Source: Verrucomicrobiales bacterium
Lineage (GTDB): Bacteria > Verrucomicrobiota > Verrucomicrobiia > Verrucomicrobiales > V1-33
Assembly: GCA_018003315.1 (NCBI GenBank)
Contig: JAGNEJ010000001.1
Span: forward strand, 124,001 to 188,000
DNA: 64,000 bases
Direction: 5' to 3'
Shown here: in pieces, positions 1 through 64,000 of the stretch
Layout: every line of letters starts with the position of its first letter
Numbering within the stretch: the stretch's first letter is position 1
Translations under genes and position numbers: made by a program
The notes under the pieces: model-generated
The model's database searches: none
Seen by the model: the letters and a program-made list of their open reading frames with translations, nothing else
What the model was told of the DNA's origin: nothing

Positions 1-898
1 TGCGCTGCAATAGCGCCTCCAGTGCCCTGCCGTAATCCACGTAACTTTGGAATTGTTCCGCGGCTTTTGCTTCGGGATCCAGATCCGCAGCGGCGCCGGT
101 CGAGTGAAACACGACCGAAACATGCGGCTCGATGCTCACGAAGCCCTGGTATCCGCTGCGGATCAAATCATCCAGAACCCTCCCCACCTGTCCGTCGCCC
201 TGGCCGGGCAGCAGGTAGTCGCAGTCATTTTTCGCCGCATTCCACACTCCATCCTTGATGTGGACATGGGAAATGTGCGGTTTGACCGCCTGGTAGAACT
301 CCCAGGCATCCTGACGATGCCCGGGGCGATTGCGGTCCTCGTTGAAAACGGGATTGCCCGTGTCGAAAACCCAGCGCAAGCCCGGCACCTGGTCCAGCGT
401 TTCCAGTGCGTGGGAAATGCTCATGCCGCCGTAGTTCATGCAGTTTTCATGAACCATGGTGATGCCGGCATCGTCAAAACGCTGTTTCAACGCACGCAGC
501 CGGCGGAAGCGCTCTGCCGGCATCTGATCCGCCGCATCCTTTCCAGCCTCGTCCTTGCGGATCGCGTAGCTCATGACCCGAATGATCTTGGTCCCCAGTC
601 GTTGCATCCGCGGGATGGCTCGATCCACCCGCTCCAGGGAGGCCTCGAACGGATCGGTGATCTGACTCGCCCAATTGCCAATCGTCGAGCCAAAGCCCGC
701 CACCTGCATGCCCTGGGACTCCAGCGTGGCACACAGGGCATCGAACGCCTCCGGTGGAATGTCATGCACGTTTCCGTTGGGAAACCCCGGAACCTCGACG
801 TTGCGCAGTTCGAGGTGCGTCCAACCCAGTTCCTTGGTCGCCTGGATTTGCACCGCGAGGCGGTTGCCGGCTTCATCGCTAATGCCGCAAAGTGTCAT
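1..898 (-). CDS. Sugar phosphate isomerase/epimerase (TIM barrel), partial at left edge
   Basis: The frame opens with MTLCGISDEAGNRLAVQIQ at 898 and runs off the window at base 1 after 299 codons, so only a short C-terminus is missing. It reads as an AP-endonuclease-2/xylose-isomerase-like TIM barrel. The four usual metal-ligand positions of the family are visible in order: Glu in MVHENCMNYGG, Asp in WVFDTGNP, His in ISHVHIKDG and Glu in FVSIEPH. Proteins of this family isomerise or epimerise sugars or inositols, often next to Gfo/Idh/MocA dehydrogenases; one such dehydrogenase lies far away at 59760-60878, not adjacent. There is no signal peptide, so it is probably cytoplasmic. The substrate cannot be told from sequence. 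Confidence 0.85.
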   Translation of the reverse strand, partial: MTLCGISDEAGNRLAVQIQATKELGWTHLELRNVEVPGFPNGNVHDIPPEAFDALCATLESQGMQVAGFGSTIGNWASQITDPFEASLERVDRAIPRMQRLGTKIIRVMSYAIRKDEAGKDAADQMPAERFRRLRALKQRFDDAGITMVHENCMNYGGMSISHALETLDQVPGLRWVFDTGNPVFNEDRNRPGHRQDAWEFYQAVKPHISHVHIKDGVWNAAKNDCDYLLPGQGDGQVGRVLDDLIRSGYQGFVSIEPHVSVVFHSTGAAADLDPEAKAAEQFQSYVDYGRALEALLQR

Positions 899-996
899 GG
901 GTTTTTGGTGGTTGGAGGCGTGGAAATCAAGCCAGAGTGAGGGGGCTGAATTTTGCGGTCAAGCGCCGCGGTGTCAAGTCGCTGCCCAAATGGCCA

Positions 997-1024
997 TTGA
1001 CACTCTCCCTGCCGAAGCTAGGCT
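997..1024 (+). promoter_or_regulatory. Sigma-70-type promoter of tRNA-Cys
   Basis: A perfect -35 hexamer TTGACA (997-1002) is followed, after a 16-base spacer, by TAGGCT (1019-1024) as a -10. The predicted start site lies about 20 bases before the mature tRNA end at 1051, a normal 5' leader length. It is assigned by eye only. Confidence 0.55.
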
Positions 1025-1050
1025 GGCTGACACGCGGTTGGTTCCAGCTT

Positions 1051-1125
1051 GGCGAGGTAGCAAAGTGGTAATGCACTGGTCTGCAAAACCGGTATGCGCG
1101 GGTTCGATTCCCGCCCTCGCCTCCA
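1051..1125 (+). tRNA. tRNA-Cys (anticodon GCA)
   Basis: The cloverleaf can be drawn by hand. The acceptor stem pairs GGCGAGG (1051-1057) with CCTCGCC (1115-1121). The anticodon stem is 1076-1080 with 1088-1092 around the loop CTGCAAA, giving anticodon GCA for cysteine. The T arm pairs GCGGG with CCCGC around TTCGATT (1098-1114). The discriminator is T1122 and CCA is encoded at 1123-1125. Confidence 0.96.
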
Positions 1126-1168
1126 CCTTGCAAAACCAGCACCCTCGTCGGCATCGACGGGCTTGCTC

Positions 1169-2089
1169 TCAACGGGCTGCGGGTTTTTCCGCCACCAGGC
1201 GGGTCAGGCGCTGGAGTTCACTGGCCGTGGTGCCGAGTTGCCTGATTTTGGCGAGGTCGATCTGGGCGTTGTGGTCGTCGCCCAGGAGGTGCTGGGCGAG
1301 GCAGCGGTCGAGCAAGAGGGTGACGGGAGGCGGATCCATGGTCAGTCGGGTGTTCAGTTCTGCGATGGCCGCAGCAAGATCCGCCCTTGCCTCCGCGGTC
1401 CGGCCGGAGGCGAAGAAGACCCGGGCACGGCGGATGAGCCAGGAACTTTGAAACCGGGAGGTGGAAAGTTCTGTTTCGATGCACGGCAGGGCTTCGGTGC
1501 CACGTCCGGCATCGATGAGCGCCTCCAGCCAGTCGTTGCGGAGGATGACGGCTTGGCTGCGCTGCCAGGCAGCCTGCAGGCTGGCGATGCGCTCGTCGTG
1601 CTGTCCCAGGATGCGCAGGGCTTCGGAGCGCAGACGGATGGTTTCGAAATCCGGCGTGGTGCTGGCAGCCAGTGACTCGTTGAATGCGTTGAGAGCCTCT
1701 GCGGGATGGTTGAGGGAGAGCAGGAGTTCCCCTTCCATTTGCAGGCAGCCAGGGACGAGAAAGGCGTGATCCGCCGGGGCGTCGGCCAGGGCCTTTTGCA
1801 GCACCTCCAGGGCCATTTTCGCATTTCCCCGCACCTGACAAATTCGGGCCATGAGCCGCTTGGCGGGGAGGTAGTCGCTGCGCAGAGCCAGCGCCCGGTG
1901 CAGGTCGGCCTCGGCAGCGTCCAGCCTGGTCATGGCCAGCAGTTCGTCGGCCCGCTGGTAGTAGAGTTCGGCAATGCCCGGCGTTTTTAGAATTTGGGCA
2001 TCCAGCATTTCCAGCGTCACCGCGGGGTCGTGATGGGCGGCCGCGGTGGCGCCGAAAGCCAGCAGGAAAATGGCCCGCGGGAGGCGCAT
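1169..2089 (-). CDS. Exported tetratricopeptide-repeat protein
   Basis: This 306-residue protein starts with a signal peptide (MRLPRAIFLLAFGATAAAHH) and is otherwise made of degenerate TPR helices. Clear repeats include ELYYQRADELLAMTRLDAAE (about 40-60), the segment around ALRSDYLPAKRLMARICQV, and GELLLSLNHPAEALNAFNES. Such proteins are protein-protein scaffolds, and the signal peptide places this one in the periplasm. Its start lies only 8 bases after the stop of the upstream metallophosphoesterase gene (2098-4188), so the two are probably co-transcribed and may work together. No catalytic motif is visible. Confidence 0.8.
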   Translation of the reverse strand: MRLPRAIFLLAFGATAAAHHDPAVTLEMLDAQILKTPGIAELYYQRADELLAMTRLDAAEADLHRALALRSDYLPAKRLMARICQVRGNAKMALEVLQKALADAPADHAFLVPGCLQMEGELLLSLNHPAEALNAFNESLAASTTPDFETIRLRSEALRILGQHDERIASLQAAWQRSQAVILRNDWLEALIDAGRGTEALPCIETELSTSRFQSSWLIRRARVFFASGRTAEARADLAAAIAELNTRLTMDPPPVTLLLDRCLAQHLLGDDHNAQIDLAKIRQLGTTASELQRLTRLVAEKPAAR

Positions 2090-2097
2090 GGCAGCGG

Positions 2098-4188
2098 TCA
2101 GTTTTTCAAGACCAGGGCGGGATGCAGCGAGAAGTCGCTGCTGTCGATATCGTCGTTAAAGCCAACGACAGCGAGGACGTTGCGTCCGGGTTTCAGCAGG
2201 CCCGCGGCGGATGCCAGGGGGAATTCCTCGAATCCCAGGATCGCCTCGTGCGGTTTGCTGACCCGTGCCGTGGCACCGGTGCCGGAGACATTTTTTGACC
2301 GGGCCACCTCCCGGCCATTGAGGTAGGCAATGAAGGCGTCATCGTACTGAACCAGAAGGCAGAGTTTCTGGAGATTTTCGCTTCCCGTGAGCGTGAACGG
2401 TTTGCGCAGCGCCACAGACCGATGCTTGCCGGCCATGGTGATTTCCGTGGTGTCATCATCATCGCCGTAACCGAACCCGGCCTTGCCGTTGGGCCAGCGG
2501 CTGTCGTCATAGGCGGGTTGTGCCCAGGAGGCATCCGCGCTTCCAAGGTGGTATTTCCATTCGGATTCATTGGAAATGAGCGCGGTGAATTTGGTGGGGT
2601 CATAGGGCAGGGCGATTTTCTTTGGAGAATCTTCCCCGGCAGATCCGTCCGCCTTGACGAACTTGACCTGCGGCATGGGGGGGGGCGGCTTGGGCACGGC
2701 GATCTTCTGACGCGCGGGGAGTTTCCCGGATTTGACGATCTGAAAGACATCGCGCCGCTGGCCATCCTTGTTGAGCATGAGTCCGTTGAGGGTGTTGCCG
2801 TTGATGTTCAGGAGCACGGAGCCATGTTCCAGAATGATGCGCTTCATGACTGGCATGGTGCCCATGCGCTTCAGGCTGGTTCCGGAATTGCCGGTGACGA
2901 TGTTTACCGTGCCTTCGTGGGGGTTGAGTCCGGCACTTTTTTTGTAGGCGCCGTCGCCGGCGGGATCGCCGTCGCCGTCGTCGATGACGACATTGGCCGC
3001 CGTGGTGGGGGTGGAGTAGGCACCATCCACGAGCATGGAGCGCTCATAGATGTGGGAATGGCCGGCCAGAACCAGATCGACCCCCGCGGATTCCAGCAGG
3101 GGGAGAAACTGCCCCCGCATGACAATGGATTCGTAGTCGGCCTGGGAGTCGCTGTCATGGGAACCCTTGGTGTAGGGAGGATGGTGCCAGTATGCGATCA
3201 TCCAGTCTGCCTTGGCTTTTTCCAGGTCTGCCTTGAGCCATTCCAGCATGGCATCCCCCAGCGGCGTGAACTTGCCTTTTTTGGAAAAGGACTCGCGGCA
3301 GGAATCCAGAACGATGAAATGGATTTTGCCAAAATCGAAGGAGTAATAGGCCTCCCGTCCGCTGGGCACGCCGCCGGCTTCGCCTTTTGTCGGCGTGACA
3401 TAGGCGTCGTAAAACGGCCCCACGCCGTCGAATCCCTTGGAGGTGTGGCCTTCGTGATTGCCCATGGCGGGCCAGCAGACGGTGTTGCGGAGGGTGGCTC
3501 CGTACATTTCGAAAAACCGTCCCTGAAACTCCGAGTCGAGCCCGTTTTGATAGGCCATGTCCCCCACGTGCAGGAACATGTCCAGTGCCACGTTGTGCTG
3601 TTTGGTGAAGTCCACCATGGCGGTGTGCACCGCCGCCTGGATCCTCCCGCCGGTGCCGCCGTCGCCGGCCACCCACATCCATGCCGGACGCTCCGTTCCC
3701 GGCACGGGCAGGGTGCGGAAATAACAGGTTTCGTCCGCAGGGGTCAGTTGTTTGGCACCGTTGAAGACGCCGTAATAGTATTTTTTGTCCGGTTCGAGCC
3801 CGGAGAGGCAGGCTTCGAACTGGCGTGTTTTGGCGGGTGCGCTGTGGAGCGGTTTGGCATCCGCAGAGGTTCCATTTTCAGCGGTGGTGGTCCGGACGAG
3901 GATGCCGTCCTGCAGGGTCACCTGGCGGGTGAGCGTGGTGGGGGAATCCCCCCATTTGACCACGGGCTGAGTCTCCTCCCGCTGACGCCAGACGATGCGG
4001 ATGGAATTGGGCGTGGCCAGTTGAAGATAGGGCTGGCGAGTCAGTCCGCCGGGGATGGGGCTGGAAGCAGTGGATTGCAGCGAGGTCTTGCCGTCCGCGG
4101 AAGCGGCACCGCCGTCATTGCACGCGCTCAGAAGCAGCCCGCACAATGCAGGCGGAAGGACTGCGAGAATGGGCAATGGAAAGTGCAT
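2098..4188 (-). CDS. Purple-acid-phosphatase-like metallophosphoesterase lipoprotein
   Basis: The start at 4188 gives a lipoprotein signal (MHFPLPILAVLPPALCGLLL then SAC, Cys 23) and 696 residues; a 40-residue upstream extension is open but would bury the signal. An N-terminal fibronectin-like domain (about 50-165) contains RQPYLQLATPNSIRIVW, typical of purple acid phosphatases. The calcineurin-like core shows VAGDGGTGG (about 174), HVGDMAYQN, AMGNHEGH (near residue 245), AYWHHPPYTKGSH and LVLAGHSHIYERS (near 375), so all dimetal-site blocks are present. The last 150 residues form a beta-sandwich-like domain with the phrase YDDAFIAYLNGREVARS. It is likely a surface or periplasmic phosphoesterase; the substrate is unknown. 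It is followed at 8 bases by the TPR gene. Confidence 0.9.
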   Translation of the reverse strand: MHFPLPILAVLPPALCGLLLSACNDGGAASADGKTSLQSTASSPIPGGLTRQPYLQLATPNSIRIVWRQREETQPVVKWGDSPTTLTRQVTLQDGILVRTTTAENGTSADAKPLHSAPAKTRQFEACLSGLEPDKKYYYGVFNGAKQLTPADETCYFRTLPVPGTERPAWMWVAGDGGTGGRIQAAVHTAMVDFTKQHNVALDMFLHVGDMAYQNGLDSEFQGRFFEMYGATLRNTVCWPAMGNHEGHTSKGFDGVGPFYDAYVTPTKGEAGGVPSGREAYYSFDFGKIHFIVLDSCRESFSKKGKFTPLGDAMLEWLKADLEKAKADWMIAYWHHPPYTKGSHDSDSQADYESIVMRGQFLPLLESAGVDLVLAGHSHIYERSMLVDGAYSTPTTAANVVIDDGDGDPAGDGAYKKSAGLNPHEGTVNIVTGNSGTSLKRMGTMPVMKRIILEHGSVLLNINGNTLNGLMLNKDGQRRDVFQIVKSGKLPARQKIAVPKPPPPMPQVKFVKADGSAGEDSPKKIALPYDPTKFTALISNESEWKYHLGSADASWAQPAYDDSRWPNGKAGFGYGDDDDTTEITMAGKHRSVALRKPFTLTGSENLQKLCLLVQYDDAFIAYLNGREVARSKNVSGTGATARVSKPHEAILGFEEFPLASAAGLLKPGRNVLAVVGFNDDIDSSDFSLHPALVLKN

Positions 4189-4313
4189 GTGAGGAAAGTT
4201 GGACAGGAAGCGGGGTGCGGGAATGCGTTGAGCATCCGGCTGTTCTTGATGTTTGGCAATGTCATTCCCATACCGGGCGGTTCCGCTTCCACGGGAAGCG
4301 GGCGGCACCTCCG

Positions 4314-6629
4314 CTAACCAGACGGGGCCGGCTTGGTCTTGGGCACGAAGGCATCGCCCCGGCGTTTCTGGAAAGGAACGCTCTCCACAATGCCGAGCAG
4401 GAGGCTGTGGAAGGAATAGCCCTCCTTCTGCATGCGGGTCAGGATTCCGTCCACGGCCGGGCGATCGCTGCCGGTCATTCCCCTGCCCAGGGCATAGGTC
4501 AGCATTTTGGAAATCAGGTTGCGGGTGAACGCATCGCGCCGGTCTTTGGCGATGATGCCCGCAAGTTCCACGGCGTTGCCGAACTTCTGACCGGTGGTCA
4601 GGGTGCCAGAGGTGTCGAGTGGCAGCCCGGAATCGTTGTTTCTGAAGGCACCGATGGCATCAAAGTTTTCCAGCCCGAAGCCGAGGGGATCAATGAGCGC
4701 ATGGCAGGAGGCGCAGCCGGGCTTGGTGCGGTGTGCCTCCAGCCGCTGCCGGACGGTGCCGGTGACGGGGCCGCTTTTTTCATCATCCAGCGGCGGCACG
4801 TTGGGCGGGGGCGGAGGCGGCGGAATGCCGAGAATGTTTTCCAGAAGCCAGCGTCCGCGCTTCACCGGACTGGTGCGGGTGGGGTCGGAGGTCAGCGTCA
4901 GCACGCTTCCGTGGGTGAGCACGCCGCGGCGCAGGGAGTTTTCCGGCAGGCCCACGCGGCGGAATTGATCGCCGGAGACTCCGGGGATGCCGTAGTGCCG
5001 CGCGAGGCGCTCGTTGACGAAGGTGTAGTCCGCCGTAACAAACTCCAGCACGCTGCGGTTTTCCTGCTGCAGATGCCAGAACAATTCCTCGGTTTCCAGT
5101 TTCATCGCCGCACGCAGCGGCGGCGGGAAGCGGAATTTTTTCGCATCGGGCTGGACGGCATCCAGGGTGCGGGTTTCGAGCCATTGGCCACCGAAATTCT
5201 GCGCGAGCGCACGGGATTTCGGATCCTTGAGCATCCGCTGCATCTGGACGGCGAGGGTTTTGCGCAGCTCATTGCGGTGGGCGAGCGAGAGCAGTTCGTC
5301 ATCCGGCATGGAACTCCAAAGAAAATAGGAAAGCCGCGTGGCCAGGGCGAATTCGCTGATGTCCACAATCTGTTTCGGGTTGTTTGGCTCCGGCTGCCAT
5401 TCGGTGCGAAACAGAAAATAGGGTGAAATCAAAACGGCCTGCATCGCCAGTTTCAATGCGCTGCGGAAGTCCCCGCCTTGTTTCCGGGATCGATTGAACA
5501 GGTCCGCCAGGCGGTCGATTTCTGCCGGAAGCGCGGTGCGCCGGTACGCCCGGCTGGCGAAATTTGTCAGGATGGCGCGCACTGCCGGCTCGGTCTCGGC
5601 GGGGGACTGGTCGGAGCCGAAAATTCTCCGTGCCGCATCTCCACTGGGCCCGGGGGAGTCGCTGGACAACGGGCCTTCAATTTCCAGGGAAACGATCCCG
5701 ACGTTGCGGTCCCCGCCGCTGGCTGCATCATAAAAGTCATTGAGAAACCGGACTTCAACTCGGCGTTGTCCCGCAGCGTCCACCTGAAATTTTCCGGTGA
5801 CGGTCTGCGGCTTCGCCCGCTCGGTTGCATTCACTTCCGCGGTCGTGACGCGTTGCTTTCCAGCGCGCAATTCCACCTTGGCCTTTTCTCCGCCCGCCTG
5901 GCTGGCAAATACGCGGCACCGCACTGCATACTCGCCAGCCGCTGGAAACTCGTGGCGCATTCCGGCCGCACCCGCGGTGGCCAGGGAGTAGATTCCATCC
6001 CGCGGGCCGTTGATGCCTCCTTCGCCGCGCAGTTCGCCTCCGGCAAACGAAACCTTGGCGGGAGGCTTGGCTGCGGCGGGAATGGCGGCGTCCAGCACCC
6101 GCTCCGCGGCGGAAAGATAGCGTTCCATGAGGATGGGCGGCAGCGCCAGCACGTCCCCAATGGTGTCAAACCCGTAGCCAGTGTCATCCTCGGGGAATTC
6201 ATTGGCCGGCTTGATGTCCACTCCCAGCAGGTCGCGCATGGTGTTGTTGTATTCCACCCGGTTGAGTCTGCGGATGGTGACGCGGCCCGGATCCGGATTG
6301 TCCGGGTCGTAGGGGTTGAGGATGCGGTCGATGAACAGCGTCAACCGCTCCCGCTCCTCGGCGGTGGGCTGCGGCTTTTTCTCCGGCGGCATCAGCCAGG
6401 TGTCGAGGTTGAAATGAACGCTGGCCCAGGTCTTGCGCCCCGCGCGAATCGACGCTTCATCGGTGTAGGAATCCAGATTCAGTTCCCCCTTTTCGGCACC
6501 GTCCATGTGGCAGTCGCCACAGTATTTTTCCAGCAGCGGTCTGACATCCGCGGCATAGGATTCCCTGGCGGCCGGGGCCGCCTGGAGGTCGGCGGTGGCG
6601 GCAAGAGTCATGAGGCACGTCAAACGCAT
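4314..6629 (-). CDS. Exported diheme DUF1587/DUF1592/DUF1588/DUF1585 protein
   Basis: This is the 'planctomycete cytochrome c' type of secreted protein (771 residues). The start at 6629 (MRLTCLMTLAATADLQAAPA) gives a signal peptide. A first heme motif CGDCH lies at residues 37-41 in a PSCyt1-like domain. DUF1587 follows (VTIRRLNRVEYNNTMRDLLG), then a lower-similarity insert, DUF1595/1592 (ALKLAMQAVLISPYFLFRTE and FGGQWLETR), DUF1588 (RRGVLTHGSVLTLTSDPTRT) and a C-terminal DUF1585 containing a second CxxCH (GCASCHALIDPLGFG). The family is abundant in Planctomycetes and Verrucomicrobia and is usually paired with a DUF1552 gene. No DUF1552 gene is present here; the downstream neighbour is the phosphoesterase. 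The biochemical role of the family is not established. Confidence 0.93.
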   Translation of the reverse strand: MRLTCLMTLAATADLQAAPAARESYAADVRPLLEKYCGDCHMDGAEKGELNLDSYTDEASIRAGRKTWASVHFNLDTWLMPPEKKPQPTAEERERLTLFIDRILNPYDPDNPDPGRVTIRRLNRVEYNNTMRDLLGVDIKPANEFPEDDTGYGFDTIGDVLALPPILMERYLSAAERVLDAAIPAAAKPPAKVSFAGGELRGEGGINGPRDGIYSLATAGAAGMRHEFPAAGEYAVRCRVFASQAGGEKAKVELRAGKQRVTTAEVNATERAKPQTVTGKFQVDAAGQRRVEVRFLNDFYDAASGGDRNVGIVSLEIEGPLSSDSPGPSGDAARRIFGSDQSPAETEPAVRAILTNFASRAYRRTALPAEIDRLADLFNRSRKQGGDFRSALKLAMQAVLISPYFLFRTEWQPEPNNPKQIVDISEFALATRLSYFLWSSMPDDELLSLAHRNELRKTLAVQMQRMLKDPKSRALAQNFGGQWLETRTLDAVQPDAKKFRFPPPLRAAMKLETEELFWHLQQENRSVLEFVTADYTFVNERLARHYGIPGVSGDQFRRVGLPENSLRRGVLTHGSVLTLTSDPTRTSPVKRGRWLLENILGIPPPPPPPNVPPLDDEKSGPVTGTVRQRLEAHRTKPGCASCHALIDPLGFGLENFDAIGAFRNNDSGLPLDTSGTLTTGQKFGNAVELAGIIAKDRRDAFTRNLISKMLTYALGRGMTGSDRPAVDGILTRMQKEGYSFHSLLLGIVESVPFQKRRGDAFVPKTKPAPSG

Positions 6630-6824
6630 GGGCTGGCTGGAAAGAGGACCGCGCAGGGTAGGCTGGCGGATGACAGCCTCAACCGCCAGCCGCCCCGCAT
6701 TTGTGTGGCGGCCTGGTTCCTTGGCACCAACCATTGGGCAAACCGGAAACAGCGCAACGCCGGTCCTGGTGGAAACCGGCGCTGCGAGAGCTGGGTGAGT
6801 GAGGAAGTGCCAGTCCGTGCGGCC

Positions 6825-8195
6825 CTAACGGAGAATCTTGTCGCGCTCCAGCTTCAGGCCCATTTTGCGGTAGAGCGTGGCAATGGAAACGCCGAGCATG
6901 GTTGCGGTTTTCTCGCGGGATCCATCGTTGAATTTCAACGTCTCGCGGATGAACAGCTTTTCCTGTTTCTTGATGAAGTCGCCCAGCTTCGTCCCAATGG
7001 GAAGCTGGTGCTTGAGCTTTTCGTTCTCGTCGTCCGAAATTTCGACTTTCTGGGTGATCTTTGGCGGCAGATCCGCCGGGCGGATGCGGTTTTTTTCCGC
7101 AAAGGCGCAGGCCCGCTCCAAGGCGTTTTGCAGTTCGCCGACGTTGCCGGGCCAACTGTACCCCATCAGCAGGTCCATGGCGTATTTGTCGATCTCCTTG
7201 ACCGGTGTGCCGGAAAGTTTGGCGTAGTTCTTAAGGAAGTGTTCGGTGAGCAGCGGAATGTCATCCTTGCGACTGCGCAGCGGCGGGATGGTGATGGGGA
7301 TGACACTGATGCGATAATAGAGGTCCTCGCGAAACTTGTTTTCCGCCACCAGTCGCTCCAGGGGAATGCTGGAAGTTGCGATGAACCGGAAATCCAGATT
7401 TTTGGGCAGGGACCCTGTGAGCCGCCGGTTGGCAATGTCCTCGAGGAAGGCATCCATCTGCGATTGCAAGCGAGGCGGCAGAACATTGATTTCTTCCAGC
7501 ACCACCGTTCCACCCTGTGCCCGATTGAAAATGGTGTGGGTGCCGCCGCTGCTGCTGCCGAAGAGTTCCAGTTCCAGGAGTTCCTCCGGCAGGGAGGAAC
7601 AGTGGAGCACCTTGAATGGGGCCGCGCTGCGCCGGCTGATGTTGTGCACGGTGCGGGCCACCATTTGTTTCCCACTCCCGAATTCGCCCTCCAGCAGGCA
7701 CGGACTGTCGTTGTCCGCGATCTTCTCCGCCATCCGCAGGATTTCCTTGATCTGACTGCTTTCACCAATGATCCGCGTAGGGACCACCATCCGAACCGCG
7801 GGCTCGGCGGCCTGCGTGGAGGGGAGCGGGATCGTGTCCTTCTGAACCGCCCGGTTGATGGAGCGTTGCAGATCATCCAGTTCAAACGGTTTGGTGAGGT
7901 AATCGAACGCCCCAAGCTTCATCGCCTCCACTGCGGTTTCCACCGAACCGTAGCCCGTGACCATCACCACCTCCGTCTTCGGATGCCGCATCCGGCAGTC
8001 CTGGATGATCTGCAGCCCGTTCATGTCCCCGATCCGCAGGTCCACAATCAACAGGTCCGCACGGATTTTCTCAAGCGCATCGACCCCCTCGCGGCCGGTC
8101 TGATACAAATAGGGTTTGTGCCCCATTTTGCGGACCAACTGGCCCATCAATTCCAGGATCGGAGCCTCGTCGTCAATGATTACAATATTGGCCAT
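6825..8195 (-). CDS. NtrC-type response regulator with a degenerate sigma-54 activator ATPase
   Basis: 456 residues in three parts. The receiver domain (1-120) has the acidic pair D8/D9, phospho-acceptor D52, T80 and K102. The AAA+ domain (about 140-375) has Walker A GEFGSGKQ (170-177), Walker B VVLEEI (231-236, Glu where Asp is usual), and arginine-finger blocks FREDLYYRI. A Fis-type helix-turn-helix is at the C-terminus (EKTATMLGVSIATLYRKMGL). The segment between ELFG and GGT is only 14 residues and lacks GAFTGA, and the usual WPGNVREL reads WPGNVGEL, so the sensor-II Arg is Gly. I infer that it may not activate sigma-54 in the standard way. No histidine kinase gene is nearby. It is divergent from the triterpene cyclase gene. 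Confidence 0.9.
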   Translation of the reverse strand: MANIVIIDDEAPILELMGQLVRKMGHKPYLYQTGREGVDALEKIRADLLIVDLRIGDMNGLQIIQDCRMRHPKTEVVMVTGYGSVETAVEAMKLGAFDYLTKPFELDDLQRSINRAVQKDTIPLPSTQAAEPAVRMVVPTRIIGESSQIKEILRMAEKIADNDSPCLLEGEFGSGKQMVARTVHNISRRSAAPFKVLHCSSLPEELLELELFGSSSGGTHTIFNRAQGGTVVLEEINVLPPRLQSQMDAFLEDIANRRLTGSLPKNLDFRFIATSSIPLERLVAENKFREDLYYRISVIPITIPPLRSRKDDIPLLTEHFLKNYAKLSGTPVKEIDKYAMDLLMGYSWPGNVGELQNALERACAFAEKNRIRPADLPPKITQKVEISDDENEKLKHQLPIGTKLGDFIKKQEKLFIRETLKFNDGSREKTATMLGVSIATLYRKMGLKLERDKILR

Positions 8196-8499
8196 GGCGT
8201 CGTGCAGATTGGAGTTTAGGAAATCTAGATTATCACATGAATGCGAATATTTAATTTCTTAAACGAATTTCTCGTATTTGCCAAATACTTTCTTCGCAAA
8301 TTCGCGAAAAATGCCCGGGGTTTCACTTTTTTCGAAATCCTGAATTTCTTGTAATTCAAATTTTTTATTAAACTGGATGTCGAACCAACACAGGATTTCC
8401 AAAATCTCGCCATTCCGATTTGGTCGAAATTTTACGAAAACGCCTGAGCTTGAGAAAACAAGGGCGTCATCCACCGGCAAGTATTGTTAGGGAAATGCG
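8196..8499. promoter_or_regulatory. AT-rich divergent intergenic region with nested inverted repeats
   Basis: The 304 bases between the divergent regulator and cyclase genes are markedly AT-rich against GC-rich surroundings. Visible dyads are GTATTT-GCC-AAATAC (8274-8288), flanked by CGAATTT (8264-8270) and AAATTCG (8298-8304), and TTCGC-AAATTC-GCGAA (8293-8308). Related GAATTT/AAATTC half-sites recur near 8342-8356. The region plausibly holds both promoters and operators. No RNA gene is recognised. Confidence 0.5.
8259..8480 (-). CDS. Possible small AT-rich ORF, hypothetical
   Basis: An open frame of 73 codons starts at a TTG (8480), with an in-frame TAA just upstream, and ends 63 bases before the response-regulator start. 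The translation is rich in Phe, Lys and Glu and looks protein-like (for example FREFAKKVFGKYEKFV at the end), but an AT-rich spacer full of TTC/GAA dyads would give that composition by chance. There is no ribosome site and no recognised domain. It is more likely non-coding, and is listed so that it can be tested. Confidence 0.15.
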   Translation of the reverse strand: MPVDDALVFSSSGVFVKFRPNRNGEILEILCWFDIQFNKKFELQEIQDFEKSETPGIFREFAKKVFGKYEKFV

Positions 8500-8553
8500 A
8501 TGCGTGGCTGTGGTTGCACGAATGCGCCGCAGGATGTAGTCGCAACTGGAACC

Positions 8554-10314
8554 ATGAGCATCATCCCGGGCAAGGAGAGAATCGCGATGGCGCTGCAGGC
8601 AACGAAGGATCGGCTGCTTGCGGAGCGCCACGAGTCCGGCATGTGGCGGGGTGAACTGTCCAGCAGTGCCCTGGCCACGGCGACCGCCGTGCTGGCTTTG
8701 CGTTTGGTGGATCCCGCAGCCCACGAGGAAGCGGCGCAAGGCGGGCTCCGTTGGCTGGCCGCAACCCAATGTGCCGACGGCGGCTGGGGGGACACCACCC
8801 TCAGTCTGCCCAATATTTCCACCACTCTGCTCTGCTGGGCGGCATTTGGCGGGAGTGAAGGGCTTTTTCCGGAAACCGTGCAAGCCTGCCAGCAGTGGAT
8901 CCAGAAACAGGCCGGCGGACTGGAGCCTGCGACCTTGGCGGAAAGCCTGCGCAGACGCTACGGGAAGGACCAGACCTTCTCGGTTCCCATCCTGATGGCC
9001 TGCGCCCTGGGCGGACGTCTCGGTCCGGCCCCGCGATGCTGGAAACTGGTTCCGCAGCTCCCCTTTCAGCTCGCTGCGCTGCCGCGCCAGTGGTTCGCCG
9101 CGTTGAGCCTGCCGGTGGTCAGCTATGCGCTGCCGGCGCTGGTCGCCATCGGCCAGGTGCGTCATTTCCACAGCCCCACCGGTCCGGGGCGATGGATGCG
9201 CTCCCTGGTTCGCGAGCGCACCCTGCGGTTGCTGGCCGAAATCCAGCCCGACGGCGGCGGCTACCTGGAGGCGACTCCACTGACCAGTTTTGTCACGATG
9301 GCGCTGGCGGGAATGGAGTTGAAATCGCACCCGGTCGCCCAGCAGGGGGTAGGCTTCCTGCTCCGTTCCCGAAGGGCCGACGGAAGCTGGCCCATCGACA
9401 CCGACCTGGCCACCTGGGGAACCACGCTGGCCGTGAAAGCCCTGGGACCGAATGCAGACCTGAACCGTTCCGCAATCCGCGAATGGCTCCTGCAGCAGCA
9501 GTTCCGGGAAACGCACCCCTACACCCTCTCGGCACCGGGAGGCTGGGCGTGGACGGATCTGCCCGGGGGAGTGCCCGATGCCGACGACACCTCCGGCGCA
9601 CTTCTTGCCTTGGGAAATCTGGGTGCGGATCCGCGCCTTTCCGAGGCGGTCAGCCGGGGAATCAACTGGCTCCTCCAACTGCAGAATCACGACGGAGGCA
9701 TGCCCACGTTTTGCCGGGGCTGGGGAACGCTGCCCTTCGACCGTAGTTCGCCGGAGCTGACGGCCCACGCCCTCGCTGCCTGGTCCAGATGGCCGCGCTC
9801 GCATCCCAGGCTGGCCGCGGCTTCCCGCAGGGCGCTGCGCTTTCTGCAAAAACACCAGCAGCCCGACGGCGCGTGGGAACCGCTATGGTTCGGAAACCAA
9901 TGGTGTCCGCAGGAACTGAACCTCGTTTATGGAACCGCCGCGGTCCTGCGGGATTTGTGTCTTCTGAAGGCAGCGGAGTTTCCTGAAATCCTCCCCCTGC
10001 GCCGCCGCGCCGCCGCATTTCTCCAGCACAGCCAGCATCACAACGGCGGCTGGGGAGGGAGGGTGGCTGAACATGCCAGCATTGAGGAAACCGCCCTGGC
10101 ACTCCAGTCGCTGGTTCGCCAGGCGAGGTTGGAACCGGATACGGTGGATCACGCCAAACTTGACCTGGGAACAACCCGCCTGCTCGATCTGACCAGGGAC
10201 GGCACCTGCTTTCCAGCGGCTCCCATCGGGCTGTACTTTGCCCGCCTGTGGTACCACGAGCGTTTATACCCGACCATCTGGACCGTGGCCGCGCTCCGGG
10301 AAGTTGCGGAGTGA
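8554..10314 (+). CDS. Squalene-hopene-cyclase-like triterpene cyclase
   Basis: With the start at 8554 (MSIIPGKERIAMALQ) the protein has 586 residues; open alternatives are 8500 and 8587. It belongs to the prenyltransferase/squalene-oxidase-repeat alpha/alpha-barrel family. The protonating motif of squalene-hopene cyclases is present as DADDTSG (residue 342 onward, bases 9577-9597). QW-type repeats include RWLAATQCADGGWGD, NWLLQLQNHDGGMP, RFLQKHQQPDGAWEP and AFLQHSQHHNGGWGG. The usual DxDD context is DVDDTA, so the Ala and Ser variants are mild. It would cyclise squalene or a related polyprene at the membrane. No squalene-synthesis (HpnCDE) or hopanoid-tailoring gene is in the window, so the product is open. 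The divergent neighbour is the NtrC-type regulator. Confidence 0.85.
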   Translation: MSIIPGKERIAMALQATKDRLLAERHESGMWRGELSSSALATATAVLALRLVDPAAHEEAAQGGLRWLAATQCADGGWGDTTLSLPNISTTLLCWAAFGGSEGLFPETVQACQQWIQKQAGGLEPATLAESLRRRYGKDQTFSVPILMACALGGRLGPAPRCWKLVPQLPFQLAALPRQWFAALSLPVVSYALPALVAIGQVRHFHSPTGPGRWMRSLVRERTLRLLAEIQPDGGGYLEATPLTSFVTMALAGMELKSHPVAQQGVGFLLRSRRADGSWPIDTDLATWGTTLAVKALGPNADLNRSAIREWLLQQQFRETHPYTLSAPGGWAWTDLPGGVPDADDTSGALLALGNLGADPRLSEAVSRGINWLLQLQNHDGGMPTFCRGWGTLPFDRSSPELTAHALAAWSRWPRSHPRLAAASRRALRFLQKHQQPDGAWEPLWFGNQWCPQELNLVYGTAAVLRDLCLLKAAEFPEILPLRRRAAAFLQHSQHHNGGWGGRVAEHASIEETALALQSLVRQARLEPDTVDHAKLDLGTTRLLDLTRDGTCFPAAPIGLYFARLWYHERLYPTIWTVAALREVAE

Positions 10315-10323
10315 GCCGGGAGG

Positions 10324-10337
10324 TTTTCGGGCGAAAA
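10324..10337 (+). terminator. Weak terminator-like hairpin after the cyclase gene
   Basis: TTTTC-GGGC-GAAAA forms a 5-bp stem followed by GTTTTATTT. The stem is short and AT-rich, so this is a weak candidate only. Confidence 0.25.
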
Positions 10338-10348
10338 GTTTTATTTGC

Positions 10349-10371
10349 CAATTAGCGCAAATTCGCAATTG
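10349..10371 (+). promoter_or_regulatory. Inverted repeat upstream of pstS
   Basis: CAATT-A-GCG and CGC-AATTG face each other around CAAATT, giving an 8-bp dyad with one bulge, 20 bases before the pstS start at 10392. It lies in a short AT-rich spacer that should hold the operon promoter. It does not resemble the proteobacterial Pho box. It could be an operator or the end of the cyclase transcript. Confidence 0.3.
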
Positions 10372-10391
10372 TCGTTGCATCCTTCCTTGCG

Positions 10392-11291
10392 ATGCCTCCA
10401 TTGCCACGCCTCGGTTCGAAACGCCTCTTTTTGGTCGTCCTTTTCTGGGGCTTCCTTTTCCGGGCATTCGGACCGGCGGCTCCGTTGAAAATCAATGGCT
10501 CCACCACGGTGAATCTCCCGGTGGCCGAGGCGGCGGAGGTGTTGCGTGCGGAAAAACGGATGGCGATTCAGGTGGACACCCAGGGCGGGAGCAGCGGAGG
10601 CATTTCCATGCTGGGGGAAGGGCTGGTGCAGATCGGAATGATTTCCAAACACGTCTCGGAGGAAGATCGGAAGAAATTTCCGCAATGCGACTACCGCGAG
10701 ATTCGCATCGGAGAGGACGCCGTGGCGATGATCGTGAGCCGGGACGTGTGGGACGGCGGCGTGAAATCCTTGAGCAAGGAACAGGCGAAGGGGATCTACG
10801 AGGGGCGGATCAAAAACTGGAAGGAACTGGGCGGTCCGAACCAGCGCATCGCCTTCTTCAACAAGGAACCCGGACGCGGCACCTGGGAGGTGTTTGTCCA
10901 CTGGCTTTACGGCCATTCCAAAGACGCACCGCCTGTGAATTTTCCCGAGGTGGGCGGCAACGAGGAGACCCGCAACAAGGTTGCCGGCACGAAGGGGGCG
11001 CTTTCGCAGCTTTCGTCATCGTGGGCGGACGGAAAGAAGGTCTTCGCGCTTTCGATCAAAGGGGACGACGGCAGGGAAACAGCCCCTACCAATGAAAACA
11101 TAGCCACCGGAGCCTATGCCTTGCGGCGTCCGTTGTTTCTCCTGACAAACGGAGAACCGTCGGGGGATGCGAAAACGCTGGTGGATTTCATGCTGAGCGC
11201 ACGGGGGCAGCAACTGGTGGCGAAGCACGGCTACCTGAAACTTGCTGAATTGAAGGCACCGGAAGGAAATCAAGCACCTCCGCTCCGGTAA
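10392..11291 (+). CDS. pstS: PstS-family periplasmic substrate-binding protein
   Basis: This 299-residue protein has an N-terminal signal (hydrophobic stretch LFLVVLFWGFLFRAFG) and the PBP_like/PstS fold. Recognisable blocks are INGSTTVNLPVAEA (oxyanion loop), VDTQGGSSGGISMLGEG and a C-terminal VDFMLSARGQQLVAKHGYL. It would bind phosphate or a similar oxyanion and deliver it to the membrane proteins at 12377-14180. The block that usually reads GSGT in this family reads GRGT here (KEPGRGTWEVF), which may alter the ligand pocket. It is the first gene of a five-gene plus-strand cluster with a rhodanese inserted after it. Confidence 0.88.
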   Translation: MPPLPRLGSKRLFLVVLFWGFLFRAFGPAAPLKINGSTTVNLPVAEAAEVLRAEKRMAIQVDTQGGSSGGISMLGEGLVQIGMISKHVSEEDRKKFPQCDYREIRIGEDAVAMIVSRDVWDGGVKSLSKEQAKGIYEGRIKNWKELGGPNQRIAFFNKEPGRGTWEVFVHWLYGHSKDAPPVNFPEVGGNEETRNKVAGTKGALSQLSSSWADGKKVFALSIKGDDGRETAPTNENIATGAYALRRPLFLLTNGEPSGDAKTLVDFMLSARGQQLVAKHGYLKLAELKAPEGNQAPPLR

Positions 11292-11362
11292 CCAGCCCGC
11301 ACCGGGCGCGATGCGACCGGACACACCCTGCTTCACCCAACGCCAACCCCATCTCGAAATTC

Positions 11363-12301
11363 ATGAAGACATCCTGGCTTGCCACGTTCCTCGGTGCACT
11401 GCTCCCATGCGCCGCCCCCGCAGACATCGCGGTCATTTCCCCGGCGGCAGCCAGCAAACTGATCGCCCAATCCGACGCCAGGGCGCGCCCCGTGGTCCTG
11501 GATACGCGGGGTGGATACAAGGACTACTTCCGCGGGCACCTGCCCACGGCGCACCATCTGGAGTTTGACACCCTGCGCGGAACGGAAAACGCCGTGCCCG
11601 TCCAGTACCTGCCCGCCGACCTGACAATACCGCTTCTTGTCAGGGCCGGGGTGGACAAAAACCGATTGCACCTCATCTATGCCACCGGGGATGTGCTGCC
11701 GAACGACGAGATTCTGAGTGCCAGCATGGTCGCCTACGTCCTGGAGAAATACGGCGTGGAGAACATCCGCATCGTGGACGGCGGTCTGGCTGAATGGAAA
11801 AAGCAGGGCCTTCCAGTCACTCAGGATTACTTTGGCAATCCCGCAGGCAGGCTGCCTGACAAGGGTCATCCGGAAATCGCAGCCAGCATCAAGGAGGTGC
11901 AGTCCCATGTGGGCAAGGCGGGAAACGTCCTGGTGGATGCCCGGCCGGTCAATGAATTCCGGGGTGAGGACGACATCTGGCTGCGCAAAGGCCATATCCC
12001 GGGCGCCATCAGCTTTCACTGGGCCCGACTGATGGAGGCGGACAACACGCACAAATTCAAACCGTTCGCGCAAGTGAAGGCGGAACTGGAAGCCGCTGGC
12101 ATCACAAGGGACAAGAGCATCATCTGCTACTGCGGCACCTCCAGGGAGGGCAGCCTGCTGCGGTTTTACCTGAAGCATGTGGCGGGCTACCCCGACGTGC
12201 GCCTCTACGAAGGCGCTTGGAAGGAATACGTCTGGCTCAACAACAAATCCCTCCCGGCGGAGCAGGGCGGCGAGCCTGCTGGCCACCCGGCGCCAAAATG
12301 A
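11363..12301 (+). CDS. Exported two-domain rhodanese (sulfurtransferase)
   Basis: 312 residues with a signal peptide (MKTSWLATFLGALLPCAAPA). Two rhodanese domains are visible. The first (about 30-155: VVLDTRGGYKDYFRGHLPTA ... IRIVDGGLAEWKKQGLP) has no catalytic Cys at the expected loop. The second (about 170-300: VLVDARPVNEFRGEDD ... CYCGTSREGSLLRFYL) has the active-site Cys in YCGTSREGS. Tandem rhodaneses normally keep one active domain, as here. It would act in the periplasm, transferring sulfane sulfur from thiosulfate or a persulfide. Its place between pstS and pstC is unusual and suggests a link to the transported anion or to sulfur stress; that is inference. Confidence 0.9.
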   Translation: MKTSWLATFLGALLPCAAPADIAVISPAAASKLIAQSDARARPVVLDTRGGYKDYFRGHLPTAHHLEFDTLRGTENAVPVQYLPADLTIPLLVRAGVDKNRLHLIYATGDVLPNDEILSASMVAYVLEKYGVENIRIVDGGLAEWKKQGLPVTQDYFGNPAGRLPDKGHPEIAASIKEVQSHVGKAGNVLVDARPVNEFRGEDDIWLRKGHIPGAISFHWARLMEADNTHKFKPFAQVKAELEAAGITRDKSIICYCGTSREGSLLRFYLKHVAGYPDVRLYEGAWKEYVWLNNKSLPAEQGGEPAGHPAPK

Positions 12302-12376
12302 CGGGCTTCATTCCGCTGCGCCGCCGGGCGCTCCGCAAAGGCGGATACAGTTTTCCCACGATCAGCGAGGAACGGA

Positions 12377-13327
12377 ATGCAGCATCAGCAATCCGACCGC
12401 ACACCTTCACAAAACAATGGCAACGCCGTCCGCTCGGTGCGGCGCTGGAGTGCGACGGCGATTTTGAGCTGGGGCTTTTCGTTGTTTGCGGCCGGCGCAT
12501 TCGGTGCGGTGGCGGTGACGCTGCTGGTGCAGAGCTGGCCCGCCTGGAAACACGAAGGGGCGAACTTCCTCACCGGCACCCAGTGGTTTTACCGGCAGGA
12601 TTCATTTGGCGCAGCCCCGATGATTTTCGGAAGCATCGCCGTGGCGCTGGTGGCGCTGGCGGCGGCAGCTCCGGTGGGCATCGGTGCGGCCGTCTTTGCG
12701 GTGGAATTCCTGCCTCCCCGGCTGCGGCTGGGGTTGAAGGTTGGCGTCGAGCTGCTGGCCGGCATTCCCTCCGTGGTCTACGGGCTGCTGGGCATCCTCA
12801 TCCTGCGCGACTGGGTTTATGAAGCCCTGGCGGCATTTGATCCCCTGAGCGGTGACACCCTGCTCACCGCCGGAGTGCTGCTGGCCGTGATGATCCTGCC
12901 GACGATCATGACGCTGTCGGACGACGCGCTGCGCGGCGTGCCGTCAAGCCAGCGCATGGCCGCCCGCGGTCTGGGGCTCACTGCTACGGAGACGGTGTTC
13001 AGCGTAAGCCTGCCGCAGGCTTTCCCAGGGCTGCTTGCCGCCGTGCTCCTCGCCCTGGGCCGGGCGCTTGGGGAAATGATCGCCGTGTTCCTTGTGGTGG
13101 GGCGTCAGGACAATCAATGGCCGGTGTCGTTCCTGTCGCTGCGTCCGCTGGCGGAAGCCGGCCAAACGCTCGCCAGCAAGCTCGGCAGTGCGGAAACAAA
13201 CATCGCCTACGGGGCTCCGCTGCATTGGGGTGCGATGATGGGGCTCGCCCTGGTTCTGCTGGGGCTGGTTTTGTTCGTTGTCCTGGCGGCCACCTGGCTG
13301 CGGCGGCTCCGGCAGCAGCACCTCTGA
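12377..13327 (+). CDS. pstC: Phosphate-type ABC transporter permease PstC
   Basis: 316 residues with about six membrane segments, starting at residue 28 (ATAILSWGFSLFAAGAFGAV). The binding-protein-dependent permease signature is visible as MAARGLGLTATETVFSVSLP followed by GLLAAVLLALGRALGEMIAV, and the PstC-typical stretch GIPSVVYGLLGILIL is present. It forms the transmembrane channel with PstA (13329-14180). It follows the rhodanese gene by 75 bases and precedes pstA by one base. Confidence 0.92.
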   Translation: MQHQQSDRTPSQNNGNAVRSVRRWSATAILSWGFSLFAAGAFGAVAVTLLVQSWPAWKHEGANFLTGTQWFYRQDSFGAAPMIFGSIAVALVALAAAAPVGIGAAVFAVEFLPPRLRLGLKVGVELLAGIPSVVYGLLGILILRDWVYEALAAFDPLSGDTLLTAGVLLAVMILPTIMTLSDDALRGVPSSQRMAARGLGLTATETVFSVSLPQAFPGLLAAVLLALGRALGEMIAVFLVVGRQDNQWPVSFLSLRPLAEAGQTLASKLGSAETNIAYGAPLHWGAMMGLALVLLGLVLFVVLAATWLRRLRQQHL

Positions 13328-13328
13328 C

Positions 13329-14180
13329 ATGAGACGCCGCCTCATCCATCACACTTTTCGGGCAGTCACGGGCCTGTGCGCGGCGGCGGCCTGCCTCGTC
13401 TTTGGCGGCATCGTGTGGGCCATTGTCCGGCGCGGCTGGCCCGCGGTGAGCTGGAGTTTTCTTACGGAACAGATCAAACGGGTCGGCGCGGAAGGCGGGA
13501 TTTTTTACAATCTGGTGGGCACCGGCATCCTGGTCGCAACCGCACTGGTCGTCTGCATGCCCTTCGCGCTGGGGCTGGCCCTGCTGCACGGCATCTACCT
13601 GAAGGACAGCCGCCTGCGCGGAGCGACAACCGTGCTGCTGCACCTGCTCAACGGCGTGCCCAGCATCGTCTTTGGCATTGCGGGCATGATGGTGTTTGTC
13701 CATTGGCTTGGCTGGGGAAAAAGCTGGCTCAGCGGCGGCATCCTCCTCGGTTTCATGATCCTGCCAACGGTCACCGTGGCGCTGGCGGAACGCATGGACC
13801 GCCTGCCCTGGCGCTACGTGGAGGCCGCCGCGGGGCTGGGACTGCGCCGTTCGCAGATCATCCGCAGCGTCATCCTGCCGCAAAGCATGGGCGGACTCGT
13901 CACCGGTTCCCTGCTGGGCCTCGCCCGGGCGGCCGGTGAGACCGCACCCATCATGTTCACTGCGACCATTTTTTCCGGCGCCACCTTCCCCGACGGCATC
14001 CGGGAAAATCCGGTGCTTTCGCTTCCCTATCATATTTTCATCCTCGCGCAGGACTCATTTGATCCGGACGCAGGGCGGAACTTGTGGGGCGCTGCCCTCA
14101 CCCTGCTGGCATTGGTGGTGGTGCTCTCCGCCACCGCACTGCCCGCGCGGCTCAAATTCCACGAGGAGGCCCGGTTCTGA
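13329..14180 (+). CDS. pstA: Phosphate-type ABC transporter permease PstA
   Basis: The start at 13329 lies one base after the pstC stop (TGACATG), which argues for translational coupling; an in-frame start 51 bases upstream would overlap pstC and add no family sequence. The 283-residue protein has six predicted membrane spans. Its coupling loop is YVEAAAGLGLRRSQIIRSVI followed by LPQSMGGLVTGSLLGLARAA and GETAPIMFTATIF, which is characteristic of PstA. The stop overlaps the pstB start by one base (TGATG). Confidence 0.93.
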   Translation: MRRRLIHHTFRAVTGLCAAAACLVFGGIVWAIVRRGWPAVSWSFLTEQIKRVGAEGGIFYNLVGTGILVATALVVCMPFALGLALLHGIYLKDSRLRGATTVLLHLLNGVPSIVFGIAGMMVFVHWLGWGKSWLSGGILLGFMILPTVTVALAERMDRLPWRYVEAAAGLGLRRSQIIRSVILPQSMGGLVTGSLLGLARAAGETAPIMFTATIFSGATFPDGIRENPVLSLPYHIFILAQDSFDPDAGRNLWGAALTLLALVVVLSATALPARLKFHEEARF

Positions 14181-14920
14181 TGAACGAAGCCGTGCTGCAG
14201 ATCCGAAACCTTTCGGTGGTGGCCGGGTCGCAATGGTTGCTGCGCGAAGTGACGTTCGACATTCCACGGGGCGGAGTTTTCGGCATCATGGGACCTTCAG
14301 GAGCCGGGAAAAGCACGCTGCTCAAGTGCCTCAACCGTCTGGCGGAACTCTCCGGCCTGCGGGTCAGCGGCGAGGTGCTGTTCCATGGACGGAACCTCCG
14401 CGGCGAAGATCCCGACACCCTCCGCAGCCGCATCGGCATTCTGTTCCAGCAGCCGGTGGTCTTCCCCAAAAGCATCCTCGCCAACGTCCTCTTCGGCGTC
14501 AAGCACCTCGGGAAGGCACCCCGCCGTGAGCACCAAGCCATCGCGCAGCGGGCGCTGCAGGAAGCGGCGCTATGGGACGAAGTCAAAGACCGCCTCCCCA
14601 CCCCGGCGCTGAAACTTTCGGTCGGCCAGCAGCAGCGGCTCTGCCTGGCCCGCACCCTCGCCACCGATCCGGAGGTCATCCTCATGGATGAGCCGACCAG
14701 CGCCCTGGATCCCCGCAGCACTGCCGCGGTGGAAGAGTTGATCCGGCAGATCTCCGCCTCCCGCACCATCGTTCTGGTCACGCACCATCTCCAACAAGCC
14801 CGCCGCATTTGCCGGCATCTGGCATTCCTTGCTGTCCGGGATGGCTCCGGGCAATGCCTTGCCCACGGAACCACGGAGGAAACATTGGACAATCCCGTGG
14901 CGGCACCGTTTGTCGCCTAA
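14180..14920 (+). CDS. pstB: Phosphate-type ABC transporter ATP-binding protein PstB
   Basis: 246 residues starting at the ATG that overlaps the pstA stop. Walker A GPSGAGKST, Q-loop region GILFQQPVVFPKS, ABC signature LSVGQQQRL, Walker B VILMDEPTSALD and switch His in VLVTHHLQQARR are all present. It energises import through PstCA. It is about the usual length for PstB (roughly 250). No phoU or phoBR gene follows; instead it converges with a small ArsR-type regulator 18 bases away. Confidence 0.92.
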   Translation: MNEAVLQIRNLSVVAGSQWLLREVTFDIPRGGVFGIMGPSGAGKSTLLKCLNRLAELSGLRVSGEVLFHGRNLRGEDPDTLRSRIGILFQQPVVFPKSILANVLFGVKHLGKAPRREHQAIAQRALQEAALWDEVKDRLPTPALKLSVGQQQRLCLARTLATDPEVILMDEPTSALDPRSTAAVEELIRQISASRTIVLVTHHLQQARRICRHLAFLAVRDGSGQCLAHGTTEETLDNPVAAPFVA

Positions 14921-14938
14921 CCTCTAACCTCCCCGGAA

Positions 14939-15262
14939 TCAGCCACCGCCGAGCCGGAACGAACAGCATCCCAGTTCCAGCACGCCGTGGTTTCTGGCCA
15001 GGGCGTCGGTGATCCCGCTGGAAAGGCTGTAAATTCGCTGTTGGGCGATGGCTTTCATCTCTGCGAGCCCGGCATCCTTCAGCATCTTCAGGTGGCGGGA
15101 GGTGGTGTAGAGCGTCAGGCCCGTCTCCGCCGCCAGCGCGGAAACCGCCCGGGGTCCGGCGGCCAGTGCCCGCACGATGTCCATGCGCGCCGGATCGGCC
15201 AGCGCCCGCAGCATCGGAACGCAATCGCGCAGGGGATCGGTTGGTTTCTTGCGGGCGGCCAT
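14939..15262 (-). CDS. ArsR-family winged-helix regulator with a C-terminal Cys pair
   Basis: This 107-residue protein has the ArsR/SmtB winged helix: LRALADPARMDIVRALAAG (about 18-36), then VSALAAETGLTLYTTSRHLK for the helix-turn-helix and KAIAQQRIYSLSSG for the wing. The last residues read VLELGCCSFRLGG, so two adjacent cysteines sit near the C-terminus and could bind a soft metal or metalloid; the classical ArsR CVC site is not seen. It converges on pstB and may regulate the pst/rhodanese operon or act elsewhere. Its own promoter would lie in 15263-15337. Confidence 0.85.
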   Translation of the reverse strand: MAARKKPTDPLRDCVPMLRALADPARMDIVRALAAGPRAVSALAAETGLTLYTTSRHLKMLKDAGLAEMKAIAQQRIYSLSSGITDALARNHGVLELGCCSFRLGGG

Positions 15263-15337
15263 GGACGTTTTATAGCACCGTTGGCGCCGCCTTGCCAGTG
15301 GACAGTCGGCGATTTCCGGGATGAGTTCAGCGGATCC

Positions 15338-18300
15338 TCAGGGAACCAGGCGCACCCTGACAAAATGGCGCGGCGTTTCGCTGCCGGTTGGCAGCGGGAC
15401 GCGCCAGAGGTCCTCCACGCTGCCGTCTGCGGTGAGCACTCGGGAGACCAGGCTGTTGCCAGCAGTGGTCCAGGCGGCCAGGGATTCCGAGTTTTCCGGA
15501 ACCAGCCGTCCGGTGGTCTGCCAGGGGGCATGGCGGAAACTCACCAGGAGTGCCTCTCCAGCGGGAGATACAAGCACGGAAAATTCGGGCCGGACCGAGC
15601 CGGAAATGTCGGAGGTCCCGAATGCCGCTTCCAATCCGGCCGGCGAATCATCCCCATCGGCATCGGCTGCCGGATCACCTGCGGGAAGTTGGCGGTCGTC
15701 CGCCCCTGGCAGTCCGCCCGCAACCCTGCTGGGCCGCCAGGAAGCGGGATCGCCGGGCGCATCGCTGCTTCCGGGCCGTTGAAAAACCAGTGCCAGACCG
15801 CCGCCATCGGCATCCGTCGGCCAGGGCGCCTGGTCGTCGAAGGCAAAACGGAAAATGTCCGCACCCTTGGGATTTGTCAGGGCAATTTCCTCGCCGACGT
15901 TGTCGAGCGCGCCGACAAATTGTCCGGCCACGGGAAGTCCGGGGCCGAACTGGCCGGCAAAGGCCGCCAGATTTCGCACCACCAGCAGCCTGGCACCGGC
16001 TGCGAGCACCGTGCCTTGAGGGAAGGTGAACGTGATGCCGGAAAACGAGCAGCCGCTCAGGTCAACATCCTCTGACGAGAAATTGACCAGTTCGAGGAAT
16101 TCGTGATCCGAACTGGTGGCGGGGTTGTAGTGAATTTTGGAAACGGCCAGACTCGCGGCGCTCGCCGGAGCACCAACGACGAACCGTGCGACGGTGAGGG
16201 CGCTCCAAATTTCGCTGCCGCTGCCGGGAGTGCCTGTGACGGCGCGGGCCCGGACCACGGCGCTTTGCGTCAGGGCTGGCGGCAGGGTGTACAGCGAGCC
16301 AACGGCGTTGCCCGTCACCGCCTGCCGCGGATCGCTGCCGTCCGTGGTGTAGTAAATGGCGGAGCCGGGAGTGGGTGCGGTCATGGTCAGGCTGTAGCCG
16401 ACGGAAACGATGCCGCCATGTTTGGCCAGGACCGGAGGTTCTGTGGCCGGCCACAGCCGGGGATTCTGGGATGCCAGCCGGGTAATCAACGCAAAGGAAT
16501 TGGCCCGCTCATGCAGCGAGGGGAGCCACGAATCCCGAACCGAAAGCACCGTGGGCAGCCAGTCTGTTTCACGAAGGTAGGGATTTTTGAGCGGCACGCC
16601 AGGGCGGCTTTCAGTGTTGCCGTATGGAGTTTCCACCGCGGTGTCACCCCAGCGCGCGCTTTCCGCGACAATGGCCTTGTCCAGTTGCGCGGCGAGCTGC
16701 ATCCAGCGGTTCTGACAGTTGAGGACGCTGAGTGGACCGCCGTTGTTCAGCAGGAAATGAGCGCGGTCGGCCACTAGCAGACGCCATTCCGCATTGGCCC
16801 GCAACGCATTCCACAACGGTCCCGGCGTTCTGGCAGTGCTCGTGTTCGGCGCCCCGCTGCTGATGCGGTTGATGGAGTGGTTGTCGAGGGCGATTTCCTG
16901 GTCCCAGGCCAGCCAGCGGTACTGCGCTCCGGCGCTTTTCCGACGCCAGGCGGCCCCGTTGTGGTGCGGCCAGTCTTCCGCCTCGCAGAACTGGTGCATG
17001 AGATAGTAGTCGGCAAAATTGACCGGGTCCAGCCACTGCTGGATGGCCGCGTAAGCCGCCGGACTGGCGAGCCCGGCTGCAGCGGCATTGAACATGCTTT
17101 TCCATGCACTGGCGGGCGAGGAATCCGGATCAACAAAATCCGGCACCACCTCGAAATCCGCAGGCTCGCCGCCTTCATGCAGGGCAAGGAAATCGGCATC
17201 GATGTGTTCCGCCACATCATAGACCCCCCAGTAAAGGCCGTTGATGACGACGTGCACATAGCGGCTTTGGGGTGAGAGATTTCCCATGCTTTCCCAGGTC
17301 CGCCGCACCCAGACGTCCCGCATCATCACGGAATCATCCGGACGATAGCGCGCCGGGTCCCAGCTGACCAGCCCCCACCCGTCGGTGAACGTGGCCCGCA
17401 GCACGAGCTTGTCGAAACCGGACGCGCCGGAGCCTGGAAAGAAGCGGTAGCGCAGTTTTGTCGATCCGGATTGACCTTTGAAGGAGAGCCGCAGGGAATG
17501 CTTCTGCATGCGCCAGGGGCGGCGGCTGCTGTTTCCGTGAATTTCAATGCGGCACGTCTCGTGAAACCCCTCGTCGGCTGCGGCGGGATTGATCATTTCC
17601 ACGGAACAATCCCGCTCCCATGCCGCCCCGGAACTTTGCGGGTTCTGGTAAATGCCGTTGGCGCCCAGAAAGTCTGCCGGATTCAGGGCGATGCTCAGCG
17701 TTGGGATGGACTGGAGGGCATCGGCAATGCCATAACCATCCAGCGCACCGGCAGCCACCCGCTGGTCCATGGCGTAGTTCGCAGGAACGGTGCCGTCCCC
17801 GGCGCCGTCGTTGCTGTTGACCTCGGAATTGTTTCCCCAGGTGGCCGGCCACCCCGGGGGACTGGCGGGCTGCGCCGCAATGGCCGACGCCAGCAGATAG
17901 CTTTGCGCGACCGCATTGCTGGGGATCCATCCCGGCACAAACGCGGCGGCGCGGACGACGGTGGTGCTGCTGATGGTTAGTGGTGCGGTGTAAATGCTGC
18001 CGGTGGTGGCGGTGGGCACGGAGCCATCCAGAGTGTAGCGAATCTCCGCGCCGGGTGTCGGGCAGGTGATGGCGGTGGTGAACGGAGCGGAAAAATACCG
18101 CCGGTCCACGCTGAAGGCCGTGTCGCCGACCAGTCCGGTGCTGGGACTGTCATTCGCGGCACCCGGTGTGGGCGTGGCATAATAGACGCCACCCGGCGGC
18201 AATGTCCCTGCCAGATCCACCGTGGGAAGGAGCAGGAAATCACCGTCCGAAGCGCCCTGTTTCAAACCCTGAAAGGCAACGACGTTCACCCCGCTGACCA

Positions 18301-19795
18301 GCAGCCCTGGTGGGATCGCGGCGGTGATTTCCTCCTGCTGCAATGCTTCCTCTTTGGTCCGGTCCGCAGTGGCGGCGGAATTCCAAGCCGCCACTGCCGG
18401 GGCGTTCCTGGATGCCACCGGCTGCCCGTTGAGCCAGGCTAGGAAGCCGTCGTCATAGCGCACCCGCAGACGCAGCGTCTGATAGGCGGACGGATTTGTC
18501 AGGGTGAAGGAAGCCCGGACGTAAAGGCTGGAAGCGTTTCCCTGCAGCGGTCCGGCCAGGCTGGTGGCAATGAAGGGCAGGTAGGACACCGCATGGACCT
18601 GCACCGCGTTGAGAAAAACATTGTGGCTGCTGGTGCTGCCGGCGGAAGCCGCCCGGCCCTGGAGGAGGATTTGTCCCGCGGCATTGGCGCGCACCGGCAG
18701 CACGACACTGCGGGCCTGAAAGGCGGCGTCATCCGCCAGTTGACCATCGCTGCCGTTGAAACTCAGGGCGGCGGACGCTCCTCCGGTGGCATCCGTCCAG
18801 ACCGCGGAGCGAAACGTGCTGCTGCTGCGGTCATAGGCATGCAGCGTCAGGAAATAGGCAGTGTCCGGCAGAATTCCCGCGCCGCTGAGGGTCACGTCCA
18901 TGCCCCTGGGGATGCCGTTGGTGAAGCTGCTGGTGCTGGCAAAGACAAAGTCCTCCGCGACATTGTTCAGCGTGGCGCTGTTCGCCAGAATGTCCGCACC
19001 GCCGCCGCTGCGGTTGCGGGTGGCCAGCACCAGCCCGGCTCCCACGGCATCCAGTTTCAGTGTCACACCGCCGGCGGTCACGGAGGCGCTTGACGTGGAA
19101 CTGGATCCGCTTTCCGGAAGGGTGGAAAAGCTCAACCCCGTCCAGCCCGCCGGAGCCGGAATGGAACCCGCGGAGGTGGGGGTTTTGATGTCCAGCCGCG
19201 CCACCGGCGCTGCGGAGTCGAATCCCAGACCGGTGGCACTGCCCGTCCAGGAACCGTCGTCGAAACCCAGGCCGGTCCAGGCGGACCCCAGCGAATCATT
19301 GCCCGGAACATGCCATTTGACCTCTGCACCCTCAGCGAGTGCCACGGTGTTCACGGAAGCCCCCGTCTGATAGGCCCAGGACACGTTTCGGCGCAGTTTG
19401 GGAAAGGGGTTGAATTCGCTCGCCCGGGTGAAGCCGTCCGGCATGACCAGCGCCAGGTATTCCCCATCAGGATTGAGTTTGAAATTGGCATGCAGTTCCA
19501 TCCCCGCCACCGCCCGGTTCTTGCCGGATGCAAAAACAACCAGTCGTGCCCCGGCGGCAAGCGTTTGCGATGGAAACCGCCATTTGGCAGGCAACGCGGG
19601 ATCATCCGTCAGCGACCATCCGTCCAGTGAAACGGCTGCCGCTTCGTTATTGTAAATTTCTATCCAGCCCGGGGAGTTGAAGTCGGCATCCTGCAGTCCT
19701 CCTTCGTTTTCCGGCAGGATTTCCGAGATTTCGAGGGCGGCACAGGCAACCGGCAGGCAACCGCCGGCAAAGAGAGCAAAAAGAATCCGGTTCAT
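15338..19795 (-). CDS. Giant exported CotH/lamin-tail-domain protein (1485 residues)
   Basis: The start at 19795 (MNRILFALFAGGCLPVACA) gives a signal peptide. Domains in order by eye: a lamin-tail domain (about 20-130: SPGWIEIYNNEAAAVSLDGW); a beta-sandwich segment with VRYDDGFLAWLNGQPVASRN (about 450); a chitobiase/HEX C-terminal-like repeat (CPTPGAEIRYTLDGSVP, about 580-620); a CotH kinase-like domain (about 745-1065: EIHGNSSRRPWRMQ, YVHVVINGLYWGVYDVAEHI, YRWLAWDQEIALDNH); a second HEX-like repeat (TPGSAIYYTTDGSDPR, about 1140); a second lamin-tail domain (KIHYNPATSSDHEFLELVNF, about 1215-1305); a DADGDDSPAGLEAAFGT motif and a terminal beta module ending HFVRVRLVP. CotH proteins are atypical protein kinases, and secreted ones in this phylum are uncharacterised. 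It is probably surface or matrix material. Confidence 0.9.
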   Translation of the reverse strand: MNRILFALFAGGCLPVACAALEISEILPENEGGLQDADFNSPGWIEIYNNEAAAVSLDGWSLTDDPALPAKWRFPSQTLAAGARLVVFASGKNRAVAGMELHANFKLNPDGEYLALVMPDGFTRASEFNPFPKLRRNVSWAYQTGASVNTVALAEGAEVKWHVPGNDSLGSAWTGLGFDDGSWTGSATGLGFDSAAPVARLDIKTPTSAGSIPAPAGWTGLSFSTLPESGSSSTSSASVTAGGVTLKLDAVGAGLVLATRNRSGGGADILANSATLNNVAEDFVFASTSSFTNGIPRGMDVTLSGAGILPDTAYFLTLHAYDRSSSTFRSAVWTDATGGASAALSFNGSDGQLADDAAFQARSVVLPVRANAAGQILLQGRAASAGSTSSHNVFLNAVQVHAVSYLPFIATSLAGPLQGNASSLYVRASFTLTNPSAYQTLRLRVRYDDGFLAWLNGQPVASRNAPAVAAWNSAATADRTKEEALQQEEITAAIPPGLLVSGVNVVAFQGLKQGASDGDFLLLPTVDLAGTLPPGGVYYATPTPGAANDSPSTGLVGDTAFSVDRRYFSAPFTTAITCPTPGAEIRYTLDGSVPTATTGSIYTAPLTISSTTVVRAAAFVPGWIPSNAVAQSYLLASAIAAQPASPPGWPATWGNNSEVNSNDGAGDGTVPANYAMDQRVAAGALDGYGIADALQSIPTLSIALNPADFLGANGIYQNPQSSGAAWERDCSVEMINPAAADEGFHETCRIEIHGNSSRRPWRMQKHSLRLSFKGQSGSTKLRYRFFPGSGASGFDKLVLRATFTDGWGLVSWDPARYRPDDSVMMRDVWVRRTWESMGNLSPQSRYVHVVINGLYWGVYDVAEHIDADFLALHEGGEPADFEVVPDFVDPDSSPASAWKSMFNAAAAGLASPAAYAAIQQWLDPVNFADYYLMHQFCEAEDWPHHNGAAWRRKSAGAQYRWLAWDQEIALDNHSINRISSGAPNTSTARTPGPLWNALRANAEWRLLVADRAHFLLNNGGPLSVLNCQNRWMQLAAQLDKAIVAESARWGDTAVETPYGNTESRPGVPLKNPYLRETDWLPTVLSVRDSWLPSLHERANSFALITRLASQNPRLWPATEPPVLAKHGGIVSVGYSLTMTAPTPGSAIYYTTDGSDPRQAVTGNAVGSLYTLPPALTQSAVVRARAVTGTPGSGSEIWSALTVARFVVGAPASAASLAVSKIHYNPATSSDHEFLELVNFSSEDVDLSGCSFSGITFTFPQGTVLAAGARLLVVRNLAAFAGQFGPGLPVAGQFVGALDNVGEEIALTNPKGADIFRFAFDDQAPWPTDADGGGLALVFQRPGSSDAPGDPASWRPSRVAGGLPGADDRQLPAGDPAADADGDDSPAGLEAAFGTSDISGSVRPEFSVLVSPAGEALLVSFRHAPWQTTGRLVPENSESLAAWTTAGNSLVSRVLTADGSVEDLWRVPLPTGSETPRHFVRVRLVP

Positions 19796-19952
19796 TTTGA
19801 GCAGAAGGGGGCACGGGGAGAAAGCGGCCGTATTCTGCCTGAACCACGCCCGGGGAGAGAAGTGGAAATTTCCGCTTCCTGCCGCCGGCCTGCGCACCGG
19901 CCGGGATGAGTGGTTCCCGGAAGATGTTTCCGGGGGCGGCCAAAGCGTACAT

Positions 19953-20747
19953 TTACTCTGTCGGGAGCCCGAAAAACTCCCGTGCGGCAGCAGAGGTTTC
20001 CCGGGCCAGGGTCTCCAGCGAAACTCCCTGCGCCCTGGCAATGGCTTCCGCCGTGTGGCGCAGGTGGGCGGGTTCGCAGCGGCGTCCGCGCACCGGTAGC
20101 GGGCTCAGATACGGGGAGTCCGTTTCCAGCATGAAACGGCCGGCGCTGGCCTGGCGGGCGCATTCCAGGACCTCCGGGGCCTTTGGATAGGTGGCGATGC
20201 CGGTGAAGGAGATGAGGTGCCCCTGCTCCACCAGCGGCAGGGCATCGGTCCACGGATTGACAAAACAATGAAACTGCGCGCGGAGCTGTCCGGAAAAATG
20301 GGCCACCATGTCAGTGCAGTCGGCAAAACTGTTGCGCTGGTGCACCACGATGTTTTTGCCGAGTGCCGACGCCATCTGCATCTGGCGCAGAAAAACCTCC
20401 GCCTGCAGGGCTTTGTATTCCTCCCAACTGGTGCCGGACGGCGGGGCGTGGAAATAATCCAGTCCGATTTCACCGATGGCAACGACGCGCGGGTGCTGGG
20501 CCAGCCGGAAAATTTCCTCCTGCCAGTTTTCCCCGCCGGTCTCTGAAACGTAACAGGGATGAATGCCGACGGTGGCATGGACGTTTGGCCAGGCCTCCGC
20601 CAGTTCCACGCACCGGCGGGAACTCGCAACATCACAACCCACCGCAATCACCGTGGTGACGCCGGCCTCCGCCGCGCGGGCAAGGACGCCGGGGAGGTCA
20701 TGGGCGAATTTGTCCGAATCCAGATGCGCGTGGGTGTCGATGAACAT
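19953..20747 (-). CDS. tatD: TatD-family metal-dependent deoxyribonuclease
   Basis: The start at 20747 gives MFIDTHAHLDSDKFAHDLPG, the family N-terminus (264 residues); an upstream in-frame start adds only 11 non-family residues. Metal ligands of the TatD amidohydrolase barrel are visible: HAH at 6-8, Glu in AIGEIGLDYF, His in NIVVHQRN, His in QFHCFVNP (where GHxF is common) and Asp in MLETDSPYL. It is a cytoplasmic nuclease (3'-5' DNase/RNase in characterised members). The gene begins just after the terminator of the Cys-rich gene, so it should have its own promoter. Confidence 0.93.
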   Translation of the reverse strand: MFIDTHAHLDSDKFAHDLPGVLARAAEAGVTTVIAVGCDVASSRRCVELAEAWPNVHATVGIHPCYVSETGGENWQEEIFRLAQHPRVVAIGEIGLDYFHAPPSGTSWEEYKALQAEVFLRQMQMASALGKNIVVHQRNSFADCTDMVAHFSGQLRAQFHCFVNPWTDALPLVEQGHLISFTGIATYPKAPEVLECARQASAGRFMLETDSPYLSPLPVRGRRCEPAHLRHTAEAIARAQGVSLETLARETSAAAREFFGLPTE

Positions 20748-20756
20748 GCGGGTTGG

Positions 20757-20797
20757 GAAAAAGAAAACGGTCCGGCACACCCATGGCGGCCGGACCG
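20757..20797 (-). terminator. Rho-independent terminator of the Cys-rich protein gene
   Basis: On the minus strand a 9-bp GC-rich stem (20789-20797 with 20768-20776, core CGGTCCGG/CCGGACCG, 12-base loop) is followed by TTTTCTTTTT (20767-20758). It sits 27 bases after the stop of the gene at 20824-21042 and just before the tatD start. Confidence 0.75.
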
Positions 20798-20823
20798 AAA
20801 CATGTCAGGAAACAGGATGGCGG

Positions 20824-21042
20824 TTACTGCTTTTTGTTTTTGCAGCAGCCGGCAGTGCCTGCCTTGTCACAGCATTTTTTATCCTTGTTCTTGCAGCAGC
20901 CGGAGCCGCCCGCTTTGGAACAGCATTTTTCGGTGCCGGCATTGGCGCAGCATTTCTGTTCCGTGGTGGTGGTGCAGTTGCAAAGCAGTGCCATTGCACC
21001 GACGCCGCAAACGGTAATGAGGATGGATTTGAGCAAATTCAT
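20824..21042 (-). CDS. Small exported protein with cysteine-pair repeats (metallothionein-like)
   Basis: 72 residues: a hydrophobic export signal (LLKSILITVCGVGAMALLCN), then five CC pairs in about 45 residues. The C-terminal part is two near-identical 17-residue units, KCCSKAGGSGCCKNKDK and KCCDKAGTAGCCKNKKQ, preceded by a shorter KCCANAGTE. The remaining residues are almost all Lys, Gly, Ala, Thr, Ser and Asn. Ten paired Cys in a small polar chain suggest thiolate metal binding or a disulfide-laced surface peptide. The sequence LLCNC after the hydrophobic core resembles a lipobox but lacks the usual small residue at -1, so lipidation is uncertain. It has its own terminator. I do not recognise a named family. 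Confidence 0.75.
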   Translation of the reverse strand: MNLLKSILITVCGVGAMALLCNCTTTTEQKCCANAGTEKCCSKAGGSGCCKNKDKKCCDKAGTAGCCKNKKQ

Positions 21043-21094
21043 GGTGCGGCAGTCCTACCTGATGGACGCAGGTCTGTCAACGAATGGAACGCAG

Positions 21095-24000
21095 TCACGG
21101 CGGCGGCAACAGGACAATTCGGTAGAACCGCCTGTCCGCAGCACCGGCATTCGGATCGGTGAAGGTGAGCGTCGCTCCGCCCGCCGCCTGGGTTCCCAGC
21201 ACACTCCAGACATTGAGGTCGGCGCTGGCTTCGGCGCGGTAACTGCGTCCGGGAATGCTGTTGACCACGATGGCCTGAGTGCCGCCTCCCAGGGAATGGG
21301 AACTGTAGGTGACGAGAATGTTGCTGGCTCCAGGGGTTGGTTCTGTCAGGGTGTAAATTCCGGCGGTGCCGTCCGCAAAGCGGCCTTCAGTGACATCCGG
21401 CTGCTGGGGGCCGAACACCAGAGAGTCCATGAGAGTTCCGTCCGGTGCGGTGAGGAGCAGCGCTTCGCCCATGGTGCTCAGTTTGAAATCCACGTGCAGG
21501 TTGGCGGGATCGTTCTGGGTGCTGCTGCTGTCCGCCCAGATCCGGAGAAATCCTCCCGCGGGAATGCTGAAGCCGGCGGGAATGCGGCTTTTTGACGGGT
21601 TGTTCAGATCATCCGACACATACCAGCCTGCGAGGCTAACGGGGTTGGCTGAAGGATTGAAAATCTCGAGCCAGTCCTCGTAGTTTCCGTCCGCCGGATC
21701 GACGATGCCGGAATTGTTCTGGGCGAGCCATTCGTTGATGCGGAGCGCGGCCCAGGTGGTGGTGCCGGTAAAGGTGGCGGTGACCGGACCGAAGGTGCCG
21801 ATGATGCTGCCACTGGCGTCCCGCGCCGTGCCGTTGAGGGTGTTGATTCCGGAGACCAGCGGCACATCGATCGTCCATGCGGTGACGCTCGTCCAGCGGA
21901 CGGGGTAGGCGAGGCCGTTGATTTCGATGGAATCCACACAGACGGGGGCGGTACCGGTCATGGTCAGGGTTTCGTTCGCGGTGGTGGTGTCCAGCGGGCT
22001 CGTCACCGCCAGAGCGGCGGTCGGAACCACGCTGAGCAGGTAGGCGCGCCGGGAACTGATGTAGCTTTTCATGGCATCCGGTGCCGCGGCGGGGATGCCG
22101 TTGGCGATGAAATCCGCGTGCCGTGCATCGATGAATGGATCCGCCGCGCCGGAGGCCAGCGGTCCGTTGGCCGCGTCCAATGCTCCACAGAGGTATTCCC
22201 GGCGGAAGGCGGGGGTGTCCAGAAGTTTGCGGGTTTCCGGCTGGCCCCGGTCGGCATTGGCGGCATTGCCATCCGCGGCGAAAATGTCACTGCTGGGCGG
22301 GCGGGCGCTTTTGGTGCCAAAGGCAAAGTCCATGTCCCAGGCAAACTGCACCCATTTTCCGTTCAGCGGCTTGTAGGCGTAGCCGTTTTTGCCGCGTTCA
22401 TATCCGTAGGCGTCCCAGTTGCCAATGATGTGGTGGGCCAGAATGGTGCGCAGCCAGTTGCGCGTGTCCACCTGGGCTTCCACGCCGGTGACAAAGCTGA
22501 CATCCGTCGGCGTGTTCGGCGCATTCATGGCGCCCACGAGCGAAAAAACCGGCGCATAGTTGTTGGGGTCATCCTGGCCGCGGATCCGCCAGTTCCACCG
22601 GTAGCGGGCTGGTTTGCGAACACCGGACACCCCGTTGATGGTGGTGCTGGTCTCCGGCAGGTTGGCGTTCTGGTTGTTTTGCCCCTGCCCGGCGTCGTCG
22701 AATTCAAACCAGTCTTCGATCTTGTAAAGCGTTCCGTCCGGCTTGCTGCGCAGGTGCTGTTCCACGCTGCGTCCGCCAGGCTGCTGAGCGTCTTCATAGA
22801 CGAGGGCGCGGCGCGTGCCATTGATGAAGAAATGGACATGGCGCTTGTGCTGGGAATAGAGGCCCAGCTTGCGGCTCATCCAGAAGGCAGTGAGTTCCGC
22901 CTGGCACATGGGGTCGTCATTGAAGACTCCGCCGTCCTGCGCCTGCAGGACGAAATCCGTGGTGCCGAGGTGGGCGTCGTCAGGGTTGAACATCACTTCG
23001 TAGTCGGCCACGTTTCCAGACACCGGACTGGAAATGGCCGGCATGTGCCATGGGCTGCCGCTGTAGAGGGTGCTGACATTGTAAAAGACCCGGTGGTTTC
23101 CAAGCACAAAGGTGGCATCCAGCGGCTGATTGCTGTTTTTCTCACGAGCGGTCCACTCGGCAAGGGTCGCATTGGTCACCCAGAGGCGGTAGCTGCCCAG
23201 GCTGCCATACTGCGGCGCTTCCCCAAAGCGAACCAGACATTCCCGCGCCTGCAGGCTGGCCGGGAAGATCAGCGGATTGGGCGTGGGAAACGTGGCAGTG
23301 AGCGGACTGGCGGCGGCATCGGTGGCCTGTATTTTGAAGGCGATGAGCTTCCCCGCGGACTGTCCCGGAATGACAGCGCTGTAGATGCCGTCGCCGGCGA
23401 AGGCATCCCCGCCGCTGCCGTCGTCCTTCATCGAAACGGTGCTGGTGGCTCCGCTGTCGGTGTCGTTGCGCCAGAGCAGGCTGGCTGCACTGACATTGTC
23501 AGGATCCGAAATCCTCGCGGAAACGACGACGCTTTCACCCGCAGCCGGCAGCACCGGTGCGTGGACCACGTCGCTGACTGCCGGGGCGGTGTTGGCGGCG
23601 GTGATGCTGTTGACCATGCCCGGCGAGCCCAGATTGGTCGGAACATCCAGAACTCCGGGCAGTTCCAGACCGTTGCCCCGCACCCGCAGATGGAAATAAC
23701 GCGTGCCGCGCTGCCATTTGACCTTGGCGCTCAGAACGTAGTCGAGGTTGTCCGGCAGCGTGGTGGTCAGGGCGCTGCGCACCCGGTTGGCACCGGTGTC
23801 ACCGCGGTCGCTGGCCACCAATTTAAGACAGTTGGTTCCGGCTGCCGCGCCCGATGCCTGGAGAAGCGCCTGCTTTTGATCGCCCTGCGGGACCCATGCG
23901 CCGATGCCGGATTCAAAACCGCCGTTCGTCACATACTGGTTGACCCCGTTCATGATGGAAATTTCATCGACCAGGCACTCCCCGACGCCCTGGAGGAAGA

Positions 24001-27000
24001 ATTCCGCCCGGTTGGCGATGCCGTTGCCGCCGGGGTGGCGATAGTCCTGCCGCGCGGTGATGGTCAGGTTCGTGTAGGCTGCCTTGCTGCGTTCGTCGGA
24101 ATCTCCCCAGTTGGCAGCCAGGCGGTTGTCCGCCCGCGGATCCCGCAGTTCCAGGCTGGAACCGCCGCCGTCGGACCACAGGCCCCACCGTCCTCCGTCG
24201 CGGTAGGTTACTTCATCCGCCGTGGCAAAAGCAATGGCGCTGCCTCCCCCGGGCGGGGCATAGACCACCGGCAGCCGCAGGGAAATGCGACCGCCGCCAT
24301 TGGACAGGCTGCCGGTGAAATTCCCAATGCAATTGGCCGCATTCAATCCGGCATACCCCCGGGTGAGCAGATGAGCGGAATCGCTGGCGATCACCAGAAA
24401 CCCGCCGGCGGCAATGCTGGTGCCGGTTGGCAGGGTGAACGCAACGTCTCCGCCGAGGCTCCACCCGCTCAGATCCACGGTTTCGGCGCTGCGGTTGTAG
24501 AGTTCGATGTATTCATCGGCGCGGTCGTCTGAAATCGGATGGTACATGATTTCGTTGATGATGACCGCGCGGACTTTTTCATCCGCGTTGGCCGCTCCGG
24601 GCGTGGCACTGGCCAGTTCCCGCAGGCTGTGATCGCGGCTGACATTCACGTCCTGGCCGGTGAAGGAAAGGGCGTCGATCACGCGCACTCCAGGACGAAA
24701 CAGCCAGAGGCGTTCACCGTCCGAACCCAGTCCGAACCCCAGTTGTGTTTCGGTAAAGGCCAGATGCCCGCGGGCAGCGATCGTGGTGCCGGCGGGAATG
24801 GAAAAGCCGGAGCCCAGCGTGGCTCCATCTCCGATGAGCAGACCGCCGACATCGACCGGCGAACCGGTGGCGTTGAACAGTTCCACAAAGTCCTCCGCAG
24901 GCGACTCGGAATTGGCGAGAAATTCATTGATGCTCACGCCGCGCGCCGGATCGGCGACAAAGGGATCACGGCGTCCGGGAGAGCCGCCAAGGTCATTGCT
25001 CGCAGCCCACGCCCTGGCATCATTTTCGCCGTAGCTCGGTTTTGCCAGCACCAGGGAATGCCCCAGCCCGGCGGCGGCCACTGGCCAGGGGGCATCCTCG
25101 TGGTATTCGACCTCGCACATGGTGCTGCCGTTTTCATTTTCCAGGCGGAACTGCTCCCCGGAATTGGAAAGACTTCCGGTCCATGGGCCGAGCACGCCGG
25201 TGATGCCATAGGCCGCCTCCACATCCGCAGGAACCCTGGCAATGACCAGATAGCCACCTGCCGGAAGACTGATTCCAGCGGGAAGCGTGCAGGTGATGCC
25301 GCCTTTGAACTGCCATCCGGCGAGATCCTCCGGATAGGGTGCGGTGTTGTGCAGTTCCACAAATTCCAGTTCCCCCGCGCCATTGACGGCATTCGGGTTA
25401 TACATGATTTCGGAAATGACGACGTTGGAGAACCGGGTGCTGGGGCCGTCGGGTTCCACCGGCAGGGCAGGGTTGCTGACGATGCTCCCGCCGCTGACCT
25501 CTCCATAGTCGAAGAACGTTCCGGTGGTGCTGTCCGCGGAGGCGCTGCTGGTGAAAAGTCCCACGCTGACTGTTGCCGGCATGACCACGCTGCCGGAGCC
25601 CAGCGGGGTCCATGATTGACCGTCCAGACTGGCATAGGCGGTGAAGAGGTTTCCAGCCCGTTTCAAACGCAGCCAGGTGGACGGGTAGTTGGTCGGATAG
25701 CTGCCCGCGTGCGCCGCAGCGCCGTAAAAGGAATTCCGGGAACTGAAGAAGCATCCGCTGGGGCCCGGCGTGGCCACCGCGGCGGCAAACAGGTCTCCTT
25801 CCCCCGTGCCACTGCGCGCCATGATGCCTCCGCGGGCCCAGAGGTTGGAAAGGGACAGCGCCCCGAGCCGGACGTTGACATCAAAATCCCCCGTGCGGCT
25901 CTGCGATGCCAGAAAGACCTGGTCGGAAGTCCCGGTGGGTCCGGTACCATAACCGGTCAGGGAATATCCGCCTCCTGGCGCAGTGGACAGGGTTCCCGGG
26001 GGGATTCCGGCACCCAGGGTGGACAGGGTGAAGGGCGAGACCACAAAGGTCTTCTGGCTGTTGGGGACGATGGTGTTGGCCGCAGCGGAGCCATCCTGAA
26101 GATTGCTGACAGTCACGGTGTAGGCGTTTCCGGCGACCAGCGGCGTGGAGGTGGTCAGGCTGACGCTGCGGCGGTCAGGAGCCAGCAGCACGGTGGAAAT
26201 GACCACGCCGTCGGAAAGCGCATAGTTGGCCGGATTTCCTCCCGTGCCGGTGGTCACCGGTTCGGAGAGGGAAACCACCACCGTGGTGGCGTCGGTATTC
26301 TGCGCGGAGATCAGGGTCGGAGCCGTCAGGTCGGCGAGGACGCCCAGGGTGGCCGGGTTGCTGTCCACCGATGCCGGATTTCCCCCGACGGTGCCGGAGA
26401 CCCGGCAGAAAAACGTGCTTCCGCTGTCCGCTGGCGATGGAATGTAGGACCAGGTCAGGCTGGTAGCTCCGGGGATGGGTGAACCGTTTTGATACCACTG
26501 GGCGGTGAGGGGTTTCGGTCCGCTGACATCCGCCAGAAAGGTTGCCGCCTGCAATTCGTTCACCGTGGCATTCTGGGGATGCTGTGTGAAGGCGATGACT
26601 GACGGGGCAGGCGGCGGACTGTTAGGACCAGCCGCATAGTTTGCGGCAATTTCCGCCGCGCTCAGGGCGACGTTGTAAATGCGGAATTCATCGATCTCTC
26701 CTTGCATGAAGGGATCGGCATACAGGGAGCGGCCGAGATAGGCCTTCTGGATGCCGACCACGGAAAGCGGCGGCAGGATTCCGGGTGTTGGGTCCGCGAA
26801 AGTGGCTTCCGCCACCAGCACTCCGTTCAGATACATCTGCTCCCGGTTGCGGGTGGGATCGAAGATGGCCGCCAGGTGGACCCATCCCAGGTTGTCCAGC
26901 ACCGGAGTAGCGGTCAAGAACCGCTCGTTGGCACCGCCGGTCGTGTCCACAAAACTCATCCGCACGTCGTTGCCGCCGGAATGCGGGCTGAAGAACAGAT

Positions 27001-29476
27001 AGCTGAAGCCCTGAGTGTTGCCCACATTGGTATTGCCCATGTCGAAAAGCCGAGCCCAGCCGCCGTTGGTGCCAAAATTTGCCCACGCTTCGAATGTCAC
27101 CTGGGTGTAGGTATTCAGATTCAGCCCCCCGGCCCCGCTGGCAGGGAGGTCGAGGTACTGCTGGTTGGCTGCGGCCAGGGTGACCGATGATGCTCCCGCC
27201 GCCGGCACCACGGTGGCGTTGGCCGAGAAACCAGTGCCGTTCGCGCCGCTGATGACATCGGTGAAATTTGCGCTGAAGGGATACCGGTGGCGCAGCGCTT
27301 CACCGGCGGCATTGACGGTGAGGGTGGCCGTGTTCGACGTGGCCGCATAGGGCGTGCCGTCCACGGTGTTCGTTGCGGTCACATGGAACGTGCTGCCGCT
27401 GTCCACCAGGGTGACACCGGGAAGGACATAACTGGAGGCAGTGGCTCCCGCAATGGCCGTTCCGTTGCGGTACCACTGATAGGATACCGGCGGGGTGCCG
27501 GCTGCGGTGGCGGAAAACGTCACCGGTGCATTTCTGGCTACCGTGGCGTTTGCCGGATGGATGACGAAATTGACGGGGATGTTTCCCGGATCGTAAATCA
27601 CATCCGGTCCCTGCGCATGGCTGGTGGCGGCATCGGCATCGGTGAATGCCCCGTCGTAAATGCGGAATTCGTTGAACGAGCCTTCGAGGTTCAGATCATT
27701 CCCCGCACCGCTGTAATTGCTGCGCCCCAGCCAGCAGTTGACATCCAGAAAACCCTCCGGCGTGTAGCCGGTATTGATGGACCCCACGAAGGCACCGTTG
27801 CGATAGTAGCGGAGTTTCGGCGTTCCGGCATTTCCGTCGCGGTCATAGGCGACGACAAAATGATACTGCGTGCCGTAGGCCGGAGCGCCGACATAGGTGC
27901 CGCCGCTGCCAATGCCGCCAAAACGCTTCATTTCGAGCACGTTCTGCTGCCCCGCGGTGCCGTTGACCGCGGAGAGCATCAAATAGTCGGTGCCACTGGA
28001 GGAGTTCGGGCCGACGATGTGTCCGGCGATGCTCTGCTCGTTGTAATTGTTGGTACCGAAATCGAAAACCCGCGACCACCGCTGCACCCCGTCACAGGTG
28101 ACCCACCCTTCCACGGTGAAATCACACGCACGGGAAGTCAGCAGGCCGTTGGGCAGATCGACGTAGGAGGTCGTCGCCGCGACCGTTGCGTTGTCCGCCG
28201 CCAGCGGATTGACCACCAACTGACCGCCACGGTTTCCGGCACCGGCACTCACTTCCCCCCAGCGGAAGGTCGCGCCGCGGATGGTGCCGTGGGCTCCGCC
28301 GACGGAATCTGGAACGCTGGTCGTTGCGGTGTTGCCGACCGCCGGTTCTCCGGCCCCGCCGGTATTGAAACTGTAACGGTGCCGTAAAACGGGGATCTGA
28401 TCCTTCCGGCAGGCGGTGGTGGTGGCCGTGCTGCTGCCGGAGGCATCCGTCGCGGTCAGGGTGAACGTGGTGGTGTCCGCAGGAGCCGTCAGCAGCAGCG
28501 CTCCGGACGTGCCCGAAAGCGTGCCCACTCCGTGGTCCACGGACAAATCCGTGGCCCCCGGCACGTCGTAGGTTAGTGAAATCTGCTGACCGGGCACAAA
28601 CTGCGACGGATTGACGCTGAAACCGCGGATCGAGGGGCCGGACATTCCAACCCTCCCGAAGGTTGCCGCTTCCAGGTTGTAGTTGTCCCGGATCTCCCAC
28701 GGCGTCATCATCTGGTCACGAATGCGCACCTTGGCGATGCTGAGGGTGCCCTGAGTGGTGCCGATGACGCCGCCGTTGGCCTCCGGCTGGCAGCCAAGCA
28801 CAAATTTCGTCGGGTTGCTGTTGTTGTAGGTGGAATGCGTTGCCAGCACCCCCACGATTTCCTGATTCACCAGCACGCCGTCCACGAACAGCCGGTCCGT
28901 GGCAGTTCCGTCGTAGGTGTAAACCAGGTGATGCCACTGGCCCGTGGCTGGAAAGGCACCGGCCGTGGCACCGCTGCCAGGGTTGACGTTGTTTCCCATG
29001 CCCCAGCCGACATCATTGGCCGTGCCCCAATGGCCCACGGCACCCCAGCGGGCGTCGCTGCCATAGTTGAACGCCATGTTCGAATTGTTAGGTCCACCGC
29101 CGCGCCGCCCCCAGGCCACCATGGTTTCCTCCACACCGATGGTCGGCGTCGCGGGGTTGTATGCCCAGACCTCCACGGACCTCGCTCCCTGACCGGTCAC
29201 TGAGGCCGGAACATTGAATGAACTGAGATAATATTGCGTGGCGGCGGAAAACGTCACCGCGTTGACATTTCCGGAGCCGTCATTTTTGGGAATGGCGGTG
29301 ACCGCCGCTGCGCCGGTGGGCGCAAAGCTGCCGCCGAGGGAACCCGCATTGTTCCAGGGATTCAGCGTGCCGGGTGAAGCGGCGGTGGCATCCAGATCCA
29401 CCAGCAGGGCGGAATGAAGGTGGGCGTTGGCACCAAGGAAAAGCGCCGGGAGCCAGCAGAGGAACCGTTTGTTCAT
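21095..29476 (-). CDS. Giant exported LamG/Ig/lamin-tail/CotH protein (2793 residues)
   Basis: The start at 29476 (MNKRFLCWLPALFLGANAHL) gives a signal peptide. By eye: three LamG-like domains (about 25-270, 365-600, 705-905), Ig-like domains between them (FVIHPANATVARNAPVTF and FTQHPQNATVNELQAATF), an SbsA-type Ig segment (VVVSLSEPVTTG), three lamin-tail domains (VVISEIMYNPNAV at about 1352, VSINEFLANSES at 1514, VIINEIMYHPISD at 1637), a carbohydrate-binding-like region (YVTNGGFESG, about 1843), a CotH domain (about 2160-2480: HFFINGTRRALVYEDAQQ, WVQFAWDMDFAFGT), a fourth lamin-tail domain (LRINEWLAQNNSG, about 2578) and a terminal module ending RRFYRIVLLPPP. It is likely a surface adhesin or matrix protein. 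At 8.4 kb it is the largest gene in the window. Confidence 0.92.
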   Translation of the reverse strand: MNKRFLCWLPALFLGANAHLHSALLVDLDATAASPGTLNPWNNAGSLGGSFAPTGAAAVTAIPKNDGSGNVNAVTFSAATQYYLSSFNVPASVTGQGARSVEVWAYNPATPTIGVEETMVAWGRRGGGPNNSNMAFNYGSDARWGAVGHWGTANDVGWGMGNNVNPGSGATAGAFPATGQWHHLVYTYDGTATDRLFVDGVLVNQEIVGVLATHSTYNNSNPTKFVLGCQPEANGGVIGTTQGTLSIAKVRIRDQMMTPWEIRDNYNLEAATFGRVGMSGPSIRGFSVNPSQFVPGQQISLTYDVPGATDLSVDHGVGTLSGTSGALLLTAPADTTTFTLTATDASGSSTATTTACRKDQIPVLRHRYSFNTGGAGEPAVGNTATTSVPDSVGGAHGTIRGATFRWGEVSAGAGNRGGQLVVNPLAADNATVAATTSYVDLPNGLLTSRACDFTVEGWVTCDGVQRWSRVFDFGTNNYNEQSIAGHIVGPNSSSGTDYLMLSAVNGTAGQQNVLEMKRFGGIGSGGTYVGAPAYGTQYHFVVAYDRDGNAGTPKLRYYRNGAFVGSINTGYTPEGFLDVNCWLGRSNYSGAGNDLNLEGSFNEFRIYDGAFTDADAATSHAQGPDVIYDPGNIPVNFVIHPANATVARNAPVTFSATAAGTPPVSYQWYRNGTAIAGATASSYVLPGVTLVDSGSTFHVTATNTVDGTPYAATSNTATLTVNAAGEALRHRYPFSANFTDVISGANGTGFSANATVVPAAGASSVTLAAANQQYLDLPASGAGGLNLNTYTQVTFEAWANFGTNGGWARLFDMGNTNVGNTQGFSYLFFSPHSGGNDVRMSFVDTTGGANERFLTATPVLDNLGWVHLAAIFDPTRNREQMYLNGVLVAEATFADPTPGILPPLSVVGIQKAYLGRSLYADPFMQGEIDEFRIYNVALSAAEIAANYAAGPNSPPPAPSVIAFTQHPQNATVNELQAATFLADVSGPKPLTAQWYQNGSPIPGATSLTWSYIPSPADSGSTFFCRVSGTVGGNPASVDSNPATLGVLADLTAPTLISAQNTDATTVVVSLSEPVTTGTGGNPANYALSDGVVISTVLLAPDRRSVSLTTSTPLVAGNAYTVTVSNLQDGSAAANTIVPNSQKTFVVSPFTLSTLGAGIPPGTLSTAPGGGYSLTGYGTGPTGTSDQVFLASQSRTGDFDVNVRLGALSLSNLWARGGIMARSGTGEGDLFAAAVATPGPSGCFFSSRNSFYGAAAHAGSYPTNYPSTWLRLKRAGNLFTAYASLDGQSWTPLGSGSVVMPATVSVGLFTSSASADSTTGTFFDYGEVSGGSIVSNPALPVEPDGPSTRFSNVVISEIMYNPNAVNGAGELEFVELHNTAPYPEDLAGWQFKGGITCTLPAGISLPAGGYLVIARVPADVEAAYGITGVLGPWTGSLSNSGEQFRLENENGSTMCEVEYHEDAPWPVAAAGLGHSLVLAKPSYGENDARAWAASNDLGGSPGRRDPFVADPARGVSINEFLANSESPAEDFVELFNATGSPVDVGGLLIGDGATLGSGFSIPAGTTIAARGHLAFTETQLGFGLGSDGERLWLFRPGVRVIDALSFTGQDVNVSRDHSLRELASATPGAANADEKVRAVIINEIMYHPISDDRADEYIELYNRSAETVDLSGWSLGGDVAFTLPTGTSIAAGGFLVIASDSAHLLTRGYAGLNAANCIGNFTGSLSNGGGRISLRLPVVYAPPGGGSAIAFATADEVTYRDGGRWGLWSDGGGSSLELRDPRADNRLAANWGDSDERSKAAYTNLTITARQDYRHPGGNGIANRAEFFLQGVGECLVDEISIMNGVNQYVTNGGFESGIGAWVPQGDQKQALLQASGAAAGTNCLKLVASDRGDTGANRVRSALTTTLPDNLDYVLSAKVKWQRGTRYFHLRVRGNGLELPGVLDVPTNLGSPGMVNSITAANTAPAVSDVVHAPVLPAAGESVVVSARISDPDNVSAASLLWRNDTDSGATSTVSMKDDGSGGDAFAGDGIYSAVIPGQSAGKLIAFKIQATDAAASPLTATFPTPNPLIFPASLQARECLVRFGEAPQYGSLGSYRLWVTNATLAEWTAREKNSNQPLDATFVLGNHRVFYNVSTLYSGSPWHMPAISSPVSGNVADYEVMFNPDDAHLGTTDFVLQAQDGGVFNDDPMCQAELTAFWMSRKLGLYSQHKRHVHFFINGTRRALVYEDAQQPGGRSVEQHLRSKPDGTLYKIEDWFEFDDAGQGQNNQNANLPETSTTINGVSGVRKPARYRWNWRIRGQDDPNNYAPVFSLVGAMNAPNTPTDVSFVTGVEAQVDTRNWLRTILAHHIIGNWDAYGYERGKNGYAYKPLNGKWVQFAWDMDFAFGTKSARPPSSDIFAADGNAANADRGQPETRKLLDTPAFRREYLCGALDAANGPLASGAADPFIDARHADFIANGIPAAAPDAMKSYISSRRAYLLSVVPTAALAVTSPLDTTTANETLTMTGTAPVCVDSIEINGLAYPVRWTSVTAWTIDVPLVSGINTLNGTARDASGSIIGTFGPVTATFTGTTTWAALRINEWLAQNNSGIVDPADGNYEDWLEIFNPSANPVSLAGWYVSDDLNNPSKSRIPAGFSIPAGGFLRIWADSSSTQNDPANLHVDFKLSTMGEALLLTAPDGTLMDSLVFGPQQPDVTEGRFADGTAGIYTLTEPTPGASNILVTYSSHSLGGGTQAIVVNSIPGRSYRAEASADLNVWSVLGTQAAGGATLTFTDPNAGAADRRFYRIVLLPPP

Positions 29477-29715
29477 GGGGAGGAATGGGGAAGCAATTGG
29501 TGCCAGCATGAGGCGGAGCGCCCCGCGGACAGAGGTCAAATTTTATGAGGAATCGGACAACTGCCTACTCCCGCCTTCAAGGCCCCTGACGCTCGGACAC
29601 CCGTTCGTCCCGCCCCGGCACCTGCACACCCGGCCCATGCTGCAGCGCCGGTGCCATCGACGCGGATTTCTTCCTGTTTGCGGCGCGGGGTGGTGCAGGT
29701 ATGACTTGGGGCAAC

Positions 29716-31107
29716 ATGAAACGTCTTTTCCGCCGCTGGAAATGGATCCTGGCAGTTGTGGTGCTGCTGCCGCTGGTGCTGCTGGGCGTGGGGCAATGGA
29801 TGCTCTCCGCGCAACTGGCCCCGGAGGCGCTGGTGCAGCGACTGGAGTCGAAATTCAACTGCCGCGCGGAGGTCAAGGCGGCCACCGGATCGATCTGGAG
29901 CCACCCGGCAAAAGTGCAGCTTACCGGACTCACCCTGCTCCCACGCGATGCCGATGCCGACAACGCCAGACCCCTGTCCGAGCGTCAGCCCCTCGATTTC
30001 GCATCGCAGGCCACCGGACTGTTCATCGACAACGCCAGCCTGGAAGTGAGCCTGTGGCAGTTGCTGACCGGGGACCTGGCCGTGGAAGACCTTACCGTGA
30101 ACGTGGTCACGCTGCGGACCAACACCACCCAGGACGGCGTCAATTCGCTGCGCACCATGCTGCAGCGTCCCGCAACCGTAGCCGGAAAACCCAATCCCGC
30201 ACCGTCGGCGGCGAAAGCGGTCTCCCCGAAAAAACCCTCCGGAGAAAAAGAAGCTTCCAAGCCAGTTCATGTCGGTGATCTCCCTCTGGCTTCCCTGCTC
30301 AAGGCAGCCCGCATCAACCACGTCCGGATGGACATCCGGTCCGAGAAGCGCAAGGAGATGCTGCGCCTGGAGGATGCCACGATTGCGCTCGATGATATTC
30401 GGGTGGATCCCGCGGAGCTGGCGTCCTCCAACCATGCAAAATTCGGACTGACCGGAAAATTCCAGGTCATCGGCAAACGGCGCATGATGTATGCGGATGT
30501 GGGCATGACCTTGTCCGGGGACTTCTCACCGTTTGACGCTGCCACCGGAGAACTCGGCAGCATCCCGCTTTCACTGGACCTGCAGCCCGGTTCCACTCTG
30601 AAGGAGGTGGCGGCACTGCAGCGCATCTCCCAGAAAATGAAGCGCTGGGAGAAATACGGCCTTAAATTCCGCCCGCTTCCCGCAGACGTGGAACTCAAAG
30701 ACGGAGCGCGGCTGGATTTTGACTTCCATCAAGGAAAGTTCAATAGCCGGGGCGATTTTGCGCTCGCCCTGGACAACTACGACGTGGTCCTGGCCAAGGG
30801 AGCCGCCCTGAACCTCAATGACGACGAATGCCTCATGGAAATCCGCATCACCGCCTCCAAGCCGGTCTCGGAACAGACGGTGCGCGATTTCGAATCCTCC
30901 CTGCGCGAAAAATACAGTGCCGTCGGCGAGGTGCTGTTTTCCACGGTCATGAAGCTTTTCCGCGAGAACAACCTGGTGCTCCCGGACGGGCGGCTTTCCG
31001 TGCCCATGGGGCTGAGCGGAAGCATCCAGAAGCCGGAAGTGGAGGACCGGGTGACGCCGCTGCTGGAAAAGGCCCTGCTGCAGTCCCTCATCCCCACCCC
31101 CAACTGA
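29716..31107 (+). CDS. AsmA-like inner-membrane-anchored protein
   Basis: 463 residues from MKRLFRRWKW; a start five codons earlier is also open. A single N-terminal membrane anchor (ILAVVVLLPLVLLGVGQWML) is followed by an AsmA-type opening (RLESKFNCRAEVKAATGSIW) and long beta-rich periplasmic sequence, with a Pro/Lys-rich linker near 155-190. The C-terminal part contains SGDFSPFDAATGELG and ends in a helix-rich tail. AsmA-like proteins are now linked to lipid transport between membranes. The monoheme protein gene starts 16 bases downstream, so the two are likely co-transcribed. Confidence 0.7.
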   Translation: MKRLFRRWKWILAVVVLLPLVLLGVGQWMLSAQLAPEALVQRLESKFNCRAEVKAATGSIWSHPAKVQLTGLTLLPRDADADNARPLSERQPLDFASQATGLFIDNASLEVSLWQLLTGDLAVEDLTVNVVTLRTNTTQDGVNSLRTMLQRPATVAGKPNPAPSAAKAVSPKKPSGEKEASKPVHVGDLPLASLLKAARINHVRMDIRSEKRKEMLRLEDATIALDDIRVDPAELASSNHAKFGLTGKFQVIGKRRMMYADVGMTLSGDFSPFDAATGELGSIPLSLDLQPGSTLKEVAALQRISQKMKRWEKYGLKFRPLPADVELKDGARLDFDFHQGKFNSRGDFALALDNYDVVLAKGAALNLNDDECLMEIRITASKPVSEQTVRDFESSLREKYSAVGEVLFSTVMKLFRENNLVLPDGRLSVPMGLSGSIQKPEVEDRVTPLLEKALLQSLIPTPN

Positions 31108-31123
31108 ACCTCCCCCATTTCCC

Positions 31124-32458
31124 ATGAAGATTCCCCGGTGCTTCCGCCTGGCCATTCCTGCCTTCAGCCTGACCATGCTGCTCTGCGGCGGCGCTCCGGC
31201 CCAGGATAACATTTATGAGGGCGCTCCCCACAATTATTTCAAGGCGCCGCTGGATGATCCTGCCACCCAGTTGTTGAACGACCTGAAGGCGAAGAAGAAG
31301 GTGCTGGACCGCTCCTCCGACAAGGCCTCGATCAAGAGCATGCTGAAACTGCTCAACGTCCCCGAAGCCTCCCAGGTCCTGGTCTTTTCGAAAACCAGTT
31401 TCCAGCGGGACAAAATCTCTCCCTGGAACGGACGGGGGGTTTATTTCAATGAGGACAACTACGTCGGCTGGGTGCCAGGCGGGTTGATCGAACTGGTCAG
31501 CATGGACTCGAAACTGGGTCCCATCTTCTACGGCGTGGACCAGAACTGGAAAGAGGACCTGCCGATTTTTGACCGCAGCGAGGACTGCCTGAGCTGCCAC
31601 GGAGGCGGCATGACCAACAACCTTCCCGGCATCATGGTGCGGTCTGTTTACACCGACGCCAAGGGATTCCCACTGCTCCAGGCGGGCACCACGCTGGTGG
31701 ACCATTCCACCCCCATCAAGGACCGGTGGGGAGGCTGGTTCGTGACCGGACTGCATGGGGCGGACCGTCACATGGGCAATGTGCTGGCGGAGGAAAAAGG
31801 CGGTGAAGTCGCGCTGGACCGCGAGAAGGGCGCCAATCTCAAATCCATCGACGACCTGCTGCCGCAGGACCGCTATCCCGCCCGCGGCAGCGACATCGTC
31901 GCGCTGATGGTCCTGGAGCATCAGATCATGGCGCACACGAAGCTGACGGAGGCATCCTATCATGTGCGCAGCGCCATCGCGCGGATGCAGGCGCTGCAGA
32001 AGGACTTCGGGGAGCCGGTGACGGACGTTTTGTCAGGATCCGCGCTGAGTGTTGCCCAAAGCCATGCGGACAAGGTGCTCAAATGCCTGCTGTTCGTGGA
32101 GGAAGCTCCGCTGCCGGAAGGCGGCATCGAGGGGGATGCGCCCTTCCAGGAGGCGTTCCGGGAAAACCGGCGGAAAACCGCGGAAGGGAAATCACTCAAG
32201 GATTTCCAATTGCTCACCCGCATCTTCAAATACCGCTGCAGCTACATGATTTATTCGCGCTCGTTCGACGGTCTGCCCGCCCAGCTCAAGGAACTTGTCT
32301 ATCGCAGGCTCTTCGACATCCTCACGGGCGAGAAGCCGGTCCAGGGATACGAACATCTGGCGGCGTCGGAAAAGCGGGACATCTTCGACATCCTGCGGGA
32401 AACCAAACCGGAGCTTCCGGACTACTGGCGCGCAGGGGTGAAGACGGCGGGACGCTGA
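31124..32458 (+). CDS. Exported monoheme c-type cytochrome-like protein
   Basis: 444 residues with a signal peptide (MKIPRCFRLAIPAFSLTMLL then CGGAPAQ). One CxxCH heme motif is present (CLSCHGGG, Cys 155 to His 159), in the middle rather than at the N-terminus. Around it are NGRGVYFNEDNYVGWVPGG and the downstream phrase LVDHSTPIKDRWGGWFVTG. Much of the chain is not typical small cytochrome c, so the heme domain may be embedded in a larger enzyme. The N-terminal region asks for a 'SKTSFQR' block also seen in related exported proteins of this phylum as I recall them. Co-transcribed with the AsmA-like gene. Function unknown. Confidence 0.75.
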   Translation: MKIPRCFRLAIPAFSLTMLLCGGAPAQDNIYEGAPHNYFKAPLDDPATQLLNDLKAKKKVLDRSSDKASIKSMLKLLNVPEASQVLVFSKTSFQRDKISPWNGRGVYFNEDNYVGWVPGGLIELVSMDSKLGPIFYGVDQNWKEDLPIFDRSEDCLSCHGGGMTNNLPGIMVRSVYTDAKGFPLLQAGTTLVDHSTPIKDRWGGWFVTGLHGADRHMGNVLAEEKGGEVALDREKGANLKSIDDLLPQDRYPARGSDIVALMVLEHQIMAHTKLTEASYHVRSAIARMQALQKDFGEPVTDVLSGSALSVAQSHADKVLKCLLFVEEAPLPEGGIEGDAPFQEAFRENRRKTAEGKSLKDFQLLTRIFKYRCSYMIYSRSFDGLPAQLKELVYRRLFDILTGEKPVQGYEHLAASEKRDIFDILRETKPELPDYWRAGVKTAGR

Positions 32459-32465
32459 GGTTCCA

Positions 32466-33836
32466 TCATTCCAGCGGCAGAATTTCACCCGGCACCGGGA
32501 TGGTGATGTCCGCCTGGGGCAGCCGCGAGGAGAGTGCCTGCTGGAACCAGGAAGCGGATGCGGCGTCCCCGTGGACGAGCAGGATTTTTCGCGGACTGAG
32601 CCGTTCCGCATACGTCGCCAGAGCCTCCCGCGGGGCGTGGCCGCTGAAATCGAATTTTTCCACGCGGCATTTCAGCGTCACCGGTGCATGGTTCCGGTGC
32701 AGCCGGATCGGGTCGCCGGGCTGGGCGGCGAGAATCTTCCCGGCAGGACTGTCAGGGTCCGCATAGCCCACGAGCAACAGGGCATTTTTGGGATTGTCCA
32801 GAAACTGAAATGCGAAATCGTTGGAGGCAGTGTTCTCGCTCATCATGCCGCTGGACAGCGCATAAATGCGCCCGGGAACGCAGGTGGTGCGCCGGGCGTT
32901 GTTGCGGGGCTGGGACAGCACCAGATCCTGAAGTCCCAGAATGCGCACTCCGGCGTGGCGTCGCCGCACTTTGTCGCAAAACTTGTCGGTGATCTGGGTC
33001 ATGCGCACCGCCAGTCCTCCAATTTGCACCGGCGCATGCAGCGGAATCAGGCCGGAGCGATGCATCTCATGGAGCAGGAGCAGCATTTCCTGGGTTTTGC
33101 CGAGGGCAAAAACCGGCATGAGTACGGACCCGCCGCCCTGCAGGGTTTCGGAAATGGCCTGGGCGAGGCGGCGCATTTCACCGTGCCGGGTATAGCCGGC
33201 CATGCGCGGGGTGGCGCCGCGGGTGGTTTCCATGATCAGAATGTCCACGTGCTCCGTGGGAAAGGCCGCCCCGCGCAACAGTGTCTGGTCTTCAAAATGC
33301 ACATCCCCGGTGTAGAAAATCCGGGTGCCTTCACACTCTAACAGAACCCCCGCGGCTCCAAGAATGTGTCCCGCCTCGTAAAACGTGCCGCGCACTCCCT
33401 CGGCACCCAGGGCAAAGGGGATGCCCACCTTGCGGAGCGCCCACGCTTTTTGCATGCGGTCGATTTCCGGATGGAGGAAAAACGGATATTCCTTCATGTC
33501 ATGTTCCTGGCGTTTGGCCTGCATGACATTGACGCTGTTGTGGAGCATCGCTTCCGCAATGTCCGCAGTCGGCTCGGTCATGACCACCTCTGCCTCCGGA
33601 TGCTGGCGCTGGAACACCGGCAGCGCCCCCACATGGTCCAAGTGGCCATGGGTCAGGATCGCCGCATCCACCTGCAGGCCGCGCAGTTCGTCGAATTGCG
33701 GAAGGGAATCGGTCCCCTCCACTTTCGGGTGCATGCCGGCATCCAGCAGCACCCGCGTCTGTCCGAGTTCCAGACAGTAGGAATTGGCGCCTATGTCAGC
33801 AGAGCGCAGGAGGGATTGAAAGGTCAGTCGGGGCAT
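32466..33836 (-). CDS. Metallo-beta-lactamase/beta-CASP-fold RNase-like protein
   Basis: The start at 33836 (MPRLTFQSLLRSADIGANSY) gives 456 residues. The metallo-beta-lactamase motif LTHGHLDHVGALPVF, the later FYEAGHILGAAGVLL and IFYTGDVHFEDQTLL blocks, and the beta-CASP half (GGSVLMPVFALGKTQEMLLL, IYALSSGMMSENTASNDF, FDFSGHAPREAL, ILLVHGDAAS) are all present. This is the CPSF73/Ysh1-like bacterial family of RNA exo/endonucleases. It has no signal peptide, so it is cytoplasmic. It converges with the monoheme gene (7 bases between stops). Confidence 0.9.
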   Translation of the reverse strand: MPRLTFQSLLRSADIGANSYCLELGQTRVLLDAGMHPKVEGTDSLPQFDELRGLQVDAAILTHGHLDHVGALPVFQRQHPEAEVVMTEPTADIAEAMLHNSVNVMQAKRQEHDMKEYPFFLHPEIDRMQKAWALRKVGIPFALGAEGVRGTFYEAGHILGAAGVLLECEGTRIFYTGDVHFEDQTLLRGAAFPTEHVDILIMETTRGATPRMAGYTRHGEMRRLAQAISETLQGGGSVLMPVFALGKTQEMLLLLHEMHRSGLIPLHAPVQIGGLAVRMTQITDKFCDKVRRRHAGVRILGLQDLVLSQPRNNARRTTCVPGRIYALSSGMMSENTASNDFAFQFLDNPKNALLLVGYADPDSPAGKILAAQPGDPIRLHRNHAPVTLKCRVEKFDFSGHAPREALATYAERLSPRKILLVHGDAASASWFQQALSSRLPQADITIPVPGEILPLE

Positions 33837-33965
33837 GCGGGGAGACAGGTTGGTTCCGGACGGCGGTGACCGGGACCGAAGGTTCGCTGCCATAGCGCCG
33901 CTACCTCCGTCCGCCAGTGAAAACTTGCTCCGGAGCCAATGCTGCTTGAGTCGGCGAAGGGAAAT

Positions 33966-33992
33966 GCCTGCCGCGGGTTCACCGCGGCAGGC
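33966..33992 (-). terminator. Terminator-like hairpin after the metal-efflux operon
   Basis: GCCTGCCGCGG (33966-33976) pairs perfectly with CCGCGGCAGGC (33982-33992) around GTTCA, an 11-bp stem 35 bases beyond the last gene of the efflux operon. On the minus strand only ATTTCCC follows, so the U-tract is weak. Confidence 0.5.
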
Positions 33993-34026
33993 GATGGTTC
34001 AGGATGCCCGGCTCAGGTGGCAAGGA

Positions 34027-34584
34027 CTACTTGCCGCCGGACTTTTCCTTGCCGGTCTTTTCCTTGCCGTGGTCGTGGTCTTTGTGGTCCCCCTCCTCGT
34101 GGTGGTCGCAGGTGCAGGCATATTCCGCGTGCTCACAGGTGGGGCACTTGCTCATGTTCAGATTGAACCGCGCATTGACCGCCTTGGCCTTGGCACTGCT
34201 TTTGATCTGCACCACCGTCGGGTAGTCATTGCCGTCCGGCACTGTCTTGTCGGAGACGAGCTTGTCGCCGTCCTTGGTGAACGCCAGCTTGGTGGGCTTG
34301 CTGCGTTCTCCCAGCGTGGCGGTCACCACCTGATCGCCAGGGGGCACCACTTTGTTCTCATCGTCCACAAAACGGATTTCCACTTTTTTGTCCTTGTTGA
34401 CAAAAAATTCCACATGCGGCTCAACGCTGGTGATCAGTTTTCCTCCGGTGGGTCCGGCCTTGGCTGCGTGGTCGTGGTCGTGTTCCGCGGCCTCTTTTTT
34501 GGCCGGGGCCTGCTTTTCATCCGCCTGACAGGGAACGAGGCTCAGGGCCAGGCCCAGGAATGCGAGTTTCATCAATGATTTCAT
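34027..34584 (-). CDS. Exported His-rich metal-binding protein of the efflux operon
   Basis: 185 residues with a signal peptide (MKSLMKLAFLGLALSLVPCQ). Metal-ligand clusters lie at both ends: EHDHDHAAKAG just after the signal, and a C-terminal tail with KCPTCEHAEYACTCDHHEEG followed by DHKDHDHGKEK. The middle (about 45-135) looks like a small beta domain (HVEFFVNKDKKVEIRFVDD). It is the last gene of the RND operon, 71 bases after the pump, and is plausibly a periplasmic metal chaperone or sponge that feeds the pump. It is not CusF. Confidence 0.75.
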   Translation of the reverse strand: MKSLMKLAFLGLALSLVPCQADEKQAPAKKEAAEHDHDHAAKAGPTGGKLITSVEPHVEFFVNKDKKVEIRFVDDENKVVPPGDQVVTATLGERSKPTKLAFTKDGDKLVSDKTVPDGNDYPTVVQIKSSAKAKAVNARFNLNMSKCPTCEHAEYACTCDHHEEGDHKDHDHGKEKTGKEKSGGK

Positions 34585-34625
34585 GGATTTTGGTGTTTGG
34601 GTTATGGGTGCTTTTTTTTGTTATG

Positions 34626-34647
34626 CCCGCACCAATGGTGGTGCGGG
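34626..34647 (-). other. Intercistronic hairpin between pump and His-rich gene
   Basis: CCCGCACCA (34626-34634) pairs perfectly with TGGTGCGGG (34639-34647) around ATGG. In the operon mRNA it is followed by an A-tract rather than a U-tract, so it is not a standard terminator. It could stabilise the upstream message or set the ratio of the last gene. Confidence 0.45.
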
Positions 34648-34655
34648 AAATGGGT

Positions 34656-37600
34656 TTAGTGCGAGGCTGGCGACTCCAGCTCGATGGAGCGGGCGGCGGC
34701 TTTTCTGCCGAAGGTGTAAAACACCGTGGGCGTCACTCCCAGGCCCAGCAGGGTGCTGGTGACGAGCCCGCCCACGATCACCACCGCCACGGGATGGAGG
34801 ATTTCCTTGCCCGGCTGGTCTGCCGCCAGCAGCAAGGGAACCAGCCCGATCCCGGCGGAAAGTGCAGTCATCAGCACGGGAACCAGCCGTTCCTTGGTGC
34901 CCCGGATCACCATGGCTTTGGTGAAACCTTCGCCTTCATGCTGCATGAGGTGGAGATAGTGGCTAATGAGCATGATGCTGTTCCGGGCGGCGACGCCAGC
35001 CACCGCGATGAATCCGACCAGCGTGGCAATGCTGATGTTGTTGATCTGTTGCCGGGTGAGGAGCAGCCCGCCGATCAATGCCAGGGGAATGTCACACAGG
35101 ACCTGCAGGGAGAAGAAGGTGGAGCGGAAATACCCGAAGAGCAGAAATGCGATGACCACCAGCACCACGCCGCTGAGTATGGCAATGCGCTGCGAAGCCT
35201 CGCGCTGCGCAACAAATTCACCCTCATAGCTCACGAAATAGCCCTCTGGAAATTTCACCTTGGCGGTCACCAATTCCTGGAGCTGGCGGACGCTTTCGCC
35301 GACATTGCGCGACGTGGGCTTGATGGCCACCACGTAGCGGCGCTGGCCGTTTTCGCGGTTGATCACGTTCGGTCCCTTGGCCTCGCGGACATCCGCCACC
35401 AGCGACACCGCCACGCGCCGCCCCGCTTCATTTTCCACGGGCAGGGTGCTGATTTTTTCCGGTGAATCCCGCCATTCATGCGGCAGCCGCATCACCAGAT
35501 TCAGGCTGCGCTGGCCATCCCGGAGTTCCGCCAGATGTTCCCCGCCGATGAGCTTGGAAAGCTGCTCGTTGAGGTGGCCGGGCGCAATGCCATAGGCCCT
35601 GGCCTGGTCACGATCGGCTTCGATGCGCAATTGGGGAATGGTGGACTGCTGGTCGAGTTTGGCGTCTTCGAAGCCGGGAATGGTTTTTGCAAGGCTTTGG
35701 ATTTGCGCCCCCAGTTCGGTTAATTTTCCCAGGTCAGGACCGAAAATCTTGATCGCCACCGGCGCTGCGACGCCGCTGAGCATGTGGCCGATCCGGTCCG
35801 CCAGCGGACCCGTCAGGGCGCTGAAGGTCCCGGGGACCATCCGGACTTTCTGGCGGATCTCCTCCAGAATTTCCTTGCGGCTGCGGGCCTTTCCTCCGGA
35901 CGTGTCGGTGGCGGTCTGAAAATCCACGTCAAATTCCGCGGTGGAAACTGGCACGACATGGTCGCCGCGTTCCGCCCGCCCGATGCGGCGGCCCACCTGC
36001 TTCACTTCCGGGACGGAGAGAATCTGCCGTTCCACCACGTCGCTGATTTGATTCATTTCATCCAGCGAGGTGCCGGGCGCGGAAGTGGTGGAGACCAGGG
36101 CGGTTTCCTCACGGAAAGCGGGGAGGAAGTCTTTCCCCATTTCTCCGTAGAGACTGAATGCGGCGGCGGCAAGAATGCCAACCAGGGCCAGCAGCGCCAG
36201 CGGCTGGTTCAAGCCGAAGCGCAAGACCAGGTGCTCCAGCATCCACTTCATGCCCCGCGTCAGTCGTCCGTCCTTGTGGGCGTGCCCCTGCTTGGGCCGC
36301 AGCAGGAAGGAGCAGAGAACGGGGATGGCGGCCAGGGAAACCACAAACGAGGCGATCATCGAGATGATCGTCGCGATGGCGATGGGACCGAACAGCCGAC
36401 CTTCCACTCCGGTGAGCCCGAGCAGCGGAAGGAATACCAGGATGATCAGCAGCGTGGCATAAAGAATGGAGTTGCGCACCTCACCCGAGGCGCGGGCGAT
36501 CACCTGGAGCCGCGGATGGGGTGCGTCCAGAGCCGCGTTTTCATTGAGCCGCCGGAAGACGTTTTCCACGTCCACGATGGCATCGTCCACCACCATTCCG
36601 ATGGCGACGGCCAGGCCGCCCAGGGTCATGCTGTTCACGCTGATGTCCAACCACTGGAAAGTCAGCAGGGTGATGGAGAAGCTCAACGGCATGGCCATGA
36701 GCGTGATGAAGGTGGTGCGGAAGTTCAGCAGGAACAGAAAGATGACGATGGTGACCATGATGGCTCCGTCCCGGATCGCCTCCTTCAGGTTGTCCATGGC
36801 GTGGTCGATGAAGTCCTTCTGCTGGAAGAGCATCCGGGGCTCCACGCCTTCCGGCAGCGTGGCCTGGAGTTCCTTCAGGGCGGCCTTGATTTGTTCGGTC
36901 AGCTTCGAGGTGTCGAATCCCGGCGCTTTGGTCACGGACATGATGACACCGGGCGTTTGCAGGATTTCGCCGCTGGCGGTCCGCAATCCGATCCCCGCGT
37001 CACCCCGCATGGGTTCGATCCCCCACTCGACTTTTGCCACATCCCCGATGGAAACCGGACGGTCATTGACGATTTTGATGACCGTGCTGGCAATTTCCGA
37101 AAGATCGGTGGTCATGGACAGGTTGCGCACCATGATTTCGGTGGAACCGGCATCGATGAAACCGCCCGTTGTGGTGCTGGCGGATTCCCGAGCGGCCTCC
37201 TCCAGCTCATCGTGCGAAACCCCCAGCGCCTGCATGCGCAGCGGGTCGGGCTGAATTTCCACCTGCTTGATGCCTCCGCCCATGTTGAGGATTTCCGCGA
37301 TGCCCGGAATGGTCTGCAGCCGTCGGCGCACGGTCCAGTCGGCCAGGGAGCGGATTTCCCGCGGCGGAAGTTTCTCATCCCTGCTGGAGATGCCCACCAG
37401 GAGGATTTCCCCCATGAGCGACGCCACCGGCGTCATGAAGGGCTGCACGCCTTCCGGAAGCTGTTCGCGGACGCCCTGCATCCGTTCCTGGACCATGGTG
37501 CGGGCCTTGTAAATGTCCGTCCCCCAGGCAAACTCGGCGAAGACCAGCGAGAGGGCGATGTCGGAATTCGACCGCAGCCGGGTCAGTCCGCCCACGCCCA

Positions 37601-37820
37601 TCAGGGAGCTTTCGATCTGCTGCGTCACCCGGGTTTCCACTTCCTCCGGTGCCAGCCCCGGCGCTTCTGTCAGGATAATGACCGTCGGCTTGGTCAGGTC
37701 AGGCAGGACTTCCACCGGCAGGCTTTGCACCGCCCGATACCCCAGGAACAGCAGCAGCAGGGAAATGCCCACCACCAGTGTCCGGTTCGCCAGCGACCAT
37801 TTGATCAGCTTGTTCAGCAT
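34656..37820 (-). CDS. Heavy-metal efflux RND transporter (CusA/CzcA family)
   Basis: 1054 residues, the normal RND length. The N-terminus (WSLANRTLVVGISLLLLFLG) is the first membrane helix, followed by a periplasmic porter domain (VETRVTQQIESSLMGVGGLT), a helix bundle near 360-510 with GGLAVAIGMVVDDAIVDVEN (about residue 400-416), and the second half (EREASQ-type periplasmic loop, then IAILSGVVLVVIAFLLFGYF). The helix-4 motif resembles the HME-RND group but matches neither textbook CzcA (DFGxIVDGAV) nor CusA (AIGAMVDAAI), so the metal cannot be assigned. It works with the adaptor at 37824-39053 and the outer-membrane factor at 39079-40278; the stop of the adaptor is followed at 3 bases by this start. 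Confidence 0.93.
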   Translation of the reverse strand: MLNKLIKWSLANRTLVVGISLLLLFLGYRAVQSLPVEVLPDLTKPTVIILTEAPGLAPEEVETRVTQQIESSLMGVGGLTRLRSNSDIALSLVFAEFAWGTDIYKARTMVQERMQGVREQLPEGVQPFMTPVASLMGEILLVGISSRDEKLPPREIRSLADWTVRRRLQTIPGIAEILNMGGGIKQVEIQPDPLRMQALGVSHDELEEAARESASTTTGGFIDAGSTEIMVRNLSMTTDLSEIASTVIKIVNDRPVSIGDVAKVEWGIEPMRGDAGIGLRTASGEILQTPGVIMSVTKAPGFDTSKLTEQIKAALKELQATLPEGVEPRMLFQQKDFIDHAMDNLKEAIRDGAIMVTIVIFLFLLNFRTTFITLMAMPLSFSITLLTFQWLDISVNSMTLGGLAVAIGMVVDDAIVDVENVFRRLNENAALDAPHPRLQVIARASGEVRNSILYATLLIILVFLPLLGLTGVEGRLFGPIAIATIISMIASFVVSLAAIPVLCSFLLRPKQGHAHKDGRLTRGMKWMLEHLVLRFGLNQPLALLALVGILAAAAFSLYGEMGKDFLPAFREETALVSTTSAPGTSLDEMNQISDVVERQILSVPEVKQVGRRIGRAERGDHVVPVSTAEFDVDFQTATDTSGGKARSRKEILEEIRQKVRMVPGTFSALTGPLADRIGHMLSGVAAPVAIKIFGPDLGKLTELGAQIQSLAKTIPGFEDAKLDQQSTIPQLRIEADRDQARAYGIAPGHLNEQLSKLIGGEHLAELRDGQRSLNLVMRLPHEWRDSPEKISTLPVENEAGRRVAVSLVADVREAKGPNVINRENGQRRYVVAIKPTSRNVGESVRQLQELVTAKVKFPEGYFVSYEGEFVAQREASQRIAILSGVVLVVIAFLLFGYFRSTFFSLQVLCDIPLALIGGLLLTRQQINNISIATLVGFIAVAGVAARNSIMLISHYLHLMQHEGEGFTKAMVIRGTKERLVPVLMTALSAGIGLVPLLLAADQPGKEILHPVAVVIVGGLVTSTLLGLGVTPTVFYTFGRKAAARSIELESPASH

Positions 37821-37823
37821 GGG

Positions 37824-39053
37824 TCAGGAAATTTGAGGTTTGACGCCGGCGTCCCCCGCATCGGTTCCGGACTTCCTGCGGAAGACCAGGGAAAGCACCA
37901 GCAAGAGGCCCAGGACGCCGCTGGTCAGCTTCCAGAGCCTGCCGCCGCCGGACTCGTGTTCGTGCTCATGGTCGTGGGCGCCGCCGGCCGCGGCTTTTTC
38001 CGCTTCCCGGTTTTTTTTCTGCTCAGGAGTCATCTCGGATCCGTCCTCGTTGTGCTCGTGGCCGTGTGCCGCATCCAGCGCCGCTTTGAGCGACATGGTT
38101 CCGCCTCCGGCAAACGCCAGAGAATAGGCTCCCTGCACGACGATGCTGTCTCCCAGCAGCAGGCCGCTTTGAATCTCCGCAAAGCGGTCGTTCACCTGCC
38201 CCACCACCACGGGCGTCTTCACGAATCCATACAGGATTTCCGTGTCAGGGAGATCCTTGTCGGCCTTCAGCTTCTTTTCACGGGCATCCAGCATCCCCAA
38301 ATCCTCCGCATACACATAGCGGTTCGCGGAGTCGCCCTGCACCGCGGAACGCGGCACCACCATGACCCCTTCCCGCTGGCTGAGTACGATGGAAAACTCC
38401 GCCCTCATGCCGGGCCGGATGGTCAATTGAGGATTGGGCAGCTTGAAAATGGCGTCGATGGTTCCGCTTTCCCGGTCGGCTTCCGTTCCGAAACGCAGCA
38501 ATTCCCCGTCGAATTTTTCGTTTGGCAGGGCGGAGATTCGGATGTGGGCGGTGGCTCCGGGTTTGATTCCCCCCGCGAGATGCTCCGGCACATGGGCGAT
38601 GGCATGGACCTCGCTGAGGTCGGTGACTTCCATCAGCACCGTTTCGGGCTCCAATGGTTCGCCCAGCGCCACGGCAGCCTTGGTGACGATTCCAACTCCT
38701 GGAGAGAGCAAGGAAACAATGGGCGGCGGATCGCCAGGCTGGCGGCTTTCCAGGCGCGCCACTTCCTGGCCTGCCTGCACGGTGTCGCCCAGTGCAGCTT
38801 TGAGTTCCACGATGCGCCCAGGGATGCGGCTGCTCACTCCGCTGCGTTTCCCCGGAATCGCCTCCACCCGCCCCAGCGAGAAGATCGTTTCCTCAAATTC
38901 GGTCTCTTCGACCTCCATGGTCTCGATCCGCAGGTTTTTCACTCCGGTGGCATCGAGAATCACCGTGCTGGAGGCCCGCTTGTCATCGGCGGACCGGACG
39001 GCTGACGCCAGCAGCAGCAGGCAGGAAAGGGTGTAGTTACAGGTTTTGTGCAT
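37824..39053 (-). CDS. RND efflux periplasmic adaptor with a C-terminal membrane anchor
   Basis: The start at 39053 (MHKTCNYTLSCLLLLASAVR) gives a signal peptide and 409 residues. Adaptor landmarks: the lipoyl/barrel-sandwich half SGVSSRIPGRIVELKAALGD, a short hairpin, and beta-barrel segments such as AHVPEHLAGGIKPGATAHIR and LTIRPGMRAEFSIVL. The last 80 residues are unusual: His/Glu-rich stretches (HGHEHNEDGSE and GGAHDHEHEHE) and then a hydrophobic helix (LTSGVLGLLLVLSLVFRRK). The protein may therefore be anchored through its C-terminus with a metal-binding patch at the membrane face. It lies between the outer-membrane factor and pump genes. Confidence 0.9.
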   Translation of the reverse strand: MHKTCNYTLSCLLLLASAVRSADDKRASSTVILDATGVKNLRIETMEVEETEFEETIFSLGRVEAIPGKRSGVSSRIPGRIVELKAALGDTVQAGQEVARLESRQPGDPPPIVSLLSPGVGIVTKAAVALGEPLEPETVLMEVTDLSEVHAIAHVPEHLAGGIKPGATAHIRISALPNEKFDGELLRFGTEADRESGTIDAIFKLPNPQLTIRPGMRAEFSIVLSQREGVMVVPRSAVQGDSANRYVYAEDLGMLDAREKKLKADKDLPDTEILYGFVKTPVVVGQVNDRFAEIQSGLLLGDSIVVQGAYSLAFAGGGTMSLKAALDAAHGHEHNEDGSEMTPEQKKNREAEKAAAGGAHDHEHEHESGGGRLWKLTSGVLGLLLVLSLVFRRKSGTDAGDAGVKPQIS

Positions 39054-39078
39054 GGAAAATAGATGGCTGAAATTTTTG

Positions 39079-40278
39079 CTAGTTGCCCAGAGCGGCCTCG
39101 CTGCGGACGCGGGCCAGGTGGAAATCACGCAGGGCATTGAGCCGTGCCGTTTGCAGGGAAAGCCGCCGGTCGCGGATCCGCAGCACTTCGGTCAGAGTGG
39201 ACTGCCCGGCCCCGTAGGATTTGCGGTAGCGCTCCTCGAGCGCTGCGGTTTTGGGCAGGAGGTCGTCGCTCTGCCGCAGGATCGAGGCGCTGATTTCCAT
39301 CTCCCTTTGCGCCGCAGCCGCTTCATTGCGGATCCGCAGCGCCAGGGCACCGGCTTCTTTTTCCGCCCGCTGGGCGGCTGCCCTGGCCGACTGGATGTTC
39401 CCTTCGTTCTGATTCCACAGCGGCAGCGGCAGGGAAAATTTGAGCCCGATGAACGTGTCTGCCTCCAGGCCGTCGGGCGCGTCCTCCATCCGCTCCACCT
39501 CGGCGGCCAGACCAATGGAGAGGTCTTCCCATTTCCCGGCCTGCGCCAGCTTCACAGCCTGGCTGGCCGCTTCTGCTTTCGCGGTGGCCATTTGATAATC
39601 CGGACGCTTTTCCAGTCTGGGTTCCTGCCGGCCGGTTGATTTCACCTCCGGAAGTTCTCCGGAAATTTCCAGCGTTCTGCCGGAATTCATTCCCAGCAGG
39701 GGGCGCAGTTCTCCAGTCAGCGCGGCGATTTCGGCATCCGTCTGCAGCAAACCCAATTCCAGTTGGGCTGCTTCCAATTCCACCTGACCCGCTTCCAGCG
39801 TGGACCCTTCGCCGGCCGCCGCGAGTTTCGTCACCAGGGTGGCGATTTCCTTTCCGTTCGTGATTTGTTTTTGTTCCAGCACCCTGCGGGCCTGCAGCGC
39901 CAGGATTTTCACGGCCAGCGTCCTGACATCCGTGGAGATTTTCCGCTCCGCCTCGCGCACTTCCGCCTCCGCTGCGGCAAGTTCCGCACGGGAAACCGCC
40001 TTCTCCAGGCGCAGCCGGCTGGTCAGGGGAAGTTTCTGCATGACACCGATGCCTGCGGACATTTCGCGGCCGCGCACATTGGGTTTCCATTCGGTTTCAA
40101 CTTCGGGATTGGCATACCGCCCGGCCTGCAGCAGGCGTCCCTGCGCCTCGGCGATGGTCATCCGGGCGGCCTCCAGGTCGGCATTGTGACGCAGGGCATG
40201 CGCCGTCACCGTCTGGAGCGTGAGAACCTCCGCAGCAGCGGGAAGGGTTAGGGAAAGGAGGCAAAGAAGTCGGTACAT
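39079..40278 (-). CDS. TolC-family outer-membrane efflux protein
   Basis: 399 residues with a signal peptide (MYRLLCLLSLTLPAAAEVLT). The chain is the two-repeat alpha-barrel/beta-barrel of the outer-membrane efflux proteins: HALRHNADLEAARMTIAEAQ in the first repeat and RPDYQMATAKAEAASQAVKL in the second, with coiled-coil-rich Ala/Glu/Gln helices throughout and FSLPLPLWNQNEGNI as the second equatorial strand. It forms the exit duct for the RND complex, corresponding to CusC/CzcC. The next gene, the adaptor, starts 25 bases downstream. Confidence 0.93.
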   Translation of the reverse strand: MYRLLCLLSLTLPAAAEVLTLQTVTAHALRHNADLEAARMTIAEAQGRLLQAGRYANPEVETEWKPNVRGREMSAGIGVMQKLPLTSRLRLEKAVSRAELAAAEAEVREAERKISTDVRTLAVKILALQARRVLEQKQITNGKEIATLVTKLAAAGEGSTLEAGQVELEAAQLELGLLQTDAEIAALTGELRPLLGMNSGRTLEISGELPEVKSTGRQEPRLEKRPDYQMATAKAEAASQAVKLAQAGKWEDLSIGLAAEVERMEDAPDGLEADTFIGLKFSLPLPLWNQNEGNIQSARAAAQRAEKEAGALALRIRNEAAAAQREMEISASILRQSDDLLPKTAALEERYRKSYGAGQSTLTEVLRIRDRRLSLQTARLNALRDFHLARVRSEAALGN

Positions 40279-40415
40279 GAAGGCAAGCGGGAAAGGAGTG
40301 AAGGGAGCCGTGGCACAGGAACTGACGCCACGGGTGAAACGGCAGGGCGGGTCGTCCTGGACACGGCACGGCCATGCGGCGGCGTGAGCGCGTCAAAACG
40401 GACCGGGCATTCCCG

Positions 40416-40838
40416 TCAAATCAGCAGGACCAGCGTCCTGGCCACGACCACTCCCGTGGGGGGCGGACTTCGCTCCGGCAGCCATCCACGCAGCACCGGC
40501 AACGGTTTCAACACCAGATGCGCCTCGTGGAGTTCCATTCCTCCGCTCCACGGCCCCACCGCCTCCAGCAGGATCGGAACCGCCGTGGAGGCTGTTTCGC
40601 TGCGCATCGATTTCGCATCGTCGCGCAGTTCCTTGTGGTGGTGGCCATTTCCTTTCTGTGTGTCGTCAGAATGGCCCTGTCCGGGATGGCAGTGGCTGGA
40701 TTCGCAATCACTCCCGACCGCCAGGCTCCCGCCCGGCTGGCATTCGCAAAGATAGCCGGCGTGAACTCCAAAAAGCTGCAATGCCAGCACGGCCACGATG
40801 GTGGCCAGGGCGATCACTTGCTTTGAGAAACGAAACAT
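40416..40838 (-). CDS. Exported Cys/His-rich protein heading the efflux operon
   Basis: 140 residues. An N-terminal hydrophobic signal (QVIALATIVAVLALQLFGVH) is followed by a ligand-dense segment: CECQPGG, SDCESSHCHPGQGHSDD and GNGHHHKELRDD. The rest (EAVGPWSGGMELHEAHLVLK) is non-repetitive, and the protein ends in a short hydrophobic VVVARTLVLLI. Small exported proteins of this kind, sometimes resembling DUF2946, precede metal-efflux genes. It probably binds the same metal the pump exports. It precedes the outer-membrane factor by 137 bases. Confidence 0.7.
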   Translation of the reverse strand: MFRFSKQVIALATIVAVLALQLFGVHAGYLCECQPGGSLAVGSDCESSHCHPGQGHSDDTQKGNGHHHKELRDDAKSMRSETASTAVPILLEAVGPWSGGMELHEAHLVLKPLPVLRGWLPERSPPPTGVVVARTLVLLI

Positions 40839-40999
40839 CAGTGATAGAGACTAGGTTCCAGCCCGCCATATTCAAATAAAAAATGCGCAAGCCCGCGGTG
40901 TGCATCCAGAAACGGAGCACGGACCGATTCCGACGGATCTCCTTTCCGGCAGTTTCAGTGCACCCTCACACCAGCGGCCGACGCGCCGTGCGGGTGACG

Positions 41000-42349
41000 T
41001 TAGGGAGTGCTGATGGCGAGGCGGAGAAACCGTCGGGAAGCGGGCCCCGCGAGGGGTTCGGGATGCACGACGGTAACGGCAATGACCTCTCCGGCGGGGA
41101 GTTCCTGCACGCCGGTTCCGGCCAGGAGCGGGACGGTGGCGGCACCGTTGGTGCTGGCGGCGAGGCTTGTCCATGGACCGGCGGGACTGTCCGCAGCCTG
41201 CACCGCGAGGGTGATGTCCGCACGTCCAGGCACGCGCTGGAAGCGCAAACCGAAGCGGCCGCCCCGCACCGTGGCAGCAGGCGCGGTGAAGGATGCTGCC
41301 ACGGCGGGTTCGGTGCCGGCGGCGTATTCTGTCAGGTTGTCCGCGCCATCGTGGTCGGGATCAAAACCCGCTGCCTGCTGTGCGCCGGGCACTGCGCGGT
41401 GGGTGATCCAACCGGCATAATCCGCCTGCGGCCCGCTGGCGATGCTGTTGAGCGCGAGGTGCTGGGCGAAAAAGCGTGCCTGCCGCGTGATGAGCAGATC
41501 TCCGTCCACGCTGAAGGCCGGATCGGTGAGCGCGGGAATGGTGTCGTGCCCGACGCCTGGCAGGGGGTGGAATTCCGTGCCAATGCCCAATTCGGTCAGG
41601 GTGTCGTGCATCGCAGCCGCCTCGACAATGGGCACCGCTCCGTCCGCCGTGCCGTGGATGATGAACAGCGGCGCACCTCCCGGCTGCACGTAGGTCTGCG
41701 CAGGCGGGGCCATGGCGCCGGCATGCATGGCTCCGGCCCTCGCGGGCAGGGTGCCAAATCCCATTTCGTCGCTGCAGTAAAGCGCGTTGTTCATGGTGAC
41801 ATTTCCGCTGGAAGTTCCAGCCATGACAATGCGCGAAGGGTCCACGCCATACGCTGCGGCGTGGTCGCGGATGAAGGCCAGCGCCATCATCACGTCGCTG
41901 AACTGGCAGCCCGCGGCATCCACCATCGACGGGCCGGGAAACCCGATGCGCGAAATCCCCGCTTCCAGTTCGGCCAGAAAGGCCGCGCCCAGGTCCAGAG
42001 TGGGTGGCGGATTGTCCAGATGACGGGAACGCGGGGCCATGCTGAACACCACATAGCCGCGTTTCGCCCAGCGCTGACAGGTGGCGGCATCGAAATACTG
42101 GCCGCTGAAGGAGCCGCCCGGACACCCGAGAAATGCAGGCCGCACCGCGGGCACACCCTCGCCGGACGGCACATACACGCGCAGCATCAGATCGCGCACC
42201 CCGCCGGCGACCGGCGCATCCTCCCGAAAAACGACCTCCGGCAACTGCGCATAGCCGAACTGTTCATCGATGAACAATTCGCCGACGGGAGAAGCGCCGC
42301 CTGCGAACGTGACGGCGTGGAACAGGATCAGGGCCGGAAGCGGTTTCAT
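41000..42349 (-). CDS. Exported alpha/beta hydrolase with a C-terminal surface module
   Basis: The start at 42349 (MKPLPALILFHAVTFAGGAS) gives a signal peptide and 449 residues. The hydrolase fold (about 45-310) has an oxyanion-region GCPGGSFSGQYFD, nucleophile elbow IVMAGTSSGNVTM, an acid in IIHGTADGAVPIVEA and a His in LPGVGHDTIPAL. The remaining 120 residues start with a calcium-type repeat FDPDHDGADNLTEYAAGTEP and end in a beta module (FLRLAISTP), a tail also seen on the two giant proteins. It is likely a secreted esterase or deacetylase; the substrate is unknown. It is the third gene of the ECF/FecR operon, 50 bases after the FecR stop. Confidence 0.85.
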   Translation of the reverse strand: MKPLPALILFHAVTFAGGASPVGELFIDEQFGYAQLPEVVFREDAPVAGGVRDLMLRVYVPSGEGVPAVRPAFLGCPGGSFSGQYFDAATCQRWAKRGYVVFSMAPRSRHLDNPPPTLDLGAAFLAELEAGISRIGFPGPSMVDAAGCQFSDVMMALAFIRDHAAAYGVDPSRIVMAGTSSGNVTMNNALYCSDEMGFGTLPARAGAMHAGAMAPPAQTYVQPGGAPLFIIHGTADGAVPIVEAAAMHDTLTELGIGTEFHPLPGVGHDTIPALTDPAFSVDGDLLITRQARFFAQHLALNSIASGPQADYAGWITHRAVPGAQQAAGFDPDHDGADNLTEYAAGTEPAVAASFTAPAATVRGGRFGLRFQRVPGRADITLAVQAADSPAGPWTSLAASTNGAATVPLLAGTGVQELPAGEVIAVTVVHPEPLAGPASRRFLRLAISTP

Positions 42350-42399
42350 GGGAAGCTGCAGTTGGAGTTTGCGAGTGCCCGGGGCCGGGCGGGGAATTG

Positions 42400-43646
42400 T
42401 CAGGGCAGCGGCGTCGCTGCCAGCACATACATGATGGGCGGAGGCTCCGGACCATCGCGTGCCGGTCCCAGCGTGATGGAGCCGCCCTGCGGCATGACGC
42501 GGTCCCACACGGCGAGGACGACCGTGCGGCGCACCGCGGGATCGGGACTGGCCAGGCGCAGGGTATTTCCGGTGCGGCGGAACTGTTCCGTGAGCCAGGC
42601 AGGGGGAGGCGAGGATGCTTCGAAGAGCACATGCAGGACCGCTGGACGGGCCAGTGCGACTTCCAGTTGGAAATGCCGGCTTTTTCGCGCGCCGCGGAAG
42701 GTTCGCACCAGATCCGCACCGGCAAGCGAGAGCGGCACCTCCCGCAGCACAAATGGCAGCTCGACAAACGCCTCTGCTCCCTCCGCCAGTCCGCCCTGGG
42801 TGATTTGATAGGAAAACGGCTCCTCCGCCCGCTCGGCATCATCGGTGACGGAGCGAAACGCGCAGCCCTCCGGCGGGGCGGAGGTGCTCCATTCCGCCCG
42901 GCGGCGGCTGGTGACGACGTTTTGAATGCGGCGGCGTCCGTCTGCCTTGCTCACCCGCACCGCCTGGCCGCGGGTCAGGGTTTCCACCGGCGCATCTTCG
43001 TGCAGCTCCACCGCGCCGCTGAAAACGACCACATCGGTGTGTCCGCCGTCCGCCGCTTCCACTCCAAAGACCGTACCCAGATCCACGACGCGCGTCTGCG
43101 GCGTGGCGATGGTGAATCCTTTGCCCCGTGCGCCCACATCCGCCGTTACCTTGCCGGAAATCAGCCGCACGGACATCGCGCTTTCGATCTCCAGATTCGC
43201 CGGTGCGCTCACATCCAGCAGCACGCCATTTTCCAGCCGCAGGGTGATCTGGCCGGAATGCAGCGCAAAATGCCCCAGCTCACGTACCGCTCCCGGCAGC
43301 CACTCCCCGCCCGCATGGTTTGCAGCCACCACTTCCACCTTCGTACCCTGCGGGTGGCCGGAGCGGCCGTGCGGCCACAGCGCCAGCACCGCCGCACTCA
43401 CCGCCAGCACCGCCGCTGCCGCCCAGGCCCAGCGGCCACTCCAACGGCCCTGCCGCGGATGCGCCACATCCAGCGCCACCCGCTGCAGCCGCCGCCGCTC
43501 CAGCGCGCGGCGCAAATCCGCATGGAGTGCGGCACGCGACGCCAGCCAGATGGCCGCTTCCGGGTTCCGCTCCAGAAGGGCGCTCACCGACGCGGCATCC
43601 GCATCGCCGTCGAGCCACCGGTCCAGAAGCATTCGGTCGGCATCGT

Positions 43647-43650
<4 letters not shown>
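42400..43650 (-). CDS. FecR-like anti-sigma/sigma-regulator protein
   Basis: 416 residues. An N-terminal cytoplasmic part (DRMLLDRWLDGDADAASVSA, then FecR N-terminal-like helices) is followed by one membrane helix (WAWAAAAVLAVSAAVLALWP, about 74-93) and the FecR periplasmic domain (GQITLRLENGVLLDVSAPAN, VRLISGKVTADVGARGKGFT, VVDLGTVFGVEA). The region beyond about 235 is not the LamG domain that often follows in this phylum and I do not recognise it. Its start overlaps the stop of the ECF sigma gene (ATGA), so the pair is translationally coupled. Confidence 0.9.
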
Positions 43651-44770
<1,120 letters not shown>

Positions 44771-44804
44771 CTTGCGTTGCGTTGCCTGCCCCGTTCACTG
44801 CCTC

Positions 44805-45566
44805 ATGGCCGAAGGCGATTCCTACAACCGGAACCACCAGTCGCACGATTCCCGGGCGCTGCTGGCCCGGTGGCGGAAAGTGGCCCGGCTCGCGGGCCTG
44901 CAGGGGCGGGTGCTGCTGCAAACGCCGGGCGGATTTTCCGTTCCCGCCTATTTCAGCAGGAACCGCACCTCCCCCGCGCTGTATCTTTCCGCCGGCGTGC
45001 ACGGAGATGAGCCCGCGCCAGTTTCCGCCCTTCTGGAATGGGCGGAGGCGAACCTTGCGCGTCTGAAATCCGCCTGCGTCGTGATTCTCCCGCTGGTCAA
45101 TCCGGATGGACTGGCCGCGAACACCCGGGTGGACGGTGCGGGCATCGACCTCAACCGCCATTTCCACGACGCCACCCACCCGCTCATCCGTGCCTGGCAA
45201 AATCTGGTCGCTGGTCGGCGCTTTGAACTCGGTCTCATGCTGCATGAGGACTACGATGCCCGCGGAGCCTATTGTTATGAGCTGAGTGAACACGGCGGAC
45301 TTGCGGACGCACTGCTCCCGCCGGTGGATCCTGTGCTGCCGCGCGACCCGCGGGGCCGCATTGACGGGCGCACGGCGAAAAACGGGATCATCCAGCGGAA
45401 AAATCCACCGCTGGACCTGCCGGGGCTGCCGGAGGCGATTGCGCTTTACCGGACAGGCGCCGCGGCCACGCTCACCTTTGAAACCCCCTCGGAATTTGCC
45501 CTCCACCAACGGGTGCAGGCACACCGTACCTTTCTCGATGCCGCCGCCGACTCGCTGGGCATTTGA
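44805..45566 (+). CDS. M14/succinylglutamate-desuccinylase-type zinc carboxypeptidase-like protein
   Basis: 253 residues from MAEGDSYNRN. The zinc motif of the M14 and aspartoacylase families is seen as GVHGDEPAP (His 66, Glu 69), followed by the substrate-binding LVNPDGLAANTRVDGAGIDL with NRHFHD, the third-ligand-region block MLHEDYDARGAYCYE and a late LTFETPSEFALHQ that carries the usual catalytic Glu. No signal peptide, so probably cytoplasmic; the substrate could be a peptide or an N-acyl amino acid. It begins 34 bases after the glnB stop on the same strand. Confidence 0.82.
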   Translation: MAEGDSYNRNHQSHDSRALLARWRKVARLAGLQGRVLLQTPGGFSVPAYFSRNRTSPALYLSAGVHGDEPAPVSALLEWAEANLARLKSACVVILPLVNPDGLAANTRVDGAGIDLNRHFHDATHPLIRAWQNLVAGRRFELGLMLHEDYDARGAYCYELSEHGGLADALLPPVDPVLPRDPRGRIDGRTAKNGIIQRKNPPLDLPGLPEAIALYRTGAAATLTFETPSEFALHQRVQAHRTFLDAAADSLGI

Positions 45567-45650
45567 ATTTCATCCGCCTGCCAGCCTGCGCCCTATTGGC
45601 GGAACGGGAAATGCTGTTGCCTGCGCAGGTCCGGTGGTATTGGAACCGGC

Positions 45651-47693
45651 ATGATGCATCGATTGTTCCTTCTGCTGGCCGGGGCTTCATTCGCCGCCGC
45701 CTCCCCGGACGTGGTGATTTACGGCGGCACCTCCGCCGGCATCACCGCCGCAGTGCAGACCGCACGGATGGGAAAATCCGTCGTCCTCATCGAACCGGGC
45801 CGCCACCTCGGGGGCCTGACGAGCGGCGGCCTTGGGATGACCGATTCCGGGGACAACCGCGCCATCGGCGGAATGGCGCGGGAGTTTTACCAGCGCCTGA
45901 AGGCGCATTATTCGCAGGATGCCGCATGGCGTCAGGAAAAGCGGGAGGCCTATGCCTATTATCGTGAGTCGCAGGATGCCATCTGGCGGTTCGAGCCGCA
46001 TGTGGCGGAGAAAATTCTGCGGGAGATGCTGGCGGAGGCATCGGTGTCCGTCATTTGCGGCGAACGCCTGGACCTGGGCAATGGAGTCACCAAATCCGGC
46101 GGCGTCATTGCGTCGATCCGGATGGAAAGCGGTCGGGAATTTTCCGGAAAATGCTTCATCGACGCCACCTATGAAGGCGACCTCATGGCCAAAGCCGGCG
46201 TTTCCTATCATGTCGGACGCGAGGCCAACGCAGTCTATGGAGAAACGCTCAACGGCGTGCAGGTCGGCCATGCCACCAAACATCAGTTCACCGCCGAGGT
46301 GGACCCATTCATCGTTCCGGGCAGTCCTGCCAGCGGACTGCTGCCGGGCATTCAGAAGGAAGGACCGGGAACCGAGGGCGGCGCAGACTGGCGGGTGCAG
46401 GCGTATTGTTATCGGGTGTGCATGACCGATGTGGATGCCAACAAAGTCCCGTGGCCGAAGCCGGAGGGTTACGATCCGCAGCGCTACGAGCTGGGTCTGC
46501 GCTATGCGCTGGCAGGCAACCGCGTCTGGATGAAGCCGGATTTCCTGCCCAACCGCAAAACCGACACCAACAACAACGGCGCCTTTTCCAGCGACAACCT
46601 CGGCATGAACTACGGCTATCCCGACGGGGACTACGCCGCCCGGGAAAAAATCCTGCGGGAGCACCAGACCTATCAAAAGGGCTTCTACTGGTTTTTTGCC
46701 AACGACCCCCGGGTGCCGGAGGAGGTGCGCAAGGAGTTCCGGCAGTTTGGACTGGCGAAGGATGAATTCACTGACAACGGCCATTGGCCGCATCAGATTT
46801 ATGTGAGGGAGGCGCGCCGGATGTGCAGCGACTACGTCCACACCGAACACGACTGCCGCCGCACCCGCGAAACGCCGGAATCCGCGGGGATGGGCAGCTA
46901 CAACATGGATTCCCACAACGTGCAGCGCTACGTGGACTCCCGTGGAGTTGTCAGGAACGAAGGGGACATTCAGGTTTCGCCCGGCGGGGCCTACCGCATT
47001 TCCTTCCGCAGTCTGCGTCCAAAAAGGGAGGAATGCACCAATCTGCTGGTTCCGGTCTGTCTTTCCAGCAGCCACATCGCCTATGGGAGCATCCGCATGG
47101 AACCGGTTTTCATGATCCTTGGCCAGAGCGCCGCCACGGCCGCCTGCCTGAGCATCGACCTCGGGTGCGCGATTCAGGATGTACCCTATGCGAAGCTGCG
47201 TGAACGGCTGCTGGCGGACAAACAGGTGCTGGAACTCGCGACCCCGGCAAAGCCCAAGCCCGCCGGCGGCATCGCCCTCCAGGGGCTGGCGGGAATGGTC
47301 ATCGACGACACGCAGGCGAAACGCACGGGGGGCTGGGTGGAAAGCACCTCGGCTCCCGGCCACCTCGGCGCCGGGTATCTGCATGACAACGCCGCCGGCA
47401 AAGGCTGCACCATCCGCTTTCCTTTCACCGTGCCGCAGGATGGCACCTACGAAGTGCGGCTGGCCTACACGGCGATGGCCAATCGCGCATCCAATGCCAC
47501 CGTGGTCCTTTTTGCCGCAGACGGGGAGAAACGCATGAAGGTGAATCAGAAGCAGGCCCCCAGGGAGGCCCCATTTCATTCCCTGGGGAAATTCGTTTTC
47601 CGCCGCGGTGTGCCGTCGGGCGTGGAGCTGCGCAACGAGGGCGCAGACGGCCACGTCATCGCCGACGCGGTGCAGGTCCTGCCTGTGCCCTGA
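45651..47693 (+). CDS. Exported FAD-dependent oxidoreductase with a C-terminal beta domain
   Basis: 680 residues with a signal peptide (MMHRLFLLLAGASFAAASPD). The FAD-binding N-terminus reads VVIYGGTSAGITAAVQTARM then VVLIEPGRHLGGLTSGGLG, as in the FAD_oxidored (PF12831-type) family abundant in polysaccharide-degrading bacteria. The flavin-binding closure GGAYRISFRSLRPKR and EPVFMILGQSAATAACLSID lies near 445-500. The last 135 residues (GGWVESTSAPGHLGAGYLHD, then YEVRLAYTAMANRASNATVV) form a golvesin/xanthan-lyase-type beta-sandwich. It probably acts outside the cytoplasm on a sugar; the substrate is unknown. Confidence 0.87.
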   Translation: MMHRLFLLLAGASFAAASPDVVIYGGTSAGITAAVQTARMGKSVVLIEPGRHLGGLTSGGLGMTDSGDNRAIGGMAREFYQRLKAHYSQDAAWRQEKREAYAYYRESQDAIWRFEPHVAEKILREMLAEASVSVICGERLDLGNGVTKSGGVIASIRMESGREFSGKCFIDATYEGDLMAKAGVSYHVGREANAVYGETLNGVQVGHATKHQFTAEVDPFIVPGSPASGLLPGIQKEGPGTEGGADWRVQAYCYRVCMTDVDANKVPWPKPEGYDPQRYELGLRYALAGNRVWMKPDFLPNRKTDTNNNGAFSSDNLGMNYGYPDGDYAAREKILREHQTYQKGFYWFFANDPRVPEEVRKEFRQFGLAKDEFTDNGHWPHQIYVREARRMCSDYVHTEHDCRRTRETPESAGMGSYNMDSHNVQRYVDSRGVVRNEGDIQVSPGGAYRISFRSLRPKREECTNLLVPVCLSSSHIAYGSIRMEPVFMILGQSAATAACLSIDLGCAIQDVPYAKLRERLLADKQVLELATPAKPKPAGGIALQGLAGMVIDDTQAKRTGGWVESTSAPGHLGAGYLHDNAAGKGCTIRFPFTVPQDGTYEVRLAYTAMANRASNATVVLFAADGEKRMKVNQKQAPREAPFHSLGKFVFRRGVPSGVELRNEGADGHVIADAVQVLPVP

Positions 47694-47782
47694 CGGCGGC
47701 CGCCGCCGGGCCGGAGGAATTCCGGCAGGATCATTCCCGTTGATTTTGGAAGGCAGGGGAGTCAATTGCCTGCCCCAGTTGC

Positions 47783-49348
47783 ATGGGAGCCACTTCAACC
47801 CATTCCACCTTGCAAAAGCTGCCCAATCCGTTCCGTGAAGACTTGACCACCCGCCTGCGGCCCGACCCCTGCACGGTGGTCATCTTCGGGGCTTCCGGCG
47901 ACCTCACCAGCCGCAAGCTCATCCCTGCCATTTACAATCTCGCCGCGCAAAGCGAGCTGCCTCCGACGCTCAAAGTGGTGGGCTTTGCCCGCCGGGAGAA
48001 ATCAGACGCCTCGTTCCGGGCTGAACTGGAGGAAATGAACCGGAAAGTGTCCCGGTCCGGCCACAGCGCGCAGTTCTGGGAATCCTTCAGCAACAGTATT
48101 TTCTACCACCAGAGCGAATTCGAAGACACGGCTGGATATCGCCGCCTGGCGGAACTGCTGACCCGCCTGGATGCGGAAGGTGCGGGCGGAAACCGCTTGT
48201 TTTACCTGGCCTCCGCACCGGATTATTTCGCCCCGATCCTGGAGCAGTTGCAGGTGACCGGGCTGAACGTGGCAGCCGCGGAAGGAAAATGGTCGCGGGT
48301 GGTGGTGGAAAAGCCGTTCGGCACCAACCTGGCCACCGCCCAGCGGCTCAATGGGATCGTCAACGATGTCTTCGACGAACAGGACACCTACCGGATCGAC
48401 CACTACCTGGGGAAGGAAACCGCGCAGAACATCATGGTGCTGCGGTTTGCAAACTCCATTTTCGAAGCGGTGTGGAACAACCGCTACATCGACCATGTGC
48501 AGATCACCTGTGCGGAGAATCTGGGCATGGAAGGCGGACGCGGCGGCTACTACGACAAGGCCGGCGCACTGCGGGACATGGTGCAAAACCACCTGCTCCA
48601 GCTCCTCAGCCTGGTGGCCATGGAACCTCCGCCGGACCTTTCCCCCGACGGGGTGCGCGACGAAAAGGTGAAAGTCCTGCGCGCCCTGCGTCCCTTCAAG
48701 GACGCCGCCGATGTCGGACGCAATGTCATCCGCGCCCAATACAGCGCGGGCGTGGTGGATGGAAAACTGGCCGCCGGCTACCGGCAGGAGGACCGGGTGG
48801 ACCCCGCCAGCAGCACGGAAACCTACGTGGCGCTGCGCGCCCGCATCGACAACTGGCGGTGGGAAGGCGTGCCATTTTTTGTCAGGGTCGGCAAACAGTT
48901 GCCGAAGAAAAGCACGGAAATCTCGCTGCACTTCAAGAAGCCGCCGCGGGTGCTTTTCAACAAGAGCGCCACCGTGGACTCCAGCAACGTACTGACCATC
49001 CGCATCCAGCCAGACGAGGGCATCTCACTGCGCATGCACTCCAAAATGCCCGGAGCCGCCATGCGGGTGGAACAGGTGAAGATGGATTTCCACTACAGCT
49101 CCAGTTTCGGCAAGGCCAGCCCCGAAGCCTACGAACGCCTGCTGCTCGACGCCATGGCCGGCGACGCGACCCTTTTCGCCCGGCGCGACGAAGTCGAAAA
49201 CGCCTGGCGCTACGTCGATCAAATCGAGCAGGCCTGGCACGCCAGCCCGAACCCGCCGCCGATGTGCGAATATCCCGCCGGCACCTGGGGGCCGAAGGAG
49301 GCGGACGAACTCTTGGAACGCGACGGACGTTCCTGGCGCCGACTGTAG
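47783..49348 (+). CDS. zwf: Glucose-6-phosphate 1-dehydrogenase
   Basis: 521 residues, the usual length. The nucleotide-binding segment is VVIFGASGDLTSRKLIPAIY and the active-site signature RIDHYLGKE lies at residues 204-212. EKPFGTNLATAQRLN and FANSIFEAVWNNRYIDHVQI are further family blocks. It makes 6-phosphogluconolactone and NADPH at the entry of the oxidative pentose phosphate pathway. No pgl or gnd gene is adjacent. The acetyl-CoA synthetase gene follows 144 bases on. Confidence 0.97.
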   Translation: MGATSTHSTLQKLPNPFREDLTTRLRPDPCTVVIFGASGDLTSRKLIPAIYNLAAQSELPPTLKVVGFARREKSDASFRAELEEMNRKVSRSGHSAQFWESFSNSIFYHQSEFEDTAGYRRLAELLTRLDAEGAGGNRLFYLASAPDYFAPILEQLQVTGLNVAAAEGKWSRVVVEKPFGTNLATAQRLNGIVNDVFDEQDTYRIDHYLGKETAQNIMVLRFANSIFEAVWNNRYIDHVQITCAENLGMEGGRGGYYDKAGALRDMVQNHLLQLLSLVAMEPPPDLSPDGVRDEKVKVLRALRPFKDAADVGRNVIRAQYSAGVVDGKLAAGYRQEDRVDPASSTETYVALRARIDNWRWEGVPFFVRVGKQLPKKSTEISLHFKKPPRVLFNKSATVDSSNVLTIRIQPDEGISLRMHSKMPGAAMRVEQVKMDFHYSSSFGKASPEAYERLLLDAMAGDATLFARRDEVENAWRYVDQIEQAWHASPNPPPMCEYPAGTWGPKEADELLERDGRSWRRL

Positions 49349-49492
49349 CCGCATCTCGCATCTGGACAAATCCGGGCGGCAGGATAAAGGAAAATCCTTC
49401 GCTTTACCCAACACTGCCTCCGTCTGCCCGCCCAGGGCTTGGGCGGGCACATCCGCTCCGACCCTCACATCCGCTCATCCCACTGCTGTCCC

Positions 49493-51457
<1,965 letters not shown>

Positions 51458-51701
51458 GGGCGATCCCACCGCAGTGGCGGTTCGCACAGGAATGAGCGCC
51501 GCTCATTTTGAACGCGCATTGGAACAACCACCAATTTAACAGGAGGACTGCAGATCCGAAATCCTGCACTGCGATCACAGCGCGAATCAACCGCCCACCG
51601 CAGCGCTGCGTCTGGCGTGCGACCGGAGCAACACGCGGGAGCCTGGTTTCCGCCTGTTTGCGGCTTTGCAGGACGGCGCGCCGTGGCCATAGTAGCACCT
51701 C

Positions 51702-53012
51702 ATGAAATCCGCATGCCTTGTTCTGGGTCTTTCGATGACATCCGTGCTGGCCGACTGGCCGCAGTGGATGGGAGAACAGCGCGACGGCATTTACCGTGAC
51801 GGAGCGGTGGCCGAGACCTTTCCCAAAGGCGGACCGCCGGTGCTCTGGCGTCATCCCGTTGGCGGCGGCTATGCGGGACCAGCGGTGAGCGGCGGTCTGG
51901 TTTTCCTGCAAGACCGCGTGGAGGATGGCAAACAGGACGCCAGCGGCGGCAAAACCGGCATCGAGCGGGTCTGGTGCCTGGAGGCGAAATCCGGCACGGT
52001 GAAATGGAAGCGCGAATGGCCGGTGAGCTACACCATCGACTACGGCAGCGGCCCCCGGGCCACGCCCACGGTGCACGGCGGACTGGCCTACGTGCTGGGT
52101 GCGGAGGGCGGGCTGCGCTGCCTGAAAACGGGCGATGGAACCAGCGTTTGGGAAGTGGAATTAAAATCCCAGTTTCAGTGCCAGACGCCCACCTGGGGAT
52201 TTGCCGCGCATCCGGTGATTTTTCGCGATCAGGTCCTGACATTGGCCGGGGGCAGCGGCAGCGCCTGCGTGGCGCTGGACCGGATGACCGGAAAGGAACA
52301 ATGGCGCGCCCTTTCCGCCGGGCAGGTCGGCTACAGCCCACCGCTCATCACCCCGCACCACGGCCGCACCGACGCGGTGGTGTGGACGGGCGATGCCATT
52401 TTCGGAATCGATCCCAACACCGGCAAAGAACTGTGGAAAATCCCCTGGACGATCCGCTACGGCGTCAGCATCGCCAATCCCCGCCAGGTTGGCGACACCG
52501 TGCTCATTTCCAGCTACTGGTGCGGCAGCAGAATGCTGCGGCTGCAGGCCGATGGCAGCACGCCGGAAACGCTCTGGCAGACGGAGGTGGAAAGCGACAA
52601 GCGCACCACGCACCTCAACGCCCTGATGTGCACCCCGCTGCCGCGGGACGGGCACGTTTACGGCGTGTGCAGTTACGGCCAGTTGCGCTGTCTGGAATGG
52701 GCCACCGGCGTCCGGAAATGGGAAAACCTTTCCGCAACCACCGGGGCGGAAGCGGTCTGGGGCACCGCTTTCCTGACACAAATCGGCCAGAACAGCGAAC
52801 GCTGCATGATTTTCAACGAACGCGGCGAACTCATCCTCGCGCGGCTCACTCCGGAAGCCTTCCGCGAAACTGCCAGGGCCAAAATCATCGAGCCCAATGC
52901 GCGGGACGTTTCCCAGCGCAAGCTGGTCTGGAGCCATCCGGCCTATGCAGGCGGTGCCTGTTTTGCGCGGAATGATTCGGAGATCGTCTGTGTGCAGCTG
53001 CCGGTGGAGTGA
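51702..53012 (+). CDS. Exported PQQ-like beta-propeller protein
   Basis: 436 residues with a signal peptide ending at VLA, followed by the motif DWPQWMGEQRDGIYR that opens many such proteins in Planctomycetes and Verrucomicrobia. Repeated blades with A-x-x-x-G-x-x-x-W ends are visible (LEAKSGTVKWKREWP, LDRMTGKEQWRAL, IDPNTGKELWKIPW, LEWATGVRKWENL). It has the fold of PQQ-binding propellers such as BamB, with no evidence of bound cofactor. The 244-base spacer before it shows no other gene. Confidence 0.87.
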   Translation: MKSACLVLGLSMTSVLADWPQWMGEQRDGIYRDGAVAETFPKGGPPVLWRHPVGGGYAGPAVSGGLVFLQDRVEDGKQDASGGKTGIERVWCLEAKSGTVKWKREWPVSYTIDYGSGPRATPTVHGGLAYVLGAEGGLRCLKTGDGTSVWEVELKSQFQCQTPTWGFAAHPVIFRDQVLTLAGGSGSACVALDRMTGKEQWRALSAGQVGYSPPLITPHHGRTDAVVWTGDAIFGIDPNTGKELWKIPWTIRYGVSIANPRQVGDTVLISSYWCGSRMLRLQADGSTPETLWQTEVESDKRTTHLNALMCTPLPRDGHVYGVCSYGQLRCLEWATGVRKWENLSATTGAEAVWGTAFLTQIGQNSERCMIFNERGELILARLTPEAFRETARAKIIEPNARDVSQRKLVWSHPAYAGGACFARNDSEIVCVQLPVE

Positions 53013-53042
53013 CGGTGCTCCGCATCCTCCGCCGCCAGGCAT

Positions 53043-54185
53043 TCACGCGATACCGTCCGGAGTTGGCAGCGCAATGTCAGGCAGGTCCTCCCAGGCGGGC
53101 AGCAATGTTTCCGAAGCCCGGCTGGCGGCAGCGTCCAGACATCCGACGAAGATCCGCGTGGCCTCTGCCTCCGCCGCGGCATCAAAGTCCAGCCCGTTGA
53201 TGGCGGCATCCGCTGCATAGCGCCGGTCCAGCACGGAAGATTCGCTGAGAAATCGCTCGCGCAGGGTTTCCGGAGAATCCTCCGCATTTCCCAGCCGGGA
53301 AAGGAGCAGGGCGGCAATTTCCACCGCGGCATCGAGCAGTCCCGTTCCTGCACCAGCGGCCGCCAGCGGGTGGTGCCGGTGATCGTAAGCCGTCGTTAGG
53401 GCGCTCTGGCAATACTGTTCGACGGGAAGCATCCGCACCATTTCCAGCAAAACCGACGTTTCCAGCGCCCAGCCGGGTGACAATCTCAACCGGGCCGCCA
53501 AACGGCGATCGAACGCGATTTCCCCGGCCAACGGGTAGCGGAAGTGTTTCAGCAGCGCGGCGGATCCGGTGCAGTCCTTCACGGTGGGCAGGCAGTTCAC
53601 CAGCGGAGCGAAAAGCCTGCGCGTCAGGCGACCGTGAAGCTGGCGGGAAAACCGGGCATAGTATCCCTTGCAGAAACGGAACCCGAACTGCGGATGCGCG
53701 ACCGGATAGACCAGCCGCGCCAGCAGGGATGATTGATAGGCGGCAATGTCGCAGTCATGCAGTGCCACCATTTCTACGCGGCAATGCCGCAGCACCCACC
53801 CCAGGCAAAGCCAGACGTTCCGGCCCTTTCCGGATGCGGGCAGCGGAACGCCAGCGCTGCGGATGCTTGCGATGGTGTGCAGCCAGCCCGGTCCGTCGAG
53901 CCAAAGGATCTCCGCCGGAAGTCCGGCGGTCATGCGTTGGAGGGCGGAACATTCTTCCGGCCCCGCCTGGTCCAGGCCAATGACGATGCGCTCCAGCCAG
54001 CGGACGCTGCGCAGCGCCGCCAGAATGCCCGCCAGCGCCGGAGTGCCGATTTCCCGGGCATGGCACGGCAGCACCAGCACCACCGGACGCACCGCGGTCA
54101 TCTGCTCCAACTGGCGGTGCAGGCAGGCGGCATCATCGGCCAGCCAGTGCAGTGTCGGAATGGGATCCTGCCAAAAATCAGCCAT
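53043..54185 (-). CDS. GT81-like glycosyltransferase (glucosylglycerate/mannosylglycerate type)
   Basis: The start at 54185 (MADFWQDPIPTLHWLADDAA) matches the MADFxQNG...TLH opening that I associate with this family, and gives 380 residues. The GT-A fold landmarks are VVLVLPCHAREIGTPAL, IVIGLDQAGPEECSA, GKGRNVWLCLGWVL, the metal-binding ALHDCDIAAYQSSLL and FRFCKGYYARFSRQLHGRLT. Relatives make glucosyl- or mannosyl-3-phosphoglycerate from a sugar nucleotide, a compatible-solute precursor. No phosphatase gene is next to it, so the product is inferred only. It is convergent with the PQQ-like gene. Confidence 0.75.
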   Translation of the reverse strand: MADFWQDPIPTLHWLADDAACLHRQLEQMTAVRPVVLVLPCHAREIGTPALAGILAALRSVRWLERIVIGLDQAGPEECSALQRMTAGLPAEILWLDGPGWLHTIASIRSAGVPLPASGKGRNVWLCLGWVLRHCRVEMVALHDCDIAAYQSSLLARLVYPVAHPQFGFRFCKGYYARFSRQLHGRLTRRLFAPLVNCLPTVKDCTGSAALLKHFRYPLAGEIAFDRRLAARLRLSPGWALETSVLLEMVRMLPVEQYCQSALTTAYDHRHHPLAAAGAGTGLLDAAVEIAALLLSRLGNAEDSPETLRERFLSESSVLDRRYAADAAINGLDFDAAAEAEATRIFVGCLDAAASRASETLLPAWEDLPDIALPTPDGIA

Positions 54186-54292
54186 GCGCAGCCGGTCCAT
54201 AATGCGCCCGCCGACCTGCGGCAAGCGACGATGTCACCGCGCCGTCTTTTCCTTTGCATCCGGACGTGCCGCCCGCATCATCCGATCCAGTC

Positions 54293-55543
54293 ATGACCTT
54301 TTCCAATCCGTATTTCACCCTGGTGCTCGCGGCGATGCTGGCGGTGCATGCCGTGGGCATGCTCGCCACGATTCTGAACCTGAAGGCGCTGCAACCGGAA
54401 CTGCCCGCGGATTTTCAGGATGTCCTCGACCCCGACGAATACCGGAAATCCCAGGCTTATGCCCGTGAGAGCGCCCGCTTTGAAATGGTTTCCTCCACCG
54501 CGACCCTCCTGGTTTTTCTGGCGTTCTGGCTCAGCGGCGGATTCGCCTGGCTGGATGCGCTGGTGCGTTCCCGGGTGGACGCTCCGGTGATGCAGGGGCT
54601 GGTTTTCGTCAGCCTGCTGTATCTTGGAAACCTGTTCGTTTCGCTGCCGTTCACGATTTATGACACGTTCGTGATCGAGGCCAAATACGGCTTCAACAAG
54701 ACCACTCCGGCCACGTTTATCGCCGATCGGATCAAAGGCTTGCTGCTGGGAGCGCTGCTGGGGCTGCCCCTGCTGGCGCTGCTGCTGTGGGTATTCGGGA
54801 AATATGAACACGCCTGGATCTGGGCCTGGGCAGCCACCACGGCTTTCATGCTGGCGATGCTCTACATCGGCCCGGTCTGGATCATGCCGTTGTTCAACAA
54901 ATTCACCCCGCTCCAGGACGGCCCGCTGAAAGAGGAAGTCACCGCACTGGCGCAGCGCTGCGGGTTTCCCTTCAAGGAGGTCAGCATCATCGACGGCTCC
55001 AAACGCTCCACTCACAGCAATGCGTTCTTTGCGGGCTTTGGCAAAAACAAGCGCATCGCCCTCTACGACACCCTGGTCGAGCAGCAAACCGTGCCCGAAC
55101 TGACCGCGGTTCTGGCCCATGAAATCGGCCATTGCAAGCGCCGCCACATCATCCAGCGCGTCATCCTGAGCATTGTCCACATCGGAGTGCTGTTTTTCCT
55201 GTTCGGACTGTTTCTGAACGAGTCCCGGCTGCGCGAGGCCTTCGGAGTGGCCCAGCCCTCCGTGCATGTCAGCCTGGTGCTGTTCATGCTGGTTTTCCAG
55301 TGTGTGGAGTATGCGTTGGGCATTGTTCTCTCCATGTGGAGCCGGAAACACGAATACGAGGCGGACGCCTATGCCGCCGCCGCCGTAGGCAGTGCGGCCC
55401 CGCTGATCTCCGCCCTGAAGAAGCTCGCAAAACACAATCTTTCCAACCTGACGCCGCATCCGGTTTATGTGTTCCTGAATTATTCCCATCCGCCGCTGCG
55501 GGAGCGTTTCGCCGCCATGCGCAGGCTACCCGCCGGTGCGTGA
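54293..55543 (+). CDS. M48-family CAAX-prenyl-protease-type membrane metallopeptidase
   Basis: The start at 54293 (MTFSNPYFTLVLAAMLAVHA) gives 416 residues with about seven membrane segments. The zinc motif HEIGH is at residues 276-280 (AVLAHEIGHCKRRH), and the third-ligand Glu lies in YEADAYAAAAVG. N-terminal blocks (FVIEAKYGFNKTTPATFIAD) are as in Ste24-type proteases. It probably degrades or processes membrane or lipoproteins. It is divergent from the glycosyltransferase gene and convergent with the MBOAT gene. Confidence 0.94.
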   Translation: MTFSNPYFTLVLAAMLAVHAVGMLATILNLKALQPELPADFQDVLDPDEYRKSQAYARESARFEMVSSTATLLVFLAFWLSGGFAWLDALVRSRVDAPVMQGLVFVSLLYLGNLFVSLPFTIYDTFVIEAKYGFNKTTPATFIADRIKGLLLGALLGLPLLALLLWVFGKYEHAWIWAWAATTAFMLAMLYIGPVWIMPLFNKFTPLQDGPLKEEVTALAQRCGFPFKEVSIIDGSKRSTHSNAFFAGFGKNKRIALYDTLVEQQTVPELTAVLAHEIGHCKRRHIIQRVILSIVHIGVLFFLFGLFLNESRLREAFGVAQPSVHVSLVLFMLVFQCVEYALGIVLSMWSRKHEYEADAYAAAAVGSAAPLISALKKLAKHNLSNLTPHPVYVFLNYSHPPLRERFAAMRRLPAGA

Positions 55544-55580
55544 CCCCGCGCTTCCCGTCCCACCTCACCACACCCCGGCT

Positions 55581-57008
55581 TCAGAACTGGAAATAAATGA
55601 AGTCGGAAGCGGCAGGACTGCGCAGCACCAGAATCGCCACGAGCAGCACCGCGGCGGCCGCAGACTGGAGGGCAAGCCACCGGATTCCGGGAAAATTGGC
55701 CTCGGCGGAATCCGCATGTTTTTCCAGCCAGCGGTCGATGGCCGCATGCACGGCCAGCGGCCAGGCGTAAAAGCAGACGTTGACGACCAGATAGAGGCCG
55801 GCACGCCAGTCGTCAGCGGAAGCCTGGCGCGGGTCGAGCGTCAAGTAGTTCCACAGTGCATCCAGGTTTTGCTCCCGGAAGAACAGCCAGCCGAACTGCA
55901 CCAGCAAAAAGGTTAGCAGAACCTGCGGCCATTTCCAAAACCGCGCCGGACGCCAGCGTTCGGGTCCCTTTTCCCAAAACCGCCAGATCACAAGCAGCAG
56001 GCCGTGGAAGCCCCCCCAGAGGATGAAATTCCAGGAGGCTCCGTGCCAGAGTCCTGACAAAAGAAACGTGGCCATGAGATTGAACACAACGCGCCCCGAG
56101 GAGCACCGGGAGCCTCCCAGAGGAATGTAAACGTAGTCGCGAAACCAGGTGGAGAGCGAGATGTGCCACCGCCGCCAGAATTCCGTGGGTGATGCGGCGC
56201 AATACGGATGCCGGAAATTCTGCATCAACTCAAAGCCCATGAGCCGCGCCACTCCGCGGGCAATGTCGGAATAAGCGGAAAAATCCGCATAGATCTGGAT
56301 GCCAAAGGCAAATACACCGGCCCAGAGCACCGGCCAGGGAGGGTCCGCAAGCGAAAAAACCTTGTTGGCCACCAGCGCGGCATTGTCGGCAATCGCCAGC
56401 TTTTTCAGGTAACCCCACAAGACCAGCACCACCGCACCCCGAACGGCACGGGAATCAAAAATGCGCTTGAGTTCCAACTGCGCCAGCAGGTGTCCGGCCC
56501 GTTCGATGGGGCCGGCGACGAGCTGGGGGAAGAACGACACAAACAAAAGATAGTCTGGCAGGCTTTTCCTGGGTTTGATTTCCCCGCGGAACACATCCAC
56601 CACATAGGAGGCGCTCTGGAAGGTATAGAAGGAAATGCCGACGGGCAGCAGCTTGGCGACTTGTTCCGGGGAGAGCCAGTGGAAGCCCAGCGCATGCACG
56701 ATCCCCACGGCGTGGCCGCCGGTGAAGAAATCGAGGTATTTGAAACTGCAGAGAATCGTGAAATTCGTGCCCAGGGTGAGGGCGAGCAGTTTTTTGCGGT
56801 GCTGCGGGCGGGCCACCATCGCGTTGGAAGTCAGCCAGTCGATGGTGGAGGTGAAGGCGATGAGGCCCAGATACCACGGATGGACGTAACCGTAGAACAG
56901 ATAGCTGGCAGCGAGCAGGAAGAGGTTCTGCCCGCGCAGCGGCAGCGCCCAGTAAACGCCGAGCACCACCGCGAGAAAGACCAGGAAGTCGAGGCTGTGA
57001 AAAATCAT
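55581..57008 (-). CDS. MBOAT-family membrane O-acyltransferase (AlgI-like)
   Basis: 475 residues from MIFHSLDFLVFLAVVLGVYW, with about a dozen membrane helices. Hallmarks of the AlgI/DltB group are present: NLFLLAASYLFYGYVHPWYL, PVGISFYTFQSASYVVDVFR, FPQLVAGPIERAGHLLAQL, SPTEFWRRWHISLSTWFRDY and the invariant His in LLSGLWHGASWNFILWG. It moves acyl groups, usually acetyl, across the membrane for modification of an exopolymer. It follows the SGNH gene with one base between them (TGACATG), so the two form one acylation unit. Confidence 0.94.
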   Translation of the reverse strand: MIFHSLDFLVFLAVVLGVYWALPLRGQNLFLLAASYLFYGYVHPWYLGLIAFTSTIDWLTSNAMVARPQHRKKLLALTLGTNFTILCSFKYLDFFTGGHAVGIVHALGFHWLSPEQVAKLLPVGISFYTFQSASYVVDVFRGEIKPRKSLPDYLLFVSFFPQLVAGPIERAGHLLAQLELKRIFDSRAVRGAVVLVLWGYLKKLAIADNAALVANKVFSLADPPWPVLWAGVFAFGIQIYADFSAYSDIARGVARLMGFELMQNFRHPYCAASPTEFWRRWHISLSTWFRDYVYIPLGGSRCSSGRVVFNLMATFLLSGLWHGASWNFILWGGFHGLLLVIWRFWEKGPERWRPARFWKWPQVLLTFLLVQFGWLFFREQNLDALWNYLTLDPRQASADDWRAGLYLVVNVCFYAWPLAVHAAIDRWLEKHADSAEANFPGIRWLALQSAAAAVLLVAILVLRSPAASDFIYFQF

Positions 57009-57009
57009 G

Positions 57010-58080
57010 TCAGTTGCCTTGATGTTTCTGCGCCGCCTGGAATTCCTCCATGGTGAAGGGAGTAGGCAGGATCGACCGCACCCGCTCCAGAAACCATTCG
57101 GTGTATTGCGGGCGGGCCTCCTCCTTGAGGTGATCCCGGTTGCTGAACAAGTCGAGCGTGATCCGTGGGTCCTCCGTTTCGTCCATGAACAGGCAGCCCT
57201 CCGATTCGACAAAGCGCTGCAACTGTGCGGTATAAGCGCGCAGCACGTCATCCTGCTCACGGATTCCTTCCGCATTCGGCCGGCGCTTCACCCGGTAGAA
57301 ACACAGCTGAATCTTCCGTTCACGGGCCACCGCGATGAACCGCGTCATCAGGTTGCGATCCGGGTCCGCCGTGAACCGGGCAATGTTCACGTCGATGTTG
57401 TCGCTTTCCAGCGCCCCGGCATCCGGAATCTCCGGGCGCAGCCGGTCGAGGTCGAAGATGCGTTCGACGTGCTTTTCCACCAGGGCGTCATCGGATCCTC
57501 CCAGAGCGGCGGTGTCATAGGCAGTGTCGCTGAGTTTTTCGCGCACGGATTTGTTGGCGGCATCCGCAGCGAAATTGGAAGCGACAAACTGCCGCCACCC
57601 TTCCGCAGACGTTTCCCCCCGGGCCAGGGCCAGCAGCGGCTCGTCACCGGGCCGCATCGCCGCCCGAATGAAATCCAGGTGCTTGCCCTCAATGTGCAGG
57701 CCCACGTTGGTGAAATCGTAGTCCCGGTAAAATATAAAAGCCAAACGGGGCGGCGGCTGGCAGACCGCGGCGACATTCTTCAGATACAAATACCAGTGCA
57801 GCGTCCGAGTCCCCCCGACACTGATGTCGTGGGTGTGGAGGGGTTTGGCGATCTTGCGGAGGTGCCGCGGACTCAGCCGGGCGAATACCATTGAATTCCC
57901 GATGACCATGACCTCAGCCTTGGAATTCCTGGCTTCCTGGAGCATCTCCTCGTCAAAAGGGATGTCCGTCTTTTCATCGCGCCGGTAGCGCAGCCAGAGC
58001 GGCAGCCCCCCCAGCACCGGCGCCGCCACGACGGGCAGCATCTGGAGAAATTCCCTGCGGGAACGGTGTTCGAAGATCAT
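57010..58080 (-). CDS. Tat-exported SGNH/AlgX-like acyl-transfer partner of the MBOAT
   Basis: The start at 58080 gives 356 residues beginning MIFEHRSRREFLQMLPVVAA, where SRREFLQ fits the twin-arginine consensus, so export by Tat is likely. The SGNH-type block I is VMVIGNSMVFARLSP (Gly-Asn-Ser), and a C-terminal DLFSNRDHLKEEARPQYTEW carries a possible Asp/His dyad. Proteins like this (DltD/AlgJ/AlgX-like) receive acyl groups from the MBOAT and place them on the polymer. The start codon directly abuts the U-tract of the upstream terminator (58081-58114). Confidence 0.78.
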   Translation of the reverse strand: MIFEHRSRREFLQMLPVVAAPVLGGLPLWLRYRRDEKTDIPFDEEMLQEARNSKAEVMVIGNSMVFARLSPRHLRKIAKPLHTHDISVGGTRTLHWYLYLKNVAAVCQPPPRLAFIFYRDYDFTNVGLHIEGKHLDFIRAAMRPGDEPLLALARGETSAEGWRQFVASNFAADAANKSVREKLSDTAYDTAALGGSDDALVEKHVERIFDLDRLRPEIPDAGALESDNIDVNIARFTADPDRNLMTRFIAVARERKIQLCFYRVKRRPNAEGIREQDDVLRAYTAQLQRFVESEGCLFMDETEDPRITLDLFSNRDHLKEEARPQYTEWFLERVRSILPTPFTMEEFQAAQKHQGN

Positions 58081-58114
58081 AAAAAAAATTGGCGGGTCAG
58101 AATTGACCCGCCAA
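58081..58114 (-). terminator. Rho-independent terminator of the 58152-59192 lipoprotein gene
   Basis: TTGGCGGGTCA (58089-58099) pairs perfectly with TGACCCGCCAA (58104-58114) around a 4-base loop; on the minus strand the stem is followed by eight Ts (58088-58081). The last T lies directly before the ATG of the SGNH gene at 58080, so that gene needs its own, nearly leaderless start or read-through. Confidence 0.9.
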
Positions 58115-58151
58115 TGACTGAATTGTCCAGAAGACAAAAGGCACCGGAAAA

Positions 58152-59192
58152 TCAGGCAGCCTTTTTCTTTGGATCCGCGGCTTCCTCTTCCTTTTCTTCC
58201 GCCCCATTTCCACCGTTCTTCGCTTTTTCCTCGGCTTCCTTGAGGAGTTTTTTGAGTTCGGCGCTCTGGCCAGCCTTGGCCTTTTCCGCCTCGGCGGCGT
58301 AGTCGAACACCGGCTCACCCGGCTTGACGACGATGCGCGGTTCACCCTTGCCACCGACCATGGCTCCCAGCATGTTCTTGCCGATTTCCTTCATCTCCGG
58401 GTCCTCGGAGCCAAGCATTTCCATCGGGTTCGAACCACCTGCCTGCGCCAGCTTCTTTGCCACCGCGTCGTCCTTGATCAGGGCTTCCATGGCGGTGAAC
58501 ATCTTGCCAAAGGACAGTTCCAAGCTGGCCGTCTTGTCATCCACTTTGGTGAAGAGCCCGGAGTCCTTGATGGTTCCGCCCACTTCGATGGAATTTTTGA
58601 TCTTCATGCCGCCCAGCATCTGTTCCATCATCGGCTTCATCGCGCCAAACTGCTGGCGCATCTCCTCCACTTTCGCCTCGATTTCCTCATCGTTCATTTT
58701 TTCCTTCGGCTGCGGCTTTTCTCCGGCCTCCTTTTTCCCACCGAGATCCAGCGGCACTTCGAGAATCCAGTTTCCGTCCGCATCCTTGGAGGATTTGAAC
58801 TGACCCATTTCGGGCATTTCGGATTTGCCGCCGCCGCCCAGGCTGCTCATCGGGTTGCCGCTCTGCACTTTGGAAATATCCTTGAAGTAACCGGTCGCGG
58901 TGACCGTCAGTTTTCCGTCTGCACCCTTGACTGATTTGGCGTCTTTCCAGACGTCGATGCCCTTGGTCTGGGCGAGGATGCCGACGAGCATTTCATGCGA
59001 GGGATCGGCCTTCGCATTTTCCCCGCCCTGCTGCTGCATCAGGCCCATGAGCGGACCGAGGTCCAGGGTGGCCTTGATGTCGAGTTTTCCGCTGCCGTCA
59101 GGATTGATCGTAGTTTTCTGATCCATCTGGATGCAGCCCGTCATAAAAAATCCCGCCGTGGCAAGCAGAGCGAGGGCAAGTTTGCGAATCAT
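58152..59192 (-). CDS. Lipoprotein, uncharacterised, Met/Lys-rich
   Basis: 346 residues with a lipoprotein signal (MIRKLALALLATAGFFMTGC, Cys 20). The mature start CIQMDQKTTINPDGSGKLDI resembles bacterial lipoproteins with an LppM-like beta domain. The middle is rich in Met, Gly and charged residues (FGAMKPMMEQMLGGMKIK), and the C-terminus is a Lys/Glu/Ala coiled-coil-like tail. I recognise no enzyme motif. It is a single-gene unit with a strong terminator, and divergent from the S4-protein gene. Confidence 0.8.
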   Translation of the reverse strand: MIRKLALALLATAGFFMTGCIQMDQKTTINPDGSGKLDIKATLDLGPLMGLMQQQGGENAKADPSHEMLVGILAQTKGIDVWKDAKSVKGADGKLTVTATGYFKDISKVQSGNPMSSLGGGGKSEMPEMGQFKSSKDADGNWILEVPLDLGGKKEAGEKPQPKEKMNDEEIEAKVEEMRQQFGAMKPMMEQMLGGMKIKNSIEVGGTIKDSGLFTKVDDKTASLELSFGKMFTAMEALIKDDAVAKKLAQAGGSNPMEMLGSEDPEMKEIGKNMLGAMVGGKGEPRIVVKPGEPVFDYAAEAEKAKAGQSAELKKLLKEAEEKAKNGGNGAEEKEEEAADPKKKAA

Positions 59193-59306
59193 GGAAGTGT
59201 GCGTTGGGTTGGTTGGTGTGGAGTGCTCCCAGTGTGGAAAGCGGGTTGATTCTACCCGCGTTGCTGCGATTGTCTAAAAGATCCGCAGATTTCCAGAAAT
59301 CGACCC

Positions 59307-59720
59307 ATGTCAGGACGCAAAACACCGGAGTCCGTGCGGCTCGACAAGTGGCTCTGGGCGGTGCGCCTGTTCAAGACGCGCAGCCAGGCGACGGACGCCT
59401 GCCGGTTGAATCGAGTCCAGGTGGACGGACGCGAAGCCAAGCCGAGCCGGGAGCTGCGCACCGGCGCAACGATCGCCGTGCAGATGGAAGATTTGGTGCG
59501 CACCGTACGGGTAACGCAACTGCTGGAACAACGCGTCGGTGCCAGTCTGGTGCCGGCGTTTCTGGAGGATCTGACCCCGGCGGAGGCATACGAAGCCGCC
59601 CGCCAGCGCCGCCAGCAGCGCCGCATGGCACCACCAGTCGCCCCGCAGTTCAAGCCATCCGGACGGGCTCGAAAGCTGATCGCACAGCTTTACAACAACC
59701 CCGTTGATGGGGAGCCATAG
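59307..59720 (+). CDS. S4-domain RNA-binding protein (Hsp15-like)
   Basis: 137 residues. The S4 domain is at the N-terminus (VRLDKWLWAVRLFKTRSQAT then LNRVQVDGREAKPSRELRTG), as in heat-shock protein 15, which binds stalled 50S-nascent-chain-tRNA complexes. The C-terminal tail is Arg/Gln-rich (ARQRRQQRRMAPP). It is short but has the expected length (about 130). It starts 114 bases from the divergent lipoprotein gene. Confidence 0.92.
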   Translation: MSGRKTPESVRLDKWLWAVRLFKTRSQATDACRLNRVQVDGREAKPSRELRTGATIAVQMEDLVRTVRVTQLLEQRVGASLVPAFLEDLTPAEAYEAARQRRQQRRMAPPVAPQFKPSGRARKLIAQLYNNPVDGEP

Positions 59721-59759
59721 CCTGGAGAAACCGCACCAGCTCCGAACGCCGGACGGATT

Positions 59760-60878
59760 TCAGAGGGTGAACGCCGGCAGCTTGACGATGGCCCCTCCCT
59801 TGAGGGCGGATTCGTGGGCACAGAGGCCGACACAAGTCCAGTTGGCAGACTGCCGGGCATTGGGGAAAGGATCGCGGTCTTCCACCAAAGCGCTGACGAA
59901 TTCATGCACCAGGTGCGGGTGGCTGCCGCCATGTCCCGCTCCCTGGGTGAACGAGAGGTGGGTTTTCTTCCCCAAATCATAGACGCCTTTTGTCGTGAAC
60001 GGCTGAATCGCCTTGGGCAGGCGCTTGGCGAAATCGGGCGTCTTGACCAGGCTGGGAATTTTCGGCTCCGGCCGCTTGGCGGTATGCATCACCAGGGGTT
60101 CGTGCTCGATGAGCGGCCATTCCACAGAAGCCTTGTCGCCATAGACGTCGATGCTTTCGCGGTATTGGCGGGCGGTGTCGAAAAGGCTGCGGATGATGCG
60201 GGCGGAGACATCCGTGTCCTTGTATTTGATGTGGGCGGTTTCCACAGCAAACGGGCTGCCGTAGTGCTTGATGAGTTCCTTGCGGATGGTGCCGGAGCCG
60301 AAACAACTGACATATTCCGCGGGTTGGCCGATGAGTCCGGAAACCGGCCCGACGCAGTGGGTGGCATACCACATGGGAGGAAGGCCCGGCCAATAGTTCG
60401 GCCACCCGTCCATGTCCTGCTGGTGGCTGGCCTGGACAAACTGCAGGCGGCCCAGCTTGCCCTTGTCCAGCAGATCTTTCATGTAAAGATATTCCCGGGC
60501 ATAGACTACGGTTTCGGCCATCATGTATTTGAGGCCGGTCTTCTTGACCAGATCGACGATCTGCTTGCAATCCGCCGGGCTGGTGGCCATCGGCACCGTG
60601 CAGGAAACATGCTTGCCGGCCTTTAGCGCGGCAATGCTCATCCAGCCGTGGTCGGGGATCGGTGAATTGATGTGCACCGCATCCACGTCGGCATCCTTGA
60701 GCACGTCTTCAAATTTGGTAAATCGCTTGGCCACGCCAAAGGCGTCCCCGATGGTGTCCAGCTTCTTGGGGTCCCGCTGGCAAATGGCATGCATCTCCGC
60801 GTTCGGATGGCGCTGGTAAATGGGGATGAACTCGGCGCCAAATCCGAGGCCGACAATGGCAATGCGTGGTTTTTTCAT
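59760..60878 (-). CDS. Gfo/Idh/MocA-family NAD(P)-dependent dehydrogenase
   Basis: The start at 60878 (MKKPRIAIVGLGFGAEFIPI) gives 372 residues. The Rossmann motif is GLGFGAEF, followed by DADVDAVHINSPIPDHGWMS and the expected AALKAGKHVSCTVPMATSPA, where the usual EKP reads TVP. That change removes the common active-site Lys of the EKP motif. A catalytic-type His lies in AGHGGSHPHLVHEF. Family members oxidise sugars, inositols or glycosides. The upstream spacer contains a striking palindrome (60994-61018). Confidence 0.9.
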   Translation of the reverse strand: MKKPRIAIVGLGFGAEFIPIYQRHPNAEMHAICQRDPKKLDTIGDAFGVAKRFTKFEDVLKDADVDAVHINSPIPDHGWMSIAALKAGKHVSCTVPMATSPADCKQIVDLVKKTGLKYMMAETVVYAREYLYMKDLLDKGKLGRLQFVQASHQQDMDGWPNYWPGLPPMWYATHCVGPVSGLIGQPAEYVSCFGSGTIRKELIKHYGSPFAVETAHIKYKDTDVSARIIRSLFDTARQYRESIDVYGDKASVEWPLIEHEPLVMHTAKRPEPKIPSLVKTPDFAKRLPKAIQPFTTKGVYDLGKKTHLSFTQGAGHGGSHPHLVHEFVSALVEDRDPFPNARQSANWTCVGLCAHESALKGGAIVKLPAFTL

Positions 60879-60993
60879 GGTTCGTGAAGTGGAAGATTGA
60901 GGAGCAAACCGGAGCCGCAGCGTTCGGGCTGATTGCGCAGCGGGACGCAGGCCCAACCGGCGAAACTGGCTGGAAGGCATTGTTTTTTAGCCG

Positions 60994-61018
60994 TTGTCCA
61001 CCGAATTTCGGAGGACAA
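60994..61018. promoter_or_regulatory. 25-base palindrome, operator-like, upstream of the Gfo/Idh/MocA gene
   Basis: TTGTCC (60994-60999) and CCGAA (61001-61005) are mirrored by TTCGG (61007-61011) and GGACAA (61013-61018); only the centre (61006) and the A/A positions 61000 and 61012 break the symmetry. It lies 116 bases before the gene at 59760-60878, within a 273-base spacer without a gene. The plus strand has TTTTT right after it, so a hairpin role on that strand is possible too. Confidence 0.55.
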
Positions 61019-61092
61019 TTTTTATGTGAAATCGGACCTGCGTCAACCACCTTCACTCCTGCGCCGGACGGACCGGACCGCTCCCAAATCGT

Positions 61093-61123
61093 GGAGGCGC
61101 ACCAGCCCAGCCGGTGCGCCTCC
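61093..61123 (-). terminator. Terminator-like hairpin after the 61152-61712 lipoprotein gene
   Basis: GGAGGCGCACC (61093-61103) pairs perfectly with GGTGCGCCTCC (61113-61123) around a 9-base loop, 29 bases beyond the stop. Only GATTTGGG follows on the minus strand, so there is no clear U-tract. Confidence 0.5.
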
Positions 61124-61151
61124 CAGTGGTTCCGAAAACGAATGTCCGGGC

Positions 61152-61712
61152 TTACTTGGATTCCGCCGGGACTTCTTCCTTCGCTTTTTCCTTCTCCTTG
61201 CTCTTCTCGGCGAAGGTGTTCTCCATGCCGTATTTCTTCGCCAGTTCCTCCATCTTGCTCCGCGCGGCATCGCCTTCCTTGGTGATTTCTCCCATTTTAG
61301 CCTGGAAATTTTTCAGAAATTCCGGGTTCTCCGCGAGCTTCTTCTGCATGAATGCCTGCATGTCCTCCTGTTTGGCCGGGAATTCCTTCATCAAATCCCC
61401 CATTTTCTGGATGGAACCGCAGAGATTTTCAAAACCAGCCTTGAGGTCCGCCGGCAGTCCTTCCGTCGGCAGCGTTTTCATTTTGGTGATCAGCGCAGCG
61501 ATCATGCCGGGGCCCGGGGCTCCTCCGCTTTTCTTTTCCTCCTCATCCATCCATGCCTTCATTTCCTTGCCCGCTTTCTCAAAGGCAGCAATGGCCGCCT
61601 TTTCACCGGTTGCGGAGCCTCCTCCGCCCCCTGTGCTCTGTTCGGATTTGTTGCACCCCGTCACAGCCAGGGCGGCGACGGCAAGCAGGGAAAAGCGGAT
61701 CATGGAATTCAT
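61152..61712 (-). CDS. Lipoprotein, uncharacterised, charged helical
   Basis: 186 residues from MNSMIRFSLLAVAALAVTGC (Cys 20); the inner Met at 61703 is an alternative start with the same signal. After a Gly-rich linker the mature part is mostly charged amphipathic helix (AFEKAGKEMKAWMDEEEKK, EDMQAFMQKKLAENPEFLKN) ending in a Lys/Glu tail. It recalls the other lipoprotein at 58152-59192 in composition, with no clear shared domain. No function is proposed. Confidence 0.8.
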   Translation of the reverse strand: MNSMIRFSLLAVAALAVTGCNKSEQSTGGGGGSATGEKAAIAAFEKAGKEMKAWMDEEEKKSGGAPGPGMIAALITKMKTLPTEGLPADLKAGFENLCGSIQKMGDLMKEFPAKQEDMQAFMQKKLAENPEFLKNFQAKMGEITKEGDAARSKMEELAKKYGMENTFAEKSKEKEKAKEEVPAESK

Positions 61713-61843
61713 GGAGTTGTATGGTTTGTGGTGGCTGGATTTGATCACCAGCAGCGGCAGAAATGCGGCCCCGGCGGTGAGGTTGAAAGCGCGGCAGCTT
61801 TACCACCTGCGGTGAATCTGACAAGCAGTCAGAAAAAAACTTT

Positions 61844-63343
61844 TCAGAGCTGCCTTGCGCGTTCGATGGCGCGGACCATCGCGGCGGCCTTGTTGACGGT
61901 CTCATTGTATTCGTAGAGCGGGTCGGAATCAGCCACAACTCCGGCGCCAGCCTGGACAAAGGCAGTGCCATCCTTGACGACACAGGTGCGCAGGGTGATG
62001 CAGGAATCCAGACTGCCGTCGAATCCGAAATACCCGACGGCTCCGGCATAGGCGCAACGTTTGTTTTTTTCCAACTCGTGGATGATCTGCATGGCGCGCA
62101 CCTTGGGGGAGCCGCTGACGGTGCCCGCTGGAAAGGTGGCCCGCATGACATCGTAGGCATTGCGATTCTGGGAGAGGCGCCCCCGCACGTTGGAGACGAT
62201 GTGCATGACATGGCTGTAGCGCTCGAGGACCATGAGGTCGTCCACCGCCACCGAACCAAATTCCGCCACACGTCCGACATCGTTCCGGGCGAGATCGACC
62301 AGCATCAGGTGCTCCGCCCGCTCCTTTTCGTCGTGAAGCAGCTCATCGGCCAGGGCGTCATCCTCCGCGGGCGTTTTCCCCCTCCAGCGAGTTCCCGCGA
62401 CGGGGCGGATTTCCACCTTGCCGTTGATCACCCGGACATGGACTTCCGGGGAGCTGCCGACCAGGGAAAAACCCTCCTCAAATTCCAGGCAGAACATGTA
62501 GGGGCTGGGGTTGACGTGGCGCAGGGCGCGATAGAGGTCGATGGGCCGCCCGGCAAATGGCACCGCAAAGCGCTGGCTGGGCACAAACTGGAAGACATCT
62601 CCGGCCTTGATGTATTCCTTGCCCTTGCGGACCATTTCGCAGAACTCTTCCCGCGTGGTGTTGCTGGCGGGCGGCGCTACCTGGACCGTCGCGGCGGCCA
62701 TGGGCTTGACATGCAGCGGGGTCTCCAGTTTGCGGATCAATGCGGCAATCTTGACGCGGGCTGCCGCGTATGCCGCTGCCGGGTCGGAAAAGTCGTCGAG
62801 CACCACGTTGGCCACGACCTGAAGCAGGCGGAAACGGTGATCGAAAATGACCAGCGTGTCGGCAATCAAAAACACCATGTCCGGCAGGCCCAGGGAATCC
62901 GGCGGGGGTTCGCCGACGGTCGGCTCGAAAAAGCGCACCATGTCATAGGCCAGAAATCCGACGGCACCGCCGGAAAACACCGGCAACCTGGGTGATGGCA
63001 CGGCACGGAATGATTGCATGCAGGCCTCCAGCTCGTGGAGCGGATCACTGTCCGTGACAAATTCCCTGACGTGGTCCCCTTCCGCAATCCGCATCTGTTT
63101 CCCGCGGGCGGAAATGACCATCCGAGGTGCGGCCCCCATGAAGGAAAACCGTCCGGCCTGGCTGGTCATCTCGGCGGATTCCAGCAGAAAGCGCGGCCGG
63201 CTGCCGCCGATCTTTTCAAAAGCGGAGAGAGGCGTCTCGTAATCCGCAGTCAGCTCCGCCCAGACCGGCACCACGTTGCCTAACGCAGCCAAGGCGGTGA
63301 ATTCTTCAAATGAGGGCTGAAGCGGAAGTTCCGGAGCGGACAT
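61844..63343 (-). CDS. trpE: Anthranilate synthase component I
   Basis: The start at 63343 (MSAPELPLQPSFEEFTALAA) gives 499 residues, the normal length. The tryptophan feedback site LLES is at residues 53-56 (FLLESAEMTSQAGRF), which favours TrpE over PabB. Chorismate-binding blocks are FVPSQRFAVPF, YMFCLEFEEGFSLVGSSPEV, RPVAGTRWRGKTPAED and TFPAGTVSGSPKVRAMQII. With TrpG it converts chorismate and glutamine to anthranilate, the first step of tryptophan synthesis. No trpG is adjacent here, and no leader peptide with Trp codons was recognised in the 152-base spacer upstream. Confidence 0.96.
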   Translation of the reverse strand: MSAPELPLQPSFEEFTALAALGNVVPVWAELTADYETPLSAFEKIGGSRPRFLLESAEMTSQAGRFSFMGAAPRMVISARGKQMRIAEGDHVREFVTDSDPLHELEACMQSFRAVPSPRLPVFSGGAVGFLAYDMVRFFEPTVGEPPPDSLGLPDMVFLIADTLVIFDHRFRLLQVVANVVLDDFSDPAAAYAAARVKIAALIRKLETPLHVKPMAAATVQVAPPASNTTREEFCEMVRKGKEYIKAGDVFQFVPSQRFAVPFAGRPIDLYRALRHVNPSPYMFCLEFEEGFSLVGSSPEVHVRVINGKVEIRPVAGTRWRGKTPAEDDALADELLHDEKERAEHLMLVDLARNDVGRVAEFGSVAVDDLMVLERYSHVMHIVSNVRGRLSQNRNAYDVMRATFPAGTVSGSPKVRAMQIIHELEKNKRCAYAGAVGYFGFDGSLDSCITLRTCVVKDGTAFVQAGAGVVADSDPLYEYNETVNKAAAMVRAIERARQL

Positions 63344-63495
63344 GATGGTGAAAAAAGCGGACAATTTCCCGCCGCGATCGGTTTTGGCAAGATGGAAGCT
63401 GGCGTCCGGCATCCCAAAATCCGGTGGATTCTCGAATTGACGCAGGTTCAGCTTCCCGCTGTCATGATCTGCGCCGCAACCGCTGTGATTTCGTC

Positions 63496-64000
63496 ATGAA
63501 TTACTTTTACGCAGACGCCAGCAACCATGTGCAGGGTCCCGTGACTCTGGAACAATTGCTGGCCATGCTGCACAGCGGCCAGGTAAACCGCAACACCCTG
63601 GCCGCACCCGCAGGCACCCAGAACTGGATGCCCATTCATTCGCTGCTTGGCCAGGCAACGCGGCCTCCCGCACCCCATGCCCGGCCGCATGGACCCGTGC
63701 CCCACGCCGCGGCCCTTGCGCATCCCGCCGCACATCACCACCACCCCCACGCCCACCATCCGCACCTTCACCCGGTGGCGCCGCGTGGATCCAGAATGAT
63801 CCCGATTTACCGCCGCGGGGGATTGTTGCGACTGGGGTATTTTTTCTGGTCGCTTTCGGTGGGCTTGCTGGTCTGGGGTGCCGTGGTTTTTCTGCTCAGC
63901 GCGGTGGCGGAAACGCCCCACGAAAAAACCCTGGCGGATGGCGCCAGGCAAGTTTCCTATTCGGGACATGGTGCCTATTGGGTGCTTTTCTGGCTGGCGA
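63496..64000 (+). CDS. GYF_2-domain membrane protein, partial at right edge
   Basis: 168 codons are visible before the window ends. The N-terminal GYF_2 (DUF4339) domain reads MNYFYADASNHVQGPVTLEQ ... NTLAAPAGTQNWMPIHSLLG. A proline/histidine-rich linker follows (ten His in a stretch around AAHHHHPHAHHPHLHP), then membrane sequence (LGYFFWSLSVGLLVWGAVVF). GYF_2 modules are common in this phylum at the N-terminus of membrane proteins of unknown role; the domain probably reads protein-protein contacts. The start is 152 bases from the divergent trpE start. Confidence 0.82.
   Translation, partial: MNYFYADASNHVQGPVTLEQLLAMLHSGQVNRNTLAAPAGTQNWMPIHSLLGQATRPPAPHARPHGPVPHAAALAHPAAHHHHPHAHHPHLHPVAPRGSRMIPIYRRGGLLRLGYFFWSLSVGLLVWGAVVFLLSAVAETPHEKTLADGARQVSYSGHGAYWVLFWLA

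Follow-up and report, generated by a model that had tools for sequence, protein, structure and literature searches.

P0001, a gene of 72 codons on the minus strand of the window (the whole 64,000-nucleotide stretch of DNA that was analysed), encodes a small, predicted exported protein built around paired cysteines, for which we see about an even chance that it is a lipid-anchored, extracytoplasmic metal-thiolate buffer of metallothionein-like type. On this proposal a Sec/lipoprotein signal would carry the protein over the inner membrane, after which a lipid anchor would probably keep it at the outer side of a membrane. Its mature part, some 50 residues long and with lysines beside five CC pairs at even spacing, would be expected to lack structure until wrapped round soft metal ions, with Cu(I), Zn, Cd, Hg and Ni as the candidates to be held in metal-thiolate clusters. 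Metal could thereby be buffered at the membrane, ahead of efflux, possibly with induction by the metal itself. The metal reading is favoured indirectly, by the Cys and Lys composition of the protein and by CC lipoproteins of similar appearance that are encoded in cnrYXH-like metal-sensing operons of other genomes of the order.

The gene runs from an ATG at 21042 to a TAA at 20824 (20824..21042, minus strand, as for all features of the gene given below), is present in one copy in the host genome and has the full translation MNLLKSILITVCGVGAMALLCNCTTTTEQKCCANAGTEKCCSKAGGSGCCKNKDKKCCDKAGTAGCCKNKKQ. From this translation, a predicted export signal of residues 1-22 (MNLLKSILITVCGVGAMALLCN; 20977..21042), similar to the signal of the homologue P0002 described below, is followed by a candidate lipid-modified cysteine, Cys23 (20974..20976), within a degenerate lipobox of LCNC. 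Next come a half unit of KCCANAGTE with one CC pair (20929..20955), repeat unit 1 (KCCSKAGGSGCCKNKDK; 20878..20928) and repeat unit 2 (KCCDKAGTAGCCKNKKQ; 20827..20877), the latter two with two CC pairs each. The initial annotation had described two near-perfect 17-residue repeats behind a shorter copy; the shorter copy is present and both units fit KCCxKAGxxGCCKNKxx, but with an identity of 12/17 the wording was slightly generous. The two units differ at nine codons, four of them synonymously. As the annotation had also counted, ten cysteines (of the 13 in P0001) lie in five CC pairs. After Cys23 there are 10 Cys in 49 residues, for which five separate pairs would be expected by chance with p ~8e-5. 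The mature 50 residues hold 11 Cys (22%) and 11 Lys (22%) with zero aromatic, His or aliphatic residues, every Cys except the candidate lipid Cys is in a CC pair, and CXC and CXXC are absent from this mature part.

An export signal with a lipobox-like LLCNC had been proposed. The signal was found, but the lipobox is the weaker part, as the Asn at -1 of LCNC places it outside the strict pattern [LVI][ASTVI][GAS]C. The same position of the homologue P0002 reads LSSC, which is canonical, while another CC lipoprotein of the order has LSNC. Given the canonical lipobox of this homologue, attachment of P0001 to lipid at Cys23 is likely despite the degenerate motif.

This homologue (59 aa, four CC pairs, MKSIILSLCILGTAALSSCQSTPAGDDCCKTGGSCCKTAPKKQCCDKAGTADCCSKKKH) was found in G001, the sole other searched genome classed in the genus of P0001, with a BLASTP E value of 3e-11. 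Across the 16 codons of the shared C-terminus, seven codons differ synonymously and four change the residue, with 2, 2 and 10 differences at codon positions 1, 2 and 3, respectively. None of 2000 shuffles in which the cysteine positions were preserved scored as high as the two mature regions do with each other. The number and spacing of the repeats differ between the two proteins. That the differences lie mostly at the third codon position indicates that the protein is under selection, and P0001 is very probably a real gene. A spurious ORF might be suspected from its small size, its near-unique sequence and the ORFs in other frames that overlap it, but it is hardly credible in view of the same-genus homologue, the codon-position bias, the outcome of the shuffles and a terminator of its own.

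This intrinsic terminator lies between P0001 and the downstream tatD gene (20758..20797, minus strand; stem 20768-20797, U tract 20758-20767). Its folding energy of -25.9 kcal/mol (z -3.7) was matched by 0/200 shuffles, which bears out the terminator of the initial annotation, and it was not listed by a simple terminator scan. A possible own promoter was seen by inspection at 21052..21080 (minus strand), consisting of an exact TTGACA (21075-21080), a 17-nt spacer and a weak TAGGAC (21052-21057); it was not reported by a consensus promoter scan. Upstream of P0001 is an ORF of 2814 aa whose stop codon is 52 bp away, while tatD is on the same strand as P0001. The arrangement of a Cys-rich ORF, a terminator and tatD on one strand would suit a cysteine-sensing leader peptide whose translation sets terminator read-through into tatD. 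This is very improbable for an ORF of 72 aa with an export signal and under selection as a protein, the more so as tatD is unrelated to cysteine metabolism. In addition, the gene next to the homologue in G001 (polysaccharide deacetylase-like, as read from its sequence) points in the opposite direction, so the pairing with tatD is not kept in that genome and a role as attenuator becomes unlikely. With no codirectional gene following the G001 copy, the attenuator idea was rejected.

Database searches placed P0001 in no described family. No Pfam family was matched up to an E value of 10, metallothionein models included, and neither NCBIfam nor PHROGs provided a match, which at family level agrees with the earlier statement that the protein resembles no known metallothionein. 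Nothing matching P0001 was detected among plasmid and phage records. A scan of genome contigs was without result when P0001 was used alone, and with the alignment of P0001 and P0002 it detected only the G001 contig. A two-sequence profile run against 387 genomes of the order gave just weak matches beyond G001, to which a three-sequence profile run against 388 genomes of the phylum added little, again with only weak matches besides G001. As no more than 15 candidates were scored per genome in these searches of the order and phylum, some members may have been missed. As far as seen from these searches, the family proper is confined to one genus; apart from the G001 homologue, the hundreds of genomes searched gave just one borderline candidate (from genome G084). 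The relatives for which a search of the phylum had been suggested thus amount to the G001 homologue and otherwise to weak profile matches. The suggestion of a new small lipoprotein family is supported by the lack of a family match and by the G001 homologue, which is under selection at the protein level.

Among solved structures (PDB) no significant match to P0001 was found, the sole match being a cysteine-rich conotoxin homologue (phmmer E 0.045), taken as an effect of cysteine composition. This match, expected from composition, and the even number of Cys in the repeats could be read in favour of a disulfide-locked secreted peptide, antimicrobial or signalling, whose fold is fixed by its cysteines. 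Such a peptide is improbable here: the mature part is missing a hydrophobic core, P0001 and its homologue differ in how many repeats they have and in the spacing, the signal of that homologue is of lipoprotein type rather than one for release, and processing, immunity or export genes were not seen beside P0001.

In composition P0001 agrees with a metallothionein, being small and Cys-rich, with CC motifs and 0 aromatic residues in the mature 50 aa. The cysteines of metallothioneins are usually placed as CC, CXC or CXXC (PMC6981760). Peptides of the XCCX type have been studied with Cd, Pb, Ni and Zn, where thiolate is the primary site, and CC-containing peptides were very efficient in Ni binding (PMC8028610). 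It should be noted, against a metal buffer, that the extracytoplasmic space is oxidising and the free CC pairs of P0001 may therefore not stay reduced.

The surroundings of the gene also count against a metal buffer. Neither P0001 in the window nor the G001 homologue has a metal gene next to it, and P0001 is not in a cnrYXH-like operon, its neighbours being tatD and the gene for the 2814-aa protein. A cnr regulator elsewhere in the genome was considered and rejected, as no CnrX-like sensor gene was found in the assembly, which is about 96% complete. An operon for a CusA/CzcA-type RND metal efflux system (outer membrane factor, adaptor and pump; 34027-40278, minus strand), followed by a gene for an exported, His-rich protein of 185 aa that contains Cys motifs, is situated 13 kb from P0001; as three such pumps in the genome scored above the cut-off, this proximity is weak support for a role in metal handling. 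Elsewhere in the window (10392-15262), genes reading as a phosphate ABC transporter (substrate-binding protein, two permeases and ATPase) are followed by a convergent gene for an ArsR/SmtB-family regulator (NF033788).

The metal reading draws on similar lipoproteins of related genomes. The weak match in G084, which belongs to a different family of the same order, is a lipoprotein of 62 aa that has three CC pairs and is encoded directly after three overlapping genes for an anti-sigma-like protein, a periplasmic sensor and an ECF sigma factor, an order which we take to be that of cnrYXH. This locus was reached without searching for cnr. Within the family to which P0001's own genome belongs, G005 has a cnrYXH-like operon whose first gene, 34 bp before the cnrY-like (anti-sigma-like) gene, encodes a lipoprotein of 63 aa and five CC pairs, and a near-identical protein is encoded at a CnrX-like gene in G008. 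A profile of four CnrX-like sensors matched the solved structures of NccX (E 5e-9) and CnrX (E ~1e-6). When the G084 sensor was used for searching, 30 cnrYXH-like loci were retrieved, in 17 of which (L015-L022, L025, L027, L029, L032, L033, L037, L039, L041 and L042) the sigma factor gene is followed by that of another type of lipoprotein, ~100 aa long and rich in Cys and His. This frequency indicates that cnrYXH-like regulators are regularly accompanied by exported cysteine lipoproteins. The ~100-aa proteins show weak zinc-ribbon similarity and apparently form an uncurated family. G001 also has a cnrYXH-like operon, flanked by genes for Cys-containing exported proteins.

In the CnrX-like sensors encoded at L046 (4305-4811), L044 (3387-3866) and L007 (2363-2842), invariant cysteines were observed at positions 73, 77 and 115 of P0006 (alignment A3), which suggests cysteine-based metal sensing, unlike the metal site of CnrX, which is composed of His, Glu and Met. 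A larger CC-rich exported protein of about 130 aa, with a non-lipoprotein signal, is conserved between two genomes of one genus (L003, 1300-1689; L057, 1501-1902), where its gene adjoins one with a CxxCH sequence of cytochrome type.

Common to the CC lipoproteins is an architecture of signal, lipobox and 3-5 CC pairs mostly 6-8 residues apart in a Lys-rich, aromatic-poor chain. With cysteine positions fixed, the G084 protein was matched in its similarity to the P0001 family by 3/500 and 42/2000 shuffles, which is borderline, whereas the G005 protein was equalled by 468/500 and 1423/2000. By such cysteine-preserving shuffles the proteins from G005, G023 and G045 have no similarity to this family beyond the cysteine pattern, and the idea of one homologous family of all CC lipoproteins found no support. 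The tie between P0001 and the cnr-linked lipoproteins is hence one of architecture, and function is carried over between look-alikes rather than proven homologues, a further point that counts against the metal buffer. The shared architecture may have arisen by convergence, or the sequences may have diverged too quickly for a common origin to show. A wider proposal, that bacteria of this order (read as Verrucomicrobiales) repeatedly evolve tiny lipid-anchored, CC-repeat extracytoplasmic metallothioneins, either de novo or through very rapid divergence and often under an ECF sigma factor and CnrX-like sensor, as a class undescribed so far, is conceivable but doubtful.

One of the look-alikes points away from metal. 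The 66-aa CC-pair lipoprotein of G045 (C48; L056, 890-1692), which carries the LSNC lipobox, adjoins a gene for a regulator recognised by eye as Rrf2-type and resembling NsrR; this is a better fit to redox or NO stress, so that metal is not the sole possible theme of the CC lipoproteins. It provides an argument for the main rival explanation, a thiol redox sink outside the cytoplasm, in which vicinal CC pairs, able to make and break disulfides, would cycle to scavenge oxidants, NO or electrophiles with metal binding only incidental. This is considered unlikely for P0001: the cnr-linked look-alikes indicate metal, the Lys-flanked, aromatic-free composition is of metallothionein type and inspection revealed no thiol reductase gene beside P0001.

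The best-known bacterial metallothioneins, such as SmtA and MymT, are cytosolic, and a thiol peptide that is built from repeats and anchored to a membrane on the extracytoplasmic side would, if true, mean metal buffering at another site and by another design, in an order that also holds Akkermansia. The lipoproteins linked to cnrYXH predict an inducing stimulus, which makes the reading directly testable. P0001 also illustrates how low-complexity cysteine proteins slip past homology searches, and the wider group of exported cysteine lipoproteins with a link to cnr may be a more valuable lead than P0001 itself.

In comparison with known systems, P0001 resembles the metallothioneins SmtA/BmtA and MymT in being small, Cys-rich, Lys-rich and aromatic-poor, and in being expected to fold round metal. 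It differs from them in giving no match to a Pfam metallothionein model and in having only tandem CC pairs, the mature part lacking both CXC and His; SmtA/BmtA and MymT, in their cytosolic location, are also without a lipoprotein signal. The cnr-linked lipoproteins of G005, G008 and G084 share with P0001 a signal with a lipobox, which is degenerate in P0001, and CC pairs mostly 6-8 residues apart, with mature tails of 42-45 residues and 3-5 CC pairs, but their sequence likeness to it is absent (G005) or borderline (G084). The systems adjoining these look-alikes correspond to CnrYXH/NccYXH, as their sensor matches the NccX and CnrX structures, whereas P0001 is not located in one. With the Csp1-type copper storage proteins, P0001 would have export and cysteine-based metal storage in common, if it does store metal. 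Csp1 has a Tat signal and is a rigid four-helix bundle (PMC7558416), whereas P0001 has about 50 mature residues, is built from repeats and carries a lipoprotein-like signal. The open-access papers searched contained no description of exported, periplasmic or Verrucomicrobia metallothioneins, nor of CC-repeat lipoproteins that are exported, and P0001 apparently represents an undescribed, genus-restricted and exported variant of the metallothionein-like peptides.
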